Of a stretch of DNA of 64,000 nucleotides, positions 1 through 64,000 are shown piece after piece (position 1 is the first letter of the stretch; the number at the start of each line of letters is the position of its first letter). A program made the position numbers and the translations under genes. The DNA lies in contig NZ_JAMQGM010000002.1 in the NCBI RefSeq assembly GCF_023703325.1, positions 186,001 to 250,000 of the forward strand. The letters are read 5' to 3'. The DNA is from Streptomyces meridianus. Its GTDB lineage: Bacteria > Actinomycetota > Actinomycetes > Streptomycetales > Streptomycetaceae. Under the pieces are notes generated by a model. That model was given only the letters and a program-made list of their open reading frames with translations. It made no database searches and was not told the origin of the DNA.

Positions 1-1130
1 CGGTCTGGGGCTTCGGCACCGAAGGCGAGAAGCTCCAGGAAGTCGCCGACGCGTACGAGAAGAAGCACCCCAACATCACCGTCAAGGTGACCCCGATCGG
101 CTGGGACGTCGCCCACCAGAAGCTGGTCTCCGCGGCCGCCGCCGGGACGCTGCCGGACATGGCCCAGATGGGCACCACGTTCATGGGCGAGATGGCCGAC
201 CTCGGCGTCCTCGAGCCGGTGGACACCAAGAAGTTCGACAAGGGCGACTTCTTCCCCGCCGCCTGGGGCAACAACGTCTTCGACGACAAGGTCTACGGCG
301 TGCCGTGGTACGTGGACACCCGCGTCCTCTACTACCGCACGGACCTGGCGAAGAAGGCCGGCGTCGACAAGGCGCCGACCACCTGGAAGGAACTGTCCTC
401 GCTCGCCGCGAAGTACCAGGACAAGGCCGACACCAAGTGGGGCATCTCGCTCCAGCCCAACGGCCTGGACACCAACCAGAACTGGCTGCCGTTCCTCTAC
501 TCCGCGGGCGGCGACCTGGTGAAGGACGGCAAGCCGTCCCTCGACACCCCCGCCACGGTCGAGGCGCTGAAGGAGTACGCCGCGTACTTCGACAAGGGCC
601 TGGCCAAGAAGAGCCTCCGGCCCGGCTACGACGTCACCAAGGACTTCGGCAACGGCTCCGTGCCGATGTTCCTCTCCGGCCCCTGGATCACCACCAGCCT
701 GGCCGAGAACCAGCCGCAGCTGAAGGGCAAGTGGGGTGTGGCCCCGATCCCGGCCGGCCCGGACGGGAAGGGCACCTCGTTCGCGGGCGGCTCGAACCTC
801 GTCGCGTTCAAGGACAGCGAGCACAAGGCCGCCGCCACGGATTTCATCTCCTACCTGACCTCGACCGAGCAGCAGGTGGACTGGCACAAGCGGACCACCG
901 ACCTCCCCGCCAACCGCGAGGCCTGGGAGGGCGGCAAGCTCGGGGACAACCCGAACCTGGAGATCTTCCGCACACAGATGGACAACGCCAAGGCCGTCCC
1001 GCCGATGGCCAAGTGGGCCGAGTTCGGCGCCCGCCTGGACTCCGGCATCGAGTCGGTCATCCAGGGCAAGGCCACCCCGGAGCAGGCCGCGAAGAAGATG
1101 CAGTCCTCGACCGCAGGCCTCGTGGAGTAG
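1..1130 (+). CDS. Sugar ABC transporter solute-binding protein (5' end outside window)
   Basis: Lipoprotein-type periplasmic receptor (extracellular solute-binding family 1) that would capture a sugar or oligosaccharide for the two permeases that follow. The open frame already runs at base 3 and reads VWGFGTEGEKLQEVADAYEK, the usual first strand and helix of this family, so the signal peptide and true start lie upstream of the window. Family-typical segments follow: a WGNNVFDDKVYGVPWYVDT ligand region and a C-terminal helix ending QAAKKMQSSTAGLVE. The stop is 3 nt before the next start, so this is one operon. The substrate cannot be read from the sequence; the downstream GH39 enzyme suggests a plant-derived or beta-linked glycan (inference). 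Confidence 0.93.
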   Translation, partial: VWGFGTEGEKLQEVADAYEKKHPNITVKVTPIGWDVAHQKLVSAAAAGTLPDMAQMGTTFMGEMADLGVLEPVDTKKFDKGDFFPAAWGNNVFDDKVYGVPWYVDTRVLYYRTDLAKKAGVDKAPTTWKELSSLAAKYQDKADTKWGISLQPNGLDTNQNWLPFLYSAGGDLVKDGKPSLDTPATVEALKEYAAYFDKGLAKKSLRPGYDVTKDFGNGSVPMFLSGPWITTSLAENQPQLKGKWGVAPIPAGPDGKGTSFAGGSNLVAFKDSEHKAAATDFISYLTSTEQQVDWHKRTTDLPANREAWEGGKLGDNPNLEIFRTQMDNAKAVPPMAKWAEFGARLDSGIESVIQGKATPEQAAKKMQSSTAGLVE

Positions 1131-1133
1131 GCG

Positions 1134-2099
1134 TTGAGCACCACGACCACTGACCGGGTCGCCACGTCCACGGCCGGCCCGGGGCCCTCCGCCCCGGCCG
1201 GCCGGGCCCGGCGGTCCCGGGCCGGCGTGCACCACCTCGCGGGCTGGCTCTTCTCCACGCCCTTCCTGGTGCTGTTCGCGACGTTCATGGCGATGCCGAT
1301 CCTGGCGACCCTGGCCATGAGCTTCACCGACTTCGGACTGCGCAACGTCACCGACCCGTTCTCGGCGGAGTTCACCGGGTTCGAGAACTACACCAGGCTC
1401 TTCGAGGACGAGAAGTTCCTCGCCGCGCTGTTCAACACCGCGTACTTCGTGGCGGCGGGCGTGCCGTTGACCATCGGCCTCGGGCTCGTGGTCGCCGTCC
1501 TGCTCAACTCCGGCATCGACCGCATGCGCACGTTCTTCAGGGTCGGCTTCTACGCCCCGGTGGTCACGAGCATCGTCGCCGTCGCGGTCGTGTGGCGGTT
1601 CGTGCTCGACCCGGGCGACGGGCTGATCGCCGGCCTTGCCGCCGAGGTCGGTCTCACCTCACCCGACTTCCTCGGCTCCGAGGCGCTGGCAATGCCCTCG
1701 TTGATCGTCATGGCAGTGTGGCGCAACCTGGGCACGGTCATGGTGCTGTGCATCGCCGGCCTCCAGGCCATCCCCACCGAGGTGCGGGAGGCGTCCCGGC
1801 TGGACGGCGCGGGCGCCTGGCAGGAGTTCCGCAGGATCACCGTCCCACTGCTGCGGCCGACGTTGCTGTACGCCACCGTGATCACCACCATCGGCTACCT
1901 GAACGTGTTCGAGGAGCCGTTCGTGATGACCCAGGGCGGACCGTCGGACAGCACGCTCACGGTCTCGCTCGACATGTACCGCGAGGGCTTCAGCTACTTC
2001 CACATGGGCTATGCGAGCGCGATGGCCTACGTCCTGTTCGTGGTGATCATGGGCATCACCGTGCTCCAGCTCCGACTGCTGAAGGACAACACCAAATGA
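1134..2099 (+). CDS. Sugar ABC transporter permease, MalF-type
   Basis: Inner-membrane subunit of a carbohydrate importer, 321 aa with about six membrane segments. A charged cytoplasmic N-terminus is followed by a first helix near residues 45-65. The EAA loop that docks the ATPase is visible as REASRLDGAGAWQEFRRITV in the second half, as in MalF/UgpA proteins. The start used is TTG at 1134, 3 nt after the receptor stop; it fits the operon spacing but no strong ribosome binding site separates it from nearby alternatives. The next permease overlaps by ATGA. No ATPase gene is present in this operon, so it probably uses a shared MsiK-type ATPase encoded elsewhere, as is usual in Streptomyces (family knowledge). 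Confidence 0.93.
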   Translation: MSTTTTDRVATSTAGPGPSAPAGRARRSRAGVHHLAGWLFSTPFLVLFATFMAMPILATLAMSFTDFGLRNVTDPFSAEFTGFENYTRLFEDEKFLAALFNTAYFVAAGVPLTIGLGLVVAVLLNSGIDRMRTFFRVGFYAPVVTSIVAVAVVWRFVLDPGDGLIAGLAAEVGLTSPDFLGSEALAMPSLIVMAVWRNLGTVMVLCIAGLQAIPTEVREASRLDGAGAWQEFRRITVPLLRPTLLYATVITTIGYLNVFEEPFVMTQGGPSDSTLTVSLDMYREGFSYFHMGYASAMAYVLFVVIMGITVLQLRLLKDNTK

Positions 2100-2941
2100 C
2101 CACCGCCCGACCGGGGAAGTCACGGCACAACCGGGCACTGCCCCTCGTCCTGCTGTCGGCCGGACTGGTGGTGATGGCCGCGCCGTTCGTGTGGATGGGT
2201 CTGGCCTCGTTCAAGACCGCCCCCGAACTGTCCGCCAGCCCGCCGGTGTGGATCCCGACGGAGTGGACCCTCGAGAACTTCAGCGAGCTGCTGGACAAGC
2301 TCGACATGCCGCTGTACTTCCTCAACTCCGTGATCGTCGCCACTCTGGTCACGGTCGGCAACCTGCTGTTCTGCTCGATGCTCGGCTACGCCCTCGCGAA
2401 GCTGAACTTCGCCGGCCGCAGCCAGATCTTCGCGCTGGTGCTGGGCGCCCTGATGGTCCCCGGCAACCTGATGCTGCTGCCGCTGTTCGTGCTGATGAGC
2501 CGGATGCAGCTGCTCGACACCCACGCGGGACTCGTCCTGCCCTTCGCGGCGGGGGCGTTCGGGGTGTTCCTGATGCGCCAGTTCATGCTGTCCGTCCCCG
2601 ACGAGATGCTCGAGGCGGCCCGCATCGACGGGGCGGGCGAGTGGTTCATCTTCTGGCGGATCGTGATGCCGTTGGTGAAGCCCGCCCTGGCGACACTCGC
2701 GATCCTCACCTTCCTGCAGTCCTGGAACAACTTCGTGTGGCCGCTGATCGCCACCAACGATCCGGACAAGTACACGCTGCCGGTGGCCCTCGCGACGTTC
2801 GCCACCGACCCCAACCAGGCGGACGGTTCCAACGGCGTCCTGATGGCCGGATCCTTCCTGGTCGTCCTGCCGGTGCTGCTCGTCTTCGCCGTCCTCCAGC
2901 GCTACTTCACGCAAGGGTTCGCCACCGCAGGCCTCAAGTGA
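2096..2941 (+). CDS. Sugar ABC transporter permease, MalG-type
   Basis: Second permease of the importer, 281 aa, in the MalG/carbohydrate permease family. ATG at 2096 overlaps the previous stop in an ATGA arrangement, which fixes the start and indicates translational coupling. The first membrane helix is at residues ~15-35 and the EAA loop reads EAARIDGAGEWFIFWRIVMP. The C-terminus QGFATAGLK is typical of MalG proteins. It pairs with the upstream MalF-type subunit. The frame stays open upstream to about 1592, but that extension is a shadow of the preceding gene. Confidence 0.95.
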   Translation: MTTARPGKSRHNRALPLVLLSAGLVVMAAPFVWMGLASFKTAPELSASPPVWIPTEWTLENFSELLDKLDMPLYFLNSVIVATLVTVGNLLFCSMLGYALAKLNFAGRSQIFALVLGALMVPGNLMLLPLFVLMSRMQLLDTHAGLVLPFAAGAFGVFLMRQFMLSVPDEMLEAARIDGAGEWFIFWRIVMPLVKPALATLAILTFLQSWNNFVWPLIATNDPDKYTLPVALATFATDPNQADGSNGVLMAGSFLVVLPVLLVFAVLQRYFTQGFATAGLK

Positions 2942-3020
2942 CGCCACGGCGCCCCCCGACAGCCGCACGACCCGACAGCCGCACGACCCGCACGCCCCTG
3001 ACGAAAAGGTACGTCCACTC

Positions 3021-4862
3021 ATGACCGACAAGTCCGCAGCCCGTGCCGACTGGGAGCAGCGCATCGGCATGCCGAGCGACGCCGGTCTCACCGGCACCGG
3101 CGAGCTCCCCGCCCCCACCGGTCTGACGGCTGAGGACGGTACCGGCCATGTGCTCCTGAACTGGGACCCGGTGCCGGGCGCGCTCGGCTACCTCGTGCAC
3201 CGAGCCGAATCCGTCGACGGGGAGTTCGTCCCGCTCGACCATCTCGGGGGCGATGTCCTCGCGGTGCCCCACCCGCCGTACGCGGACACCCTGGCCGCCC
3301 CCGGCCGCGGCTACTGGTACGCCGTCGCGACCTGGTCGGACAGCGGCGCCGGGCCGCTCTCGGAGCCGGTCAGCGGCTGCGCCCGGGCGGGCGGTTCGGA
3401 GCCCGCGGGAGTCCAGGTCACCGTGGACGCCTCTGCCGAGCCCGGTCCGCTGCCGGACGTGTGGCGGCGCATGATCGGTGCCGAGCACTTCTCGCTGCTG
3501 CTCTGGGACAAGCCCGGTTCGGGCGGCTCCGACGTGGCGAAGGAGTACGCCGAGGCGCTGGGCATCATGCGCGACGAGATCGGCGTCCGTACGGTCCGTG
3601 CACACGGCACCTTCCTCCCGGAGACGGTGACGGTCCGCCCGGACGGCAGCTTCGACTTCTCCGGCCTCGACGAGGTCTACGACCGGTTCCTGGCCACCGG
3701 CCTGAAGCCCGTCGTCGAGCTGTCGTTCATGCCGAAGGAGCTGGCGTCCGACCCCGGCTACACCGTCTTCGACTACAAGGCGCTGGTGTCGACCCCGAGG
3801 GTCTGGGAACGCTGGGGCGATCTGGTCCGCGACCTGACCGTCCACCTGCGGGAGCGGTACGGCGCCGACGAAGTGGCGGGCTGGGAGTTCGAGGTCTGGA
3901 ACGAGGCCAACCTCGAGGTCTTCTGGAACGGCACCCAGGCCGACTACCACCGCCTCTACGAGGTCGCGGTCCGCGCCGTGAAATCGGTCGATGCGCGCAT
4001 CCGCGTCGGCGGCCCCTCCTCCGCGGCCGCCGGCTGGGTCGGCGACCTGCTGGAGTTCTGCCGCGAGAACGACGTCCCGGTCGACTTCGTCTCCACCCAC
4101 ACCTACGGCAACGCGCCACTGGACTTCCGCCCGCTCACCCAGGCGTACGCGAAGGCCACCGGCAAGCCCGAGCCGGAGATCCTGTGGACGGAGTGGGGCG
4201 TCACGCCCACCCACTTCAACCCGGTGAGCGACGCGGTGTTCTCCGCGCCGTTCGTGCTGCGGGGCATGAAGTCCGCGCTGTCCTCCACCGACTGCCTCGC
4301 GTACTGGGTGTGCTCCGACCAGTTCGAGGAGCTGGGCTGGCCGCCGAAGCTGTTCCACGGCGGTTTCGGCCTGCTGACGGTCGGCAACCTGCGCAAGCCG
4401 CGCTTCTGGGCGCTGTACCTGCTGTCCCGGCTGGCCGGCGGACGGCTGCCCGCCACGGTCACCGGGGACGGCGCCGAGGCGCTCGTCGAGTCGCTGGCCA
4501 CGGGCTCGGACGCCGCGGTGGACGTCCTGGTGTGGAACGGCACCCTCGACCAGTCCAAGGTGGCCGGCGCCAAGGTGCTCGACCGGACGGTGACGGTGAA
4601 GGTCAACGGCCTTCGCCCCGGCACCGAGTACACCGTCACCTCGCACCGGGTCGACCAGGAGCACGGCAACATCCAGGCGGTCTGGGACGGTCTCGGCGGC
4701 GGCGACTGGCCGGACGAGCAGCAGTGGGCCGAACTCCGCGCCGCCGACGAACTCCCCACGGAGACCCTGGCCGCGGTCACCGCCGACGCCCACGGCACGG
4801 CCACGGTCACCACCCCCCTCCCCAACCCGGGCATCCGCTTCCTCCGCCTCACCACCGACTGA
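3021..4862 (+). CDS. GH39-type glycoside hydrolase with N-terminal fibronectin III-like domain
   Basis: Predicted retaining glycosidase of 613 aa (beta-xylosidase or alpha-L-iduronidase family GH39). Residues ~30-120 form a fibronectin III-like module (APTGLTAEDGTGHVLLNWDP). A TIM-barrel follows from ~135. The candidate acid/base is Glu295 in EVWNEAN and the candidate nucleophile is Glu391 in ILWTEWG, the spacing expected of GH39. No signal peptide is visible, so it probably acts in the cytoplasm on imported oligosaccharides. It follows the ABC permeases by 79 nt in the same direction. The exact substrate is not determined; xylo-oligosaccharides are the family default. Confidence 0.88.
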   Translation: MTDKSAARADWEQRIGMPSDAGLTGTGELPAPTGLTAEDGTGHVLLNWDPVPGALGYLVHRAESVDGEFVPLDHLGGDVLAVPHPPYADTLAAPGRGYWYAVATWSDSGAGPLSEPVSGCARAGGSEPAGVQVTVDASAEPGPLPDVWRRMIGAEHFSLLLWDKPGSGGSDVAKEYAEALGIMRDEIGVRTVRAHGTFLPETVTVRPDGSFDFSGLDEVYDRFLATGLKPVVELSFMPKELASDPGYTVFDYKALVSTPRVWERWGDLVRDLTVHLRERYGADEVAGWEFEVWNEANLEVFWNGTQADYHRLYEVAVRAVKSVDARIRVGGPSSAAAGWVGDLLEFCRENDVPVDFVSTHTYGNAPLDFRPLTQAYAKATGKPEPEILWTEWGVTPTHFNPVSDAVFSAPFVLRGMKSALSSTDCLAYWVCSDQFEELGWPPKLFHGGFGLLTVGNLRKPRFWALYLLSRLAGGRLPATVTGDGAEALVESLATGSDAAVDVLVWNGTLDQSKVAGAKVLDRTVTVKVNGLRPGTEYTVTSHRVDQEHGNIQAVWDGLGGGDWPDEQQWAELRAADELPTETLAAVTADAHGTATVTTPLPNPGIRFLRLTTD

Positions 4863-5066
4863 ACCCGCCCCTCTTCCCCCACCGGAGCCGGAGCGGGACA
4901 GCAAGCAGCACCGGGCCCATCGGGGACTTGGCGGAAGGGGAGGGCGACTGCCGCACACAACCGAACAGCAATACACCCGGTACGGCGCTCACCACCACAC
5001 ACCGAACCGTCGAACGAGGCGGTCAGAGGCGGGAGTCCGAACCGGAGGGGACGGGGTCGCAGGGAA

Positions 5067-5131
5067 GGGGTCCTGGACACTTCCGTGTATTTGTGGCCGG
5101 CAGCGGCCGTAAATATGCGGTCCAGGACCCC
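5067..5131. other. Long imperfect hairpin in the 4863-5266 intergenic region
   Basis: The 404-nt gap between the GH39 gene and the exported enzyme holds a 65-nt inverted repeat. Outer arms 5067-5078 and 5120-5131 pair over 12 bp. After a 5-nt bulge (5079-5083), 5084-5099 pairs with 5104-5119 over 16 bp including four G-U pairs, closing on a GCAG loop at 5100-5103. The inner stem is AT-rich, unusual here. There is no T tract after it. It may terminate the operon, act as an RNA processing or attenuation element, or hold operators. The rest of the gap carries a 19-base direct repeat (CACCACAACGCACCCGCAC, near 5155 and 5189) and no gene. Confidence 0.6.
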
Positions 5132-5266
5132 TCCCCGGAGGCCTCGGACCCGGCACCACAACGCACCCGCACCACCGCACGAAGCGCACCACAACGCACC
5201 CGCACCCGCACCACCGCAGAACCGCACGTTCCACCCCCGATCCACCCCACCCCAGGGAGGAAACCC

Positions 5267-6778
5267 ATGGACCGTCGCAGATTCCTCGCCGGCACCGCCA
5301 CCGCCGCCACCGCCGCAGCCGCCGGCGCCGCCTTCGCCCCCCGCGCCACCGCCGCCCCGGCCCCGTCCCCAGGAGCCGCCACCGGAATCGCCTCGGCCGG
5401 CACCGCCACCGGCAGCGTCAAGGACACCCTGCACACCTGGTTCCGCGACACCTACCGCTCCATCGAAACGATGACGACGGACTTCGGCCTCCCCGCCGAC
5501 GCCCTCGATCTGAGCGGCCCCACCCCCGTCAGGTCCCGCAACACCTCGCCGACGAACATCGGCTGCGGTCTGTGGTCCACCGTCGCCGCCCACGGACTCG
5601 GCGTCATCAGCGGCACGCAGATGCACTCCCGCCTCGCCCGCACCATCGGCGCCGTCGAGAAACTGGAGCGCGCGAACGGTTTCTGGTTCAACTGGTACGA
5701 CCCGGCCACCGGTGACGTCCTCACCGAGTGGCCCGGCACCGGAGCGCCCGTCCGCCCGTTCCTGTCGTCCGTCGACAACGCCTGGCTCGTCACGGGCCTG
5801 CGCATCGCCGCCGACGCCGACCCGTCGCTGCGGCCCCGGGTCGAGCGGCTGCTGGCGGACGCCGACTGGTCGTACTACTACACGCCGTTCGACGCGGACG
5901 ACCCCATCGGCCACCCCGGCCAGCTCCGCGGCGGCTTCTGGACCGACACCGGCGAGCCCACCGGCCACCACTACGGCGCGCTCAACACCGAGCCCCGGAT
6001 GGCCAGTTACCTCGGCATAGCCGACGGCAGCCTGCCGACCGAGCACTACTGGCACGTCTTCCGTACCCTGCCCCCGGAGAACGGCCAGGAGCAGACCCCG
6101 CAGGGCGGCAAGGTCACCATCGACGGCGTCAGCGTCTACGAGGGCCACTACACCTACCGCGGCCGCAGGATCGTCCCCACCTGGGGCGGGTCGATGTTCG
6201 AGGCCCTGATGGTGCCGCTGTTCGTACCGGAGCCCGAGTGGTCGCCGAAGTCCTGGGGCCTGAACCACCGGCGGACCGTGCAGTCGCACATCGAGCACGG
6301 ACTGCGGGAGGCCGAGTACGGCTACTGGGGCTTCTCCCCGTGCAACGTCCCCGAGGGCGGCTACCAGGAGTACGGCGTCGACGCGATCGGCATGAACCTG
6401 GACGGCTACGCCTCCAACACCGACCGCACGTACATCAAGGAGGGCGAGCCGCTGCCGCCCGCCTCGGCGTACACCAACGGCGTCGTCACCCCGCACGCCT
6501 CGTTCCTGGCCATGCAGTTCGCCCCGGACGACGCCGTGGCGAACCTGACGCGGATCGCCCGTGACTTCGGCGCCTACGACGACGGATACGGCTTCCGGGA
6601 CTCCGTGAACGTGCAGACCGGCCGGGTCAGCGCCCACGTCCTCGTCCTCGATCAGGGCATGATCGCCGCCGCTCTGGCCCAGCAGCTCAAGCCGGGCCTG
6701 CTCCAGCAGCCGTTCCGCAGCGGCGGCTTCACCGGACGGGTCCGCCCGCTCCTGCGCAAGGAGCGCTTCAGCATCTGA
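5267..6778 (+). CDS. Tat-exported glucoamylase-like protein (PF10091 family, GH144-like)
   Basis: 503-aa secreted enzyme with a twin-arginine signal (MDRRRFLAGTATAATAAAAG) followed by an Ala/Pro-rich cleavage region to about residue 50. The mature part resembles the PF10091 glycoamylase-like alpha/alpha-barrel family, some members of which are endo-beta-1,2-glucanases (GH144). Supporting segments are RANGFWFNWYDPATGD, PTWGGSMFEALM and YWGFSPCNVP. ATG 5267 is preceded by AGGGAGG at a good distance and starts the Tat signal; the long open frame upstream is a shadow. It probably degrades an extracellular glucan whose fragments could feed the upstream ABC importer (inference). Confidence 0.85.
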   Translation: MDRRRFLAGTATAATAAAAGAAFAPRATAAPAPSPGAATGIASAGTATGSVKDTLHTWFRDTYRSIETMTTDFGLPADALDLSGPTPVRSRNTSPTNIGCGLWSTVAAHGLGVISGTQMHSRLARTIGAVEKLERANGFWFNWYDPATGDVLTEWPGTGAPVRPFLSSVDNAWLVTGLRIAADADPSLRPRVERLLADADWSYYYTPFDADDPIGHPGQLRGGFWTDTGEPTGHHYGALNTEPRMASYLGIADGSLPTEHYWHVFRTLPPENGQEQTPQGGKVTIDGVSVYEGHYTYRGRRIVPTWGGSMFEALMVPLFVPEPEWSPKSWGLNHRRTVQSHIEHGLREAEYGYWGFSPCNVPEGGYQEYGVDAIGMNLDGYASNTDRTYIKEGEPLPPASAYTNGVVTPHASFLAMQFAPDDAVANLTRIARDFGAYDDGYGFRDSVNVQTGRVSAHVLVLDQGMIAAALAQQLKPGLLQQPFRSGGFTGRVRPLLRKERFSI

Positions 6779-6807
6779 CGCACCCGGCCGGCAGGAACGC
6801 AGAGCAA

Positions 6808-6838
6808 GGAGGGGCGCCGCAGACCGCGGCGCCCCTCC
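6808..6838. terminator. Rho-independent-like hairpin after the glucoamylase-like gene
   Basis: Perfect 13-bp stem (6808-6820 with 6826-6838) and a 5-nt loop, between two convergent genes. It can serve both directions; there is no U tract, as is usual in Streptomyces. Confidence 0.75.
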
Positions 6839-6879
6839 CTCCTTCCGTCCGTCCGGTTGCTCCGGTTCAGCAGCCGCGG

Positions 6880-9492
6880 TCAGTACAGGCTGAGCAGCGC
6901 CTCGACCGGGTCGGCCGGCGGGCTGCCGCCGTTCGGCAGCCGCAGCTCGAACCAGACCGTCTTGCCGTGCGGGGTGCGGCGACTCCCCCAGCCGAGGCTG
7001 AGCAGGCCGACGAGTTGCAGGCCGCGCCCGCCCTCGTCGGTGTCCCGGGCCCGGCGCCTACGGGGCTGGACCAGCCCGCCGTCCCACACCTCGCAGACGA
7101 GGGTGCTGTCGAGCAGCAGCCGGATCCGGATCTCGCCCTCGCCGTAGCGCAGCGCGTTGGTGACCAGCTCGCTGACCAACAGTTCGGTGGTGTCCACGAG
7201 TTCGCCCAGGCCCCAGGTGACGAGCTGTCCGCGGGCGAGTTCACGGGCGCGCGAGACCGACTGCGGTTCGGCCGGGAGCTTCCAGTCGCCGACCGACTCG
7301 GCGGGCAGCCCCTGGACCCGCGCCATGAGCAGGGCGATGTCGTCCTCGCCGTGGTGGGTGTCGAGGGCGCTGAGCACGTGGTCGCAGACGTCCTCGAGCC
7401 GGCGGCCGGGGTCGGCGAGCGCGGCGCGGAAGGCGTCCATGCCCTCGTCGAGCGGCTGGTCGCGGGATTCCACCAGGCCGTCGGTGTACAGGGCGAGCAG
7501 CGCATTGTCGGGCAGCTCGACGTCGATCTCCTCGAACGGCTCGCCCCCCACGCCCAGCGGCATGCCCGACGGCACCTCGAGCATCAGCGCCGGCTCACCC
7601 GGCTCCACGACCACGGGCGGCAGGTGCCCGGCGTTGGCGATCGTGCAACGGCGCGTGACCGGGTCGTAAACGGCGTACACGCAGGTGGCGAGGTAGATCT
7701 CGGACAGGTCGGACGACTCGTCGGCGCTCTGCCTGCCTCGGCTGGCACTGCGGGCTCCGCCGTGGGTCCCCGCGGGCGCACCCAGGCCCTGGGCGATCTC
7801 GTCGAGAGCTCCGAGCACTTCGGCGGGCTCGAGGTCGAGCAGGGCCAACGTCCTTACGGCGGTGCGCAGTTCACCCATCGCGGCGGCGGCCCGCAGACCG
7901 CGGCCCATGACGTCGCCGACGACGAGAGCCGTCCGGTGGCCGGGCAGCTGGATGACGTCGAACCAGTCGCCGCCCACCTCGGTGGCGGTGTTGCCGGGCA
8001 GGTACCGGCACGCGATGTCGAGTCCCGCGGCCTCGGGGTCGCCGGGCGGCAGCAGGCTGCGTTGGAGGATGAGGGCGCGCTCGTGCTCCCTGCGGTAGAG
8101 CCTCGCGTTGTCGATGCAGACGGCGGCTCGGGCGGCCAGCTCGACGGCGAGGGCGATGTCCCGTTCGCCGAAGGGTTCGCTGCCCTTGGTCCGGGAGAAC
8201 TGGACGAGCCCGACGACGGTGTCGTGGGCGACCATCGGGACGGCGAGCGTGGACTGCACCACCACGCCGAGTTCGCGGGGGCTGTCGCCGTCCCCGCCCG
8301 GTATGAGCTGCGGCCGGGCGGTGCGCAACGCGTCGGCGCAGGGAGAGGTGAAGGGGAAGCGGTGGACCTGACCGACGGCGGTCGGCTCCGAGGTGTCCTG
8401 CCCGCCGATGGCGACGGGCGCGTCGGAGACGGCACTGGAGAAGGCCACGCGGCGCAGCTCGGCGCTGCCGTCGGCCAGTCCCTGCGGTGTCTCGTCACCG
8501 GCCAGCAGCCCCTGGTAGAGGTCGACCGAGGCCAGGTCGCAGAAGCGCGGGACGGCCACGTCCAGCAGCTCCCGGGCGGTGGTCTCCAGGTCGAGCGAGT
8601 TGCCGATCCGGGCCCCGGCCTCGTTGAGCAGCGCCAGGTTGCGGCGGGCGCTGGCGGCTTCGCGTTCGGCATTGCGCCGGCGAGTGACGTCCATGCCGAG
8701 CGCCGCGACACCGATGGTATGTCCGGTGCGGTTGTGCAGCCGGTAGAGGTTGAGGGACCAGCGGTGTCCGTCGCGCTGCCCGGGTATGGCGCCCGCGAGC
8801 TGCATCTCGGTGACGGGGCTGCCGGTCTGGAGGACCTGCCGCAGCGCGACGTTCAGCCGGTCGGCCTCGGCGCGCGGCAGGTAGTCCTCGGCGCTGCGCC
8901 CGCGGTGGGAATCGGCGGTGCCACCGAAGATGGTGGCGAAGCGCTCGTTCGCGCGCATGATCTGGAGGTCGGTCCCGAACAGCAGGAAACCCACCGGGGA
9001 TTGGCCGAAAACAGCTTGTGAGGCGGCGAGGTCGGTCTCGATGTGCCGCAGGGCGCGTACGTCGACGACGACACACAGGGCACCGCGTCCGCCGTGCTCG
9101 GTCCTGGTCGGCATCACGTACAGCTCGGCCAGTCCTTCGGCGGGGGTGCCCTGGGCGCTGCGGTAGGGAACGATGCCGACGCGGCCGCCGGCGTCCGCCC
9201 CCGAAGGCAGCTCACCGGCCTCCAGGATCTCGGTGAACCAGCGGTCGGCGCCGTCGCGGAGTTCGGCGGGGAGGAATGCCTCGACGGGACTCCGGCCCAG
9301 CGCATCTTCGGCAGGAATGCCCAGGAGGGCGGCTGCGCGGTCGCTCCACTGGTCGATGCGGCCGTCGGCCGCGAGGGAGAAGGACGCGACCCTGATGTAG
9401 TCGTAGAGCGACCCGGGAGGGCTGTTCAGCCGGCCGGCCGCCTCGGCAGCCGTCTCGTCGGGGGTTTCCGCCCCCGCTGGTATCTCGCTCAC
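6880..9492 (-). CDS. PAS-GAF-PP2C (SpoIIE/RsbU-like) phosphatase fused to a HATPase domain
   Basis: 870-aa cytoplasmic signalling protein. Domains in order: PAS near residues 30-150, second PAS near 150-275 (FGQSPVGFLLFGTDLQIMRA), GAF near 295-470, PP2C-type SpoIIE phosphatase near 490-710 (EVGGDWFDV, VVGDVMGRG, ANAGHLPP, YTDGLVESR, DDIALLMAR carry the metal-binding Asp/Gly residues), and a C-terminal RsbW-like ATPase near 740-860 (LLVSELVTNALRY, DEGGRGLQLV). Such proteins dephosphorylate anti-anti-sigma factors. With a kinase-like domain on the same chain it could both phosphorylate and dephosphorylate its partner. The PAS and GAF domains imply sensing of a small molecule, redox or light signal. 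The next gene encodes a stand-alone ATPase of the same type. Confidence 0.92.
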   Translation of the reverse strand: MSEIPAGAETPDETAAEAAGRLNSPPGSLYDYIRVASFSLAADGRIDQWSDRAAALLGIPAEDALGRSPVEAFLPAELRDGADRWFTEILEAGELPSGADAGGRVGIVPYRSAQGTPAEGLAELYVMPTRTEHGGRGALCVVVDVRALRHIETDLAASQAVFGQSPVGFLLFGTDLQIMRANERFATIFGGTADSHRGRSAEDYLPRAEADRLNVALRQVLQTGSPVTEMQLAGAIPGQRDGHRWSLNLYRLHNRTGHTIGVAALGMDVTRRRNAEREAASARRNLALLNEAGARIGNSLDLETTARELLDVAVPRFCDLASVDLYQGLLAGDETPQGLADGSAELRRVAFSSAVSDAPVAIGGQDTSEPTAVGQVHRFPFTSPCADALRTARPQLIPGGDGDSPRELGVVVQSTLAVPMVAHDTVVGLVQFSRTKGSEPFGERDIALAVELAARAAVCIDNARLYRREHERALILQRSLLPPGDPEAAGLDIACRYLPGNTATEVGGDWFDVIQLPGHRTALVVGDVMGRGLRAAAAMGELRTAVRTLALLDLEPAEVLGALDEIAQGLGAPAGTHGGARSASRGRQSADESSDLSEIYLATCVYAVYDPVTRRCTIANAGHLPPVVVEPGEPALMLEVPSGMPLGVGGEPFEEIDVELPDNALLALYTDGLVESRDQPLDEGMDAFRAALADPGRRLEDVCDHVLSALDTHHGEDDIALLMARVQGLPAESVGDWKLPAEPQSVSRARELARGQLVTWGLGELVDTTELLVSELVTNALRYGEGEIRIRLLLDSTLVCEVWDGGLVQPRRRRARDTDEGGRGLQLVGLLSLGWGSRRTPHGKTVWFELRLPNGGSPPADPVEALLSLY

Positions 9493-9684
9493 GCGACCGT
9501 CCCCTCCAGCTCACACATCCCGGACCGGTCCTCGCCGAGTATCCAGCACAACGACCACCGGGACACGGCCTCCCCGATCACAGCACAGTCTCAATCGACC
9601 GCAGCCGATGCCCCCCGTGTCCTCCACGCGGCGGCCCCCGCGGCTCTCGCAGCAGCCGTGATCAGTCGTTCTCTCCCCCCACTC

Positions 9685-10221
9685 CTAACCCATCAGCGGC
9701 AGCTCGAACCACACGGTCTTGCCGGTCCGGCCACGGCGGGTCCCCCAGCGGCGGGCGGAACCGGCGACGAGCTGCAGACCGCGCCCGCTCTCGTCGTCCA
9801 CGCCGACCGCCCGTTCCCGCGGCGGGTCGGGCAGCGGATCGGAGACCTCGACGAGGAGGGCGTCCGCCGCCCGGTCACGCTCCATGCGCAGGCCGATCGG
9901 GCCGCTGGCGTGGCGCAGGGCGTTGGTCACCAGCTCGCTGACCAGCAGCGCCGTCATGTCGCCCATCGTCTCGAGCCCCCATTCGCGCAAGGTCCCCCGG
10001 ACGACCGCACGGGCGCCGGCGACGGCGTCGGGCTCCGCCGGAAAGGTCCACTCGGCGTTCGAACCGGGCGGTGCAGCGGCGCCCCGGGGGCCGCTCGGCG
10101 AGGGCGGAGCCTCTTCGGGAGGACCCGCATCTGTGCTGTCGCTCACGCCGACCACTTCCCGGAGCAGGGAGCGTTCCCTTTCGGCCAGGACGCCCGACCG
10201 TCCCGGACGCACCGGAACCAT
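9685..10221 (-). CDS. RsbW-like ATP-binding regulatory protein
   Basis: Small histidine-kinase-type ATPase (up to 178 aa) of the anti-sigma/RsbW group. The N box LLVSELVTNALRH and the G box ESGRGLQLV are clear, and the C-terminus GKTVWFELPL is the same as in the larger neighbour. The first ~55 residues are Pro/Ser-rich and do not belong to the fold, so translation may begin at a GTG near 10146 (VSDSTDAG) instead of 10221. It lies upstream of the PAS-GAF-PP2C gene on the same strand, separated by 192 nt. The likely role is a switch protein for a sigma or anti-anti-sigma partner encoded elsewhere. Confidence 0.85.
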   Translation of the reverse strand: MVPVRPGRSGVLAERERSLLREVVGVSDSTDAGPPEEAPPSPSGPRGAAAPPGSNAEWTFPAEPDAVAGARAVVRGTLREWGLETMGDMTALLVSELVTNALRHASGPIGLRMERDRAADALLVEVSDPLPDPPRERAVGVDDESGRGLQLVAGSARRWGTRRGRTGKTVWFELPLMG

Positions 10222-10324
10222 CCTCGCTGTTCATGACGATCAAGACAATCAGCCCGTCATGGTGTGCATACCCCGGATCGGATCGACCTATCTCGGGACC
10301 ACTGCGGCACCGGGCGGACCTCAT

Positions 10325-10747
10325 TCAGAGCTCCGCCCCGGGCCCGGCCGCGCGGAGCCTGCGCATGACCTCGGCGACGGCCGGACGGTCCAGCTCCAGC
10401 CAGTCGACCTCGTCGACCCGGTCCGGGGGCAGCCATCGCAGCTCGTCGTGGTCCTCCAAAGGCCGAGGCCGGCCGGACACGAGCCGGACGGTCCACACCT
10501 GCAGGACGTAACCCCGGCCCAGCGCCCATTCACCCGGGATCCGGTCCCGGACGCGGGCTTCGACCCCCAGTTCCTCCCGCAGCTCGCGGACCACGGCTTC
10601 CTCCGGAGTCTCGCCCGGCTCGACCTTGCCGCCCGGCAGCTCCCACCGGCCGGCCAGCCCGGCCGGCCGGGTGCGCCGCGCGGCGAGCAGTGCTCCGTCG
10701 CGCGTCAGCGCGCCGCCTGCCACGATCCGTGCACCGTTTTCGGTCAT
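10325..10747 (-). CDS. NUDIX hydrolase (MutT-like)
   Basis: 140-aa NUDIX pyrophosphohydrolase. The full Nudix box is present as [20 protein letters not shown] followed by ELGV, with all metal-binding glutamates. Proteins of this size hydrolyse oxidised or non-canonical nucleoside triphosphates such as 8-oxo-dGTP; the substrate here is inferred only. The start chosen is ATG at 10747 ([12 protein letters not shown]), just before the first beta-strand. The open frame continues upstream to 10954 but those residues are low-complexity antisense of the next small gene. Confidence 0.9.
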
Positions 10748-10787
10748 GTGCCGCAACCTGGAAACCTCTCCGGCGAGCCGTGGAACT

Positions 10788-10970
10788 TCACGAACGGCGG
10801 CCGAGGCGTTCCACCGCGTAGAGTCCGGGCCCCTGGCCGTCCAGGCGGGCGGCGACCCGCTCGGCCTCCGCCCGGGTCGGATAGCTCGCGACCCGGTAGC
10901 GGTTGCCGTTGCCGTCCTGCCGAATGACGAGCCACGGCTGGACCGCCGTCGCACGTTCGCTCATCGTCAC
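10788..10970 (-). CDS. Small SPOR-like protein
   Basis: 60-aa protein ([20 protein letters not shown] at its start) with a compact beta-alpha-beta pattern: [18 protein letters not shown], then [13 protein letters not shown], then GLYAVERL. This resembles a SPOR-like or minimal RNP-type fold found in short conserved Streptomyces proteins. Function is unknown. ATG at 10970 or 10964 could be used. It is preceded by GGAGGGGTGACG on its strand, a plausible ribosome binding site. It lies upstream of the NUDIX gene with a 40-nt gap, so the two may be cotranscribed. Confidence 0.7.
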
Positions 10971-11035
10971 CCCTCCACCGCCCCCGCGACCGCGGATCGC
11001 GACGCGGGGGCAACCGCAATCTGCATATGCCGACC

Positions 11036-12739
11036 CTACGCCGGTCCTTCACTGCATGGACACGGTTTCTTGCAAAGGGTGATGTCACCGGCCACGTGTT
11101 CGAGGTTCCGGTCGGCGGGGCGGCCCTGACCGGCCCCCGCCGCGTCGGCCCCGGACTCCGCGACGATCGCGGCCAACGAGGGGTTGCGCCAGGCGCTGCG
11201 GACGCCCCACACGTAGAACGCCAGGCCGACCAGGGAGACGACGAGGAGGTCCCAGTCCTCGGGGAGGTATCCGCGGCCGCCGAACTCCTTGCCACCGGCC
11301 CACGACACGAAGGCCATGACCAGCAGGTACACGACCATCCATGCGCCCGCCTCGAGGTGCGGCTTCAGCTCGGCCCACGGCCTGCGCAGCTCGTACCAGG
11401 CCCAGATCGGCAGGCCGATCGCCATGATGAGGATGACCTTTCCGGTCAGCGGCCAGCGGGCCCAGTACATGACCAGCGAGCCGAAGACCATGGCCAGCGG
11501 TGCGATGACCGGCATGGCCCGCAGCCGGACCGGCCGCGGCAGCTCGGGCGCCAGACGGCGCAGCGACATCACGGCCACCGGACCGGTGACGTACGAGATG
11601 ACGGTCGCGACGCCCACGATCTCGGCAATGGAGCCCCAGCCGCGGAAGACGGCGAGGAAGGCGAACGCCACCACGAGGTTCAGCAGCAGCGCCGGGCGCG
11701 GCACGCCCGTCTTCCGGTCGACCTTGCCGAAGACGCCGGGCAGGTGCCCGTTCTCCTGCACCCCGTGGATCATGCGCGAGGTGGTGGCCGCGTAGATCAT
11801 GCCCGTGCCGGACGGCGAGACGAACGCATCGGCGTACAGCAGCAGGGCCAGCCAGTTCAGGCCCCAGGCGATGGACAGGTCGGCGAGCGGGGAGTTGAAC
11901 GACAGGCCGGCCCAGCCGCCCTTCGCCAGGTCCGCGGCCGGCACGGCCATCAGGAACGCGACCTGGAGGGCGAGATAGATGACGAGGGCGATCAGGATCG
12001 AGCCGATGACGGCCATGGGCAGCGACCTGCCGGGCTTGCGGGCCTCGGCGGCCATGTTGAGCGGTGGCTGGAAACCGTTGAACGCCCAGACGATGCCGGA
12101 GACGGCGACCGCGCTGAAGACCGCGCTCCAGCCGTTCGGGCTGAAGCCGCCGTGCCGGGCGACGTTGCCCGTGTCGAAGTGCGCCAGCAGCAGGGCGCCC
12201 GCGGTGAGGCCGGGAACGACGACCTTGAAGACCGTGATCGCGGTGTTGGTCTTCGCGAACAGTGAGATCGCGAACCAGTTCACGAAGAAGTAGAAGACGA
12301 GCAGGACACTCGCGGCGAGGATGCCGGTCGTGCTCAGTTCCTCGCCCTGGTACAGGCCCTTGGCCCAGCCGAAGCTCCACGAGCTCATGTACTGGATCGA
12401 CGCGGTCGCCTCGCCGGGGATCACGGACACGATGGCGATCCAGTTGGCCCAGGCGGCGAGGTAGCCGGCCAGCGAACCGTGTGAGTACTGTCCGTAACGG
12501 ACCATGCCGCCGGCCTTGGGGAACATCGCCCCCAGCTCGGTGTAGGTGAGGGCGATGGTCAACGCCACCACCGCGCCGATGACCCACGAGATGACGGCTG
12601 CCGGTCCGGCCAGGGCAGCAGCCCGTTCCGCTCCGAAGAGCCAGCCGGAACCGATGATCGACCCGAGACCCACGGCCGTGAGAGCCACGGTCCCCAGGGA
12701 CCGCCGGTAGTTCGAGTGGGACTCCTGCTCCGTACTCAA
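11036..12739 (-). CDS. APC-family amino acid permease
   Basis: 567-aa integral membrane transporter of the amino acid-polyamine-organocation superfamily, with about 12-13 hydrophobic segments. The first helix carries the signature GLGSIIGSGWLFGAERAAAL, where the unwound GSG binds the amino-group substrate. The C-terminus ends CKKPCPCSEGPA, an odd cysteine-rich tail that may be incidental. The start used is TTG at 12739 (MSTEQESHS), just before the first helix; GGAGAA lies about 12 nt upstream. The GntR/HutC-type regulator gene upstream on the same strand may control it. Substrate not assignable. Confidence 0.9.
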   Translation of the reverse strand: MSTEQESHSNYRRSLGTVALTAVGLGSIIGSGWLFGAERAAALAGPAAVISWVIGAVVALTIALTYTELGAMFPKAGGMVRYGQYSHGSLAGYLAAWANWIAIVSVIPGEATASIQYMSSWSFGWAKGLYQGEELSTTGILAASVLLVFYFFVNWFAISLFAKTNTAITVFKVVVPGLTAGALLLAHFDTGNVARHGGFSPNGWSAVFSAVAVSGIVWAFNGFQPPLNMAAEARKPGRSLPMAVIGSILIALVIYLALQVAFLMAVPAADLAKGGWAGLSFNSPLADLSIAWGLNWLALLLYADAFVSPSGTGMIYAATTSRMIHGVQENGHLPGVFGKVDRKTGVPRPALLLNLVVAFAFLAVFRGWGSIAEIVGVATVISYVTGPVAVMSLRRLAPELPRPVRLRAMPVIAPLAMVFGSLVMYWARWPLTGKVILIMAIGLPIWAWYELRRPWAELKPHLEAGAWMVVYLLVMAFVSWAGGKEFGGRGYLPEDWDLLVVSLVGLAFYVWGVRSAWRNPSLAAIVAESGADAAGAGQGRPADRNLEHVAGDITLCKKPCPCSEGPA

Positions 12740-12910
12740 CGCTCTTGGTTCTCCCTACGCCCCCACGGCTGACAGAAGCCGCCATCGTACGAGCGCCACC
12801 ACCCCGAAAATCCCACAGCGATGCTCTGACCAGGGGTTATGTGAGGTTTCCAACACTGGGGCGGGGGAACCGGACCGCTCCCGCCCGGCGTCCGGAACGG
12901 GCTCGGCAAG

Positions 12911-12949
12911 CCACCTCCCGGTGCGCCGGCTCAGCGCACCGGGAGGTGG
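12911..12949 (-). terminator. Terminator hairpin overlapping the end of the GntR gene
   Basis: Perfect 16-bp stem (12911-12926 with 12934-12949) with a 7-nt loop. The GntR stop codon (12931-12933) sits in the loop and the last codons form one arm, so coding and termination signals overlap. Confidence 0.75.
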
Positions 12950-13683
12950 TACGAGAGCCGGAAGCGGTCGGCCGGCACCACGATGTCCGCGGTCTCGACC
13001 GGACGTCCGGAGGCGAAGTAGGTCCGCGTCACGACGAGGACCGCACGCCCCGGAACGCAGCCGAGCGCGAGGGCCTCCTCGGCCCGGCCGGGCCGGGCCC
13101 CGACCTCCTCCATCACGTTGTCGACGACCACCTCGATGGCCGCCATCCGCTCGACGACCCCGCGTCCTGCCAGCGGGCCCTCCTCGGGGAGCATGACCGG
13201 GGAGCGGCCGGTCACGGAGAGTGGCTCCCAGGAGGTGGAGAGCATGGCCGGCCGGCCGTCGACCCGGTAGACGTAGTGAGTCCGCATGACACGGTCGCCC
13301 GCCTCGATCGCCAGCCGTGCGGCCACGTCCGGGCTCGCCGGCTCCTGCTCGCTGTGGGAGTCCCACGAGCCCCGGACGCGGTCGTCCCCCTGTTCCTGGC
13401 GGAAGGGCGTGGACTCGTCGGCCGGCCGGTAGCCACCGCGCACCACACGCTGCGGCACGGGCTGCTCGCGCACGTACGTCCCCGAGCCGGACCTGCCCTC
13501 GACCAGCCCCTCCGCCATCAGCACCTTGCGCGCCTCCAGCGCCACCGTGTCCGACACGCCGTACTCCTGGCGGATTCTGGCCTGCGAGGGGAGCCGGGTG
13601 TGCGGGGGCAGGGAGCCGTCGACGATCTGGCGCCGCAGGTCGCCGGCGACCCGGAGGTACGCAGGCTGCTCACCGAAAGGCAC
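12931..13683 (-). CDS. GntR/HutC-family transcriptional regulator
   Basis: 250-aa repressor-type regulator. The winged helix is at residues ~8-75 (AYLRVAGDLRRQIVDGSLPP, RLPSQARIRQEYGVSDTVAL) and a UTRA effector domain fills the rest (RTHYVYRVDGRPAMLSTSWE, GRAVLVVTRTYFASG). GTG at 13683 is chosen because GGGAGG lies 6 nt upstream and the DNA-binding domain starts right after; the open frame upstream to 13839 is non-conserved. Ligands of this subfamily are sugars, amino acids or other small molecules. An inverted repeat at 13731-13750 could be its own operator. The APC permease downstream on the same strand is a plausible target. Confidence 0.9.
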   Translation of the reverse strand: MPFGEQPAYLRVAGDLRRQIVDGSLPPHTRLPSQARIRQEYGVSDTVALEARKVLMAEGLVEGRSGSGTYVREQPVPQRVVRGGYRPADESTPFRQEQGDDRVRGSWDSHSEQEPASPDVAARLAIEAGDRVMRTHYVYRVDGRPAMLSTSWEPLSVTGRSPVMLPEEGPLAGRGVVERMAAIEVVVDNVMEEVGARPGRAEEALALGCVPGRAVLVVTRTYFASGRPVETADIVVPADRFRLSYHLPVR

Positions 13684-13730
13684 GTGCCCCTCCCAACAGG
13701 TTGACAGACAGCAACAGCCTGGCAACTGTT

Positions 13731-13750
13731 CGTGGTCAAACGCAACCACG
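13731..13750. promoter_or_regulatory. Inverted repeat upstream of the GntR gene
   Basis: CGTGGT (13731-13736) and ACCACG (13745-13750) flank an 8-nt spacer, 48 nt upstream of the GntR start. A second pair, AACAG and CTGTT, lies just downstream near 13713-13730. Position and symmetry fit an autoregulatory operator; binding is inferred. Confidence 0.45.
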
Positions 13751-13848
13751 GGCCAGAGTGTCACCCGATGTGGGGATCTTCCTCCGTGACGCGCGTCAAT
13801 TCCTCGACAGCCAGCGGCTTTCGAGGTATATGCCGCCACAGTGCGGGG

Positions 13849-14556
13849 TCAGGACGGCGGGGCGGCGGGAGAGGACGACGTGGGGGCCGGCGCCTTCGAC
13901 TCGTGCGGTTCGCACGCCAGGCCGTCCTGGTCCCGGTCGAGTTCACGCCGGTAGGCGGGAGCGTCACCGGGGATGTCGAAGACGCCGTCACGGTGCGCCT
14001 CCGTGCAGTTCTCGTAGTGCCCCGCCGGCTCGCTGCTCCCCTCCCTCGGCCCGGGTTCCGCGACCTCGCGGACCGAGGCCGCGACGATCTCGCCGTGCCG
14101 CACGGTGTAGGTGCCGCGGAACGACTTCGTCGTGCCGTCGGTCTGCACCGCGTCCAGTGCGATCTCGACCCTGCTCCCGGAGGTGCCCAGGATCGTCAGG
14201 TCGTCCCGTTCCAGGCCGTCGAATCCCGCGGCGAAGGCGTCGTAGGACGAGGCGAGGTTACGCCCGCCCAGCTCCCAGGCGGTGCGGAAGTCACGGGCGT
14301 TGATCGCCGCGTAGTAGGCCGTGACCACCTCGGCCGGCGACGTCGCGCGGGGCTTCCCCGAGGGCCGGCCCGAGCTGTCCGCCCGGGGCGACGTACCGGC
14401 CGGACCCGAGCTGCCCGAGTCCCCGGGGACGGTCCGGGTCACCGTCTCGCCCCCCGTCGGAGACGTGGTGGACGTGCAGGAGGCGAGCGCCGGGGACAGG
14501 ACCAGCGCCAGCGCCAGCGAGGGCCCCGCGGACAGCCGCATCGTCCGACGGGTCAT
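13849..14556 (-). CDS. Lipoprotein with C-terminal Excalibur calcium-binding domain
   Basis: 235-aa exported lipoprotein. The N-terminal signal ends in a lipobox (LSPALASC, Cys at about residue 28), followed by a Ser/Thr/Pro-rich linker to ~75. A globular NTF2-like part follows (SPAEVVTAYYAAINARDFRT). The C-terminus is an Excalibur module with two cysteines and the Ca-loop DRDQDGLACE. ATG 14556 is preceded by GGAGG at 5 nt and starts directly at the signal peptide, so the longer upstream frame is rejected. Excalibur domains occur in secreted surface proteins and nucleases; the precise role here is unknown. Confidence 0.88.
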   Translation of the reverse strand: MTRRTMRLSAGPSLALALVLSPALASCTSTTSPTGGETVTRTVPGDSGSSGPAGTSPRADSSGRPSGKPRATSPAEVVTAYYAAINARDFRTAWELGGRNLASSYDAFAAGFDGLERDDLTILGTSGSRVEIALDAVQTDGTTKSFRGTYTVRHGEIVAASVREVAEPGPREGSSEPAGHYENCTEAHRDGVFDIPGDAPAYRRELDRDQDGLACEPHESKAPAPTSSSPAAPPS

Positions 14557-14803
14557 GACGACCTCCAGCCCCGCCTGAACGGCGCGCCGGCGGCCCTCCC
14601 TCGGGGCGGAGAGCCGGGAGCCTTCATGGTCGGTCGAGGCGCCCGGGGCCGCCACTCGGACGGCCCGGGTGCTCCACGCCGGCGGGGGCGCTGCCGGGAA
14701 CCGCGCCCGCACCGGGGGCGTCCTGTCGCCCATGGGCCGCCCCGGTCCGGTGCGGCCCATCCCGCCCGGCCCGGGGGCAGTTGAACCAGCGAGGGGGCGC
14801 CGG

Positions 14804-16147
14804 ATGGCGGGGAAACGGGCACGTGTGACGGCCGATCTGCGCCCGCTGCAAACAGCACCGTTCCGCAGACTGTGGGCGTCCACGACCGTCACGGCGGTCG
14901 CGAGCCAACTGACGGCGGTCGCCGTCCCCGTGCAGGTCTACGACCTCACCGGGTCCTCGGCGTACGTCGGTTACGCCTCGCTGGCCGGACTCGTCCCGAT
15001 GGTGGCGGCCGCCCTGTGGGGCGGCGCGGTGGCGGACGCCGTCGACCGCCGCCGGATGCTGCTGGTGACCAGCAGCGGCATCGCGCTCACCTCGGCCCTG
15101 CTGTGGGCCCAGGCTGCAGCCGGGCTCGAGTCCGTCGCCGTGCTGCTGGTCCTGATCGCCGTGCAGCAGGCCCTGTTCGGCGCCAACTCCGCCGTCTCGG
15201 GCGCGGTCACACCGCGGCTGATCACCGCGGACCTGCTGCCGGCGGCCAACGCGCTCCAGTCGAGCGTCATGTGGTTCGGCGGGATCGCCGGGCCGCTGCT
15301 CGCGGGCGCGTTGATCCCCCTGACCGGACTCGGCACGCTCTATCTCGTCGACGCCATCGCCCTGTGCCTGACGGTGTGGGCCGTGTGGCGGCTGCCGCCG
15401 CTTCCTCCGGCTCCGTCGCAGGACGGGGTTCCGGGCACGCCGGGGGGCGCCTCGGTGGTCCGCCGGATCGGCGCGGGACTGGTCCATCTGACGCGGCACC
15501 GGATCCTTCTGGCCGCCTATCTCGCCGACTTCATCGCCCTGTTCCTCGGCATGCCGGCCGCGCTCTTCCCCCAGATCGCCCACGAGACCTTCGGCGATCC
15601 GCCGGGCGGAGGCTTCGCGATCGGCGTCCTGTACGCGGCGATGTCCGTCGGCGCCCTGGCGGTGGGGCTGTGCTCCGGGCTCCTCACCCGCACCCGGCGC
15701 CACGGCGCGATGGTGGTGGCCGCCGTGTGCGCCTGGGGTCTCGCGATCGCGGCATTCGGACTCGCGGAGCGCCTGTGGACGGCCGCATTCTTCCTCGCCC
15801 TGAGCGGCAGCGCCCTGATGGTGCTCGGCATGTTCCGCAAGACCATCCTCCAGACGGCGGCCGTCGACGGGATGCGCGGCCGGCTGCAGGGCGTCGACAC
15901 GGTCGTCGCGGCGGGCGGCCCCCGGCTCGCCGGTCTCGTGCACGGCACCGCCGGCGCGGCGGTGGGCGCCACCTGGGCCGTCACCGGGGGCGGGATCCTG
16001 GTGGTGGTGACGATGCTCGCCGTCGCCCTGACGTTCCCGTCGTTCCGCCGTTATCGCGGACCGGAGGCCTCCGAAGACGCTGCGACGGCGATTGCTCCGG
16101 CTTCGGACAGCCCGGCCCGGGTCCCGCCCCGCGCGGACGCGGACTGA
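14804..16147 (+). CDS. MFS transporter (EntS/DHA3-type exporter)
   Basis: 447-aa major facilitator with about 12 transmembrane helices, similar to the EntS/YgaY branch of siderophore and drug exporters. The N-terminus LRPLQTAPFRRLWAS and the first loop GGAVADAVDRRRMLL (motif A-like) are characteristic. ATG 14804 has GAGGGGG about 7 nt upstream; the frame is open further upstream but without coding character. It is divergent from the Excalibur lipoprotein gene, with which it shares a 247-nt promoter region. No siderophore genes are nearby, so the substrate is unknown. Confidence 0.88.
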   Translation: MAGKRARVTADLRPLQTAPFRRLWASTTVTAVASQLTAVAVPVQVYDLTGSSAYVGYASLAGLVPMVAAALWGGAVADAVDRRRMLLVTSSGIALTSALLWAQAAAGLESVAVLLVLIAVQQALFGANSAVSGAVTPRLITADLLPAANALQSSVMWFGGIAGPLLAGALIPLTGLGTLYLVDAIALCLTVWAVWRLPPLPPAPSQDGVPGTPGGASVVRRIGAGLVHLTRHRILLAAYLADFIALFLGMPAALFPQIAHETFGDPPGGGFAIGVLYAAMSVGALAVGLCSGLLTRTRRHGAMVVAAVCAWGLAIAAFGLAERLWTAAFFLALSGSALMVLGMFRKTILQTAAVDGMRGRLQGVDTVVAAGGPRLAGLVHGTAGAAVGATWAVTGGGILVVVTMLAVALTFPSFRRYRGPEASEDAATAIAPASDSPARVPPRADAD

Positions 16148-16333
16148 CCGGGACGGACCGAGGGGGGGCACGGACCGCCCGCCCCCATGCGGACCGGACG
16201 TAGAGTCCGACGGCTTCGCGCCGACTGTGCCGGGGCACGCAACTGCACCCTGAGGGAACCGATCGCGGCATCGATCCGGCCTCGGAACTGCCAACGGACC
16301 TCGTGATCACGTTCGCCTGCGATCCCGGAGACC

Positions 16334-16359
16334 GGTGCGCTAACCTGCATCAGCGCACC
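16334..16359. promoter_or_regulatory. Inverted repeat enclosing a -10-like box in the 16148-16711 gap
   Basis: GGTGCGCT (16334-16341) and AGCGCACC (16352-16359) are perfect 8-bp arms around 10 nt. The first arm overlaps TAACCT, a -10-like hexamer. This is the only clear signal in a 564-nt gap before the aldo/keto reductase, so it may be that gene's regulated promoter, which would give a leader of roughly 360 nt. No convincing gene lies in the gap. Confidence 0.4.
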
Positions 16360-16711
16360 CCGTGAACAGGGCGCGCCCCTTCCGTCCGGGGTGGCTCCAT
16401 CGCCGCTCCGACATCACCCAGGTGAACGCCGGCTCCGCTCTCAGGCCCGAACCCGCTCCGCACAGGACGTTGGCCGGCGGAGACCAGAGCCCACCGGCGC
16501 ACGAACAGCCGTCGACACCGACCGGGTCCCGTCCGGTCCCAGCAGTAGACCCGACCTTCCCACGCGCGCCCCGGGAGAAGCGGCAGCCGACTTCCGCCGC
16601 CCGTCGACGCGCCGATGACACACGGCCGTCGGAAGTACCCGGAACACGCGCAACGCACCTTCCGCACGCCCCCTTTCCGAGCACGCCCGCACACGAGAAA
16701 GGCAAGCAAGC

Positions 16712-17620
16712 ATGAACTCGACCACGGCCCACGCAGCGGACGCCGGCACCTGGAGGCTCGGCGACATGGAGGTCAACCGCCTCGGCTTCGGCGCCATGCG
16801 GCTGACCGGCAACGGCATGAAGGGCAACTCCGACGGTCCGCCGATCGACCGCGATCTCGCTGTCCGGGTCCTGCGCCGAGCCGTCGAACTCGGCGTGAAC
16901 CACATCGACACCGCGGCGTTCTACTTCTCGCCCCTGCGCTCCGCCAACGAACTGATCAACTCCGCGCTGGCCCCCTACCCCGACGACCTGCTCCTCTCCA
17001 CCAAGGTGGGCCCGGTCCGGGGCCCCTCGGGGGACTGGCTCACCGCCGCCACGCCGGAACAGCTGCGCGGCCAGGTCGAGGAGAACCTGCGGCAGCTCGG
17101 CCGGGACCACCTCGATCTCGTCAATCTGCGCCGGATGAACCAGAATTCGATCGCCGAGCACTTCGGTGCCCTGGCCGAGCTGCGCGACGCCGGGCTCATC
17201 CGCCACCTCGGCGTCTCGGCCGTCACACCCGAGCACCTCGCCGAGGCCCGGGCCATCGCACCGGTGGTCTGCGTCCAGAACTCGTACGGCCTCGACCTCC
17301 GCCTCTCGGAGGACAACGGGCTGATCGACACCTGCGGTGAGCAGGGCATCGCGTTCGTCCCGTACTTCGCCATCGCCGGTCAGGAACGGGAAGGAAGTGC
17401 GAACGAGCGGCACCATGCCGAAGTCCTCGCCGTCGCACGGGAATACGGCGTGACGCCCGCGCAGGTCCGGCTGGCCTGGACGCTGCACCGCGGGCCGCAC
17501 GTCCTGGCGATCCCCGGCACGCGAAGCCCGGATCACCTGGCCGAGAACGTCGCGGCCTGCTCGCTGCGGCTCTCCCCGAGCGAGGTGGACCGCCTTCAGC
17601 AGATCCGTCAACTCCCGTAA
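16712..17620 (+). CDS. Aldo/keto reductase
   Basis: 302-aa NADPH-dependent oxidoreductase with a TIM barrel. The catalytic Asp and Tyr are in HIDTAAFYFS and the Lys is in LLLSTKVG. The usual active-site His is replaced in VNLRRMNQ, a variant shared by a group of actinobacterial members (family knowledge), so reductase activity may be altered. The C-terminus has the NADPH-binding pattern AIPGTRSPDHLAENV. GAAAGG precedes ATG 16712. A strong terminator follows at 17643-17677, so it is transcribed alone. Substrate unknown. Confidence 0.92.
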   Translation: MNSTTAHAADAGTWRLGDMEVNRLGFGAMRLTGNGMKGNSDGPPIDRDLAVRVLRRAVELGVNHIDTAAFYFSPLRSANELINSALAPYPDDLLLSTKVGPVRGPSGDWLTAATPEQLRGQVEENLRQLGRDHLDLVNLRRMNQNSIAEHFGALAELRDAGLIRHLGVSAVTPEHLAEARAIAPVVCVQNSYGLDLRLSEDNGLIDTCGEQGIAFVPYFAIAGQEREGSANERHHAEVLAVAREYGVTPAQVRLAWTLHRGPHVLAIPGTRSPDHLAENVAACSLRLSPSEVDRLQQIRQLP

Positions 17621-17642
17621 CCGCACTGAGCGTTGCGGAGAC

Positions 17643-17677
17643 GCGGAGACCTCGGCATCCGGGGCCGAGGTCTCCGC
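17643..17677. terminator. Terminator after the aldo/keto reductase
   Basis: Perfect 14-bp stem (17643-17656 with 17664-17677) and 7-nt loop, starting 22 nt after the stop codon. Confidence 0.85.
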
Positions 17678-17691
17678 ACGACCGTCCCGCG

Positions 17692-17950
17692 TCAGTCGGC
17701 CGCCGGGAGCCCGGCGTGCACTTCCAGGATCGTCGCCGTACCGCCGGCCGCGGCACACTCGTACATGGTGACGGTGTCGCCGGGAGCGACGTGGGCCACC
17801 GCGTCGGAGTCAAGGGCAGGAGCCGCACCGGCGCACGGTCGCCCGGCGCAGGCGCGTCTGCGAATTCGACCCATACGCGCACGATGTCCGGCACCGGCTC
17901 TCCGTCCTTGCGATTGCCGACGTCCACTGCGGCGTCACAGTACGAACCAG
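17692..17950 (-). pseudogene. Frameshifted relic of an unrecognised protein
   Basis: On the minus strand one frame reads a protein-like stretch (SYCDAAVDVGNRKDGEPVPD, then VRVWVEFADAPAPGDRAPVR) and then turns to low-quality sequence. A second frame continues the same pattern (DSDAVAHVAPGDTVTMYECA, then GTATILEVHAGLPAAD) and stops at 17692. The hand-over lies near 17812-17826. The simplest reading is one gene broken by a 1-nt frameshift, and the N-terminal part is not convincingly present. I do not recognise the family. The rest of the 17621-18238 gap contains only the terminator and no other gene. Confidence 0.5.
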
Positions 17951-18238
17951 AGCGATCGCGTGGGGCGTCGGACCGTCCAGGCCGACTCAAAGGCTCCTGG
18001 GCGTGAGGAACCCCGCCCCCGCCGTACCCGGACCACGCACCGGATGTGTACCGCCGGAAACGGAGAGAAAGCGGGCGGCCAGGACACCCAGAACCGTTCG
18101 GGCGGTCCGCAGAGACCAGGCACGGGTCCAGGACCCACTCCTGCTCACTGATGCGGAACGGTGCGAACATGCCTCGAAGGCCCGGTCGGGCGCCCGTGAG
18201 CAGCGGTGGAGACCGGGACCGCGTGCGATCCTGCCTCC

Positions 18239-19330
18239 ATGCCACCGACATCCCCGCCCGCGTCCGGGCCGCTGTCGCCGCCCCTTCCCCGCACCATGCG
18301 GGCCGTCGTCATCACCGGCCACGGAGGCCTCGATGTGATCGAGGCTCGCGAGGTACCGGTGCCGCGCCCAGGGCCGGGCGAGGTGCTGGTCCGGGTCCAC
18401 GCGGCCGGCTGCAACAACACCGACCTGTGGACCCGCGAGGGCTCCTACGGAGCGGCAGCGGACCCGGACATCAGGACGGGATGGCTCGGCCCGCTCGACT
18501 TCCCGCGCATCCAGGGAGCCGACGTGGCCGGCACGGTGGTGGCCTCGGGCGACGGGACGGCCGCCGGTCGGATCGGGGCGCGGGTACTGGTGGACCCGGC
18601 CGAGTACGACGGTCCGGGGCCGGACGCGCGCCCGGCCGACGTGCTCGGCAGCGAGCGGGACGGAGGCTTCGCCGAGTACGTCGTGGTGCCGAGCGCACGA
18701 GCTCACTCCGTCGACGGGTCGCCCCTAACGGACATCGAACTGGCCGCCCTCCCCATCGCCTACGGCACCGCGCTGGGCATGCTCGACCGCGGGTCCGTCT
18801 CGGAGGGACACACCGTGCTCGTCACGGGCGCCTCCGGCGGCGTCGGACTGGCCGCGGTCCAGCTGGCCCGCGCCCGCGGGGCCCGCGTCGTCGCGGTGTG
18901 CAGCGGCGAAAAGGGTGAGGCTGTCCGCAGCGCCGGAGCCGACGCCGTGGTGGACCGGCGACGGGGTCAGGTGCTCGCCGACGCGGCGAAGGCCGCACCG
19001 GAGGGGTACGACGCGGTGGTCGACGTCGTTGCCGGCGCAGCCGTCGGCCCCGGCCTCGGGTTGCTGAGGGCCGGCGGGCGCTGGGTGGTCGCCGGCGCCC
19101 TCGACGGCTGGGCGGTCGAGATCGACGTGCGGCGGCTCTACCTCGCCGATCTCGCGCTGGTGGGCTCGACCATGCACACACCGCGGATCTTCGACCGCCT
19201 GGTGGAGATCGCCCGGCACGGCGATGTCCGGCCCGTCGTCGCCGCAACGTACCCGCTCGGGGAGGTACGCGAGGCCCAGGAACAACTCGCCCGGCGTCGG
19301 CATGTCGGAAAGCTGATCGTCATTCCCTGA
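18239..19330 (+). CDS. Zinc-independent alcohol dehydrogenase / quinone oxidoreductase
   Basis: 363-aa medium-chain dehydrogenase. The GroES-like domain begins MRAVVITGHGGLDVIEAREV and the Rossmann fold carries VTGASGGVGLAAVQLARARG, the NADP-binding signature of the quinone reductase branch. The structural-zinc cysteine cluster of classical alcohol dehydrogenases is absent. ATG 18239 is used; ATG 18296 (MRAVV) begins exactly at the conserved domain and is an equally good start, and a GTG at 18206 is possible. The stop borders the antitoxin relic, which is in the same frame immediately downstream. Substrate unknown. Confidence 0.88.
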   Translation: MPPTSPPASGPLSPPLPRTMRAVVITGHGGLDVIEAREVPVPRPGPGEVLVRVHAAGCNNTDLWTREGSYGAAADPDIRTGWLGPLDFPRIQGADVAGTVVASGDGTAAGRIGARVLVDPAEYDGPGPDARPADVLGSERDGGFAEYVVVPSARAHSVDGSPLTDIELAALPIAYGTALGMLDRGSVSEGHTVLVTGASGGVGLAAVQLARARGARVVAVCSGEKGEAVRSAGADAVVDRRRGQVLADAAKAAPEGYDAVVDVVAGAAVGPGLGLLRAGGRWVVAGALDGWAVEIDVRRLYLADLALVGSTMHTPRIFDRLVEIARHGDVRPVVAATYPLGEVREAQEQLARRRHVGKLIVIP

Positions 19331-19331
19331 C

Positions 19332-19550
19332 CGGCGCCGGCAGGCGCCGCCGAGGAAGAGGGCGTCCCGCTCTCCCGGCTCGTCGCCGGCGCGGCTGAGC
19401 GGGAATTGCAGCTGCGGGCCGGGCGCGCCGTTGTCCAGGAGTGGCAAGCGGCGCATGGCACCTTCACCCCGGAGGAGCTCGCCGTCGCCCGTGCCGACAT
19501 GGCCGCTGCCGATGCCGAGCACCTCAGTGGCTCGGGAGCCTCGGCCCGTG
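19332..19550 (+). pseudogene. N-truncated antitoxin (VapB/CopG-like) relic
   Basis: In the frame after the dehydrogenase stop the sequence reads EEEGVPLSRLVAGAAERELQ, then a segment containing EWQAAHGTFTPEELAVARAD. This matches the C-terminal helices of actinobacterial CopG-type antitoxins that partner PIN toxins. The N-terminal DNA-binding ribbon is absent, lost at or before the dehydrogenase stop. It overlaps the toxin start (GTG 19548) as in an intact pair. No start codon with a ribosome binding site is visible. Confidence 0.6.
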
Positions 19551-19778
19551 AACATCCCCTACCTGTACGACGTCGGTGCACTGATCGACCTGTACGACGT
19601 CGGTGCACTGATCGCCATCGACAACGACGACCGGCTCATGTGGGCCCGCCACAACCTGGCCCTCGAGGACGGCCGGGACATCCACGTCCCCTCCGTCGTC
19701 GTCAGCCAGGCGTGGCGGGACTCCCGCCGCCGGGTCCGGCTCGGCAAGTTCCTCGCCGGGTGCAACATCGTGCCTGTG
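19548..19778 (+). pseudogene. Truncated PIN-domain toxin (VapC-like) relic
   Basis: Starts at GTG with VNIPYLYDVGALID, then ALIAIDNDDRLMWARHNLAL and VPSVVVSQAWRDSRRR, and ends the family-like sequence at CNIVPV. The first catalytic Asp (LYDVGA) and the mid-region are kept, but the C-terminal acidic residues (usually in an NDA motif) are missing, so it should be inactive. An in-frame 27-bp tandem duplication repeats LYDVGALI. After 19778 the frame runs on as unrelated sequence to about 20100. Together with the antitoxin fragment this is a dead toxin-antitoxin pair. Confidence 0.65.
19561..19614 (+). repeat. 27-bp exact tandem duplication in the PIN relic
   Basis: The 27-mer beginning ACCTGTACGACGTCGGTGCA occurs at 19561-19587 and again at 19588-19614 without change. 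It adds nine residues at the first catalytic strand and keeps the frame. Confidence 0.95.
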
Positions 19779-20104
19779 GGCCCGCCCCGTCCCCCTGACA
19801 ACCAGCCGGCACTTGGGCCGCGGTCGTTGAGTCAAGGTTCGAGCTTGCGAGATCGCGGAGCGACGCGTCAGCGGGGGGATCCACAGCGCGCTGCGGAGCG
19901 TCCGGATGGCCGCAGCGCACGCTCTCTGCGGCATGGTCGGGCGCTTCCGTCCCGACAGCGGCATGTGAGTGCGTTCCCGCGCCCACGACGGGCTGAGTTG
20001 GGGTCGAACTCCAAACCCGTGGTGTGCCGAAGGTTTGAAGTGATTCTCTGGGACAGGCGCACGTGCGTCCACGGCGTTGTCGAGTTTGGTTGGGATGTAT
20101 AGCT

Positions 20105-20881
20105 GTGGCCGGTTACGGTGCCCTATCGGATGTTTATGAGTGGCTGATGCCAGACGGGAAGCTCACTCCCGCGGGCTCTGTCGCTGCGTTCGGTGACCTG
20201 GTCGAACGGCTTCCCCCGGAAGCGCGCCTTCTCGACTGCGCGTGTGGCACCGGGCAACTCGCGGTTGGTCTGGCTGCTCTCGGCCTGGACGTGATGGCGA
20301 CAGACGCGAGCGCTGCGATGGTGCGCCGGACCCACCAACTCGCAGAGCAACATGGTGTCCCGCTGCGCACGTTGCGCGTCAGCTGGGATGAGCTGTCCGA
20401 TCGTCTCGATGGGTCCCCGCCCTTCGATGTGGTCTTCTGCGTGGGCAACTCGCTCGCCCATGCCGAAGGTGCCTCTGCCCGGTTCGATGCACTCACCGCC
20501 ATGTCGCGGCTGTTGAGTCGCGACGGACGCCTCGTCCTCACATCCCGCACTTGGGAGCTCGTACGAGCCCGTGGATCTCGTCTGGACGTGGGGCATCGAC
20601 TCGTCCGGCGTCAAGGACGTGATGCGGTCGTCGTCTACAACTGGCAGATCGAGCAGCGCTGGGACGAAGAGCACCACCTGGAGATTGCTGTCGCGCAGGT
20701 GGCATTGGACGGGTCGGTACTGACGTGCTCCGAGAGGCTGTCATGCTGGCCTTTCCGGCAGGAGGAGCTCGTCTCGCAGCTGCAGGCGGTCGGACTTGAG
20801 GTGGAGTCCAACACCTTCGACCCCGACGCAGAGAACTACACGGTGGTCGCCGTAAAGGGGGACGTGCCGGCCGCTGTCTGA
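20105..20881 (+). CDS. Class I SAM-dependent methyltransferase (islet gene)
   Basis: 258-aa methyltransferase with a Rossmann fold. Motif I is LLDCACGTGQLAVGL, with Cys in place of the common Gly at its start. The acidic SAM-ribose residue is in DVMATDASAAMV, and motif IV is FDVVFCVGNSLAHAEG. GTG 20105 is chosen because conserved sequence begins VAGYGALSDVYEWL. Codon use is visibly less GC-rich than in the neighbours and the gene lies between toxin-antitoxin and integrase relics, so it was probably acquired horizontally. The layout resembles glycine/sarcosine or small-molecule methyltransferases; substrate unknown. The 326 nt before it (19779-20104) show no gene. Confidence 0.85.
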   Translation: MAGYGALSDVYEWLMPDGKLTPAGSVAAFGDLVERLPPEARLLDCACGTGQLAVGLAALGLDVMATDASAAMVRRTHQLAEQHGVPLRTLRVSWDELSDRLDGSPPFDVVFCVGNSLAHAEGASARFDALTAMSRLLSRDGRLVLTSRTWELVRARGSRLDVGHRLVRRQGRDAVVVYNWQIEQRWDEEHHLEIAVAQVALDGSVLTCSERLSCWPFRQEELVSQLQAVGLEVESNTFDPDAENYTVVAVKGDVPAAV

Positions 20882-21154
20882 CGTTGTCTGCTGTCTCGAT
20901 GCTGCGGTCCCCCGGGTCGAGACAGTTGCTTCACCAGTTGTTCACGGACCTCCCGGACCGGCTGTGCGGTGCGGCGGGACCGCAACACAGCCCGCACGGC
21001 ACAACCTCTGGGGCGGTGAGAACGGTGAGCATGCGAAACCGTCACGCCGCGCTGGCCACCGCCCTGGACCTGATGCCCGAGCTGATCCCGGCACTCACCG
21101 CCGGCCGTCCCCCTGCGTCGTGGGACGGGGTGCCGGAGCTGACCGGCCCGGACC

Positions 21155-21550
21155 GTGCCGCTTCCGCTGGTGGTGGCCGCGGCGTTGTCCCGGCACATCC
21201 GGGAGTTCGCCCCTGGCGCCGACGGGACGCTGTTCACGACCCGCTTCGGGGCGCCGTACCGGCACGACTGCTACGGGACGCGGATCTTCTCGGCCGCGGT
21301 GAGGCGGGCCGGCCTGCCACCGTCCACAACCTCCCACGACCTGCGCCACCGCTACGCCTCGATCCTCCTCGCTCAAGGCGAGTCCGTGATCGGGGTGTCT
21401 GAGCGCCTGGGCCACCACAACGCGTCACCGGTGCTCTCGACGTACGGCCACCTGGTGCCGGATTCCGAGGATCGGACCCGCCGGGCGGTCGACAGCGCAT
21501 GGGCAGCATGTGCCCCGCCCGCGCCCCGGGACGACGCCACCGCGCGCTGA
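21155..21550 (+). pseudogene. C-terminal half of a tyrosine recombinase (integrase)
   Basis: Starting around GTG 21155 (VPLPLVVAAALSRHIREF), the frame encodes the catalytic end of a phage-type integrase. SHDLRHRYASILLAQGES holds the H-x-L-R-H box, ERLGHHNASPV the second His box, and TYGHLVP the nucleophile Tyr. The N-terminal core-binding domain and first catalytic Arg are missing. Upstream (about 21015-21150) a different frame reads MRNRHAALATALDLMPELIP, probably another gene fragment joined by deletion. This marks a decayed integrated element; no attachment-site repeat was identified. It converges with ychF, 20 nt away. Confidence 0.7.
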
Positions 21551-21570
21551 CCTGCGCAAACAGGGCTGGT

Positions 21571-22659
21571 TCACACGTTGAAGCGGAACTCCACCACGTC
21601 GCCGTCCTTCATGACGTAGTCCTTGCCCTCCATGCGCGCCTTGCCCTTGGCGCGTGCGTCCGGAATGGAGCCGCACTCGACCAGGTCCTCGTACGAAACG
21701 ATCTCGGCCTTGATGAAGCCCTTCTGGAAGTCGGTGTGGATCACACCGGCGGCCTCGGGGGCCGTCGCGCCCTTCTTGATGGTCCAGGCGCGGGCCTCCT
21801 TCGGTCCCGCCGTGAGGTAGGTCTGCAGGCCGAGGGTCTCGAAGCCGACACGAGCCAGGGTGGCGAGTCCGGGCTCCTCCTGCCCCATGGACTGGAGCAG
21901 CTCCAGCGCCTCGTCGTCCTCCAGCTCGATCAGCTCGGACTCGATCTTGGCGTTGAGGAAGATCGCCTCGGCCGGGGCGACCAGCGCACGCTGGTCCTGC
22001 TTGAAGGCCTCGTCCGTGAGCTCCTCCTCGTCGACGTTGAAGACGTAGAGGAACGGCTTGGTCGTGAGCAGGAAGAGGTCGCGGAGCAGCTGCCCCTGCT
22101 CGGTCTCCTTGGTGATGCCCGCGGAGAAGAGGGTGCGGCCCTCCTCGAGGATCTTCTTCGCCTCCTCGACGGCGGCGAGCACCGCGACCTTGTCCTTCTG
22201 CAGGCGCGCGTCCTTCGTGAGGCGCGGGAGGACCTTCTCGATGGTCTGGAGGTCGGCGAGGATCAGCTCGGTGTTGATCGTGTCGATGTCGTTCTTCGGC
22301 GAGACGCGGCCGTCGACGTGCACGACGTTCTCGTCGTCGAAGGCGCGGATGACCTGGCAGATCGCGTCCGACTCCCGGATGTTCGCCAGGAACTTGTTGC
22401 CGAGCCCCTCGCCCTCCGAGGCGCCCCGCACGATGCCGGCGATGTCGACGAAGTCGACGGTGGCCGGGAGCTTGCGCTCGGAACCGAAGATCTCGGCGAG
22501 CTTGTCCAGCCGGGAGTCGGGGAGACCGACGACGCCCACGTGGGGCTCGATGGTGGCGAACGGGTAGTTGGCCGCCAGTACGTCGTTCTTGGTCAGGGCG
22601 TTGAACAGGGTCGACTTGCCGACATTCGGCAGACCGACGATTCCGATCGTGAGCGACAC
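21571..22659 (-). CDS. ychF: Redox-regulated ATPase YchF (Obg-family)
   Basis: 362 aa, the normal length of YchF/OLA1. A P-loop GLPNVGKSTLFNALT opens the protein. NYPFATIEPHVGVV is the switch region, and NVDEEEL replaces the canonical NKxD guanine motif, which is why the family prefers ATP. A coiled-coil insertion is in the middle and a TGS domain at the end (YEDLVECGSIPDARAKGKAR). GTG at 22659 (VSLTIGIVG) is preceded by GGGAAG. YchF binds ribosomes and modulates stress responses. It is a single-gene unit. Confidence 0.97.
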   Translation of the reverse strand: MSLTIGIVGLPNVGKSTLFNALTKNDVLAANYPFATIEPHVGVVGLPDSRLDKLAEIFGSERKLPATVDFVDIAGIVRGASEGEGLGNKFLANIRESDAICQVIRAFDDENVVHVDGRVSPKNDIDTINTELILADLQTIEKVLPRLTKDARLQKDKVAVLAAVEEAKKILEEGRTLFSAGITKETEQGQLLRDLFLLTTKPFLYVFNVDEEELTDEAFKQDQRALVAPAEAIFLNAKIESELIELEDDEALELLQSMGQEEPGLATLARVGFETLGLQTYLTAGPKEARAWTIKKGATAPEAAGVIHTDFQKGFIKAEIVSYEDLVECGSIPDARAKGKARMEGKDYVMKDGDVVEFRFNV

Positions 22660-22840
22660 GTGGCGACTTCCCGGAGAGCGAGGGCGTGGACGGAGGCCTG
22701 AACGGCCGGGCCCGGTGCCGGGCCGGTCATCCAGTCTACGGGCCGCCCGCCGACCTCCCGCCCGTCGTACCACCCCGCATATCGCCATCAAGGTGGACCA
22801 AAGGGCGTGTCCATCGCCGGGTGGCCGCCGGGTCGCGACC

Positions 22841-22846
22841 TACGTT
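22841..22846 (+). promoter_or_regulatory. -10 box (TACGTT) of a leaderless transcript
   Basis: TACGTT lies 6 nt before GTG 22853 of the DUF6542 gene, the spacing for transcription starting at the start codon. No proper ribosome binding site precedes the GTG. Confidence 0.5.
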
Positions 22847-22852
22847 GAGGGC

Positions 22853-23422
22853 GTGGAGCAACCCATCACGCGCACGTCCCGCCCCAAGCCGCGCCGGACC
22901 GACCGGCCGCGGCTGCCCCGTCCGGCCCGCGCCGACGGCTCGGACCGCTGCGGGGGGAACGGCACGGTCGCAGGACCGGGCGGCGGTGGAGCCGGATCGC
23001 AGGCTGTGCTGCGTGCCGGCGCGGGGCCACGTCCGGTGCTGTCCGGCGCCGTCCGGCAGGCGACGGGCCCGCGTCTGACCGGGCTCGGCTGCGGCCTGTT
23101 CGCCTCGCTCGTCATGCTCGCGGCAGCTACGGCGGACCGGATTCTGCTGGCTGCCTCACCACTCGGGTACGGCCTGGTCTTCCTGGTCGTGTGCACCGCG
23201 ACCGCGCTCTGGGTCCGGCGCAGCGACCTCGCGGCGGCCCCCGTCAGCGCGCCGATCGCGTTCACCGTCGGGCTGATCGTCCTCAGCGGGGACACGGGCG
23301 GCAGGCTGATGGGGGTCTTCACCACCCTGGCGCTGCAGGCGGGCTGGCTGTACGGCGGGACGCTGCTGGCCGGGTTGATCGCCGTGCTGCGGGGCCTCGC
23401 CCCGGCCCGGCCGTACCGTTAG
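22853..23422 (+). CDS. DUF6542 membrane protein
   Basis: 189-aa protein with a basic, Pro/Gly-rich N-terminal ~80 residues (VEQPITRTSRPKPRRTDRPR at its start) and four hydrophobic segments: GLGCGLFASLVMLAAATADR, then YGLVFLVVCTATALWV, then a segment around AFTVGLIVL, then TLALQAGWLYGGTLLAGLIA. This matches the DUF6542 layout in actinobacteria; function unknown. GTG 22853 is supported by a -10-like TACGTT 6 nt upstream, suggesting a leaderless mRNA. It is divergent from ychF and its stop overlaps the convergent ppgK stop by 4 nt. Confidence 0.82.
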   Translation: MEQPITRTSRPKPRRTDRPRLPRPARADGSDRCGGNGTVAGPGGGGAGSQAVLRAGAGPRPVLSGAVRQATGPRLTGLGCGLFASLVMLAAATADRILLAASPLGYGLVFLVVCTATALWVRRSDLAAAPVSAPIAFTVGLIVLSGDTGGRLMGVFTTLALQAGWLYGGTLLAGLIAVLRGLAPARPYR

Positions 23423-24207
23423 GCCGCGCCGCCCTCTGCTGTCACCGCGGATGCTCCGATGTGCGCGCCCGACTCGCTGTGCGCTGCCATCGCGGCCCCG
23501 ACGATGCCCGCGTTGTTCTGGAGCCGCGCCGGGACGATCTCCGCCCGGATGTCCTCGATGAGCGGCAGGAACTTGTCCGCCTTGCGGCTGACCCCGCCGC
23601 CGATGATGAACAGCTCGGGCGAGAAGAGCATCTCCACGTGGGCCAGGTACTTCCGCACCCGCTTCGCCCAGTGGTGCCAGCTCAGGTCCTCGTCCTCCTT
23701 GGCCTTGGTCGACGCGCGCTTCTCCGCCTCGTGACCGTGCAGCTCGAGGTGGCCGAGTTCGGTGTTGGGGACCAGCCGGCCGTCGGTGAACACGGCACTT
23801 CCGATGCCCGTGCCGAGTGTCAGCAGAATGACGGTGCCATGGCGTCCGCGCCCTGCGCCGAAGTTCATCTCGGCGATGCCGGCGGCGTCCGCGTCGTTGA
23901 CCACCGTCACGGGCCGGCCGAGGCGGTCGCCGAGGAGGCGGCGGGCGTCCCGGTCGATCCAGTCCTTGTCGACGTTGGCTGCCGTTCGGGTCGTGCCGTC
24001 GGTGACGACGCCCGGGAACGTCACGCCGACCGGTCCCGACCAGCCGAAGTGCTCGACCACCTCGCGGACTCCGTCGGCCACGGCCTCCGGGGTCGCCGGA
24101 TGCGGGGTCAGCACCTTGTGACGGGCCTCGGCGAGGTCGCCCCGCCCGAGATCGACCGGGGCGCCCTTGATCCCGGATCCGCCGATGTCCACACCGAAAA
24201 CGTTCAT
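23419..24207 (-). CDS. ppgK: Polyphosphate glucokinase
   Basis: 262-aa ROK-family kinase that phosphorylates glucose with polyphosphate or ATP. Motifs are FGVDIGGSGIKGAPVDL (phosphate-1), VVNDADAAGIAEM with the catalytic Asp, LLTLGTGIGSAVFTDG (phosphate-2), and the PpgK hallmark DLSWHHWAKRVRKYL. ATG 24207 follows TAGCGT by 6 nt, so the mRNA is probably leaderless. It supplies glucose-6-phosphate in the cytosol. It lies beside ispH and the DUF6542 gene in a core-genome block. Confidence 0.96.
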   Translation of the reverse strand: MNVFGVDIGGSGIKGAPVDLGRGDLAEARHKVLTPHPATPEAVADGVREVVEHFGWSGPVGVTFPGVVTDGTTRTAANVDKDWIDRDARRLLGDRLGRPVTVVNDADAAGIAEMNFGAGRGRHGTVILLTLGTGIGSAVFTDGRLVPNTELGHLELHGHEAEKRASTKAKEDEDLSWHHWAKRVRKYLAHVEMLFSPELFIIGGGVSRKADKFLPLIEDIRAEIVPARLQNNAGIVGAAMAAHSESGAHIGASAVTAEGGAA

Positions 24208-24213
24208 GGGAAC

Positions 24214-24219
24214 ACGCTA
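24214..24219 (-). promoter_or_regulatory. -10 box (TAGCGT) of ppgK, leaderless
   Basis: On the minus strand TAGCGT is followed by GTTCCC and then the ATG of ppgK, the 6-nt spacing of leaderless Streptomyces genes. Confidence 0.55.
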
Positions 24220-24235
24220 GGCCCAGCGGCCGGGC

Positions 24236-25219
24236 TCACGTGCCGGAGCCGAGGGAGGAGGCCTCGGATCGCAGGTCCCGGCGCAGTTCCTTCGGCAGGG
24301 AGAAGGTGATGCTCTCCTCGGCGGCGGTGACCGTCTCGACGTCCTCGTAGCCGTGCTGCGCGAGCCACTCCAGGACGCCCTCGACCAGCACGTCCGGGAC
24401 CGAGGCACCCGAGGTGACGCCGACGGTGCTCACGCCCTCGAGCCAGGACGCGTCGATCTCGTCGGCGAAGTCGACCAGGTGTGCGTCCTTGGCTCCGGCG
24501 CCCAGGGCGACCTCGACCAGGCGGACGGAGTTGGAGGAGTTCTTCGAGCCGACGACGATGACCAGGTCGGCCTGCGCGCCCATCTGTTTGACCGCGATCT
24601 GGCGGTTCTGGGTGGCGTAGCAGATGTCGTCGCTGGGCGGGCTCTGCAGGAGTGGGAAGCGCTCCTTGAGCGCGTCGACCGTCTCCATCGTCTCGTCGAC
24701 GGAGAGGGTGGTCTGGGAGAGCCAGACGACCTTGGAGTCGTCCCGGACCTCGACGTTCTTCACGTCGTCCGGGCCGTCGACCAGGGTGATGTGGTCGGGG
24801 GCCTCGCCGCTGGTCCCGATGACCTCCTCGTGGCCCTCGTGGCCGATGAGGAGGATGTCGAAGTCGTCCTTCGCGTACCGGACGGCCTCCTTGTGAACCT
24901 TGGTCACCAGGGGGCAGGTGGCATCGATGGTGGCGAGCTTGGCGCGCTCCGCCTCCTCGTGGACGACCGGGGCGACTCCGTGTGCGGAGAAGATGACGAT
25001 GTTGCCCGCGGGCACCTCCTCCGTCTCGTCGACGAAGATCGCGCCCTTCTTCTCCAGCGTCCTGACGACGTACTTGTTGTGGACGATCTCGTGGCGCACG
25101 TAGACCGGCGCGCCGTACTGCTCCAGAGCCTTCTCGACGGCGATCACGGCGCGGTCGACGCCCGCGCAGTAGCCCCGGGGGGCGGCGAGCAGGACGCGGC
25201 GGCGAGGCGTTGCAGTCAT
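24236..25219 (-). CDS. ispH: 4-hydroxy-3-methylbut-2-enyl diphosphate reductase
   Basis: Last enzyme of the MEP isoprenoid pathway, a [4Fe-4S] reductase making IPP and DMAPP. Three cluster cysteines are visible: [24 protein letters not shown] and [19 protein letters not shown] and [13 protein letters not shown] are family motifs binding diphosphate. The start is set at ATG 25219 ([11 protein letters not shown], 327 aa) because a -10-like TACCAT lies 7 nt upstream; ATG 25228 would add MGR but falls within that box. It provides precursors for the cis-prenyltransferase encoded further right. Confidence 0.96.
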
Positions 25220-25225
25220 GCGGCC

Positions 25226-25231
25226 CATGGT
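25226..25231 (-). promoter_or_regulatory. -10 box (TACCAT) of ispH
   Basis: TACCAT is 7 nt before ATG 25219 on the minus strand. A -35-like TCGACC lies 16 nt further upstream. Suggests a leaderless transcript and selects the second of two in-frame ATGs. Confidence 0.45.
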
Positions 25232-25439
25232 AGGCGGTGGCCGGTCGTGGTCGATCGCACCGGGGGGGCAGGGGTGTTGGAGTGCGGGGGTGGAACGCGA
25301 AACCGCGCACGGGGGGTTGTCATGACGCGTTCATGACATCAGTGTGTTGGTTGCCCCTCACACCTATCTCCCCACTGGCCGGACACCTCACACGCCCCAC
25401 CGTGCCCGGCCGCCCGCCTCCCACCACCTGTGAGGTCAC

Positions 25440-26123
25440 GTGAAGAAGCAGCTGTTCGTGGCGGCAGTCCTCGGCGCACTGCTCGCGATCCTGTCCCCCT
25501 CCCCCGCCTCCGCCGCCGGATCCCCGACCCTCGCATCGGCCGGCGATCCGGTCGTCTTCGTGCACGGATGGAACAGCGACGCCTCCACCTGGAACACCAT
25601 GGCGGACCGCTTCCGGGCCGACGGCTGGCCCGACTCCCGCCTGGACCCGTGGGGTTACGACTACCGCCAGTCCAACGCCACCACCGCCCAGCAGCTCTCC
25701 GCCGAGATCGACCGGGTCCTCGCCGCCACCGGGGCCTCCAAGGTCGACGTCGTCACCCACTCCATGGGCGGCCTCTCGTCGCGCTACTACGCGAAGAACC
25801 TCGGCGGTACGGCCAAGATCGACGCCTGGGTGTCGCTCGGCGGACCCAACCACGGCACCGACACGGCGAACGTGTGCTTCGACGCCTCCTGCGTCGAGAT
25901 GCGCCCGGGATCGTCCTTCCTCAACGATCTCAACGCGGGCGACGAGACCCCGGGGAGCACCCGCTACGCGACCTGGTGGTCGCCCTGCGACACGGTCATC
26001 AACCCGGACAGCAGCGTCGCGCTCTCCGGCGCCGCGAACACGCAGACGGCGTGCCTGAGCCACGGGGACCTCCACGAGGATGCGACCGTGTACAGCCAGG
26101 TCAGGGACATGATCGACAGCTGA
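25440..26123 (+). CDS. Secreted lipase/esterase (class 2 lipase family)
   Basis: 227-aa exported alpha/beta hydrolase. The signal peptide is [20 protein letters not shown] with cleavage near ASAAG. The oxyanion motif is [11 protein letters not shown], the nucleophile elbow is VTHSMGG (AxSxG variant with Thr), and the catalytic His is likely in [10 protein letters not shown]. This resembles the Bacillus LipA-like family (PF01674). GTG 25440 is preceded by GAGGT. A 12-bp terminator follows at 26144. It is expected to hydrolyse lipids or esters outside the cell. Confidence 0.9.
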
Positions 26124-26143
26124 CGACGTTCCGCCCGCCGCGT

Positions 26144-26172
26144 CCCCGGTCCGGCCCCGCGCCGGACCGGGG
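26144..26172. terminator. Terminator after the secreted lipase
   Basis: 12-bp perfect stem (26144-26155 with 26161-26172), 5-nt loop, 21 nt after the stop. Confidence 0.75.
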
Positions 26173-26193
26173 CCGGTCGTCGGTGCCTGCCGA

Positions 26194-26199
26194 TACGCT
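26194..26199 (+). promoter_or_regulatory. -10 box (TACGCT) of xseA, leaderless
   Basis: TACGCT, 6 nt before the ATG at 26206. There is no ribosome binding site between them. Confidence 0.55.
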
Positions 26200-26205
26200 C
26201 ACGAC

Positions 26206-27459
26206 ATGGCTATCGACACCTCTGCGGAGACACCGATCCCGGTCGGTGAGGTGTCCCGCCTGATCGGCGGCTGGATCAGCCGGCTGGGGGCCGTCTGGGT
26301 GGAGGGACAGATCACCCAGCTGTCCCGGCGCCCCGGGGCCGGCGTGGTGTTCCTGACGCTGCGCGATCCGTCGCACGACATCTCGCTCTCGGTGACGTGC
26401 TTCCGCGCCGTCTTCGACCGCATCGCGGACACGGTCGGCGAGGGCGCGCGGGTCGTCGTGCACGCCAAGCCCGAGTGGTACGCGCCGCGCGGCCAGCTCT
26501 CCCTGCGGGCCGCCGAGATCAGGCCCGTCGGCATCGGCGAGCTGCTGGCCCGGCTGGAGCAGCTGAAGAAGAGGCTGACCGCCGAGGGTCTGTTCGCGCC
26601 CGACCGGAAGCGCCCCCTGCCGTTCCTGCCGCAGCTGATCGGCCTGGTCTGCGGCCGGGCGTCGGCCGCCGAGCGGGACGTGCTGGAGAACGCGCGGCAC
26701 CGCTGGCCGGCCGTACGCTTCGAGGTCCGCAACGTGGCCGTGCAGGGGGTCCACGCGGTGCCCCAGGTCGTCCGTGCGGTGAAGGACCTGGACGCGCACC
26801 CCGACGTGGACGTGATCGTCGTCGCCCGGGGCGGCGGCAGCGTCGAGGACCTGCTGCCCTTCTCCGACGAGCAGCTGGTGCGGGCCGTCTCGGCGTGCCG
26901 GACGCCCGTGGTCTCGGCGATCGGGCACGAACCGGACTCCCCCCTGCTGGACCTGGTCGCCGACGTGCGGGCCTCCACGCCCACCGACGCCGCGAAGAGG
27001 GTGGTCCCGGACGTGGGCGAGGAACTTGTCCGCGTCCGGCAGTTGCGCGACCGCGCACTGCGCACGGTGACCGGGCTGCTCGACCGCGAGGAACGCGGGC
27101 TGGCAGCTGCACTGCACCGGCCGTCGATGGAGCATCCCCACCGGATGGTCGACGACCGCGAGGAACAGGTCGCGGCGCTTCTCGGACGGGCCCGCCGGAC
27201 GGTGGGCCACCTGCTGGACCGTGCGGATTCGGAACTGGCCCACACCCGGGCCCGCGTGGTGGCGCTGTCCCCGGCGGCGACGCTGGAGCGCGGCTACGCC
27301 GTCCTGCAGCGGACCGACGGCTCGGTCGTGCGGGCGGCCGGCGAGGTGGGGGGCGGCGAGGAGCTGCGGGCCAGGGTGGCGGACGGCGGCTTCACCGTCC
27401 GGGTGTCCGAACCGGCAGCGGAAACGTCCTCGGGGGTCCCGCCCGAACCGGAGCCGTGA
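26206..27459 (+). CDS. xseA: Exodeoxyribonuclease VII large subunit
   Basis: 417-aa catalytic subunit of exonuclease VII, which degrades single-stranded DNA in both directions. An N-terminal OB fold ([20 protein letters not shown]) is followed by the nuclease core with [34 protein letters not shown] and [20 protein letters not shown], then the helical C-terminus ([14 protein letters not shown]). The usual D is replaced at some positions (GHEPDSPL), as in actinobacterial members. ATG 26206 follows a TACGCT box by 6 nt. The small subunit gene starts 116 nt downstream under its own -10-like box. Confidence 0.96.
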
Positions 27460-27562
27460 GCCCCGTGGGAGCCGGACCCGGCACCGTTGACCTGCGCCGG
27501 AGCCCCGAACCCGACGCAGCGACCGCGCACGAGCGCATCCCCTCACCCCCGTGACCCCGACC

Positions 27563-27568
27563 TAGGCT
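27563..27568 (+). promoter_or_regulatory. -10 box (TAGGCT) of xseB, leaderless
   Basis: TAGGCT lies 7 nt before ATG 27576, so xseB has its own likely leaderless promoter although it follows xseA. Confidence 0.55.
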
Positions 27569-27575
27569 GGAGACC

Positions 27576-27863
27576 ATGACCGAGACGGACGCAGAGCCGA
27601 CCGCAGCCGCCCCCGACGCAGATGCCCCGGCAGGCGGCGGTGCTGCGGCCTCACTCGGCTACGAGCAGGCACGGGACGAGCTCGTCGAGGTCGTCCGCCG
27701 CCTGGAAGCCGGCGGCACCACGCTGGAGGAGTCACTGGCCCTCTGGGAACGCGGCGAGGAACTGGCGAAGGTCTGCCGCCGCTGGCTCGAGGGTGCCCGC
27801 GCACGTCTCGACGCCGCCCTGGCCGCCGAGGAGAAGGCCGGGGAGGACGGGCGCCAGGTGTAG
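27576..27863 (+). CDS. xseB: Exodeoxyribonuclease VII small subunit
   Basis: 95-aa helical partner of XseA. The conserved core is [20 protein letters not shown] followed by [20 protein letters not shown]; the first 27 residues are Ala/Asp-rich and poorly conserved. The small subunit forms the elongated helical stalk of the exonuclease VII complex. The order xseA-xseB is the standard arrangement. Confidence 0.95.
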
Positions 27864-27959
27864 CTGTCGCGTCGCAGTCATCCGGCTTTCGACGGGCTCC
27901 GGGCCGGGCCTCCCGGCCCCGCGCAGTATGTGAATCCGATCACACCACCGCCGTTTTAG

Positions 27960-27987
27960 TTGAAAGTTCACCTAACTTCCGTAGGGT
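27960..27987 (+). promoter_or_regulatory. Promoter with embedded operator upstream of the nitroreductase
   Basis: -35 TTGAAA (27960-27965) and -10 TAGGGT (27982-27987) are separated by 16 nt. The spacer contains an inverted repeat AAGTT-N5-AACTT (27964-27978). The region is AT-rich compared with its surroundings. The start codon is 42 nt downstream. Repression by a MarR- or HxlR-type regulator is inferred. Confidence 0.6.
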
Positions 27988-28029
27988 TGGATCCGTCAGA
28001 GAGAACCGACCCCACGAGAAGGTGCGCAG

Positions 28030-28623
28030 ATGACCCTCGCCCTCGACGCGGCCGCCCAGGACCTCCTCTTCCGCGAGGCACGGAGCGCCAACACGTTCAC
28101 CGACGAGCCGGTGACGGACGAGCAGATCCAGGCCGTCTACGACCTGGTCAAGTACGCGCCGACGGCGTTCAACCAGTCACCGCTGCGCATCGTCCTGGTC
28201 CGCTCGGACGAGGGTCGCGAGCGGCTCGTCCAGCACATGGCGGAGGGGAACCGGCCCAAGACGTCCACCGCCCCGCTGGTCGCGATCCTGGCCGCCGACC
28301 ACGAGTTCCACGAGGAGCTCCCGCGCCTCTTCCCGCACTTCCCGCAGGCCAAGGACGCCTTCTTCGCCGAGCGGCCCGCCCGTGAGCAGTCGGCGTCCTT
28401 CAACGCCGCGCTCCAGGTCGGCTACTTCATCATCGGCATCCGCGCGGCCGGTCTCGCCGCGGGGCCGATGACCGGCTACGACGCCGCCGGGATCAACAAG
28501 GAGTTCTTCCCCGACGGCGACCACTCGGTGCTGGCCGTCGTGAACATCGGCCGCCCCGGCGAAAGCGCCTGGCTCGAGCGCAGCCCCCGCCTGGCCTACG
28601 ACGAGGTCGTCACGACCGTCTGA
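28030..28623 (+). CDS. Malonic semialdehyde reductase / RutE-like nitroreductase
   Basis: 197-aa FMN-dependent nitroreductase of the RutE/HadB branch. Signature stretches are ARSANTFTDEPVTDEQI, KYAPTAFNQSPLRIVLV and AAGLAAGPMTGYD. RutE reduces malonic semialdehyde in pyrimidine breakdown, but no rut genes are nearby, so a general quinone or nitro-compound reductase role is equally likely. GTGCGCAG precedes ATG 28030. A clear sigma-70-type promoter with an internal inverted repeat lies upstream, so expression is probably inducible. A 19-bp terminator follows. Confidence 0.88.
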   Translation: MTLALDAAAQDLLFREARSANTFTDEPVTDEQIQAVYDLVKYAPTAFNQSPLRIVLVRSDEGRERLVQHMAEGNRPKTSTAPLVAILAADHEFHEELPRLFPHFPQAKDAFFAERPAREQSASFNAALQVGYFIIGIRAAGLAAGPMTGYDAAGINKEFFPDGDHSVLAVVNIGRPGESAWLERSPRLAYDEVVTTV

Positions 28624-28636
28624 GGGTCCGGAACGG

Positions 28637-28683
28637 CAGGGGCCGGGCCCGAGGGGTGAACACGCCCTCGGGCCCGGCCCCTG
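28637..28683. terminator. Terminator after the nitroreductase
   Basis: 19-bp perfect stem (28637-28655 with 28665-28683) with a 9-nt loop between convergent genes; bidirectional. Confidence 0.85.
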
Positions 28684-28729
28684 TGCGTTTCCGGTCGCGC
28701 GCGGAGGATCCACGGCCCCGCGCGACGGA

Positions 28730-29272
28730 TCAGGTGCCGCGGAGCGCGGCGGCCATCTCCGCCAGCCGCTCGAAGGACGCGGTGCCGGTGACGACGGTCG
28801 TGACGCCCTTCTGCTCCCGCACCAGCGCCCGGTACGTCTCGCCCTCGTAGCGGTCCCACTTGTCCCCGCCGGCCTTCACCGCGTCACCGGCCGGCTCGGC
28901 CCGCTTCGTGACGCTCGAGATGAACGCGGCCGGCCGGCCGTCGCTCTGCTCCACGGCGACGTACTGCTCCTTCGGGGCGAGGAATCCCAGGTGCCACTGG
29001 GCGCCGTCGGAGCCGTTGCCCTCGTAGGTCACCGAGGTCGCACGCCAGCCGCGGCCCAGCCCCTCGGGTGCCAGGACGGGGTAGGGCGCGGCACGTCGGG
29101 CGGACGCCAGTTCCACCCGGTAGTCGACCGTCTTCACGGGATTCTTCGACTCGTCGTGCGGAATGACGACGTAGATCCCGGCGGAGACGGCCACGATGAC
29201 CGCCATCGACAGGACCATGTCCCGAACTGTCTGATTGCCACGCTTACCTGCCACGGCCCCATCGTCCCCCAT
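28730..29272 (-). CDS. DUF4245 membrane-anchored protein
   Basis: 180-aa protein with one N-terminal transmembrane segment (VRDMVLSMAVIVAVSAGIYV) and an extracytoplasmic domain (DYRVELASARRAAPYPVLAP, then GLGRGWRATSV). This matches DUF4245, often next to glpX in actinobacteria; function unknown. ATG 29272 (MGDDGAVAGKRGNQTV) is used; the frame opens 12 codons earlier but without conserved sequence. Divergent from glpX. Confidence 0.85.
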   Translation of the reverse strand: MGDDGAVAGKRGNQTVRDMVLSMAVIVAVSAGIYVVIPHDESKNPVKTVDYRVELASARRAAPYPVLAPEGLGRGWRATSVTYEGNGSDGAQWHLGFLAPKEQYVAVEQSDGRPAAFISSVTKRAEPAGDAVKAGGDKWDRYEGETYRALVREQKGVTTVVTGTASFERLAEMAAALRGT

Positions 29273-29457
29273 GGCCCCGGCAACCCTCCGGCGGGGGCCC
29301 GTCGTCACGGCACCCCGCGCCCGGGCGAGCCGCTCATCCGTAGGGCGCCCTGCTCACATTGGCAGTGAACCGATACTGTTCCTTACACGGGGGGAACTCT
29401 CCTCCCGACGCACAACCGCATTTTCCCGGCCGTCGCCGTACAGAAAGGTGCGCTCCG

Positions 29458-30489
29458 ATGACCGAGCACAACCTCCCGTCCTCGCTCGAAGTGAGCCCGG
29501 AACACCCGGACCGCAACCTCGCGCTGGAGCTCGTCAGGGTGACGGAGGCGGCGGCCATGGCCGCCGGACGGTGGGTCGGGAGGGGCGACAAGATCGGCGC
29601 CGACGGCGCCGCGGTGAACGCCATGCGCACCCTCGTCCACACCGTCTCGATGAACGGCGTCGTCGTCATCGGCGAGGGCGAGAAGGACGAGGCGCCGATG
29701 CTCTACAACGGCGAGCGCGTCGGCGACGGGACCGGGGCGGAGTGCGACGTCGCCGTGGACCCGGTCGACGGCACGACGCTGACCGCGAAGGGCATGTCGA
29801 ACGCGGTGTCCGTGCTGGCCGTCGCCGACCGCGGAACGATGTTCGACCCGTCCGCGGTGTTCTACATGGACAAGCTGGCCACCGGTCCGGAGGCCGCCGA
29901 CTACGTCGACATCACCGCCCCGCCGGCGGTCAACATCCGCCGGGTCGCCAAGGCCAAGGGCGGCTCGCCCGAGGACGTCACCGTGGTGATCCTCGACCGG
30001 CCGCGCCACGAGGGCATCGTCAAGGAGATCCGCGAGGCCGGCGCACGCATCAAGTTCATCTCCGACGGCGACGTCGCCGGCGCCATCATGGCGGTGCGGG
30101 AGGGCACCGGCGTCGACCTGCTGATGGGCATCGGCGGCACACCGGAGGGCATCATCGCCGCCTGCGCGATCAAGTGCCTCGGCGGAACCATCCAGGGCAA
30201 GCTGTGGCCCAAGGACCTGGAGGAGAAGCAGCGGGCGCTGGACGCCGGCCACGACCTCGACCGGGTGCTGCACATCGACGACCTGGTCAGCGGCGACAAC
30301 GTGTTCTTCGTCGCGACGGGCATCACCGACGGCGAACTGCTGCGCGGCGTGCGCTACCGCGCCGAGACGGCGACCACCCAGTCGCTGGTGGTGCGCTCCA
30401 AGTCCGGCACGATCCGGCAGATCGACTCGACGCACCGGCTCGCGAAGCTCCGCGCGTACAGCTCGGTCGACTTCGACCGCGCGCGCTGA
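29458..30489 (+). CDS. glpX: Class II fructose-1,6-bisphosphatase
   Basis: 343-aa gluconeogenic phosphatase converting fructose-1,6-bisphosphate to fructose-6-phosphate. Metal-binding and substrate motifs are [29 protein letters not shown] and [29 protein letters not shown] is the family signature. ATG 29458 has AGAAAGG about 10 nt upstream, and the conserved N-terminus begins right after, so the open frame back to 29359 is not used. A 17-bp terminator follows. In actinobacteria this is normally the main FBPase. Confidence 0.97.
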
Positions 30490-30523
30490 CACCCCGGGCC
30501 GGCTCCCCTGCCGGCACCGCACG

Positions 30524-30561
30524 CGCGACGGGCCGCTCCGCTTCCGGAGCGGCCCGTCGCG
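30524..30561. terminator. Terminator between glpX and the WhiB-like gene
   Basis: 17-bp perfect stem (30524-30540 with 30545-30561), CTTC loop, between convergent genes. Confidence 0.85.
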
Positions 30562-30590
30562 TACCTGAGGTTCGCGGAAAGGGTGCGGCG

Positions 30591-30965
30591 TCAGCCGGCG
30601 GCCGCGACTGCGCCCCGGGCCGCGGCCCGCCGCTCCATCTCGCGGCGCCTGCGCCGGGCCAGCACCACGCGGCGCTCGGCAGCGGTGAGCCCGCCCCAGA
30701 CGCCGTACGGCTCGGGCTGGAGCAGGGCGTGCTCCCGGCACTCGACCATCACCGGGCAGCCGGCGCAGACCCGCTTCGCAGCGGCTTCCCGTGACAGTCG
30801 GGCGGCTGTCGGTTCCTTGGAGGGGGCGAAGAACAACCCGGCCTCGTCGCGGCGGCACACCGCCTCGGAGTGCCAGGGTCCTGCGTCGTCGCCCCGGTCG
30901 CGTACGGCGGGGCGCTGCGACGGTATGGCGGCGGTCTGCAGGGGCTGATGCGGCGTTTGCAGCAC
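30591..30965 (-). CDS. WhiB-like iron-sulfur transcription factor
   Basis: 124-aa Wbl protein. Four cluster cysteines are in VCRRDE, VCAGCPVMVEC; GVWGGLTAAERR is the family turn, followed by a basic DNA-contacting tail. Wbl proteins bind a [4Fe-4S] cluster sensitive to O2 or NO and act with the principal sigma factor on development or stress genes. GTG 30965 has AGGAG 6 nt upstream. It is convergent with glpX. From remembered gene order this could be WblI, but I cannot confirm the assignment. Confidence 0.95.
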   Translation of the reverse strand: MLQTPHQPLQTAAIPSQRPAVRDRGDDAGPWHSEAVCRRDEAGLFFAPSKEPTAARLSREAAAKRVCAGCPVMVECREHALLQPEPYGVWGGLTAAERRVVLARRRRREMERRAAARGAVAAAG

Positions 30966-31169
30966 GGTCTACTCCTGACGACGGGTTCGCGAAAGAGTCA
31001 CCCTTCACCCGCCTTCCGCGTCCGGCGATGCACACCCCCGCGCCGGACGGAACGCGGATGCAGCAGGCTTACCCGCTGCGGCCTGCTTCATGCCGAGCGT
31101 GCACGACCGTGCGCGGAGGGTGGAGCAGTTCCGCGGAACCACCGCGGCCCGCCGCCGCGCGTCCGCGGG

Positions 31170-31871
31170 TCAGTCCCCGAGTTCAGGACGCTTGCGACCG
31201 CGCAGGTCCCGCAGCCGCTTCCCCCGCTTCGGCTTGGCATCCACCCCTCCGAACATCGCGAACCCGCCGACGATCACCACCGGGGCGCCCGGGTCGGGGG
31301 CTTCGTACGTCTTGACGTCGAAGCCGCCGAAGATTCCGATGCCGCTGCCGCGCAGCGAGACGTTCTCCGGCACCTTGATGTCCACACCGCCGAAGATCGC
31401 GGTCGCGTTGATGCGGATCTCCTGCTGCTCGAAGACCGCCTCGGTCAGGTCGATGTCCACGCCGCCGAAGATCGCGGTGGCGGTGGTGCGGCGTCCGACC
31501 CGCCAGCGGCCCTTCCGGGTGGCACCGCCGAAGACGGCGACCAGGTTCTCGCCGCCCGCCGGGGCGTCCGAGTGCGGTGTCACCGCCCCCACCTGCGGAG
31601 ACGCACGGCGCGGGCCGTGCGCGTCACGTCCGGCCGGGAGGTCGCGCACGAGCGGCTCCAGGTCCGCGACGGTCCGGGCCCGGTACACCTGCTCGACGCG
31701 TTCCGCGTGCTCGTCGGCGTCGAGCCGGCCCTCTGCGAGCGCCTCGCGGAGGATGTCGGCGATCCGGTCCCGGTCGGCGTCGGAGGCGCGCAGCTGCGGC
31801 TCCGCCGCCGGCGCCGGCTTCTTGGTCAACGAGGGCTGCTGATCACGTTTTTCGAGCGAAGACTCATCCAC
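31170..31871 (-). CDS. DUF1707 / LiaF-like C-terminal protein
   Basis: 233-aa protein with an N-terminal DUF1707 domain (RASDADRDRIADILREALAE, then GRLDADEHAERVEQVY) and a C-terminal beta-helix-like region with three repeats of a FGG motif (AIFGGVDIDL, AIFGGVDIKV, GIFGGFDVKT) as in cell-wall-active antibiotic response proteins. No membrane segment lies between them. Its role may be envelope-stress sensing, inferred from LiaF. GTG 31871 is preceded by -10 TAGGCT at 6 nt, so the mRNA should be leaderless, and a palindrome lies just upstream. Confidence 0.88.
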   Translation of the reverse strand: MDESSLEKRDQQPSLTKKPAPAAEPQLRASDADRDRIADILREALAEGRLDADEHAERVEQVYRARTVADLEPLVRDLPAGRDAHGPRRASPQVGAVTPHSDAPAGGENLVAVFGGATRKGRWRVGRRTTATAIFGGVDIDLTEAVFEQQEIRINATAIFGGVDIKVPENVSLRGSGIGIFGGFDVKTYEAPDPGAPVVIVGGFAMFGGVDAKPKRGKRLRDLRGRKRPELGD

Positions 31872-31877
31872 CGTTCC

Positions 31878-31903
31878 AGCCTAGCGAAACGCGATAGATC
31901 GCG
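31878..31903 (-). promoter_or_regulatory. Promoter and palindrome of the DUF1707 gene
   Basis: -10 TAGGCT at 31878-31883 is 6 nt before the GTG. The palindrome CGCGATAGATCGCG (31890-31903; 6-bp arms, AG spacer) lies where the -35 would be, a good place for repression. Confidence 0.55.
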
Positions 31904-32103
31904 AACAGGTCCTTTCCCGCAATACCGGGGGCCCGGCGTGACCGGTGGCGCCCCCGGGCCGGGCAGTGCGGGCCACCTCACAGCCGCACCGTCCCCCGGC
32001 CGTTCTACTCTGGACGACGGCCCCCCGCGCCCGAGCAGTCGGCGTACGGGGCCCCAGTCTCCGACTGGCAGCCGATGTCGTCTGCGAATGAGGAATGGCC
32101 GTC

Positions 32104-33819
<1,716 letters not shown>

Positions 33820-33837
33820 GCCCCCGGCAGGAACCCC

Positions 33838-33871
33838 GTGAGTCCCCGGCAGCCCGCTGCCGGGGACTCAC
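33838..33871. terminator. Terminator after class I fumarase
   Basis: 15-bp perfect stem (33838-33852 with 33857-33871) and a CCCG loop. Separates the two fumarase genes; the remaining ~200 nt to 34070 show no gene. Confidence 0.85.
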
Positions 33872-34070
33872 GCGCGATCGGCCGGCCGCGCACGGCGCAG
33901 GCGGCGGGGCACGGAAGGCCGCGAACCGGCCGACGGAGTGGTTTCGGTACCGATGGCCGGGAAGATGCAGTGCGGCATGTGGTCGACTTTCGGCCATGCC
34001 GAGTCGGCGTCCCGCGCACGGGAAACCGTGGGTGGGCAGAAGGCCCCGCACTCCCGGGAGGTGACCGGCC

Positions 34071-35465
34071 GTGGCCGGCGACGAGAAGTACCGCATCGAG
34101 CACGACTCCATGGGCGAGGTGCGGGTCCCCGCCGACGCCAGGTGGCGGGCCCAGACCCAGCGGGCCGTGGAGAACTTCCCGGTCTCGGGGCAGCGCCTGG
34201 AGCGGGCGCACATCGAAGCGCTGGCCCGGATCAAAGGCGCGGCCGCCCGGGTGAACGCCCGCCTCGGAGTGCTCGACGAACAGTTGGCCGAGTCCGTGGC
34301 GCAGGCCGCCGACGAGGTCGCCGAGGGCCGCTGGGACGACCACTTCCCCGTCGACGTGTTCCAGACCGGCTCCGGCACGTCCTCCAACATGAACACCAAC
34401 GAGGTCGTCGCCACCCTCGCGAGCGAGCGGCTGGGCGCGCCGGTCCACCCGAACGACCACGTCAACGCGGGCCAGTCGTCCAACGACGTGTTCCCCTCGT
34501 CCGTCCACATCGCCGCGACCGCGGCGGTGACCCGCGACCTGATGCCGGCCCTGGAGCACCTGGCCGAGTCCCTGGAGCGGAAGGCGTCGGAGCTGGCCGG
34601 CGTCGTCAAGGCCGGCCGCACGCACCTGATGGACGCCACCCCGGTCACCCTGGGGCAGGAGTTCGGCGGCTATGCCGCGCAGGTCCGGTACGGCGTCGAA
34701 CGGCTGGCGGCCTCACTGCCCCGGCTGGCCGAACTGCCCCTCGGAGGCACGGCGGTCGGCACCGGCATCAACACCCCGCCGGGCTTCGCCGCCGAGGTGA
34801 TCGCCGAGGTGGCACGGGCCACCGGGCTGCCGCTCACCGAGGCCCGCAACCACTTCGAGGCCCAGGGCGCACGGGACGGTCTGGTGGAGACCTCCGGTCA
34901 GTTGCGCACCATCGCCGTGGGGCTCACCAAGATCTGCAACGACCTGCGCTGGATGGCCTCGGGTCCGCGTACCGGACTGGCCGAGATCAGCCTTCCCGAC
35001 CTCCAGCCCGGTTCGTCGATCATGCCCGGCAAGGTCAACCCGGTGATCCCTGAGGCGGTGCTGATGGTCGCGGCGCAGGTGACCGGCAACGACACGACCG
35101 TCGCGGTGGCCGGGGCCTCGGGAAACTTCGAGCTCAACGTGATGATGCCGGTGATCGCCAAGAACCTGCTCGAGTCGGTCCGGCTGCTGGCGAACGCCTC
35201 GCGCCTGCTCGCGGACCGCACGGTCGACGGCATCACGGCCGACGCCGAGCGGACCCGGGAGTACGCCGAGTCCTCGCCGTCGGTGGTGACACCGCTCAAC
35301 AAGTACCTCGGGTACGAGGAGGCGGCGAAAGTCGCCAAGCAGTCACTGGCCGAGCGCCGGACGATCCGCGAGGTGGTCATCGCCGGCGGCTACGTCGAGC
35401 GGGGCGTGCTCACGGTGGAGCAGCTCGACGAGGCGCTGGACGTGCTGCGCATGACCCGTCCCTGA
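34071..35465 (+). CDS. fumC: Class II fumarate hydratase
   Basis: 464-aa Fe-independent fumarase of the fumarase/aspartase superfamily. The signature [20 protein letters not shown] and catalytic/tunnel motifs [27 protein letters not shown] and [12 protein letters not shown] are all present. GTG 34071 has GGGAGGTGA about 7 nt upstream. Backs up the class I enzyme when iron is limiting or oxidants are high. It is preceded by a terminator, so it has its own promoter. Confidence 0.97.
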
Positions 35466-35547
35466 ACCCGCCGAGGCCCGCCGGACCGACCGCTTGCGCG
35501 CGCCCACCGCGGGTGCGCGATCCCGGACCCCGATGCCGGGCACGCCC

Positions 35548-35553
35548 TAAGAT
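35548..35553 (+). promoter_or_regulatory. -10 box (TAAGAT) of the FomD-like gene, leaderless
   Basis: TAAGAT lies 6 nt before ATG 35560; no ribosome binding site intervenes. Confidence 0.55.
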
Positions 35554-35559
35554 CTGCTC

Positions 35560-36258
35560 ATGACAGGGGAGACGACGCACATGCGGGAAGGCGGTCGGAA
35601 CGACCGCGCGGGGGGCGGCTGGGCGGCCGGGGAGCACATCCTCTGGCGCTACCGCGGCAACGCCACGGACACCTTTCACATCTGCCGCCCCGTCACCGTC
35701 GTGCAGGACTCCCCGGAACTGCTCGCGGTGTGGATGGCGCCCGGCACGACGTGCGTGAAGCCCGTCCTCGCCGACGGCACGCCGGTGTACCGCGAGCCCC
35801 TGGCGACCCGTTACACCAAGCCGCGCGGCATCATACGGGCTCGCTGGTTCGGCACGGGGGTCCTCAAGCTGGCCCGGCCGGGCGACCCGTGGTCGGTGTG
35901 GCTGTTCTGGGACCGCGGATGGCGTTTCCGGAACTGGTACGTGAACCTGGAGGAGCCCCTGCGCCGGTGGCCCCACGGCGTCGACTCGGAGGACCACTTC
36001 CTCGACATCGAGGTCTACCCGGACCGCAGTTGGGCGTGGAAGGACGAGGACGAGTTCGACCAGGCGCAGCGGGTCGGCCTGCTCGGGGCCGAGCAGGCCG
36101 AGCGGGTCCGGGAGGCGGGACGGTCCGCCCTGGAGCTGGTCCGTTCCTGGGGCGCGCCGTTCGCCGACGGGTGGGAGAACTGGCGGCCGGACCCCCGATG
36201 GCAGGTGCCCGAGCTGCCGGCGGACTGGAACCGCTCCGCTCCGGAGGTGGCGCAATGA
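35560..36258 (+). CDS. FomD-like DUF402 hydrolase
   Basis: 232-aa DUF402 protein resembling FomD of fosfomycin clusters. Conserved features are the WGVDSEDHFLDIEVYPD-type acidic region (here HGVDSEDHFLDIEVYPDRSW) and the W-rich core YTKPRGIIRARW. FomD hydrolyses a CMP-phosphonate intermediate. No other phosphonate genes are here, so it is probably a housekeeping nucleotide or cytidylyl hydrolase. ATG 35560 is supported by the leaderless promoter. The methyltransferase gene follows after 81 nt. Confidence 0.85.
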   Translation: MTGETTHMREGGRNDRAGGGWAAGEHILWRYRGNATDTFHICRPVTVVQDSPELLAVWMAPGTTCVKPVLADGTPVYREPLATRYTKPRGIIRARWFGTGVLKLARPGDPWSVWLFWDRGWRFRNWYVNLEEPLRRWPHGVDSEDHFLDIEVYPDRSWAWKDEDEFDQAQRVGLLGAEQAERVREAGRSALELVRSWGAPFADGWENWRPDPRWQVPELPADWNRSAPEVAQ

Positions 36259-36339
36259 GGCACTTGCTGCGGACCCGGACAGCAACCGTAGGATCGTCCT
36301 CCGCACCATAGATCACGGGCAACTACCGAAGCATTCGTC

Positions 36340-37044
36340 ATGTCTGACTGGACGTCACCCGGAGGCAGGCCGTTGAACGGCGAAGGACACGAGGAGTACG
36401 GCGGGCCCGTCGGAGCGGGCCGCGCCGGACAGGCCGAGGCCTTCGACGCGATCGGCAACCGCTACGACGAGGCGTTCCCGCACAAGGACGGTCAACTGGC
36501 CGCCGGGCGGTGGCTCGCCTCCTCGCTGCCGGACGGGTCGCGCGTTCTCGACCTGGGCTGCGGCACCGGCCTCCCGACGGCACGGCAGCTCACGGCCGCC
36601 GGCCACCGGGTGACCGGGGTGGACTTCTCGTCCGTCATGCTCGGCCTGGCCGGGCGGAACGTGCCGGAGGCCGAGTTCCACGCGCTGGACATCGCGGAGG
36701 TGTCCGCCGAGCGGCTCGGCACCTTCGACGGTGCGGCGGCCTTCTTCTCCCTGTTGATGCTTCCGAGGGCCGAGATCCCCCGGGCTCTGCGTATGCTGCA
36801 TGCGGTGCTGCGGCCCGAGGGGCTGCTCGCACTGTCCATGGTCGAAGCCGACGCGGACGGCCTCGCAATTCCGTTCCTGGGCAACACCATCCGGGTATCG
36901 GGATACCCGAGGGACGAATTGCGGGAAGTCGTACGCAATGCGGGATTCGAGGTCACCGGGGAGGACTCGTATGTGTATGCCCCCGCCGACTCGGATGTGC
37001 CGCCCGAGATCCAACTCTTCCTGCACTGCCGACGACGTGCCTGA
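36340..37044 (+). CDS. Class I SAM-dependent methyltransferase
   Basis: 234-aa small-molecule methyltransferase. Motif I VLDLGCGTGLPTARQL, the acidic residue after beta-2 in VTGVDFSS, and DGAAAFFSLLMLPRAEI are clear. The first 40 residues are Gly-rich and unstructured. It lies in the same direction as the FomD-like gene and the SpoIIE-type gene, which starts 47 nt later. Substrate unknown. Unlike the islet methyltransferase at 20.1 kb, base composition is typical of the genome. Confidence 0.88.
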   Translation: MSDWTSPGGRPLNGEGHEEYGGPVGAGRAGQAEAFDAIGNRYDEAFPHKDGQLAAGRWLASSLPDGSRVLDLGCGTGLPTARQLTAAGHRVTGVDFSSVMLGLAGRNVPEAEFHALDIAEVSAERLGTFDGAAAFFSLLMLPRAEIPRALRMLHAVLRPEGLLALSMVEADADGLAIPFLGNTIRVSGYPRDELREVVRNAGFEVTGEDSYVYAPADSDVPPEIQLFLHCRRRA

Positions 37045-37091
37045 CCCACGGCGCGCCTGACGCGCAGACCCGGACGGATGGAACCCTACGC

Positions 37092-39161
37092 GTGACGGAG
37101 CACCCGATCTCCCGCAACAGCCGGAAGGCCGCAGCAGCCATACCCGCCCCGGCCGAACCCCGGCGCGCGGCCGAGGCCGCGCAGGACGCGAGCCACGACA
37201 GCCGGCCCGCGCACCGGCAGCCCACGGGCCGGCCACGTTCGGGCGGACGGGCGGGGGAGGCCGACGCGAACGCCGCCACGGGCGCCGCCCGCACCGACCA
37301 CGGGGACGCCGCGCACCAGCATGCGGCGGCCATCCCCGAGCAGACCGACGCCGCCGGCGCCCCGGGGCTCGGCCGGCGTCCGGCCCGGCCGTCCCCCGAC
37401 CCCGGCACTGGCCCCGGGGAGGACGGTTACGCCGCCCGGTCCGTCGGCTCCGGAGCCACGGGCCCGGACGCCGAGCGGCTGCGCTTCGTCGGTGCCGCCA
37501 CCCGCCGGATCGCCCGGGGCATCGACCTGGACGAGATCGTGCTGGGCCTGTGCCGGGCCACTGTTCCGACGTTCACGGACGTCATCCTCGTGTACCTGCG
37601 CGACCCGTTGCCGGTCGGCGACGAGCGTCCCGTCGACCCGGTGGTGCTGCGACTGCGCCGCACCGACCGCATCCCGGCCGAGAACGACGCCGACACCGGC
37701 GGCCACGCTCTGCTGAGCCTGCAGAACGAGCCCTCCCCCGCCTCGGATCTGACCGAGGTGCGCCCGGGCGGTCCGCTCGCCGAGGTGCTCCGCGGGGTGC
37801 GGCCGGTGTTCGGCGACTCCGAGGCGGTCGGGGCCGCGCTGCCGGAGCTGCTGGGCGCGGAGTTCTGCATACCGGGCCCGCATCGCGCGATCCTCGCCCC
37901 GCTGCGCGGGCGCCGCCGGGTGATCGGCGCGGCCGTGTTCCTGCGCCGGGCCGAGCGGGCGCCGTTCGAGGCCGACGACCTGCTGGTGGCGGCACAGCTG
38001 GCCACCCACACGGCGCTCGGCGTCGACAAGGCGGTGCTGTACGGGCGCGAGGCGTACATCGCCGACGCACTCCAGCGGTCCATGCTTCCCGATTCCCTGC
38101 CGCAGCCGACCGGTGTGCGGCTGGCCAGCCGCTATCTTCCCGCCGCCGAGACCGCCCGGGTGGGCGGCGACTGGTACGACGCGATCCCGCTGCCCGGCAG
38201 CCGGGTCGCCCTGGTGGTGGGTGATGTCATGGGCCACTCCATGACCTCCGCCGCGATCATGGGGCAGCTGCGGACGACCGCGCAGACGCTGGCCGGTCTG
38301 GACCTGCCGCCGCAGGAGGTGCTGCACCACCTGGACGAGCAGGCGCAGCGGCTCGGCAGCGACCGCATGGCGACCTGCCTGTACGCGGTGTACGACCCGG
38401 TCGCGCACCGGATCGTGGTCGCCAATGCCGGCCATCCGCCGCCGGTCATGCTGCACGTCGGGGGGCGCGCCGAGGTGCTGCGCGTACCACCGGGCGCCCC
38501 GATCGGCGTCGGCGGTGTCGCGTTCGAGGCGGTGGAGCTGGACGCGCCCACCGGCGCGACCCTGCTGCTCTACACGGACGGGCTGGTCGAGTCGCGGCTG
38601 CGGGACGTGTGGACCGGCATCCATCAGTTGCGCGACCGGCTGACCGCGACCGCCGAGCTCACCGGCGCCGATCACGCACCGCCGCTGGAGCCGTTGTGCG
38701 ACGAGGTCCTCGACATGCTCGGCCCGGGCGACCGGGACGACGACATCGCGCTGCTCGCCGCCCGCTTCGAGGGGATCTCGCCGGAGGATGTCGCCCTGTG
38801 GCACCTCGACCCGGACGAGACCGCCCCGGGGCGTGCGCGGCGGCTGGCCCGCAGCGCCCTGCAGCAGTGGGACCTGGAGGATCTGACGGATTCGGTCCAG
38901 TTGCTGATCAGTGAGGTGGTGACGAACGCGGTGCGGTACGCCGAACGCCCCGTCACCCTGCGCCTGCTGCGTACGGACGTGCTGCGCTGCGAGGTCGGTG
39001 ACGACGTACCGCAACTGCCGCGGCTGCGGCAGGCCAGGCCGTCGGACGAGGGCGGCCGCGGGCTGTACCTCGTCAACCGGCTGGCCCGGCGGTGGGGCGC
39101 GACGCGGCTGAGCACCGGCAAGGTCGTGTGGTTCGAGCTGGGCGGCCCCGCCCCGGCCTGA
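37092..39161 (+). CDS. GAF-PP2C (SpoIIE-like) phosphatase fused to a HATPase domain
   Basis: 689-aa regulator. A disordered Ala/Pro-rich region of ~125 residues is followed by a GAF-like domain (RIARGIDLDEIVLGLCRATV), a SpoIIE/RsbU phosphatase (RVGGDWYDAIPLPG, VVGDVMGHSM, ANAGHPPP, YTDGLVESR, DDDIALLAARFEG) and a C-terminal RsbW-like ATPase (LLISEVVTNAVRYAE, DEGGRGLYLVNR). It has the same phosphatase-plus-kinase architecture as the 870-aa protein at 6.9-9.5 kb but no PAS domains. GTG 37092 is used. It probably controls an anti-anti-sigma factor; the partner is not in the window. Confidence 0.92.
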   Translation: MTEHPISRNSRKAAAAIPAPAEPRRAAEAAQDASHDSRPAHRQPTGRPRSGGRAGEADANAATGAARTDHGDAAHQHAAAIPEQTDAAGAPGLGRRPARPSPDPGTGPGEDGYAARSVGSGATGPDAERLRFVGAATRRIARGIDLDEIVLGLCRATVPTFTDVILVYLRDPLPVGDERPVDPVVLRLRRTDRIPAENDADTGGHALLSLQNEPSPASDLTEVRPGGPLAEVLRGVRPVFGDSEAVGAALPELLGAEFCIPGPHRAILAPLRGRRRVIGAAVFLRRAERAPFEADDLLVAAQLATHTALGVDKAVLYGREAYIADALQRSMLPDSLPQPTGVRLASRYLPAAETARVGGDWYDAIPLPGSRVALVVGDVMGHSMTSAAIMGQLRTTAQTLAGLDLPPQEVLHHLDEQAQRLGSDRMATCLYAVYDPVAHRIVVANAGHPPPVMLHVGGRAEVLRVPPGAPIGVGGVAFEAVELDAPTGATLLLYTDGLVESRLRDVWTGIHQLRDRLTATAELTGADHAPPLEPLCDEVLDMLGPGDRDDDIALLAARFEGISPEDVALWHLDPDETAPGRARRLARSALQQWDLEDLTDSVQLLISEVVTNAVRYAERPVTLRLLRTDVLRCEVGDDVPQLPRLRQARPSDEGGRGLYLVNRLARRWGATRLSTGKVVWFELGGPAPA

Positions 39162-39408
39162 GTGCCTGTGGTGGTGGCCGGGCTCGGATCGCCGGGCCGC
39201 GGACGGTGCGGGTGGACCCGGAGTTCTCCGGGTCCACCCGCATTACGCGTTTCGGGGGACTCGCGGTACCCCGCACCGCATGGGGGTACCGATCTCGGGT
39301 ACGGGCTTGTGACAGAGAGAACGTTTGAAGGCGTATGCGCCTTTCTTCCGGCTCCTTCGGGTTCTCTCCGATTCTTCCGAACGGCAGTCGACGTTCAGCG
39401 AGGCGTTC

Positions 39409-40875
39409 ATGACCGAGTCAGCAGCCCGCAACATCCCTCCGACCACGAACAACGCCGGCATTCCGGTGGAGAGCGACGAGCACTCCCTCACGGTGGGTCC
39501 CAACGGACCGATCCTGCTTCAGGACCACTACCTCCTCGAGAAGATGGCCCAGTTCAACCGGGAGCGGGTCCCCGAACGCGTGGTGCACGCGAAGGGCAGC
39601 GGCGCGTACGGCGTCTTCGAGGTGACGAACGACGTCAGCCAGTTCACGAAGGCCGACCTGTTCCAGCCGGGCCGGCGCACCGAGATGCTGGCTCGCTTCT
39701 CGACCGTGGCCGGCGAGCAGGGCAGCCCGGACACCTGGCGCGACCCGCGCGGTTTCGCCCTGAAGTTCTACACGGAGCAGGGGAACTACGACCTGGTCGG
39801 CAACAACACCCCGGTCTTCTTCGTCCGCGACACCATCAAGTTCCAGGACTTCATCCGCTCGCAGAAGCGGCGCCCGGACAACGGGCTGCGCGACCACGAC
39901 ATGCAGTGGGACTTCTGGACGCTCTCCCCCGAGTCTGCCCACCAGGTGACGTGGCTGATGGGCGACCGGGGCATCCCCAGTTCGTACCGGCGCATGAACG
40001 GCTACGGGTCCCACACCTACATGTGGATCAACGCCGCGGGTGAGAAGTACTGGATCAAGTACCACTTCCACACCGACCAGGGCATCGGCTTCCTGACGCA
40101 GGAGGAGGCGGACCTGATGGCCGGTGAGGACGCCGATGTGCACCGCCGGGACCTCTTCGACGCGATCGAGCGCGGCGAGCACCCGTCGTGGACGCTCAAG
40201 GTCCAGGTGATGCCGTTCGAGGACGCGGCGGACTACCGGTTCAACCCGTTCGACCTGACGAAGGTGTGGCCGCACGGCGACTACCCGCTGATCGAGGTCG
40301 GCCGGATGACGCTGAACCGGAACCCGGAGGACTTCTTCGTCCACATCGAACAGGCGGCGTTCGAGCCGAGCAACATGGTGCCGGGTATCGGCCCGTCACC
40401 GGACAAGATGCTGCTGGGGCGGTTGTTCTCGTACCCGGACACCCACCGGTACCGGATCGGGCCGAACTACGCGCAGCTGCCGCCCAACCGCCCGCACGTA
40501 CCGGTGCACTCGTACGCCAAGGACGGTCCGATGCGCTACGAGCCGAACCGGGTGGGTGCGGTGTACGCGCCGAACTCGTACGGCGGGCCGGCTGCCGACG
40601 CGGCCCGGTTCGGCGATCCCGCCGGGTGGGAGACGGCCGGTGCGATGGTGCGCGAGGCGTACAAGCTGCACCGTGAGGACGACGACTGGGGCCAGGCCGG
40701 GACGATGGTGCGTGAGGTCCTGGACGACGATGCCCGGCAGCGCCTGGTGTCCAACATCTCGGGGCACCTGCTGGACGGCGTGAGCCGGCCGGTGCTGGCC
40801 CGCGCGCTGGAGTACTGGCGCAAGGTCGACAAGAACCTCGGCGACCGGGTCGCCAAGGCGGTCAACGGGAGCTGA
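39409..40875 (+). CDS. Monofunctional heme catalase
   Basis: 488-aa small-subunit (clade 3) catalase. Catalytic His60 is in [12 protein letters not shown], the Asn in [14 protein letters not shown], and the heme-ligand Tyr in [15 protein letters not shown] 39409 ([15 protein letters not shown]) has GCGAGG about 5 nt upstream and matches the usual N-terminus; the frame is open back to 39325. It decomposes H2O2 in the cytosol. OxyR, AhpC and AhpD are encoded nearby. A very strong bidirectional terminator follows. Confidence 0.96.
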
Positions 40876-40907
40876 CGCCCCGGGGCCGCGGTCGCGCGGA
40901 CTGTCGG

Positions 40908-40956
40908 AACGGCGAAGACGCCCGGAACCTGTCAGGTTCCGGGCGTCTTCGCCGTT
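40908..40956. terminator. Bidirectional terminator between catalase and PBP genes
   Basis: 23-bp perfect stem (40908-40930 with 40934-40956) closed by GTC; the longest perfect terminator stem in the window, between two convergent genes. Confidence 0.9.
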
Positions 40957-40969
40957 AGGCTCCGGCCGG

Positions 40970-43300
40970 TCAGCCGGCGGTGCCGGCGTCGCTGCCGGCG
41001 CCGCCGTCGGTTCCGCGGCTGGTGCGCGGTCCGGGTTCCACGGTCGGCCCGGTCCCGTCCGGCGGCATCGGGGGCTGTGTCGGGAGCTGCTCGGAGCCGG
41101 ACGGCGACGGGGGCAGGCCGCTTCCGGACGGGGCCGTCGGCTGTCCGGATCCGGGCGCGCTGGGACCGGTGGAGGCGCCGCTGTCCGAGGGGGACGGGGA
41201 GGGCGTCGGGGCGACGGCCGCTCCCTGCTCGGTGTCGAGCTCGAAGTCGGTGACGCGCTGCCCCTGCAGCGCCGCCTTGGTGTAGGCGGCCCAGATCTGC
41301 GCCGGGAACCCGCCGCCGTTGACGCGGCCGCCGCCGGCGGCGCCGGACAGCGACACCTGACGGCCGCCCTCGCCTTCGCCGAACAGGCCCACGGTGGTGA
41401 CCAGTTCGGGGGTGTAGCCGGCGAACCAGGCGGACTTGTTGTCGTCGGAGGTTCCCGTCTTGCCCGCCACCCTGCGCCCGGTGGACTGCACGATGGCTCC
41501 GGTGCCCTCGTCGACGACGCCGGTGAGCACCGAGGTGACCGCGTCCGCGCTCTGCCGGGTGATGACCGCGTCGCCGATCGCGTCCCGCGGCTTCACCTTC
41601 TGGTCGCCGCGCTCCGCGGACTTCACCAGACGCGGTGTGACCTTCTTGCCGTGGTTGTCGAAGGTCGCGTAGACCGACGCCATGTCGAGGGGGCTGGCGC
41701 CCATCACGCCGAGCGACATCGCCGGCCGCTCCTCGAAACCGCCCGCCTTCTTGCTCATGCCGAGGTTCAGTGCCGTCTGCTTGGTCCGGTCCAGGCCCAC
41801 GTCGACGACCATCTGGGCGAAGACCGAGTTGACCGAGGCGTTCATCGCCTTCTGGACGGTGATCTGCCCGTAGTCCTTGTCGTCCTCGTTGGGCGGGGCG
41901 AAGGGAGTGACGCTGCCGCGCACGGGCCGCTCGCTGGTGCCGTCGTAGACGGTGCTCGCGGTGATGGGCACGCCGTCCTGGGTCTTGGATCCGTTCTGCA
42001 GGGCCGAGGCGAAGACGATCGGCTTGAACGTGGAGGCCGGCTGGTAGTCGCGCCGGGTCGCGTTGCTCAGGTAGTGCCGGGTGGCGTCCCTGCCGCCGTA
42101 GAGGGCAACGACGTCGCCGGTCTTCGGGTCGACGGACACGGCACCGGCCTGGACGTGGCCGTCCACCTTGCGCTTGTCCGGGTCGAGCTTGGCGTTCAGG
42201 GTCTCCTTGACGGCTCGCTCCAGCCGCTTCTGCTTGGACTCGCTGATGGCGAGGGTGATGTCCCAGCCGCGGGCGCCGAGTTCGGCCTCGTCGACGCCGG
42301 AGGCGATCAGCTCGTCGTTGGCGGCCTTCACCAGGTATCCGGCCTGGCCGCTGAGTCCGGGGGTGGGCTTCGGGTCCTCGGGCTCCGGGAACTTCATGTC
42401 CCGGCGCTCGGCGGGGCCGAGCCACTTCATCTCGACCATGTTGTCCAGCACGTAGTTCCAGCGCTGTTTGACGAGCCGCTTGGAGGTGTCGGTGGCCGAC
42501 GACCAGTCGTACTGGCTGGGGGCCTGGAGGAGGGCGGCGAGGTAGGCGCCCTGCTCGGTCGTCAGGTCTTTGGAGTCCACGTCGTAGTAGGCCCGGGCCG
42601 CGGCCTGGACGCCGTGGGCCCCCCGGCCGTAGTAGCTGGTGTTCATGTAGCCGCTGAGGATGTAATCCTTGCTCCGCTGCTGGTCCACCTTCAGCGCGAT
42701 GATCATCTCCTTCGCCTTGCGGGTCAGGGTCTGGTCCTGGGTCAGATAGAAGTTCTTCACGTACTGCTGAGTGATCGTCGAGCCACCCTGCTTGCGCCCC
42801 ATGGCCGTGGATATCAGCCCGCGGAGGGTGCCCTTCAGGTCGACGCCCGCGTCCGTGTAGAACGTCTTGTTCTCGGCGGCGACGAAGGCGTGCTGAACGC
42901 CCTTGGGCACCTTGGAGATCGGGACCAGTTCGCGGTTGACCTCGCCGTCCCGGGCGAACACCTTGCCGTTGCTGTACCGGTAGATGTTGCTCTGCTTGCC
43001 CGCATCCGCGTTGGCAGTAGTGGGGACGTCGATGTAGATGTAGAGGCCGATGAACGCGGCCATACCGAGGGCGCACACCGCCAGAAAGGCGCCCATCAGC
43101 TTCTTCCAGGGGAAACGGCGGCGCCCGCCGCCCGGGGCCTCGGCACGGCGCCTGCCACCCGGCGACTCGGAACGGCGCCTGCCACCCGGCGACTCGGAAC
43201 GGCCCATGCCACCCGGCGACTCGGAACGGCCCATGCCGCCCGGCGTCTCGGCGCGGCGCGCGCCCCGCTGCCGTGCCCTTCGCTCTTCCGCTCGGCCCAT
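40970..43300 (-). CDS. Class A penicillin-binding protein (bifunctional transglycosylase/transpeptidase)
   Basis: 776-aa peptidoglycan synthase. A cytoplasmic tail with five 9-residue repeats (e.g. ESPGGMGRS) is followed by one membrane helix (residues ~67-90), a GT51 domain (Glu143 in AAENKTFYTD; GGSTITQQYVKN) and a transpeptidase domain with S423TFK, S489VN and K614TGT. The Ser/Pro/Gly-rich tail after ~690 is typical of actinobacterial PBPs. GGAAGAG precedes ATG 43300. It polymerises and crosslinks the wall outside the membrane. Divergent from the SPFH gene. Confidence 0.95.
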   Translation of the reverse strand: MGRAEERRARQRGARRAETPGGMGRSESPGGMGRSESPGGRRRSESPGGRRRAEAPGGGRRRFPWKKLMGAFLAVCALGMAAFIGLYIYIDVPTTANADAGKQSNIYRYSNGKVFARDGEVNRELVPISKVPKGVQHAFVAAENKTFYTDAGVDLKGTLRGLISTAMGRKQGGSTITQQYVKNFYLTQDQTLTRKAKEMIIALKVDQQRSKDYILSGYMNTSYYGRGAHGVQAAARAYYDVDSKDLTTEQGAYLAALLQAPSQYDWSSATDTSKRLVKQRWNYVLDNMVEMKWLGPAERRDMKFPEPEDPKPTPGLSGQAGYLVKAANDELIASGVDEAELGARGWDITLAISESKQKRLERAVKETLNAKLDPDKRKVDGHVQAGAVSVDPKTGDVVALYGGRDATRHYLSNATRRDYQPASTFKPIVFASALQNGSKTQDGVPITASTVYDGTSERPVRGSVTPFAPPNEDDKDYGQITVQKAMNASVNSVFAQMVVDVGLDRTKQTALNLGMSKKAGGFEERPAMSLGVMGASPLDMASVYATFDNHGKKVTPRLVKSAERGDQKVKPRDAIGDAVITRQSADAVTSVLTGVVDEGTGAIVQSTGRRVAGKTGTSDDNKSAWFAGYTPELVTTVGLFGEGEGGRQVSLSGAAGGGRVNGGGFPAQIWAAYTKAALQGQRVTDFELDTEQGAAVAPTPSPSPSDSGASTGPSAPGSGQPTAPSGSGLPPSPSGSEQLPTQPPMPPDGTGPTVEPGPRTSRGTDGGAGSDAGTAG
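43115..43249 (-). repeat. Five 27-bp repeats in the PBP N-terminus
   Basis: Encodes residues 18-62 as five 9-residue units, ETPGGMGRS, ESPGGMGRS, ESPGGRRRS, ESPGGRRRA, EAPGGGRRR. Near-identical at DNA level, so copy number may vary between strains. Confidence 0.85.
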
Positions 43301-43392
43301 CTCACGCTCTTCCAGTCGATCCGCCCCGGGGAACTCACGAAGCTAGCAGTGCCGGTGGGGACAGCCTGATGCGGACCCCAGGGAAATCAGAT

Positions 43393-43408
43393 AAAGTGAT
43401 AGCACTTT
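43393..43408. promoter_or_regulatory. Perfect palindromic operator upstream of the SPFH gene
   Basis: AAAGTG-ATAG-CACTTT, 6-bp arms and 4-nt spacer, in an AT-rich patch 51 nt before ATG 43459 and 93 nt from the PBP start. It resembles the AGTG-N4-CACT operators of GntR/YtrA-type regulators; no such regulator gene is nearby. Confidence 0.6.
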
Positions 43409-43458
43409 GCTAGGAGCGGGTGAACGGCCCGCGTCGATACCGGAATCGGGGGCATCCC

Positions 43459-44412
43459 ATGTCGAGCACACCGCATCCCACCACTCCGCACGAGAACGCC
43501 GACGGTCCCGACCTGCCGAAGCCCCGGGTGCGCGAGCGAGCGGCCCGCAGCATCGGCGGCGGGCTCGCACTGCTGCTCGGCCTCGTCGGCCTCGCGCTCG
43601 GCATCACCGGAATCGTCCTCGGCGCCGGACGGGCCGAGAACGGCGAGAGCGGCGGCACCCCGTTGATCATCGTGGGCGTCCTGGTCGCGCTCGGCTCGCT
43701 CTTCGCCATGGCCGGGCTGAACATGGTGGCACCCGGCGAGGCCCGGGTGGTACAGCTCTTCGGCCGCTACACCGGCACCATCCGCACCGACGGGCTGCGC
43801 TGGGTCAACCCGCTGACAAGCCGGAAGAAGATCTCGACCCGGGTGCGCAACCACGAGACGGCGGTCCTCAAGGTCAACGACGCCTACGGCAACCCGATCG
43901 AGCTCGCTGCCGTCGTCGTCTGGCAGGTCCGGGACACCGCGCAGGCCGTGTTCGAGGTCGACGACTTCCTGGAGTTCGTCTCCACCCAGACCGAGGCGGC
44001 CGTCCGCCACATCGCCATCGAGTACCCCTACGACGCCCACGACGAGAGCGGCCTGTCCCTGCGCGGCAACGCCGAGGAGATCACCGAGAAGCTCGCCGTC
44101 GAACTCTCCGCGCGTGTCGAGGCCGCCGGTGTCCGGATCATCGAGTCCCGCTTCACGCACCTCGCGTACGCGCCCGAGATCGCCTCGGCCATGCTCCAGC
44201 GGCAGCAGGCGGGTGCGGTGGTGGCGGCCCGGCGCCAGATCGTGGACGGCGCGGTCGGCATGGTCGAGGCAGCCCTCGCCCGCCTCACCGAGCAGGACGT
44301 CGTGGAGCTGGACGAGGAGCGCAAGGCCGCCATGGTCAGCAACCTCATGGTGGTGCTCTGCGGGGACCGCGCCCCGCAGCCGGTCGTGAACACGGGCACG
44401 CTGTACCAGTGA
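43459..44412 (+). CDS. SPFH/band-7 domain membrane protein
   Basis: 317-aa stomatin-like protein. Two membrane segments (SIGGGLALLLGLVGLALGIT and TPLIIVGVLVALGSLFAMAG) precede an SPFH domain (GEARVVQLFGRYTGTIRTDG, NHETAVLKVNDAYGNPIELA) and a helical tail. SPFH proteins form membrane scaffolds that control proteases or lipid domains. ATG 43459 follows a GGGGG ribosome site. The next gene starts at GTGA overlapping its stop, so they are translationally coupled. A palindromic operator lies upstream. Confidence 0.9.
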   Translation: MSSTPHPTTPHENADGPDLPKPRVRERAARSIGGGLALLLGLVGLALGITGIVLGAGRAENGESGGTPLIIVGVLVALGSLFAMAGLNMVAPGEARVVQLFGRYTGTIRTDGLRWVNPLTSRKKISTRVRNHETAVLKVNDAYGNPIELAAVVVWQVRDTAQAVFEVDDFLEFVSTQTEAAVRHIAIEYPYDAHDESGLSLRGNAEEITEKLAVELSARVEAAGVRIIESRFTHLAYAPEIASAMLQRQQAGAVVAARRQIVDGAVGMVEAALARLTEQDVVELDEERKAAMVSNLMVVLCGDRAPQPVVNTGTLYQ

Positions 44413-44663
44413 CCGGTCGACCTCCGCAGCGGGAGCCGCGGCAGCGCAAGCAGGTGCTGCTGCGGCTCGACCCCGCCGTGCACGACGCGCTCGCCCGCTG
44501 GGCGGCCGACGAACTGCGCAGCACCAACGCCCAGATCGACTTCCTGCTGCGCAAGGCCCTGTCCGCGGCCGGGCGCATGCCCGGCTCCGCGGGGCCCGCC
44601 GCCCGCCGCGGCCGCCCGCCGCGCAACCGTCCGGAAGCCGACAGCGACGGCGACGGGCCGTAG
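44409..44663 (+). CDS. Small ribbon-helix-helix-like protein coupled to the SPFH gene
   Basis: 84-aa protein beginning VTGRPPQREPRQRKQVLLRL. Residues ~15-50 fit a CopG/Arc ribbon-helix-helix (KQVLLRLDPAVHDALARWAA, TNAQIDFLLRKALSA). The C-terminal 30 residues are basic and Pro/Gly-rich. GTG 44409 overlaps the SPFH stop, the best evidence that it is real. It could be a DNA-binding autoregulator of the operon (for example at 43393-43408) or bind the membrane partner. No toxin gene is adjacent. Confidence 0.8.
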   Translation: MTGRPPQREPRQRKQVLLRLDPAVHDALARWAADELRSTNAQIDFLLRKALSAAGRMPGSAGPAARRGRPPRNRPEADSDGDGP

Positions 44664-44852
44664 CGGGGCGTGCGGCCGGGACGCCTCAGCCGGGCGCACT
44701 GCCGTGGAGGCCCCGGGGACTGACTGCGCGGCGACACTGTCCGCACCGGCCCGGCCCACTGCGCGCCCTGCTCGACGCGCTCCGCGACGTGAGGGGCGGG
44801 TGGAGCGGCCCGGGAACCGGCGCCCCCGCCACAGGCCGCCGTCCACTCCCGC

Positions 44853-45782
44853 TCAACCGGCGGCGATCCGCACCGGCAGGGACGCCAGCTCCTTGCGCAG
44901 CGCCGCCGCGAACTCCTGGAACTCGCCCTGACGGGCCGCCCCGGAACGCATCGCCAGCGCGACCCGCCTCGAGGGCGCCGGGGCGGCGAAGAAGCCGGCC
45001 GACAGGTGCTCGCTGCGCCCGGTCTCCACCCGCAGGGCGGTGCGCGGCAGCAGCGTCACCCCGAGCCCTCCGGCCACCAGCTGAACCAGGGTGGACAGTC
45101 CGGCCGCGCTGGCGGTGACCGGTGCGCCGCCGGTCCGCCCCGCGTCACGGCAGACGTCCAGCGCCTGGTCGCGCAGGCAGTGCCCCTCGTCCAGCAGCAG
45201 CAGGTCGAGGTCGCGCAGAACGTCGCGGGGGATGTCGTCGCGTCCGCCCAGCCGGTGCCCCTGTGGGGTGACGAGCACGAAGTCCTCGTCGAACAGGGGC
45301 AGTTCGGTGACCCCGGGCACGCCCAGCGGTACGGCGAGGAGCAGCAGGTCCAGCCGTCCGTGCGCGAGCCCGTCGAGCAGCGAGGCGGTCTGCTCCTCGT
45401 GGACCTGGAGGTCCAGTTCCGGATACCGGTCCTGGACCAGGCGCAGCACGGTGGGCAGCAGGTACGGCGCGACGGTGGGGATGACTCCGAAGCGCAGACT
45501 TCCGGTGAACGGCGCCCGCGCGGCCTCGGCCTCCTCCATGAGTTCGCCGACCGCTTCCAGAACGGTGCGCGCCCTCGCGGCCAGCCGGTCACCGGCGGGA
45601 GAGAGCAGCACCTTGCGGGTGGTGCGCTCCAGGAGTTGCACGCCGAGGCTCTCCTCCAGCGCCGAGACGGCGCCGGAGAGGGCGGGCTGGCTCATGCCGA
45701 TCGCGGCGGCGGCGTCCCGGAAGTGCAGGTGCTCGGCGACGGCGGAGAAGGCGCGCAGCTGCGAGAGTGTCGGGGACTTCAC
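44853..45782 (-). CDS. oxyR: LysR-family peroxide sensor OxyR
   Basis: 309-aa LysR regulator. The helix-turn-helix is at residues 5-60 (LSQLRAFSAVAEHLHFRDAA). Redox cysteines Cys202 and Cys211 in DEGHCLRDQALDVC have the spacing of E. coli OxyR Cys199/Cys208, so it should form a disulfide on H2O2 exposure. GTG 45782 is used. It is divergent from ahpC-ahpD with an unusually long 597-nt space. It probably activates ahpCD and represses itself. Confidence 0.95.
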   Translation of the reverse strand: MKSPTLSQLRAFSAVAEHLHFRDAAAAIGMSQPALSGAVSALEESLGVQLLERTTRKVLLSPAGDRLAARARTVLEAVGELMEEAEAARAPFTGSLRFGVIPTVAPYLLPTVLRLVQDRYPELDLQVHEEQTASLLDGLAHGRLDLLLLAVPLGVPGVTELPLFDEDFVLVTPQGHRLGGRDDIPRDVLRDLDLLLLDEGHCLRDQALDVCRDAGRTGGAPVTASAAGLSTLVQLVAGGLGVTLLPRTALRVETGRSEHLSAGFFAAPAPSRRVALAMRSGAARQGEFQEFAAALRKELASLPVRIAAG

Positions 45783-46269
45783 GGCGCCGCGCGATGGGCC
45801 GGGGGTGGCGATGTGGCCCTCCTGGGACGTGGTGCGGTTCCGTCGCGGACGACCGGGGCGGACCGGGGGACGTCTGCGCGACCGCGACCGGCTCGAACGG
45901 ACATTTCACCAGATAATTTACCGGATCGGGGCGGACAGTCCGGGCCGCCGGCCGTGCCCTTGCTCACACGACGACGACACGGCGCGACCCGCCCACTCTC
46001 CGGATCCGCTCCGGCGTCTCACCACCCGGGACGGTCCGCGGACGGCTTTGTGACCCGCGGAGGCCGGACCCTACGATGCCCTGCAGACCCCGCCCGAAGG
46101 CCCGGCGAGGCCTCGGCGGCCCACTCGCCCCGGCCGGCGAGGCCCTCCATGCCACCAACGGCGGCCTCCCCCGGCCCCGTTCCCCCGATCGGGCGCCGCA
46201 CGCCCCGCCCCATGGCGGACGAAGATCCACAGCGAGGCTTCGACCAGCGGTGATAGCAGAACCCGATCA

Positions 46270-46285
46270 AATCATGCCGTTGATT
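46270..46285. promoter_or_regulatory. Candidate regulatory dyad in the oxyR-ahpC region
   Basis: AATCA-N6-TGATT, in an AT-rich patch at 46250-46305 that is the likely ahpC promoter and OxyR target. A second AT-rich patch (AGATAATTTACC, near 45913) may hold the oxyR promoter. The rest of 45783-46379 shows no gene. Confidence 0.4.
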
Positions 46286-46379
46286 CGATTTCTTGGATCA
46301 GTGCACGCCGTGCCAGGGTTGCCGAAGTCCAACCCCAAGGGAAGTGCGCAACCCGCATTTCCTGCACGAAGGAGCAGAT

Positions 46380-46934
46380 TTGCTTACCGTCGGCGACAAG
46401 TTCCCTCAGTTCGACCTGACCGCCTGCGTCTCGCTGGAGAGCGGCAAGGAGTTCGAGCAGATCAACCACAAGTCCCACGAGGGCAAGTGGAAGGTCGTCT
46501 TCTTCTGGCCCAAGGACTTCACCTTCGTCTGCCCGACGGAGATCGCCGCGTTCGGCAAGCTGAACGACGAGTTCGCCGACCGCGACGCTCAGATCCTGGG
46601 CGTCTCCGGCGACTCCGAGTTCGTGCACCACGCCTGGCGCAAGGACCACGACGACCTGCGTGACCTGCCCTTCCCGATGCTGGCCGACTCCAAGCACGAG
46701 CTCATGCGCGACTGCGGCGTCGAGGGCGAGGACGGCTTCGCGCAGCGCGCCGTCTTCATCGTGGACCAGAACAACGAGATCCAGTTCACGATGGTGACCG
46801 CCGGTTCCGTCGGCCGTAACCCCAAGGAGGTCCTGCGGGTCCTCGACGCCCTGCAGACCGACGAGCTGTGCCCCTGCAACTGGAGCGCGGGCGAGGACAC
46901 CCTCGACCCGGTCAAGCTTCTCGCCGGAGAGTGA
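46380..46934 (+). CDS. ahpC: Alkyl hydroperoxide reductase subunit C (peroxiredoxin)
   Basis: 184-aa 2-Cys peroxiredoxin. Peroxidatic Cys51 is in FTFVCPTEI and the resolving cysteines Cys164/Cys166 in ELCPCNWSAGE, the actinobacterial CxC arrangement. TTG 46380 is the start: GAAGGAG lies 5 nt upstream and the conserved N-terminus LTVGDKFPQFDL follows; upstream frame to 46293 is unconserved. Reduces H2O2 and organic peroxides using AhpD and lipoamide-based electrons. Followed by ahpD after 6 nt. Confidence 0.97.
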   Translation: MLTVGDKFPQFDLTACVSLESGKEFEQINHKSHEGKWKVVFFWPKDFTFVCPTEIAAFGKLNDEFADRDAQILGVSGDSEFVHHAWRKDHDDLRDLPFPMLADSKHELMRDCGVEGEDGFAQRAVFIVDQNNEIQFTMVTAGSVGRNPKEVLRVLDALQTDELCPCNWSAGEDTLDPVKLLAGE

Positions 46935-46940
46935 TCTGAC

Positions 46941-47477
46941 ATGGCCCTCGACGACCTCAAGGCCGCGGTACCGGCCTACGCCAAGGACCTGAAGCTCAAC
47001 CTGGGCTCCGTCATCGGCAACTCCGAACTGCCGCAGCAGCAGCTGTGGGGCACGGTGCTCGCCTGCGCCATCGCCTCCCGCTCGCCGCGCGTGCTGAAGG
47101 AGCTGGAGCCGGAGGCCCGGGAGAACCTCAAGCCCGAGGCGTACGAAGCCGCGAAGGCCGCCGCCGCCGTCATGGCGATGAACAACGTCTACTACCGGAC
47201 CCGGCACCTGCTGTCGGACCCGGAGTACGGCAACCTGCGCGCGGGTCTGCGGATGAACGTCATCGGCAACCCGGGTGTGGAGAAGGCCGACTTCGAGCTG
47301 TGGTCGCTCGCGGTCTCCGCGATCAACGGCTGCGGCATGTGCCTCGACTCGCACGAGCAGGTGCTCCGCAAGGCCGGCGTGGACCGGGAGACGGTCCAGG
47401 AGGCGTTCAAGATCGCCTCCGTGCTCCAGGCCGTCGGCACGACGCTCGACGCCGAGGCCGTGCTCGACCAGGCCTGA
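46941..47477 (+). CDS. ahpD: Alkyl hydroperoxide reductase AhpD
   Basis: 178-aa all-helical CMD-family protein that reduces AhpC. The thioredoxin-like pair Cys131/Cys134 is in [11 protein letters not shown], with Glu119 and His138 completing the proton relay known from the M. tuberculosis enzyme. It is cotranscribed with ahpC (6-nt gap) and ends at a 16-bp terminator. Confidence 0.97.
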
Positions 47478-47493
47478 CCGGACCGCTGTTCAC

Positions 47494-47529
47494 CGAGGGC
47501 GCCCCGCCGTTTCCGGCGGGGCGCCCTCG
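47494..47529. terminator. Terminator after ahpD
   Basis: 16-bp perfect stem (47494-47509 with 47514-47529), TTTC loop. Confidence 0.88.
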
Positions 47530-47579
47530 CGGCGTCGGAGAGTCACACTGGGCTGCGGCAGTGAACCGGAAGGCGTACT

Positions 47580-47816
47580 TCACGCGACGTCGTTCCGTCG
47601 TTCGTCTGCGAAGAGATCGGCCAGCAACTCCGCCATCGACACGGTGGGCTCGTCGAGGTGCTGAACGGCTTCGCGCGCGAGCAACTCGTCGGCGGCGTCC
47701 TCGAGCGCCTGGTACTCGTCGATCGGCACGATCGCGGCTACGGGTACTCCGTTGCGGGTGATGACGGCGGAGTCGCCGTCCTCAGCCTGATTGATGAGCG
47801 CGGCATCGTGGCAATC
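47580..47816 (-). pseudogene. N-truncated Phd/YefM-type antitoxin relic
   Basis: The minus frame ends in AALINQAEDGDSAVITRNGV, then PVAAIVPIDEYQALEDAADE and MAELLADLFADERRNDVA, clearly a Phd/YefM-like antitoxin from its second strand onward. The N-terminal strand and start codon are missing in this frame; another frame reads MIATMPRSSI just upstream, so a frameshift is likely. No toxin gene is adjacent. Dead, or kept as a short fragment. Confidence 0.65.
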
Positions 47817-47851
47817 ATCCGGTGAGCGAGACCGGGACCCGGACGTACCGG

Positions 47852-47881
47852 GGGGCGGGGCCGGTTGCCCGGCCCCGCCCC
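47852..47881. terminator. Terminator after the AI-2E-type transporter
   Basis: 13-bp perfect GC-rich stem (47852-47864 with 47869-47881), TTGC loop, directly downstream of the minus-strand stop at 47884. Confidence 0.8.
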
Positions 47882-47883
47882 GC

Positions 47884-49194
47884 TCAGGCTTCGTTTTCCC
47901 GCTGCGGAGCGGCGGCGACCGCTTCGGCCGGGGCGGCCTCCCGCACCGCGTCCCCCGCGACGGGTCCGGCCGACTCGGCCGCGTAGCGGCGCAGGTGGCC
48001 GACCATCGTGTTGGTGACGGCGACCAGCGGAACGGCGACCACCGCACCGCCGATTCCGGCGACGAGCGAGCCCACCGCCACCGACAGCACCACGGCGAGC
48101 GGATGCACCCGCACCGCGCGGCCCAGGATGAGCGGTTGCAGGACGTGTCCCTCGATCTGCTGCACGACGAGCACCACGATGAGAACCATGAGCGCGGTGA
48201 ACACGCCCTGGGTCACCAGCGCGACGAGCATCGCCAGCACGCCCGAGACCAGGCCGCCCACGAGGGGGATGAACGCGAACAGGAAGATGATCACGGCCAG
48301 CGGAACGGCCAGCGGAACGTCGAGGAAGTACAGCCCGAGGCCGATGAAGACGGCGTCGATGAGGGCCACGAGGACCGTGCCGTGCACGTAGGCGGTCAGG
48401 GTGCGCCATGCGCGCGGCCCGGCGCCGGCCAGTCCGGGTCGAGCCTGCGCCGGCACCAGCTTGAGCGCCCAGGTCCAGATCTTCCGCCCGTCGTGCAGCA
48501 GGAAGAGCGTGCAGAACATCGCGAGCAGGATGCCGGTGAGCATCTCGACGACGACGGTGACGCCCTGGAGCCCGGCCGACGTCAGGGTCTCGGTGTTGGA
48601 GCCGACCGCGTCGCTCAGGTTCTGCGCTATGTCGTTGATCTGCTTCTCGGTCACGTGGAAGGGGCTGTTGAGCAGCCAGCGCTTCAGTTCGTTGATGCCG
48701 TCCTGCACCCGGCCGGAGAGGGTGTCGGCGTTCTCCATGACCTGCCAGGCCACGAACCAGCCGACGAGCGCCATGACCAGGAAGCCGAAGATGAAGGTGA
48801 CGGCGGTGGCCAGTCCGCGGGGCAGCCCGACGCGCTTGAGCCGGGCGACGGCCGGCTGGAGCAGCGCGGTGATCAGCAGTGCGGCGACGAACGACAGCAC
48901 CACCAGCCGGATCGTGCTGATGACCCGCATCAGCACCCACAGGGTCCCGGCGAGGACCAGCAGCCGCCACGCCGCCTCGCTCGCCACCCGCAGCCCCCAG
49001 GGAACCGCGGCGGCGGGTTCCGGCCGGGCCCCCACGGTCGGGGCGTAAGCGGGCCGCGCGGGGACCGGACGCGTCCCGCCGTCAACGGCGGCCGTCGCGT
49101 CGTCGAAATACCTGTCGTTGCGGGCCGCACGCGCGGCGAGCCGACGGTTCAGCCTGGCCCCCAGGCCGTCGATCCATTCGGGCAATGTCGCCAT
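47884..49194 (-). CDS. AI-2E family transporter (PerM-like)
   Basis: 436-aa membrane protein with about seven helices and the characteristic long amphipathic loop between helices 3 and 4 (residues ~140-220). Signature segments are VLVALIDAVFIGLGLYFLDV, FIPLVGGLVSGVLAMLVALV and IEGHVLQPLILGRAVRVHPL. The family exports signals, ions or Na+/H+ in different bacteria; function here is unspecified. The C-terminal tail is Ala/Glu-rich. Minus strand, own terminator. Confidence 0.9.
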   Translation of the reverse strand: MATLPEWIDGLGARLNRRLAARAARNDRYFDDATAAVDGGTRPVPARPAYAPTVGARPEPAAAVPWGLRVASEAAWRLLVLAGTLWVLMRVISTIRLVVLSFVAALLITALLQPAVARLKRVGLPRGLATAVTFIFGFLVMALVGWFVAWQVMENADTLSGRVQDGINELKRWLLNSPFHVTEKQINDIAQNLSDAVGSNTETLTSAGLQGVTVVVEMLTGILLAMFCTLFLLHDGRKIWTWALKLVPAQARPGLAGAGPRAWRTLTAYVHGTVLVALIDAVFIGLGLYFLDVPLAVPLAVIIFLFAFIPLVGGLVSGVLAMLVALVTQGVFTALMVLIVVLVVQQIEGHVLQPLILGRAVRVHPLAVVLSVAVGSLVAGIGGAVVAVPLVAVTNTMVGHLRRYAAESAGPVAGDAVREAAPAEAVAAAPQRENEA

Positions 49195-49389
49195 GCGGTC
49201 CCCCTACCCCGTGCTGAGCTCCGTGCCGCATCGACGGCAGAAGCTGTTGTCCCTTCGGGTCCGGGTCAGGACGAGGCGGCGCAACAGCTTCTCACACGCA
49301 CCGAGCCCCCGACCGTTGTCGATCGGGGGCTCGGTGATGTCAGGGACCGGCCGCTGGGGCCCGGGGACCGCGCCGGGGCGCGTCCGGGA

Positions 49390-50070
49390 TCAGTACCAGT
49401 GGTTTGCCTGCCAGAACGACCAGGCGCCGCAGGGGCTGTCGTACCGGCTGTTCATGTAGTTGAGGCCCCACTTGATCTGGGTGGCCGGGTTGGTGCGCCA
49501 GTCGGCGCCCGCGGTGGCCATCTTGGAGCCGGGGAGGGCCTGGACCAGGCCGTATGCGCCGGAGGAGGCGTTCGTCGCCTGATAGTTCCAGCCGCTCTCG
49601 CGCGACACGATGTTGCTGAAGCACTGGAACTGGTCGGTCGGCATCATCTGCCGGGCCATCGCCTGGACCTGCGCGACGGTGTAGGAGCTCTTGACCGCGA
49701 AGTCGGCGGCGTCGCGGGCCGAACGGCTCGCGGCCTCCTCGGCTTCCGCGCGCTCCTTGGCGGCCTTCTCGGCGGCTTCCTTCTTGGCGGCGGCGTCCTG
49801 GGCCGCCTGCTTCCGGGCGGCTTCCATGGCGGACTTCTTCGCCGCGGCGTCGGCCTCGGAGGACTGCGCGTCGATCTGACGCGTGAGGGTCTGCGCCTGT
49901 GCCTGGTTCCCAGCGGATATGTCGGCGAGGAGCGTGGCGTCGGCGGCGGTGGCCTCGACATCGGCCGAGCCCTGCTGCGTGCTGCCCGAGGCAACACCGA
50001 CTACCGCTCCGACGGTGGTGACCGCGGTGGCGGATGCCACGGCGAAACCGCGGACCGAGATCCGGCTCAC
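49390..50070 (-). CDS. Secreted SLT-domain (lytic transglycosylase-like) protein
   Basis: 226-aa exported protein. A signal-like start VSRISVRGFAVASATAVTTV is followed by a Lys/Ala-rich coiled coil (residues ~65-115) and an SLT-type domain with the catalytic Glu in SRESGWNYQATNASSGAYGL. The C-terminus GLNYMNSRYDSPCGAWSFWQ is a common Streptomyces ending. GTG 50070 is supported by GGAAGG 9 nt upstream; the frame is open to 50361 but the added part lacks a signal. Cleaves or remodels peptidoglycan. The 483-nt region upstream (50071-50553) shows no c-di-AMP riboswitch and no gene. Confidence 0.88.
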   Translation of the reverse strand: MSRISVRGFAVASATAVTTVGAVVGVASGSTQQGSADVEATAADATLLADISAGNQAQAQTLTRQIDAQSSEADAAAKKSAMEAARKQAAQDAAAKKEAAEKAAKERAEAEEAASRSARDAADFAVKSSYTVAQVQAMARQMMPTDQFQCFSNIVSRESGWNYQATNASSGAYGLVQALPGSKMATAGADWRTNPATQIKWGLNYMNSRYDSPCGAWSFWQANHWY

Positions 50071-50458
50071 TCGGGTTTTCCTTCCAGCGTCGTCCGCTTG
50101 TGTGACCTCGCGGACGCAATCGTGCCCCTGGCGCGGTCCTCCCCTTGTTCCGTGCCCCGTTGTGCTCGTGGGGCCCGGCTGGTCACGGGAGGCACTGACC
50201 CGGTGCGTCCCTCCCTGGGGAGTTCGGCGTGTGCTCGGGCGGCGTACGGCGAACGCTGTTCTGTTGTGTCCGTGCCACTCCCGGACGGGGTCCGAGAAGC
50301 ACCCGTAGGGGTGGTGACGCGGGATGGTGATGCCGTACGCGGGGCCTGACAGGAACCACACCCTGCCGGAGGACGATGCGTCCAGGCAATTCCCCGGGGG
50401 GTGGGAAAGGTCACATCCCGTTTAGTCCCTTGCGTTTTCGGAAATGCAGGCGCGCCAA

Positions 50459-50501
50459 GACGCCGCGCGGCTAAGCTCGTTGGCTTCCTCCGCGCGGCGT
50501 C
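50459..50501 (-). terminator. Terminator of phoH
   Basis: 12-bp perfect stem (50459-50470 with 50490-50501) with an inner AAGC/GCTT pairing, ~53 nt downstream of the phoH stop on the minus strand. Confidence 0.65.
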
Positions 50502-50553
50502 CTCAACTCTTCGGTCGAAGCGGCCGCAATCGTCGATCGGCTTTCACAAAGGC

Positions 50554-51891
50554 TCAGATATGGCCTTCCTCCAGCATTTCGGTCACCAGTGCCGCAATCG
50601 GCGACCGCTCGGAGCGGTTGAGGGTCACGTGCGCGAAGAGCGGGTGACCCTTGAGCTTCTCGACAACGGCGACCACCCCGTCGTAGCGGCCGACGCGCAG
50701 GTTGTCGCGCTGCGCCACGTCATGGGTGAGCACCACGCGGGAGTTCGCCCCGATCCTGGACAGAACGGTCAGAAGCACGTTGCGCTCGAGGGACTGCGCC
50801 TCGTCGACGATCACGAACGCGTCGTGCAGCGAGCGGCCGCGGATGTGGGTGAGCGGCAGGACCTCCAGCATGCCGCGTCCGACGACCTCCTCGATCACGT
50901 CGGCCGAGGCGACCGCGGACAAGGTGTCGAACACCGCCTGCGCCCAGGGGTTCATCTTCTCGGCCTCGGAGCCGGGGAGATAGCCCAGCTCCTGCCCGCC
51001 GACGGCGTACAGCGGCCGGAAAACCATCACCTTGCGGTGCTGGCCACGCTCCAGGACGGCCTCGAGGCCGGCGCACAGCGCGAGGGCGGACTTGCCGGTT
51101 CCGGCCCGGCCGCCCATCGAGACGATGCCCACGTCCGGGTCCAGCAGGAGGTCGAGGGCGATGCGCTGCTCGGCGCTGCGCCCGTGGATGCCGAACGCCT
51201 CGCGATCACCCCGGACCAGCCGGATCCGGCCGTCGGCGGTGACGCGGCCCAGCGCCTTTCCCCGGTCCGACTGGAGGACGAGCCCGGTGTGCACCGGCAG
51301 TTCCGGCATCTCCGGGAGGTACACGCTCTCCACCGAGAACAGTTCGTCCACCTGCTCCGCGCTCATGGACAGTTCGGACATACCGGTCCATCCGGTGTCC
51401 GTGATGGCGAGCTCGGCCCGGTACTCCTCGGCGAGCAGGCCGACCGAGGACGCCTTGATGCGCAGCGGCAGGTCCTTGGAGACCACGGTGACGTCGTACC
51501 CCTCGGCCTGGAGGTTGCGTGCGACCGCGAGGATCCGGGCGTCGTTGTCGCCCATCCCTCCTCCGTGCCCGAGGAAGGAAGGGGGGAGTATGCCGGGGTC
51601 GGAGTGGTTGAGTTCGACCCGGAGCGTCCCGCCGAGCTCACCGGTCGGGATGGGGGCGTCCAGCCTTCCGTACTTCACCCGGTACTCGTCGAGCAGGCGC
51701 AGCGCCTGGCGGGCGAAGTAGCCGAGCTCGGGGTGGTGTCTCTTGGCCTCCAGCTCCGTCACCACGACGACGGGCAGCACGACTTCGTGCTCGTCGAAGC
51801 GGACCATGGCCGACGGGTCGGCCAGCAGGACGCTGGTGTCGACGACATAGGTGCGCCGGCCGCCTGAGCGGCGCTTCACATGGGTCACCAC
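50554..51891 (-). CDS. PhoH2-type PIN-PhoH ATPase/ribonuclease
   Basis: 445-aa fusion: N-terminal PIN nuclease domain ([46 protein letters not shown]) and C-terminal PhoH P-loop ATPase (Walker [14 protein letters not shown], Walker [15 protein letters not shown]). PhoH2 proteins couple ATP hydrolysis to RNA unwinding and cleavage. GTG 51891 or GTG 51888 starts are possible; GAGGGGG lies about 13 nt upstream. The leader at 51892-52391 (500 nt, no gene) has hairpins at 52009-52048 and 52068-52089. Confidence 0.92.
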
Positions 51892-52391
51892 GATGGGACG
51901 AACCCCCTCGCATGAGGTCGGAATGCGACTGCGTCGCGGGAGAAGGGACCGGTTCCGGTCCGCTGCGAGGACCGGAGGCCGGCCCTCCACGTCATCCCCG
52001 CGAACGCGGGGTCGTCCGTGCGCAAGGGACCTCCCGGGCGGACGACCCGGTGCCGCCCGCTGTCACCCGGCGCCCGCGGTCGGGCGCCGATGTGTCAGAG
52101 GTATTCCCGAGATGACGCGCGGCCATGCCGGGACAAACCGGCCTCAACGGGGCTGCGGGCGGGTCATCAGGAGGCAACACGGCCGGAACGGCGGGTCCGA
52201 GGGCGCCTGCGACCAGGGGGTAAAGGCGCGGCAGGCCCACACGAAAGCCGTACGTGTCCTGCACCGGTACTCCGCGGATTTCGCACCGCGTCGGCACGGA
52301 GTTGGCCCGGCGCCCACGGAGGATTCACCCGTGCGGGGTGCCGGACCGGACGGCCCGGCACCCCGCCGGGACCGCGGCGACGGCGGTGGCC

Positions 52392-53189
52392 TCAGGCCCC
52401 GTAGCGCCGGTGGCGGGCGGCGTAGTCGCGTAGCGCCCGGAGGAAGTCGACCTTCCGGAAGGCGGGCCAGAAGACCTCGCAGAAGTAGTACTCGGAGTGC
52501 GCGCTCTGCCAGAGCATGAACCCGGACAGCCGCTGCTCACCACTCGTTCGGATCACCAGGTCCGGGTCGGGCTGGCCCCGGGTGTACAGGTGCTCGGCAA
52601 TGTGCTCGACGTCCAGGGACTCGGCGATCTCCTGGATCGAGGTGCCGCGCTCGGCGTGCTGGGAGAGCAGGGACCGCACGGCGTCGGCGATCTCCTGGCG
52701 CCCGCCGTAGCCGACCGCGACGTTGACGAGCAGACCGCCGGCCCCGGCCGTGGTCTCCTCGGCCTCCTTGAGGACGGTCTGGGTGCGGGCGGGCAGCAGG
52801 TCGGCGTTGCCCACGTGGTGCACCCGCCAGCGTCCGTCCGAGGCGAGGTCGCGCACCGCGTCCTCGATGATGCCGAGGAGGGGGACCAGCTCCGCTTCGG
52901 GACGGTCGAGGTTGTCGGTCGACAGCAGCCACAGGGTGACCACCTCGACGTCGGTCTCCTCGCACCAGCCGAGCATCTCCCGGATCTTCTCGGCACCCGC
53001 CTGGTGCCCCTGCTCGGTGGTGCCGCCGGAGGCCCGCGCCCAGCGCCGGTTCCCGTCGAGGATGACGCCGATGTGCTTGGGCACCTGGGTGTGGTCGAGC
53101 CGGCCTTCGACACGGCGCGCGTAGAGACGTACGACCAGGTCACGGAGCGCCCGGGGGTAAGGGCGGCGCACCCCGAAAGATTGCTGCAT
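52392..53189 (-). CDS. uppS: Cis-prenyltransferase (undecaprenyl diphosphate synthase family)
   Basis: 265-aa isoprenyl transferase that condenses IPP onto an allylic diphosphate. The catalytic Asp is in GVILDGNRRWARASG, and the family signature RTSGEQRLSGFMLWQSAHSE is complete, followed by YYFCEVFWPAF. ATG 53189 (MQQSFGVRRPYP) has GGAAGGA 6 nt upstream. It makes the lipid carrier for peptidoglycan or another polyprenol; Streptomyces often have two, so product length is uncertain. Confidence 0.95.
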   Translation of the reverse strand: MQQSFGVRRPYPRALRDLVVRLYARRVEGRLDHTQVPKHIGVILDGNRRWARASGGTTEQGHQAGAEKIREMLGWCEETDVEVVTLWLLSTDNLDRPEAELVPLLGIIEDAVRDLASDGRWRVHHVGNADLLPARTQTVLKEAEETTAGAGGLLVNVAVGYGGRQEIADAVRSLLSQHAERGTSIQEIAESLDVEHIAEHLYTRGQPDPDLVIRTSGEQRLSGFMLWQSAHSEYYFCEVFWPAFRKVDFLRALRDYAARHRRYGA

Positions 53190-53299
53190 CGAGTCCTTCC
53201 AACCCTCCGTGCCACGGCGTCCCCGAAGCATTCACCCTACTGCGCGCGCTGGTCGGGCGACCAACCGGACGCCTCGGGACCCGTGATAGGGAGGTGGGC

Positions 53300-54334
53300 G
53301 TGACGAACACCTCCCCTTATCGCGCAGCCGGCGGCCGCTACGACTCCATGGAGTACCGCCGCAGCGGCCGCAGCGGCCTCAAGCTCCCCGCCGTCTCGCT
53401 CGGCCTCTGGCACAACTTCGGCGACGACCGCACACTCGAGTCCCAACGGGCCATCCTGCGCCGTGCGTTCGACCTCGGCGTGACGCACTTCGACCTGGCC
53501 AACAACTACGGTCCGCCGCCCGGTTCCGCCGAGCTCAACTTCGGCAGGATCTTCGCGCAGGACTTCCGCCCCTACCGGGACGAAATGGTCCTGTCCACGA
53601 AGGCCGGCTACGACATGCACCCCGGCCCGTACGGCGAGTGGGGCTCGCGCAAGTACCTGTTGTCGTCGCTCGACGCCTCGCTGAAGCGGATGGGCGTCGA
53701 CTACGTCGACATCTTCTACTCGCACCGGTTCGACCCGGACACCCCGCTCGAGGAGACCATGGGCGCGCTGGCGTCCGCCGTGCAGCAGGGCAAGGCCCTG
53801 TACGTGGGCGTCTCCTCCTACAACGCCCAGCAGACCTCCGAAGCCGCGCGCATCCTGGGGGAGATGGGCGTCCGGCCGCTGATCCACCAGCCGTCCTACT
53901 CCATGATCAACCGGTGGACGGAGGACGACCGGCTGCTGGACACCCTGGAGGTGGCGGGCATGGGGTGCATCTCCTTCGCGCCGCTGGCGCAGGGAATGCT
54001 GACGGACAAGTACCTCGACGGGATCCCGGAGGGCTCGCGGGCCACCCAGGGCAAGTCCCTCGACCCGGGGCTGCTGACCGAGGACGTCGTGCGGCGGCTG
54101 CGCGGGCTGAACGATATCGCCGCACGGCGCGGGCAGTCGCTGGCGCAGCTGGCGCTGTGCTGGGTGCTGCGGGACGAGCGGATGACGTCGGCGCTGATCG
54201 GCGCGTCGAGCGTCGGGCAGCTGGAGGCGAACGTGGCGGCGCTGGGCGCCCCGGCGCTCACCGACGAGGAACTCGCGGAGATCGACTCGTTCGCGGTCAG
54301 CACCGATGGCGTGAACATCTGGGCCCGCCGGTGA
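53300..54334 (+). CDS. mgrA: L-glyceraldehyde 3-phosphate reductase-like aldo/keto reductase
   Basis: 344-aa YghZ/MgrA-type aldo/keto reductase. Catalytic residues are in HFDLANNYGPPPGSAE (Asp, Tyr), VLSTKAGYDM (Lys) and FYSHRFDPDTP (His). The C-terminal NADP-binding loop is ALIGASSVGQLEANV. GTG 53300 follows GGGAGG by 5 nt. The family detoxifies methylglyoxal and L-glyceraldehyde 3-phosphate. A 13-bp terminator follows. Confidence 0.92.
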   Translation: MTNTSPYRAAGGRYDSMEYRRSGRSGLKLPAVSLGLWHNFGDDRTLESQRAILRRAFDLGVTHFDLANNYGPPPGSAELNFGRIFAQDFRPYRDEMVLSTKAGYDMHPGPYGEWGSRKYLLSSLDASLKRMGVDYVDIFYSHRFDPDTPLEETMGALASAVQQGKALYVGVSSYNAQQTSEAARILGEMGVRPLIHQPSYSMINRWTEDDRLLDTLEVAGMGCISFAPLAQGMLTDKYLDGIPEGSRATQGKSLDPGLLTEDVVRRLRGLNDIAARRGQSLAQLALCWVLRDERMTSALIGASSVGQLEANVAALGAPALTDEELAEIDSFAVSTDGVNIWARR

Positions 54335-54383
54335 TCCTTCCGTCCGGGGGCCGCGGAGCGGCGTAGTCCCCGGGGAAGGAAAA

Positions 54384-54418
54384 CGGGCCGGTCCGTGGGG
54401 GGGATACGGACCGGCCCG
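54384..54418. terminator. Terminator between the mgrA-like and prepilin peptidase genes
   Basis: 13-bp perfect stem (54384-54396 with 54406-54418) and 9-nt loop. A smaller hairpin TGACGG-AACA-CCGTCA at 54501-54516 lies near the convergent gene's end. Confidence 0.85.
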
Positions 54419-54550
54419 AGGGGGGGTTTCCACCATAACCGGTCTCAGGCCGTGCTTCACGCGTCGACGGGGGTGACGTTGTGCATGATGCTGACGCGTT
54501 TGACGGAACACCGTCAGACAAAACCCCTCCGCCGATGGGATTTCCGCTGC

Positions 54551-55567
54551 TCAGAGCGGTCCTGGGCCACCCAGGAGCACGCCGAGGAATGCGCCGAAAA
54601 TCATGAAGGGACCGAACGGCATCGCCGTCTTCCGCCCGGCGCGTCGCAGCAGCATCAGGCCCAGGCCGTACCCGGCACCTGCCACGAATCCGGCGAAAGC
54701 CCCGGCGATCAGCACCGGCCATCCGTACCAGCCGAGGGCCAGGCCCACGGCGAGCGCCAGCTTGACGTCGCCGAAACCCATGCCGTTCGGGTTGATCACG
54801 AAGAGCAGGACATAGACGGCGCCGAGGGCCGCCCCGCCGAGGAGGGCGCCGGGCCAGGAGCCGGCGTTCCCCGGCAACAGGTCGGCGAGCCCCAGCAGGA
54901 CGGCGGCGGCCCCGGCGAGCGGCAGGGTCAGTACGTCCGGCAGCCGGTGCACCGCCCGGTCGACGAGGGCCAGGAGGACGGCGACGGGGGTCAGGAGCAG
55001 CCACACGGCGAGTTCCGGCCGCGGGCCGACGGCAGCGGCGATCACGGCGCAGCCGGCGCCGGTGACCAGCGATACGGCGACGGTGCGCGGCCCGTACCGG
55101 CCCCGTGGGCGATGGGCGCCGGCATGGGCGGTCGCCGGACCGGTGGGGCCTTCGGGGCCGGAGCGCTGGTCGGGGTCCTCGGCTCCCGGGAGGTCTTCGG
55201 GCGCGGTCGATGCCGGAGCGCGGGGCTCCGATGCCGTGGCGGGACCGTCCGTCGTCTGCCCGGCGCGGTCTGCGGCAGGGTCGGTGACGGGCACGGAGAC
55301 CGCGGCCTCACCGGACGCCGCTGCGGCGGATGCAGCGGGACCGGACTCGCCGGACGCTGCGGACGTGGCGGGCGCCCGGCCCCCGCACGGGGCGCACCGT
55401 GCGGGGCCGAGCCAACCGCGAGCGGGGCCGGTCAGCGGATGTCCGGCGGGACAGGCCGTGCGCCACGGTTCGTCGGCGGGGACGGCGAGCCGGTACGCGG
55501 GGCGGGATACCAACAGCCCTGCGACAACGCCGTATCCGGCGGCGAACAGGCTCAGCATCATCTGCAC
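54551..55567 (-). CDS. Prepilin/archaellin-type leader peptidase (A24 family)
   Basis: 338-aa membrane aspartyl protease. The catalytic aspartates are in LVDRAVHRLPD and in MGFGDVKLALA (GxGD). An N-terminal hydrophobic segment is followed by a CPAGHP...CAPCGG zinc-like cysteine cluster and a ~100-residue Ala/Pro-rich linker before the core helices. It would process type IV pilin-like or Tad pilin precursors at the membrane. No pilin genes are visible nearby. Divergent from the DUF192 gene. Confidence 0.9.
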   Translation of the reverse strand: MQMMLSLFAAGYGVVAGLLVSRPAYRLAVPADEPWRTACPAGHPLTGPARGWLGPARCAPCGGRAPATSAASGESGPAASAAAASGEAAVSVPVTDPAADRAGQTTDGPATASEPRAPASTAPEDLPGAEDPDQRSGPEGPTGPATAHAGAHRPRGRYGPRTVAVSLVTGAGCAVIAAAVGPRPELAVWLLLTPVAVLLALVDRAVHRLPDVLTLPLAGAAAVLLGLADLLPGNAGSWPGALLGGAALGAVYVLLFVINPNGMGFGDVKLALAVGLALGWYGWPVLIAGAFAGFVAGAGYGLGLMLLRRAGRKTAMPFGPFMIFGAFLGVLLGGPGPL

Positions 55568-55851
55568 GGGGCGACTCTACGGGCGCCCGGGCGGCCCTGC
55601 ATGGGCCTGTGGACCCAGTGGCGGCGCGGCCGCGTTCCTGCAGCCCGGCCTCCGCCTGTCCGCCGCCCCGCCGGCCACGGATGCGCGCCACCGGCGGATC
55701 CGAGTCGTCGGCGGGTCCGTGACGTCGGGCCGGGCCCCGCCGCGGGGCCGGGGCTTCCGGGGGCCGCACGCCGGAGCGGTCCGGGCCATGGCCATGGGAG
55801 GGCGGCCGTCCCTCTGGTACAACACCGGCAGAGCCGATCGAGGGGGCAGGC

Positions 55852-56223
55852 ATGGGCCGGTGGCGGGACGGCAGGGCGCGGTTGCACGTCGAGGGGGCGG
55901 GTGCCGCGGAGCGGGTGCCGGTGGAGGTCGCCGCGTCGTACCGGGCACGCACCCGCGGGCTCCTCGGACGGGACGGTGTCGAGGGCGTCCTGATGCTGAC
56001 GCCCGCGGGCAGTGTGCACACCTTCCGGATGCGGTTCCCGATCGATGTCGCCTATCTGGACCGGCACTTCGAGGTCATCGCGGTGCGCACCATGCGGCCG
56101 GGACGTCTCGGTCTGCCGCGGGTCCGTTCCCGCCACGTCCTGGAGTCGGCGGCGGGCGCGATGGACGGCTGGGGGATCCGGCCCGGGGTGCGGGTGCAGG
56201 TGGAGCCGGCCGGAGAGGGCTGA
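55852..56223 (+). CDS. DUF192 protein
   Basis: 123-aa DUF192 domain (TRGLLGRDGVEGVLMLTPAG, then SVHTFRMRFPIDVAYLDRHF), a small beta-rich fold in many bacteria, often secreted. Here no signal peptide is visible. GAGGGGG precedes ATG 55852. Function unknown. Its 3' end was the left boundary of the tandem duplication that follows: the C-terminal VEPAGEG reappears as VEAAGEG at the end of the next gene. Confidence 0.85.
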   Translation: MGRWRDGRARLHVEGAGAAERVPVEVAASYRARTRGLLGRDGVEGVLMLTPAGSVHTFRMRFPIDVAYLDRHFEVIAVRTMRPGRLGLPRVRSRHVLESAAGAMDGWGIRPGVRVQVEPAGEG

Positions 56224-57650
56224 GCGGCCCCGGGGCGGGGCCGGGCATCATGCGCCACCGTCAACAGCACTGCGATACAGGGGAGTTGCACATCCCGCTC
56301 TCTTGCGCGAACCGGCAGCGGGCAGCCACCCCGCCTGGCAGGATTCCCCTCATGTCGAACACACAAGCGATGACCTACCGGCGCGTGGGCATGGTCCTCC
56401 AGGAGATCGGCATGGTCTCCGAGGAGAAGGTGCGCAGCGTCCTGAAGGAGGCAGAGGAGTTCGCTGACGAGGAGATGGAGCACCACGAGGCGGCCGACGC
56501 CCTGGAGGAGTTCGGGGCAGCGGTCTCGGTCCACGCCGACGGCATCGACTCGATTCACTACGCCTACGCGGACCTGCTGACGGACGCCACCGCGGTGGCC
56601 GGCGACCGCGTCACCATCACCGACGTGCGACTCGTCGAGGGCGAGGGGGAACTCGCGAACGGACGTTTCGACACCCTGGAGTTCCGGCGGAACGGCAAGC
56701 CCGTCTCCATCAGCGCCGAGCACTTCGCCGACGACCACTTCAGTCTCGAGACCGCGTGCCAGGCCGTCCTCGCGACGGCAGACGAGGACGACCCCCGCTC
56801 ATGGTGCGAAGTCGGCTTCGAGCGCAAGCAGTACGCCGGCGGCGACACCGTCCTGGTCCTCGCCACGCCCGAGCAGGCGGCGGCGCTGCAGGAGCATCTG
56901 GGCTTCACGTTCCCCCACGGCGTCCGACGGCGCCGGGTGCGGGTGGAGGCGGCCGGAGAGGGCTGAGCGGCCCCGGGGCGGGGCCGGTCATCATGCGCCA
57001 CCGTCAACTTGTCCGGCAGACAGGTGGGTTGCATGTCGCGATCATTGTGCGAACCGGCAGTGGGCAGCCATCTCGCCTGACAGGATCCCCCTCATGTCGA
57101 ACACACAAGCGATGACCTACCGGCGCGTGGGCAGGGTCCTCCAGGAGATCGGCATGGTCTCCGAGGAGAAGGTGCGCAGCGTCCTGAAAGAGGCGGAGAA
57201 CTACGCGGACGAGGAGGTGGACCAGTACGAGGCGGCCTGTGCCCTGGAGGAGTTCGGGGTGGCGGTCTCGGTCCACGCCGACGACATCGATTCGATTCAC
57301 GAGGACTACGCGGCCCTGCTGACGGACGCCCTCGCGGTGGCCGGCGACCGCGTCACCATCACCGACGTGCGGCTCGTCGAGGGCGACGGCGAGCTCGAGA
57401 ACGGACGTTTCGACACCCTGGAGTTCCGGCGGAACGGCAAGCCCGTCTCCATCAGCGCCGAGCACTTCGCCGACGACTACTTCGACCACCAGGCCGCGTG
57501 CGAGGCCATCGACGGGACCGCGGATGCGGACGACCCACGCTCGTGGTGCGAAGTCGACTTCGAGCGCAAGCAGTACGCCGGCTACGACACCGTCCTGGTC
57601 CTCGCCACGCCCGAGCAGGCGGCGGCGCTGCAGGAGCATCTGGGCTTCAC
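56188..57650 (+). repeat. ~742-bp tandem duplication (unit 1 from 56188, unit 2 from 56935)
   Basis: The 3' end of DUF192, the intergenic sequence and the hypothetical gene recur with an offset of 742-743 bp (DUF192 stop 56221 vs 56964; ATG 56352 vs 57094; TTCAC 56904 vs 57646). Copy 1's gene thereby gained a C-terminus copied from DUF192. The copies have diverged, so the event is not recent. Confidence 0.92.
56352..56966 (+). CDS. Unrecognised protein, duplicated family, copy 1 (chimeric C-terminus)
   Basis: 204-aa acidic cytoplasmic protein I do not recognise. It begins MSNTQAMTYRRVGMVLQEIG, has a helical region with VSEEKVRSVLKEAEEFADEE, a beta-rich centre (DRVTITDVRLVEGEGE, RFDTLEFRRNGKPVSIS) and ends GFTFPHGVRRRRVRVEAAGEG. 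The last ~10 residues come from the DUF192 tail by tandem duplication. Upstream CAGGAT lies 7 nt before ATG, close to a leaderless promoter. The second copy follows and is broken by the insertion element. No cysteine or catalytic pattern stands out. Confidence 0.82.
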   Translation: MSNTQAMTYRRVGMVLQEIGMVSEEKVRSVLKEAEEFADEEMEHHEAADALEEFGAAVSVHADGIDSIHYAYADLLTDATAVAGDRVTITDVRLVEGEGELANGRFDTLEFRRNGKPVSISAEHFADDHFSLETACQAVLATADEDDPRSWCEVGFERKQYAGGDTVLVLATPEQAAALQEHLGFTFPHGVRRRRVRVEAAGEG

Positions 57651-57789
57651 CTGGAATCTCCGAGGGTGCCCCGGCCTTCAGGCCGGGGAGGGATCGGACT
57701 CCTGCGAAGCAGGGCAGGGAAAGCCGAATTGCCGTCAGGGGGATTCGGCGTCGGCCGCGGCGGCGTCGCGCTCGACCTCCAGCCGGTAG
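57094..57789 (+). pseudogene. Unrecognised protein, copy 2, interrupted by the TnpB element
   Basis: Paralogue of the preceding gene (MSNTQAMTYRRVGRVLQEIG start). Homology ends at GFT where TTCAC (57646-57650) meets the element's left end; the frame then runs 46 codons into the element and stops at 57789. Without the insertion the sequence would continue GTTCCCCACGATG from 59207. The truncated protein keeps most of the conserved region, so it might still be expressed with a foreign tail. Confidence 0.8.
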
Positions 57790-57893
57790 ACGATCTCGGA
57801 ATTGAGGGACCTGCGGGCGGACCTGGCCTGAGCGGCCAGCCACTCGTGCAGGTCGGCGGGCAGACGGAGCGTGATGCGCTTCTCTTCATCCAT
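57735..57893 (-). CDS. Arc-family ribbon-helix-helix protein of the element
   Basis: 52-aa DNA-binding protein (MDEEKRITLRLPADLHEWLA, then QARSARRSLNSEIVYRLEVE). Arc-type ribbon strand plus two helices. ATG 57893 follows a -10-like TACTCT by 6 nt on the minus strand. It is divergent from tnpB, and a perfect palindrome (TGGTCGACCA, 57918-57927) lies between them. It probably represses both promoters. Confidence 0.75.
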   Translation of the reverse strand: MDEEKRITLRLPADLHEWLAAQARSARRSLNSEIVYRLEVERDAAAADAESP

Positions 57894-57899
57894 GACCCC

Positions 57900-57937
57900 A
57901 GAGTAGTGGGTTTCAAGTGGTCGACCAGTGGTAGAAT
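57900..57937. promoter_or_regulatory. Divergent promoters and operator of the TnpB element
   Basis: Minus-strand -10 TACTCT (57900-57905) for the Arc gene; plus-strand -10 TAGAAT (57932-57937) for tnpB, each 6 nt before its ATG (leaderless). The 10-bp palindrome TGGTCGACCA (57918-57927) lies between. Confidence 0.6.
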
Positions 57938-57943
57938 GACACC

Positions 57944-59167
57944 ATGTCGACACGACCGGCGGTGAATGGGGATACCGGACATGCCCGGTACACCTACCGG
58001 CTCCCCGTGTCGTCGATCGCCCGCACCGCCCTCCTCGCCGAGTGGGCGCGGTGCCGGTGGGTGTGGAACGAATGCGTGGCCATGTCCCGCAAGGACCACG
58101 GCCTGAACAAGGGCGCCACCGAGAAGGCGACGTGCGGCCCAGCACAGCTCGACAAGATGCTGACCGAGGCCCGTCATTCCATGTCGTGGCTGCGTGAGGG
58201 CGCGTCGGTGCCGCAGCAGCAGACCATCCGGGACTACGGCAAGTCCCGCTCCAAGGCGCTGAAGGACATCAAGGACAGGCTTCCGATACGGCGCCGGTCC
58301 GGGATGCCCCGGCCGAAGAAGAAGCGCGAGGCGCTGCCCACGCTCAACCACACCACTCGCGGCTTCCGGCTGAAGGACGGCCGACTGCACCTCGCGGGCG
58401 GCATCGCGTTGACGGTGGTGTGCTCGCGGGAACTCCCGGCCGCACCATCCTCGGTACGCGTGTACCAGGACTCCATCGGCCACTGGTACGCCTCTTTCGT
58501 CGTCGCCACCGAGACCCAGCCGCTTCCCGCGACGGGCCGCATCCTCGGCGTGGACTGGGGCGTCAAGGAGACCGCGACCACCACGAGTGACGCGTACGAC
58601 TTCCCCCACGCCCAGCACGGCAGAACCGCCGCGCAGAAACTCGCCCGCTATCAGCGGATGATGGCCCGGCGTAAGCCGCCCAAGGGCAGGCCCGGGTCGA
58701 AGGGCTACCGGGAAGCGAAGCGGCAGACGGCGAAGCTGCACAAGAAGGTCGCCCGCCAACGGCAGGACACCACCCGCAAGTGGGCCAAGCGCGTGATCCG
58801 TGACCATGACGCCATCGCAGTGGAGGACTTCCGGCCGCGCTTCCTCGCGAAGACCACCATGGCCCGCAAAGCGGCCGACGCGGCGATCGGTGCCACCAAG
58901 ACGGCCCTGATCGAGATGGGCCGCAAGCACGCACGGGATATCCGTCTCGTGCACCCCGCACACACCACCATGGACTGCGCGGCGTGCGGTGCGAGAACCA
59001 AGCACGCACTTCCTCTTTCGGAGCGTACCTACACCTGCACCGCGTGCGGAGTCGTATCCCCTCGGGACAAGAACTCCGCCCGCGTGATGCTGGTCCGGGC
59101 TGGTCTCAACCCGGCTGGTGCCGAGGGCGTAAGACCTGCGGGAGCGCTGCTCCCACAGGCAGCCTGA
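57944..59167 (+). CDS. tnpB: TnpB RNA-guided nuclease (IS605 family)
   Basis: 407-aa TnpB. All catalytic residues are intact: Asp204 in ILGVDWGVKET, Glu294 in IAVEDFRP, Asp375 in SPRDKNSARVM. The zinc ribbon is CAACG (Cys345/348) and CTACG (Cys365/368). The N-terminal recognition region contains the aromatic WARCRWVWNECVAM typical of the family. TnpB cuts DNA next to a TAM under direction of a right-end RNA; the likely TAM is TTCAC. ATG 57944 has its own leaderless-type promoter. Confidence 0.93.
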   Translation: MSTRPAVNGDTGHARYTYRLPVSSIARTALLAEWARCRWVWNECVAMSRKDHGLNKGATEKATCGPAQLDKMLTEARHSMSWLREGASVPQQQTIRDYGKSRSKALKDIKDRLPIRRRSGMPRPKKKREALPTLNHTTRGFRLKDGRLHLAGGIALTVVCSRELPAAPSSVRVYQDSIGHWYASFVVATETQPLPATGRILGVDWGVKETATTTSDAYDFPHAQHGRTAAQKLARYQRMMARRKPPKGRPGSKGYREAKRQTAKLHKKVARQRQDTTRKWAKRVIRDHDAIAVEDFRPRFLAKTTMARKAADAAIGATKTALIEMGRKHARDIRLVHPAHTTMDCAACGARTKHALPLSERTYTCTACGVVSPRDKNSARVMLVRAGLNPAGAEGVRPAGALLPQAA

Positions 59168-59222
59168 GCCAGGAATCCCCTCCCTTCAGGGAAGGGAGGA
59201 TGTCAAGTTCCCCACGATGTCC
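59070..59222 (+). ncRNA. Probable omega RNA (TnpB guide RNA)
   Basis: Approximate extent, inferred from known TnpB systems where the 3' end of tnpB and the right end form the scaffold. Hairpins at 59135-59159 and 59179-59199 precede the element end at 59206. The guide would be the next ~16 nt, beginning GTTCCCCACGATG. The 5' boundary cannot be read from sequence. Confidence 0.5.
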
Positions 59223-59266
59223 GGTTCCGGGCCCGGACGCCAGGTCACGAAGCGGCCCGCAGAGCA

Positions 59267-60061
59267 CTACCGCGACGTGTCCGGGGCGTCCCGCCGGGCG
59301 AGGTATTCCTCGAAGGTGGTGCGGCCGACGGCCCGGTCCGGGACCAGGTTGCCGCCCAGGCGCAGGGCCCGGAAGAACCTGCCGGGCGGCCGGACCGGCA
59401 CTACGCGGCGGCTACGACCGGAGGCCCGGAGAGTCGCCCGGGTGAAGTGGGCGGCGTCGCGGATCTGCGGGCCGCCCATGTCGTCGGCCCGGCCGACGGC
59501 GGGCCCGGTGGCGAGGGCGACGAGCCGCGCGGCGACCTCGTCCACGTCGATCGGCTGGAACCGCACCCCGCCGAGCGTGAGCGCGACGGGCAGCCGGCGC
59601 TGTGCGTCGGTGAGCAGGGCGACGAGGTCGTGGAACTGGGTGGTGCGCAGCACGGACCAGGGCAGGCCGGAAGTCGCGACGAGTCGTTCGGTGTCGAGCT
59701 TGGCCCGGTAGTAGAAGAAGGGCACCCGGTCGATGCCGACGATCGAGATGTGGACGAGATGGGGGCGGCCGGCGGAGCGCAGGACCGCGTCGCTGAGGTT
59801 GCGGGTGATCTGCACGTCCTTGCGGTTGCCGGTGCTCGCGCAGTGGACGATCGCGCTGGTGCCCGTGACGGCCGCGTCGATGCCCTCGCCGGTGTTCAGG
59901 TCGCCGGTGACCCACTCCGCGTCACCGGGGCTGCCGTCGTCGGCGGGCCGCGGGCGGCGGCTGAGGATGCGGGTGCCGTGGCCGCCGGCGAGCAGTTGCC
60001 GGACGACGGCGCGGCCGAGGGTTCCGGTGCCTCCGGTGACGAGAACGGGGCCGTTCATCAT
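59267..60061 (-). CDS. NmrA-like / atypical SDR oxidoreductase
   Basis: 264-aa NAD(P)-binding protein. The Rossmann motif VLVTGGTGTLGRAVVRQLLAGG is at the N-terminus; FYYRAKLDTERLVATSGL holds the YxxxK pair; LPWSVLRTTQFHD is typical of the complex I subunit 9/NmrA-like SDR group. Start ATG 60061 or 60058. The element's right flank lies just beyond its stop. Likely a sugar-nucleotide or flavin reductase-like sensor; function unknown. Confidence 0.88.
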   Translation of the reverse strand: MMNGPVLVTGGTGTLGRAVVRQLLAGGHGTRILSRRPRPADDGSPGDAEWVTGDLNTGEGIDAAVTGTSAIVHCASTGNRKDVQITRNLSDAVLRSAGRPHLVHISIVGIDRVPFFYYRAKLDTERLVATSGLPWSVLRTTQFHDLVALLTDAQRRLPVALTLGGVRFQPIDVDEVAARLVALATGPAVGRADDMGGPQIRDAAHFTRATLRASGRSRRVVPVRPPGRFFRALRLGGNLVPDRAVGRTTFEEYLARRDAPDTSR

Positions 60062-60195
60062 GGTTCGCCTCCCTTCGGGGAGCCTACTCCTCCGTCCCCG
60101 GCGGGGGTTGTCAGCCGCAGGTGCCGCCGGATGACACCGAGGGCGGTTACGGCCGTCCCCTGTTCGGTCGTAACCACCCCCGGTCGTTCATGGTT

Positions 60196-60237
60196 GCCCT
60201 GCCTGGGCCGGGTGGTCCGCCCCGGGGCAGGCAGGGC
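60196..60237. terminator. Terminator of the small membrane-protein gene
   Basis: 10-bp perfect arms (60196-60205 and 60228-60237) directly after the minus-strand stop at 60241, with a GC-rich inner stem. Confidence 0.65.
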
Positions 60238-60240
60238 GGC

Positions 60241-60714
60241 TCAGGTGTCGCGGGCGTCGAGGGCCATGTCGGCGGCCATGCCCGCAACACAGCCGACGAG
60301 GACCGCGAGGCTGGACATCCAGATGCCCTCGGCGACCACGCTCCCCCACAGGTACGCGAGGTTCGCGACCTGCGAGGCCAGCGGGACGGCCAGCGCCGCC
60401 AGCAGGTGCTGCGCCGACGACGTCCGGAACGGTTCGCGGTGCAGCCGGGCTGCGGCCAGCGTCGCCAGCCCCGCCCACAGGGTGGCCGGGAGGTGCAGCA
60501 GGAGCAGCCGCCAGCCGAAGCTCTCCAGCCGCTCCGGGCCGGCCAGGTTCTCGAACAGCACCGTCCCCTGGAGGTAGCCCCCGAGGACGAGGACGACGAT
60601 CGCCGCCGCCCACGACTTCATCAGCGCGAACACGGACGCGCTGCGGCTCTCGTCCTGACGGGAACGGGTGCCCGGGAGGTCGTACCGGGACGCTCCCCTG
60701 CTGCCGAATCCCAT
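60241..60714 (-). CDS. Hypothetical integral membrane protein
   Basis: Up to 157 aa with four hydrophobic segments (SWAAAIVVLVLGGYLQGTVL, RLLLLHLPATLWAGLATLAA, HLLAALAVPLASQVANLAYL, IWMSSLAVLVGCVAGMAADM). Family not recognised. ATG 60714 (MGFGSRGASRYDLPG) is used; an in-frame start at 60747 is possible. A -10-like TAGCGT lies upstream near 60799. The following 60715-61123 region has no further gene. Confidence 0.65.
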   Translation of the reverse strand: MGFGSRGASRYDLPGTRSRQDESRSASVFALMKSWAAAIVVLVLGGYLQGTVLFENLAGPERLESFGWRLLLLHLPATLWAGLATLAAARLHREPFRTSSAQHLLAALAVPLASQVANLAYLWGSVVAEGIWMSSLAVLVGCVAGMAADMALDARDT

Positions 60715-61123
60715 GGTGTGTCCGTCCGTCGTGGCCGTTCGCGCCACGTGCTGCTGTGCGGCGCCGCGAGCGGTCGTCCGTTCCGCTCGGGAAAAACGCT
60801 AGGTGGGAGGGGGTGCGGGCGACATGGGCCCGGGGGCCCACTTCCGGACCCAAGATCTTCGGGCGGTTATGCCCCGGGAATACGACCACCGGCGTGGGGC
60901 TCTTCCGGGAACGGTGGAGTCGGCGTGCCCCGGCTCATTCGCCACCGGCGGCCATGACGGCCCGACAGGCCACCGGTACAGCTCTGTTGACGTACAGTCA
61001 TCGGCCCGGGGCCCGCCGTCGTCCGGACCCGCCCCGCCTGAGCAGCCGGACGACCGCACCGCGTTCGCCTGAGCGCGGGACGGGCGACCGGAAGCAGGTT
61101 CCGGTGCCGTGTGCGACCCCCCG

Positions 61124-61519
61124 TCAGAGGCAGCGGCCGGCGAGGACGCAGAACTCGTTGCCCTCCGGGTCGGTGAGGACGACCCAGCTCTCGTCGTCGC
61201 CCTGGCCGACGTCGGCGTGCCGGGCACCCAGGTCGAGCAGACGACGCACCTCGTCCTCCTGCTCCCGGTCGGTGGGGTTCACGTCGATGTGGAGCCGGTT
61301 CTTGACGGTCTTGCCCTCGGGCACGCGCGCGAACGTCAGCGTCGGGGGCACCGGGCCGAGGCGGTCCCTGCCCTCGGGCACCAGCGGGGAACCGATGGTG
61401 ACGATGCCGTCGCCCTCGTCCTCGTCCCGCACCTCGTAGTCGAGGACCGAGCACCAGAACCGGGCAAGGCCGCGGGGATCGGCGCAGTCGATCGCGAGCT
61501 CGGTGAACTTACTGGTCAT
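61124..61519 (-). CDS. VOC-family (glyoxalase-like) protein
   Basis: 131-aa vicinal-oxygen-chelate protein: FTELAIDCADPRGLARFW, LHIDVNPTDREQEDEVRRLL and VLTDPEGNEFCVL are the metal-binding and fold motifs. ATG 61519 (MTSKFTELAID) begins at the first strand; the frame is open to 61561. Such proteins act as antibiotic-binding or dioxygenase enzymes; substrate unknown. The WYL-domain regulator gene lies upstream on the same strand (183-nt gap). Confidence 0.88.
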   Translation of the reverse strand: MTSKFTELAIDCADPRGLARFWCSVLDYEVRDEDEGDGIVTIGSPLVPEGRDRLGPVPPTLTFARVPEGKTVKNRLHIDVNPTDREQEDEVRRLLDLGARHADVGQGDDESWVVLTDPEGNEFCVLAGRCL

Positions 61520-61701
61520 GCCAGGATCTTCCGGCCCGAGGAGCGGGTCGGCCAAGGCCACACGCCGATCGCCGTGTTCGCCGGCGAGTCAGGCCGGACG
61601 CGCCATGCGTTCATCGCGGGCCTGGGGGGCGCTGCGTTGCCGGTGGCCTTTCGCGGAGCACCGGAACGGGACTTGGCGATGGCCGCCGCCGTCGTACGAG
61701 G

Positions 61702-62646
61702 TCACCGAGCGGGCTCCACCGCCGCCGTGAAGCGGGCCGCCACGGCCGCCACCGCCGCCCGGAGTTCCGGGCCGCTCTCGACCCGGAACCCGAACGGCAT
61801 CCTCGCCAGCCACTTCTGCGCGTACATCTCCGGACTGCTCGTGCTGCCGACCAGCACGCACCCGTCGTCCGACGCCTCCAGTCGTCCCATGGGGGGAGTG
61901 ATCCACCGCGCCACCTCGGGCAGAGGGGCGTCGAACACCACACGGGTGAGGTACTCCCAGCCCGTGCCCAGGTTCTCCTCCAGCACCGCCACCGGGTCGA
62001 GGTCGTCGGGCGGGTCGAACGCGCGGGTCGTCCGGTGGACCGTGCCGATCCGGTCGACCCGGTAGGTGCGGATCGCATCCGCGCGATGCGAGTGGCACAG
62101 GAGGTACCAGCGCCCGTGGCGGAGGACCACCGCCCAGGGGTCCACCTCGCCCTCCGACTCCCTCCCCGACTCGCTCCGGTACGCCACCCGCACGCTCCGC
62201 CGGTCCGCGGACGCCGCGACCAGGGCGCTGATGGTGTCCGGATCGGGCCTGACCGAGTACGGGTCGGGCGCAGCCGAGGCGTGGTCGCGCAGCCGTGCCG
62301 CCTGCCGGCCGACGTTCTCCGGCAGCGCTCGGATGACCTTGCTCAGCGCGTTGCCCACGAGTTCGCCGGCGTCGTCGAGCGCTGCCATGACCAGGCTCAG
62401 TGCCTCGGGTTCGGTGAAGACCACCGGCGGCAGCCGCGTTCCGCGTCCCAGCCGGTACCCGCCGTACGGGCCCCGGGTCGACTCGACCGGGATGCCCGCC
62501 TCCCGGAGGATCCCGATGTACCGGCGCGCGGCCCGCTCCGTGACACCCAGCGACGCGGCGAGCTCGTCCGCGGTCGCGCCGGGTCGGGTCCGGAGGATGT
62601 CCATGGTGCGCAGGGCCCGTGCGGTGGGGCTGAGATCGGTCGGCAC
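61702..62646 (-). CDS. WYL-domain (DeoR/YafY-like) transcriptional regulator
   Basis: 314-aa regulator with an N-terminal winged HTH (TADELAASLGVTERAARRYI) and a WYL domain (DPWAVVLRHGRWYLLCHSHR, with RTYRVDRI), followed by a C-terminal extension. WYL domains bind nucleotides or single-stranded nucleic acid and sense stress. GTG 62646 is preceded by -10 TAATCT at 6 nt, so the mRNA is leaderless. Divergent from the ATP-grasp gene. Confidence 0.9.
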   Translation of the reverse strand: MPTDLSPTARALRTMDILRTRPGATADELAASLGVTERAARRYIGILREAGIPVESTRGPYGGYRLGRGTRLPPVVFTEPEALSLVMAALDDAGELVGNALSKVIRALPENVGRQAARLRDHASAAPDPYSVRPDPDTISALVAASADRRSVRVAYRSESGRESEGEVDPWAVVLRHGRWYLLCHSHRADAIRTYRVDRIGTVHRTTRAFDPPDDLDPVAVLEENLGTGWEYLTRVVFDAPLPEVARWITPPMGRLEASDDGCVLVGSTSSPEMYAQKWLARMPFGFRVESGPELRAAVAAVAARFTAAVEPAR

Positions 62647-62652
62647 ACGAGC

Positions 62653-62724
62653 AGATTAGGCGTCGCCTTCTGTACCGGAAGTGGATTGTCCGGAACCGGC
62701 CTTAGCCTGACGCATCCGATCGGA
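62653..62724. promoter_or_regulatory. Divergent promoter region of the WYL and ATP-grasp genes
   Basis: Minus -10 TAATCT (62653-62658) for the WYL gene. An inverted repeat CCGGA-N9-TCCGG lies near 62674-62692. A plus-strand -10-like TAGCCT is at 62703-62708 and a palindrome TCCGATCGGA at 62715-62724. The dyads are candidate WYL-regulator sites. Confidence 0.45.
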
Positions 62725-62807
62725 CGGCAGCCGCGCCGAAGGCCTGGTGCGACTGTCGGACGCCCCTTGGACGCCCGGTCGTGGTCGGTGCGCCGCCGGG
62801 AGGAAAC

Positions 62808-64000
62808 ATGAGAGAGGGAATCACCGTGTCCGACGATGTCGCATCCACCGGCCGACGGGCCTCGACGGTCGCCACCGGACGGCCTCGCGTCCTGGTCGTC
62901 GGCGGCAGCCTCACCCATGTGCGCAAGGCCCGGGAGCTCGGGCTGGACGTGGTTCACGTCCAGTACCCGGACGCGTACGACCGCGGCCACGCGCCTCACG
63001 TCGATCAGGCGCTGCCGCTCGACTACGGCGACGTCGACCGGCTCCTGCCACTGGCCCGGGCGCTGCACGAGGCGTACCCGTTCCAGGCAGCCGTGTCGCT
63101 GTTCGAGCTCGGCTTGCTGCCGGCGGCGCGGATCAACGAGGCGCTCGGCCTCGGCGGCGAGTCCGTCGCCACCGTGGAACTGCTGCTGGACAAGTGGCGG
63201 ATGCGCAGGCATCTGACCGCGAAGGGCATCAGCCCGGTGGCCTCCGCGGTCGGCCGTTCCGCGCAGGACGTCCGGGAGTTCGCCGATGCGAACGGGCTCC
63301 CGATCGTCGTCAAGCCGGTCCGCGAATCGGGCAGCCTGGGGGTGTTCCGCGTCCGTGACCGGGCCGACGTGGACACCGTCGCCGATCGGTTCCGGTCCCT
63401 CGACGACGGGCAGTGGGCCGTCGGGGACCTGGCTTTCGCCGATTCCTTCGCGGAGTTCCTCATGGAGGAGTTCCTGGACGGCCCGGAGATCAGCGTGGAG
63501 ACCCTGAGCTTCGACGGCCGGCATGTGGTCGTCGCGGTGACCGACAAGGAGTGCGCCGGCCCCGGTTTCGTCGAGATCGGACATGCGCAGCCCAGCGGCT
63601 GCCCGGCCGGGACGCTGCGCGAGGTCGAGCAGTTGGTGACGGGCTTCCTCGACGCGGTGGGGCTGCGCAACGGTCCGGGGCACACCGAGGTCAAGCTGAC
63701 GTCGCGCGGCCCGCGGATCGTCGAGTCGCACAACCGCGTCGGCGGTGACCGGATCAATGATCTGGCCGAGCTCGTCTACGGCGTGGACATGGAGCGCTAC
63801 GCGCTGGGCGCCCGGTTCGGCCTGGTGGAGCCGCTGACGTCGTCGCCCGGGCCCCGGGGCGGAGCGGCCGTCCGGTTCCTGACACCCGAGCCCGGACGGG
63901 TCGTGGAGGTGACCGGCGCCGACGCGGTGCGCGCGGACCCGGCGTGCGCCGACCTCCGGTTGGAGGTGCGGCCGGGTGACGTGGTGCCACCGCTGACCTG
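62808..64000 (+). CDS. ATP-grasp carboxylate-amine ligase (3' end outside window)
   Basis: At least 397 aa and open at the right edge. The N-terminus (GRPRVLVVGGSLTHVRKARE) is a Rossmann-like domain, followed by an ATP-grasp fold: LPIVVKPVRESGSLGVFRV, FLMEEFLDGPEISVETLSFD and the metal-binding Asn in VESHNRVGGDRINDL. The family forms amide or peptide bonds using acyl phosphates. GGGAGGA precedes ATG 62808; GTG 62826 is an alternative with its own GAGGGA. Product unknown; the rest of the locus lies beyond the window. Confidence 0.88.
   Translation, partial: MREGITVSDDVASTGRRASTVATGRPRVLVVGGSLTHVRKARELGLDVVHVQYPDAYDRGHAPHVDQALPLDYGDVDRLLPLARALHEAYPFQAAVSLFELGLLPAARINEALGLGGESVATVELLLDKWRMRRHLTAKGISPVASAVGRSAQDVREFADANGLPIVVKPVRESGSLGVFRVRDRADVDTVADRFRSLDDGQWAVGDLAFADSFAEFLMEEFLDGPEISVETLSFDGRHVVVAVTDKECAGPGFVEIGHAQPSGCPAGTLREVEQLVTGFLDAVGLRNGPGHTEVKLTSRGPRIVESHNRVGGDRINDLAELVYGVDMERYALGARFGLVEPLTSSPGPRGGAAVRFLTPEPGRVVEVTGADAVRADPACADLRLEVRPGDVVPPLT

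What the first reader, a model, noticed from the sequence alone, without database searches (positions are those of the whole stretch)
57651..59206. TnpB-only IS605-type element with boundaries fixed by a natural empty site
Seen: copy 1 of the duplicated gene reads TTCAC-GTTCCCCCACG without interruption, while copy 2 has TTCAC, 1556 bp, TCAA, then GTTCCCCACG. This defines both ends and predicts the TAM TTCAC. TnpB has all three RuvC residues and its zinc ribbon. Known: in this family the left target motif equals the TAM used by TnpB. It lacks TnpA, so it depends on a partner in trans.
Basis: partly seen in the sequence, partly recalled or inferred. Interest (0 to 1): 0.75.

Follow-up and report, generated by a model that had tools for sequence, protein, structure and literature searches.

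The report
TnpB transposon with its own repressor-like gene
A small Streptomyces transposon that carries an RNA-guided DNA-cutting enzyme, but no transposase, has ends that can be read from an uninterrupted gene copy nearby, and it also carries an overlooked tiny repressor-like gene that stays next to the cutter gene in many related bacteria.

Summary
Confirmed: window 57651-59206 is a 1556-bp TnpB-only (IS1341-type) IS200/IS605 element interrupting copy 2 of a tandem gene; copy 1 is the empty site. Dozens of relatives place the ends alike: left flank TCAC, right end TCAA.

Corrections:
1. The conserved motif, hence the predicted TAM, is TCAC; the base before it is T in only 47 of 114 sites.
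2. In genomes with names, 74 of 80 RHH loci have tnpB divergently beside it; three of the six misses are cut by contig ends. RHH also accompanies TnpBs of 24-32% identity. Both genes have -10-like boxes 6-7 nt before their starts, suggesting back-to-back leaderless promoters.

The ends largely follow IS608-type guide/cleavage-site pairing and the tnpB 3' end is a covarying omega-RNA. No Y1 transposase was found in the assembly or in 215 family loci, so help from a TnpA in trans is inferred.

Best reading: a Y1-mobilised TnpB element whose nuclease is probably repressed by its RHH protein. The element is ordinary; the RHH-tnpB module is a new variant as far as my paper searches reach. Nothing was measured.

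The parts
57651..59206 (+). whole TnpB-only IS200/IS605 (IS1341-type) element, 1556 bp
57646..57650 (+). left flank TTCAC; conserved core TCAC = cleavage site / predicted TAM
   Evidence: TCAC in 55 of 61 named and 43 of 71 genus-scan left ends
57665..57688 (+). left-end guide tetranucleotide GGTG (57665-57668) and hairpin CCCCGGCC-TTCA-GGCCGGGG (57669-57688)
   Evidence: GATG is the commonest guide in relatives
57735..57893 (-). RHH (Arc/HicB-like) 52-aa gene, divergent from tnpB
   Evidence: Pfam Arc 1.4e-7; 74 of 80 homologues next to tnpB; AF2 model pLDDT 91
57894..57943 (.). 50-bp divergent intergenic region; -10-like TACTCT (57900-57905, minus) 6 nt before the RHH start and TAGAAT (57932-57937, plus) 6 nt before the tnpB start
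   Evidence: family pattern
57944..59167 (+). tnpB, 407 aa RNA-guided endonuclease; D204, E294, D375; zinc ribbon C345/C348/C365/C368
   Evidence: NF040570 1.7e-66; PDB TnpB 8h1j/8bf8 4.2e-27
59057..59206 (+). omega-RNA scaffold region overlapping the tnpB 3' end (150 nt aligned)
   Evidence: 14 of 33 pairs with a compensatory change; covariation score 0.283 vs shuffled 0.102
59173..59206 (+). right end: guide GAAT (59173-59176), hairpin (59177-59196), cleavage site TCAA (59203-59206)
59207..59226 (+). flank that would be read as the omega-RNA guide
   Evidence: inferred from the right end and ISDra2 knowledge (PMC8612924)
57094..57650 (+). interrupted copy 2 of a tandemly duplicated gene
56343..56966 (+). 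copy 1, the natural empty site (TTCAC 56904-56908)

Best explanation
This is a non-autonomous IS200/IS605-type transposon (TnpB-only, IS1341 group). It moves, or moved, by single-strand excision and insertion 3' of TCAC, carried out by a Y1 TnpA supplied in trans that reads the two end hairpins and their tetranucleotide guides (inferred; the pairing pattern is shown for most ends). Its TnpB, loaded with an omega-RNA made from the tnpB 3' end, should cleave TCAC-flanked empty sites and so keep the element in place (cleavage is established for ISDra2; inferred here). A divergent 52-aa RHH protein, conserved with tnpB, most likely binds the short shared promoter region and represses tnpB and itself, keeping the nuclease low (inferred from fold, layout and conservation; binding not shown).
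For: Ends conserved in dozens of copies. Guide/site pairs read without assuming the rule: GATG/TCAC 39 of 100 rows, GATA/TCAT 3, GAGA/TCAT 2, GAAC/TCAG 1, AAAG/TTAC 1; guide base 4 is G in 64 and A in 4 TCAC ends, G in 2 and A in 5 TCAT ends, Fisher 1.4e-4, rows not independent. Right-end GAAT/TCAA in the family, GAAG/TCAC in Y1 loci L093 and L096. Internal-deletion copies keep both ends (L154 299 bp, L158 310 bp, L163 200 bp). Omega-RNA covariation. RHH: 74 of 80 named loci and 35 of 38 genus loci looked at, out of 57 places listed, have TnpB sequence in the locus, against 0 of 15 weakly similar RHH loci elsewhere in the phylum; kept with TnpBs of 24-32% identity; median dN/dS 0.31 after leaving out the ten codons used to find the sequences (24 codons, 70 sequences); TANNNT 6-7 nt before the tnpB start in 41 of 62 and before the RHH start in 46 of 62, about 3 expected each; nearest solved sequences are AmrZ, Mnt and Arc repressors.
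Against: No Y1 TnpA in this assembly, in 215 family loci, or in 25 of 56 carrier genomes. No TCAC left end was recognised in 30 Y1 loci (profile; pairing search; 24 also by eye). Misfits to the pairing rule exist: TTAC/GAGG twice, TCAT/GATG twice, and about 25 of 100 guides are out of phase or unreadable in my automatic reading. The intergenic region is not generally more palindromic than shuffles (mean z 0.33; 8 of 62 over 2), and arm symmetry exceeds permutation in one of four length classes, so no operator is located. RHH was not detected in 41 of 57 tree rows or in the second full copy in this genome, L002. No experiment was done.
Confidence: 0.75

Rival explanations
1. The element is an immobile relic or a stationary TnpB kept for its nuclease activity; the sites were fixed long ago and no TnpA acts now.
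For: Same-site copies in several species with flank and element divergence of similar size, intact TnpB and TnpB dN/dS 0.13-0.31; no Y1 found in this genome.
Against: This genome holds 98% and 96% identical fragments of the element on other contigs, internal-deletion copies with both ends exist in other genomes, and left ends are found at many different sites.
Confidence: 0.25
2. RHH is not a repressor of tnpB but acts on the transposon ends or on TnpB itself, or is an antitoxin-like passenger.
For: Pfam also calls HicB and FitA-like antitoxin RHH; the best structural Z-scores are to antitoxins, all under 8; no clear operator palindrome.
Against: Short divergent layout with both -10-like boxes a few bases apart; the closest solved sequences are repressors; no other clear gene in the element besides tnpB (by inspection).
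Confidence: 0.2
3. RHH is not a gene; the reading frame is conserved by chance or because the DNA is needed for another reason.
For: It is short, and many long chance frames exist at this G+C content.
Against: dN/dS about 0.31 over 70 distinct sequences with the search motif left out, Pfam Arc matches in 23 of 24 members at E up to 0.01, -10-like box at a fixed distance from the start.
Confidence: 0.03

Closest known systems
ISDra2 (Deinococcus radiodurans, IS200/IS605)
   Same: RNA-guided TnpB, guide RNA from the right end, target motif expected to equal the TAM (PMC8612924, passages seen)
   Different: ISDra2 encodes TnpA and uses TTGAT; here no TnpA, motif TCAC, plus an RHH gene
IS608 (Helicobacter pylori)
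   Same: end hairpins with a tetranucleotide guide at the 5' base (PMC7290912, passages seen); right-end GAAT/TCAA is the IS608 pair (recalled)
   Different: IS608 has TnpA and uses TTAC; the left end here is GATG-type/TCAC
IS1341-type TnpB-only elements
   Same: tnpB without tnpA
   Different: an RHH gene divergent from tnpB, not seen in the listings of my searches
AmrZ, Mnt and Arc repressors
   Same: RHH sequence and fold
   Different: not linked to an RNA-guided nuclease (recalled)

Membership tests
IS200/IS605 element | subterminal hairpins at both ends | tested here: met
   right hairpin covaries
IS200/IS605 element | tetranucleotide guides that pair with the cleavage sites | tested here: met
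   most ends; misfits listed there; window left guide GGTG needs one G-T wobble
IS200/IS605 element | insertion 3' of a short motif with no target duplication | tested here: met
   empty site copy 1
IS200/IS605 element | own Y1 TnpA | tested here: not met
   none found in the assembly or in 215 family loci. TnpB-only (IS1341-type) elements are defined by this absence
TnpB RNA-guided nuclease | RuvC D-E-D and zinc ribbon | tested here: met
TnpB RNA-guided nuclease | omega-RNA at the tnpB 3' end and right end | tested here: met
   covarying structure; its expression was not testable
TnpB RNA-guided nuclease | TAM-dependent DNA cleavage | not testable with these tools
   -
Arc/MetJ-type RHH protein | RHH sequence and fold | tested here: met
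   sequence; model; fold matches are individually weak
HicAB toxin-antitoxin | HicA toxin beside HicB | tested here: inconclusive
   no such ORF seen in the element; no HicA search run

The most novel reading that the evidence does not exclude
RHH and TnpB form a self-limiting homing module. The RHH protein silences the RNA-guided nuclease in cells that carry the element, while entry into a naive replicon, or loss of the element, derepresses TnpB and triggers cutting of empty sites. This would be a transposon with a built-in repressor that decides when its genomic scissors act, and it could explain long-lived stationary copies under selection.
Probability: 0.3. Interest if true: 0.8.

Novelty: new variant of a known kind. 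Interest (0 to 1): 0.55.

Why it matters
How TnpB-only elements keep a potentially dangerous nuclease in check, and how they persist without a transposase, is unsettled to my knowledge. A repressor-like gene kept with tnpB in Streptomyces and related actinobacterial genera gives a testable handle on both. It also supplies a TnpB family with a firm predicted TAM (TCAC) and a structured omega-RNA.

Tried and rejected
TTCAC as the TAM: rejected in favour of TCAC. A palindromic RHH operator common to all loci: not supported. A TCAC-ended autonomous TnpA element as partner: not recognised among the 30 Y1 loci read, out of over 100 Y1 matches listed in 46 of 150 genomes; the negative is soft. Empty sites in other species: 5 of 120 genomes have a long match (75-80%) to the duplicated gene and none shows the window's right flank beside it; two of four homologues whose end I could read finish with a similar TTCCC tail. 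RHH on plasmids: no match. Rfam: only a sub-threshold HgcC match, E 0.055. The five GAAG/TCAC right ends came from a search that demanded the pairing; only L093 and L096 are independent of it. My first dN/dS for RHH (0.26) included the ten codons of the search pattern; without them it is 0.31. One PDB match, 9pio chain G 'Arc family DNA-binding protein', was not identified further. Rows dropped: three TnpBs with an internal stop (L010, L117, L132) were left out of the tree, and L113, whose RHH frame is broken, was labelled RHH there; 18 of 80 named loci gave no left-end and 16 no right-end profile hit; 18 of 80 gave no usable intergenic region.

Full report
Observation. TTCAC (57646-57650) is followed by 1556 bp that end in TCAA (59203-59206) and then GTTCCCCACG. 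The tandem copy upstream reads TTCACGTTCCCCCACG without a break. The match after the junction is short, about 18 nt with one gap, but beyond chance: 3 of 20,000 random window sites reach its score. No target duplication is seen. Two of four distant homologues whose end I could read finish the gene with a similar TTCCC tail, in keeping with a junction in the gene's last codons.

Family evidence for the ends. This genome holds 8 BLAST matches to the element, including a second long copy (87%, without a detected RHH gene) and fragments at 98% and 96% identity. In the genus, 99 of 150 genomes have a match. From 97 oriented loci (two of them duplicates) I built profiles of the left and right ends without their flanks and read the flanks they imply. 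I then applied the profiles to 80 loci from genomes with names. In the named set 55 of 61 distinct left ends are TCAC, 3 TCAT and 3 other. In the genus scan, which includes weak hits and Y1 elements, 43 of 71 are TCAC, 9 TCAT, 3 TTAC, 1 TCAG and 15 unread. Two cautions: the 37 sequences behind the left-end profile were picked for having TCAC (though the flank was not in the profile), and the named set shares some genomes with the genus set (100% pairs; duplicates were removed). The base before the motif is T 47, G 39, A 15, C 13 of 114; the window is 14% T and 35% G, so T is favoured but not required. The predicted TAM is therefore TCAC, not TTCAC.

Mechanism of the ends. [quoted passage not shown] The exact rule used here (guide bases 1-2 pair with site bases 2-1, guide base 4 with site base 4) is recalled. 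Read without assuming the rule, the commonest pair is GATG/TCAC (39 of 100 rows); TCAT goes with GATA (3) or GAGA (2), TCAG with GAAC (1) and TTAC with AAAG (1). Guide base 4 is G in 64 and A in 4 of the TCAC ends, G in 2 and A in 5 of the TCAT ends (Fisher 1.4e-4; rows share ancestry). Misfits are TTAC/GAGG (2) and TCAT/GATG (2), and about 25 of the 100 guides are out of phase or unreadable by the script. At the right end GAAT goes with TCAA, and in the Y1 loci L093 and L096 GAAG goes with TCAC; three more such right ends came from a search that demanded pairing. The window copy has GGTG, one wobble away from GATG. These are marks of Y1 transposition, although the element has no TnpA. No Y1 gene was found in the assembly or in 215 family loci. 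Genomes rich in the family have Y1 genes more often, 31 of 56 against 15 of 94 (P about 1e-6, confounded). Trans-mobilisation is thus inferred, not shown. Short derivatives that keep both ends (L163 200 bp, L154 299 bp, L158 310 bp) resemble the PATEs described in PMC7290912.

TnpB and omega-RNA. TnpB (407 aa) matches NF040570 at 1.7e-66 and solved TnpBs at 4.2e-27. D204, E294, D375 and four ribbon cysteines are present; each of the four motifs was found in 56 of 57 TnpBs tested, the window's included. The last 150 nt of 29 elements that I picked fold into a common structure reaching into the coding region: 14 of 33 pairs show compensatory changes, 97.5% of cells pair, and the covariation score is 0.283 against 0.102 in shuffles and at most 0.061 when slid. 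Related sequences can beat the shuffles without structure; the slides guard against that in part.

The overlooked gene. On the minus strand, inside the element, lies a 52-aa RHH gene (57735-57893), matched by Pfam Arc at 1.4e-7. Its AlphaFold model has mean pLDDT 91 and two helices. By sequence its profile is nearest AmrZ, Mnt and Arc; by fold it matches AmrZ, Arc, CopG and antitoxins, but with no Foldseek E under 0.001 and every Z under 8. A pattern scan of one genome for each of 84,980 species found 109 relatives and kept 80, from Streptomyces, Streptacidiphilus, Actinacidiphila, Acrocarpospora, Nonomuraea, Planomonospora, Nocardiopsis, Actinomadura, Wenjunlia and one actinobacterium without a genus name. 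Of the 80, 74 have tnpB divergently beside RHH: 70 within 250 bp, and 4 whose first aligned tnpB base is 316-369 bp away. Of the six without, L278, L280 and L284 begin at a contig end; L244, L254 and L267 do not. In the genus, 35 of 38 RHH loci looked at (57 places were listed) have TnpB sequence in the locus, 11 of them a TnpB of only 24-32% identity to this one. As a control, 0 of 15 weak RHH hits elsewhere in the phylum have a TnpB match in their locus. RHH is a minority companion: in 61 genomes TnpB matches far outnumber RHH matches, and RHH was not detected in 41 of 57 rows of the TnpB tree, where the label needs 10 changes. That fits repeated loss but also exchange. The gene evolves under constraint: median dN/dS is 0.31 over 24 codons of 70 distinct sequences, the ten codons of the search pattern left out.

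Why a repressor. The gap between the two start codons is mostly 17, 28-29 or 50 bp. A TANNNT box lies 6-7 nt before the tnpB start in 41 of 62 loci and before the RHH start in 46 of 62, about 3 expected each in shuffles (related loci are not independent). In the window these are TAGAAT (57932-57937) and, on the minus strand, TACTCT (57900-57905). The simplest reading is two leaderless promoters back to back, with RHH binding between them. A general palindromic operator was not found, so the binding site stays open.

Persistence. Groups of elements sit at the same nucleotide in different species, with element and flank divergence of similar size. The eleven TnpB pairs tested in them have dN/dS 0.13-0.31. 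Either the copies were inherited for a long time under selection, or they re-home to the same site; both would fit TnpB-driven retention as proposed for ISDra2 (PMC8612924, passages seen).

Novelty. The element itself is a new member of a known group. The RHH-tnpB pair did not show in the listings of my searches or in passages of three papers. Three TnpB papers that I asked for are not held, so prior description cannot be excluded.

Noticed in passing
L009/L229, L230, L238, L270; and L246, L247, L255, L265: Elements at the same nucleotide in several Streptomyces species; the TnpB pairs tested are intact and under constraint: long retention or re-homing.
   Followed up: partly
L093, L096 (also L097, L100, L104): Y1-bearing elements whose right end uses GAAG/TCAC instead of GAAT/TCAA: a natural swap of guide and cleavage site (for two, a search that demanded pairing, for all five).
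   Followed up: partly
window 59096-59219: Sub-threshold Rfam match to HgcC RNA over the right end (E 0.055), perhaps an omega-RNA-like resemblance.
   Followed up: no
L003 (own genome C20) and L005 (C6): A 98% identical 3' piece keeping the right end and a 96% identical left-end piece of the same element elsewhere in the genome.
   Followed up: partly
phage records KX620752, NC_041890 and five others: Propionibacterium freudenreichii phages carry a TnpB 49% identical to this one.
   Followed up: no
window 56191-57344: Tandem duplication of an unknown gene with its upstream region; neither copy has a Pfam or NCBIfam match at 0.001.
   Followed up: no
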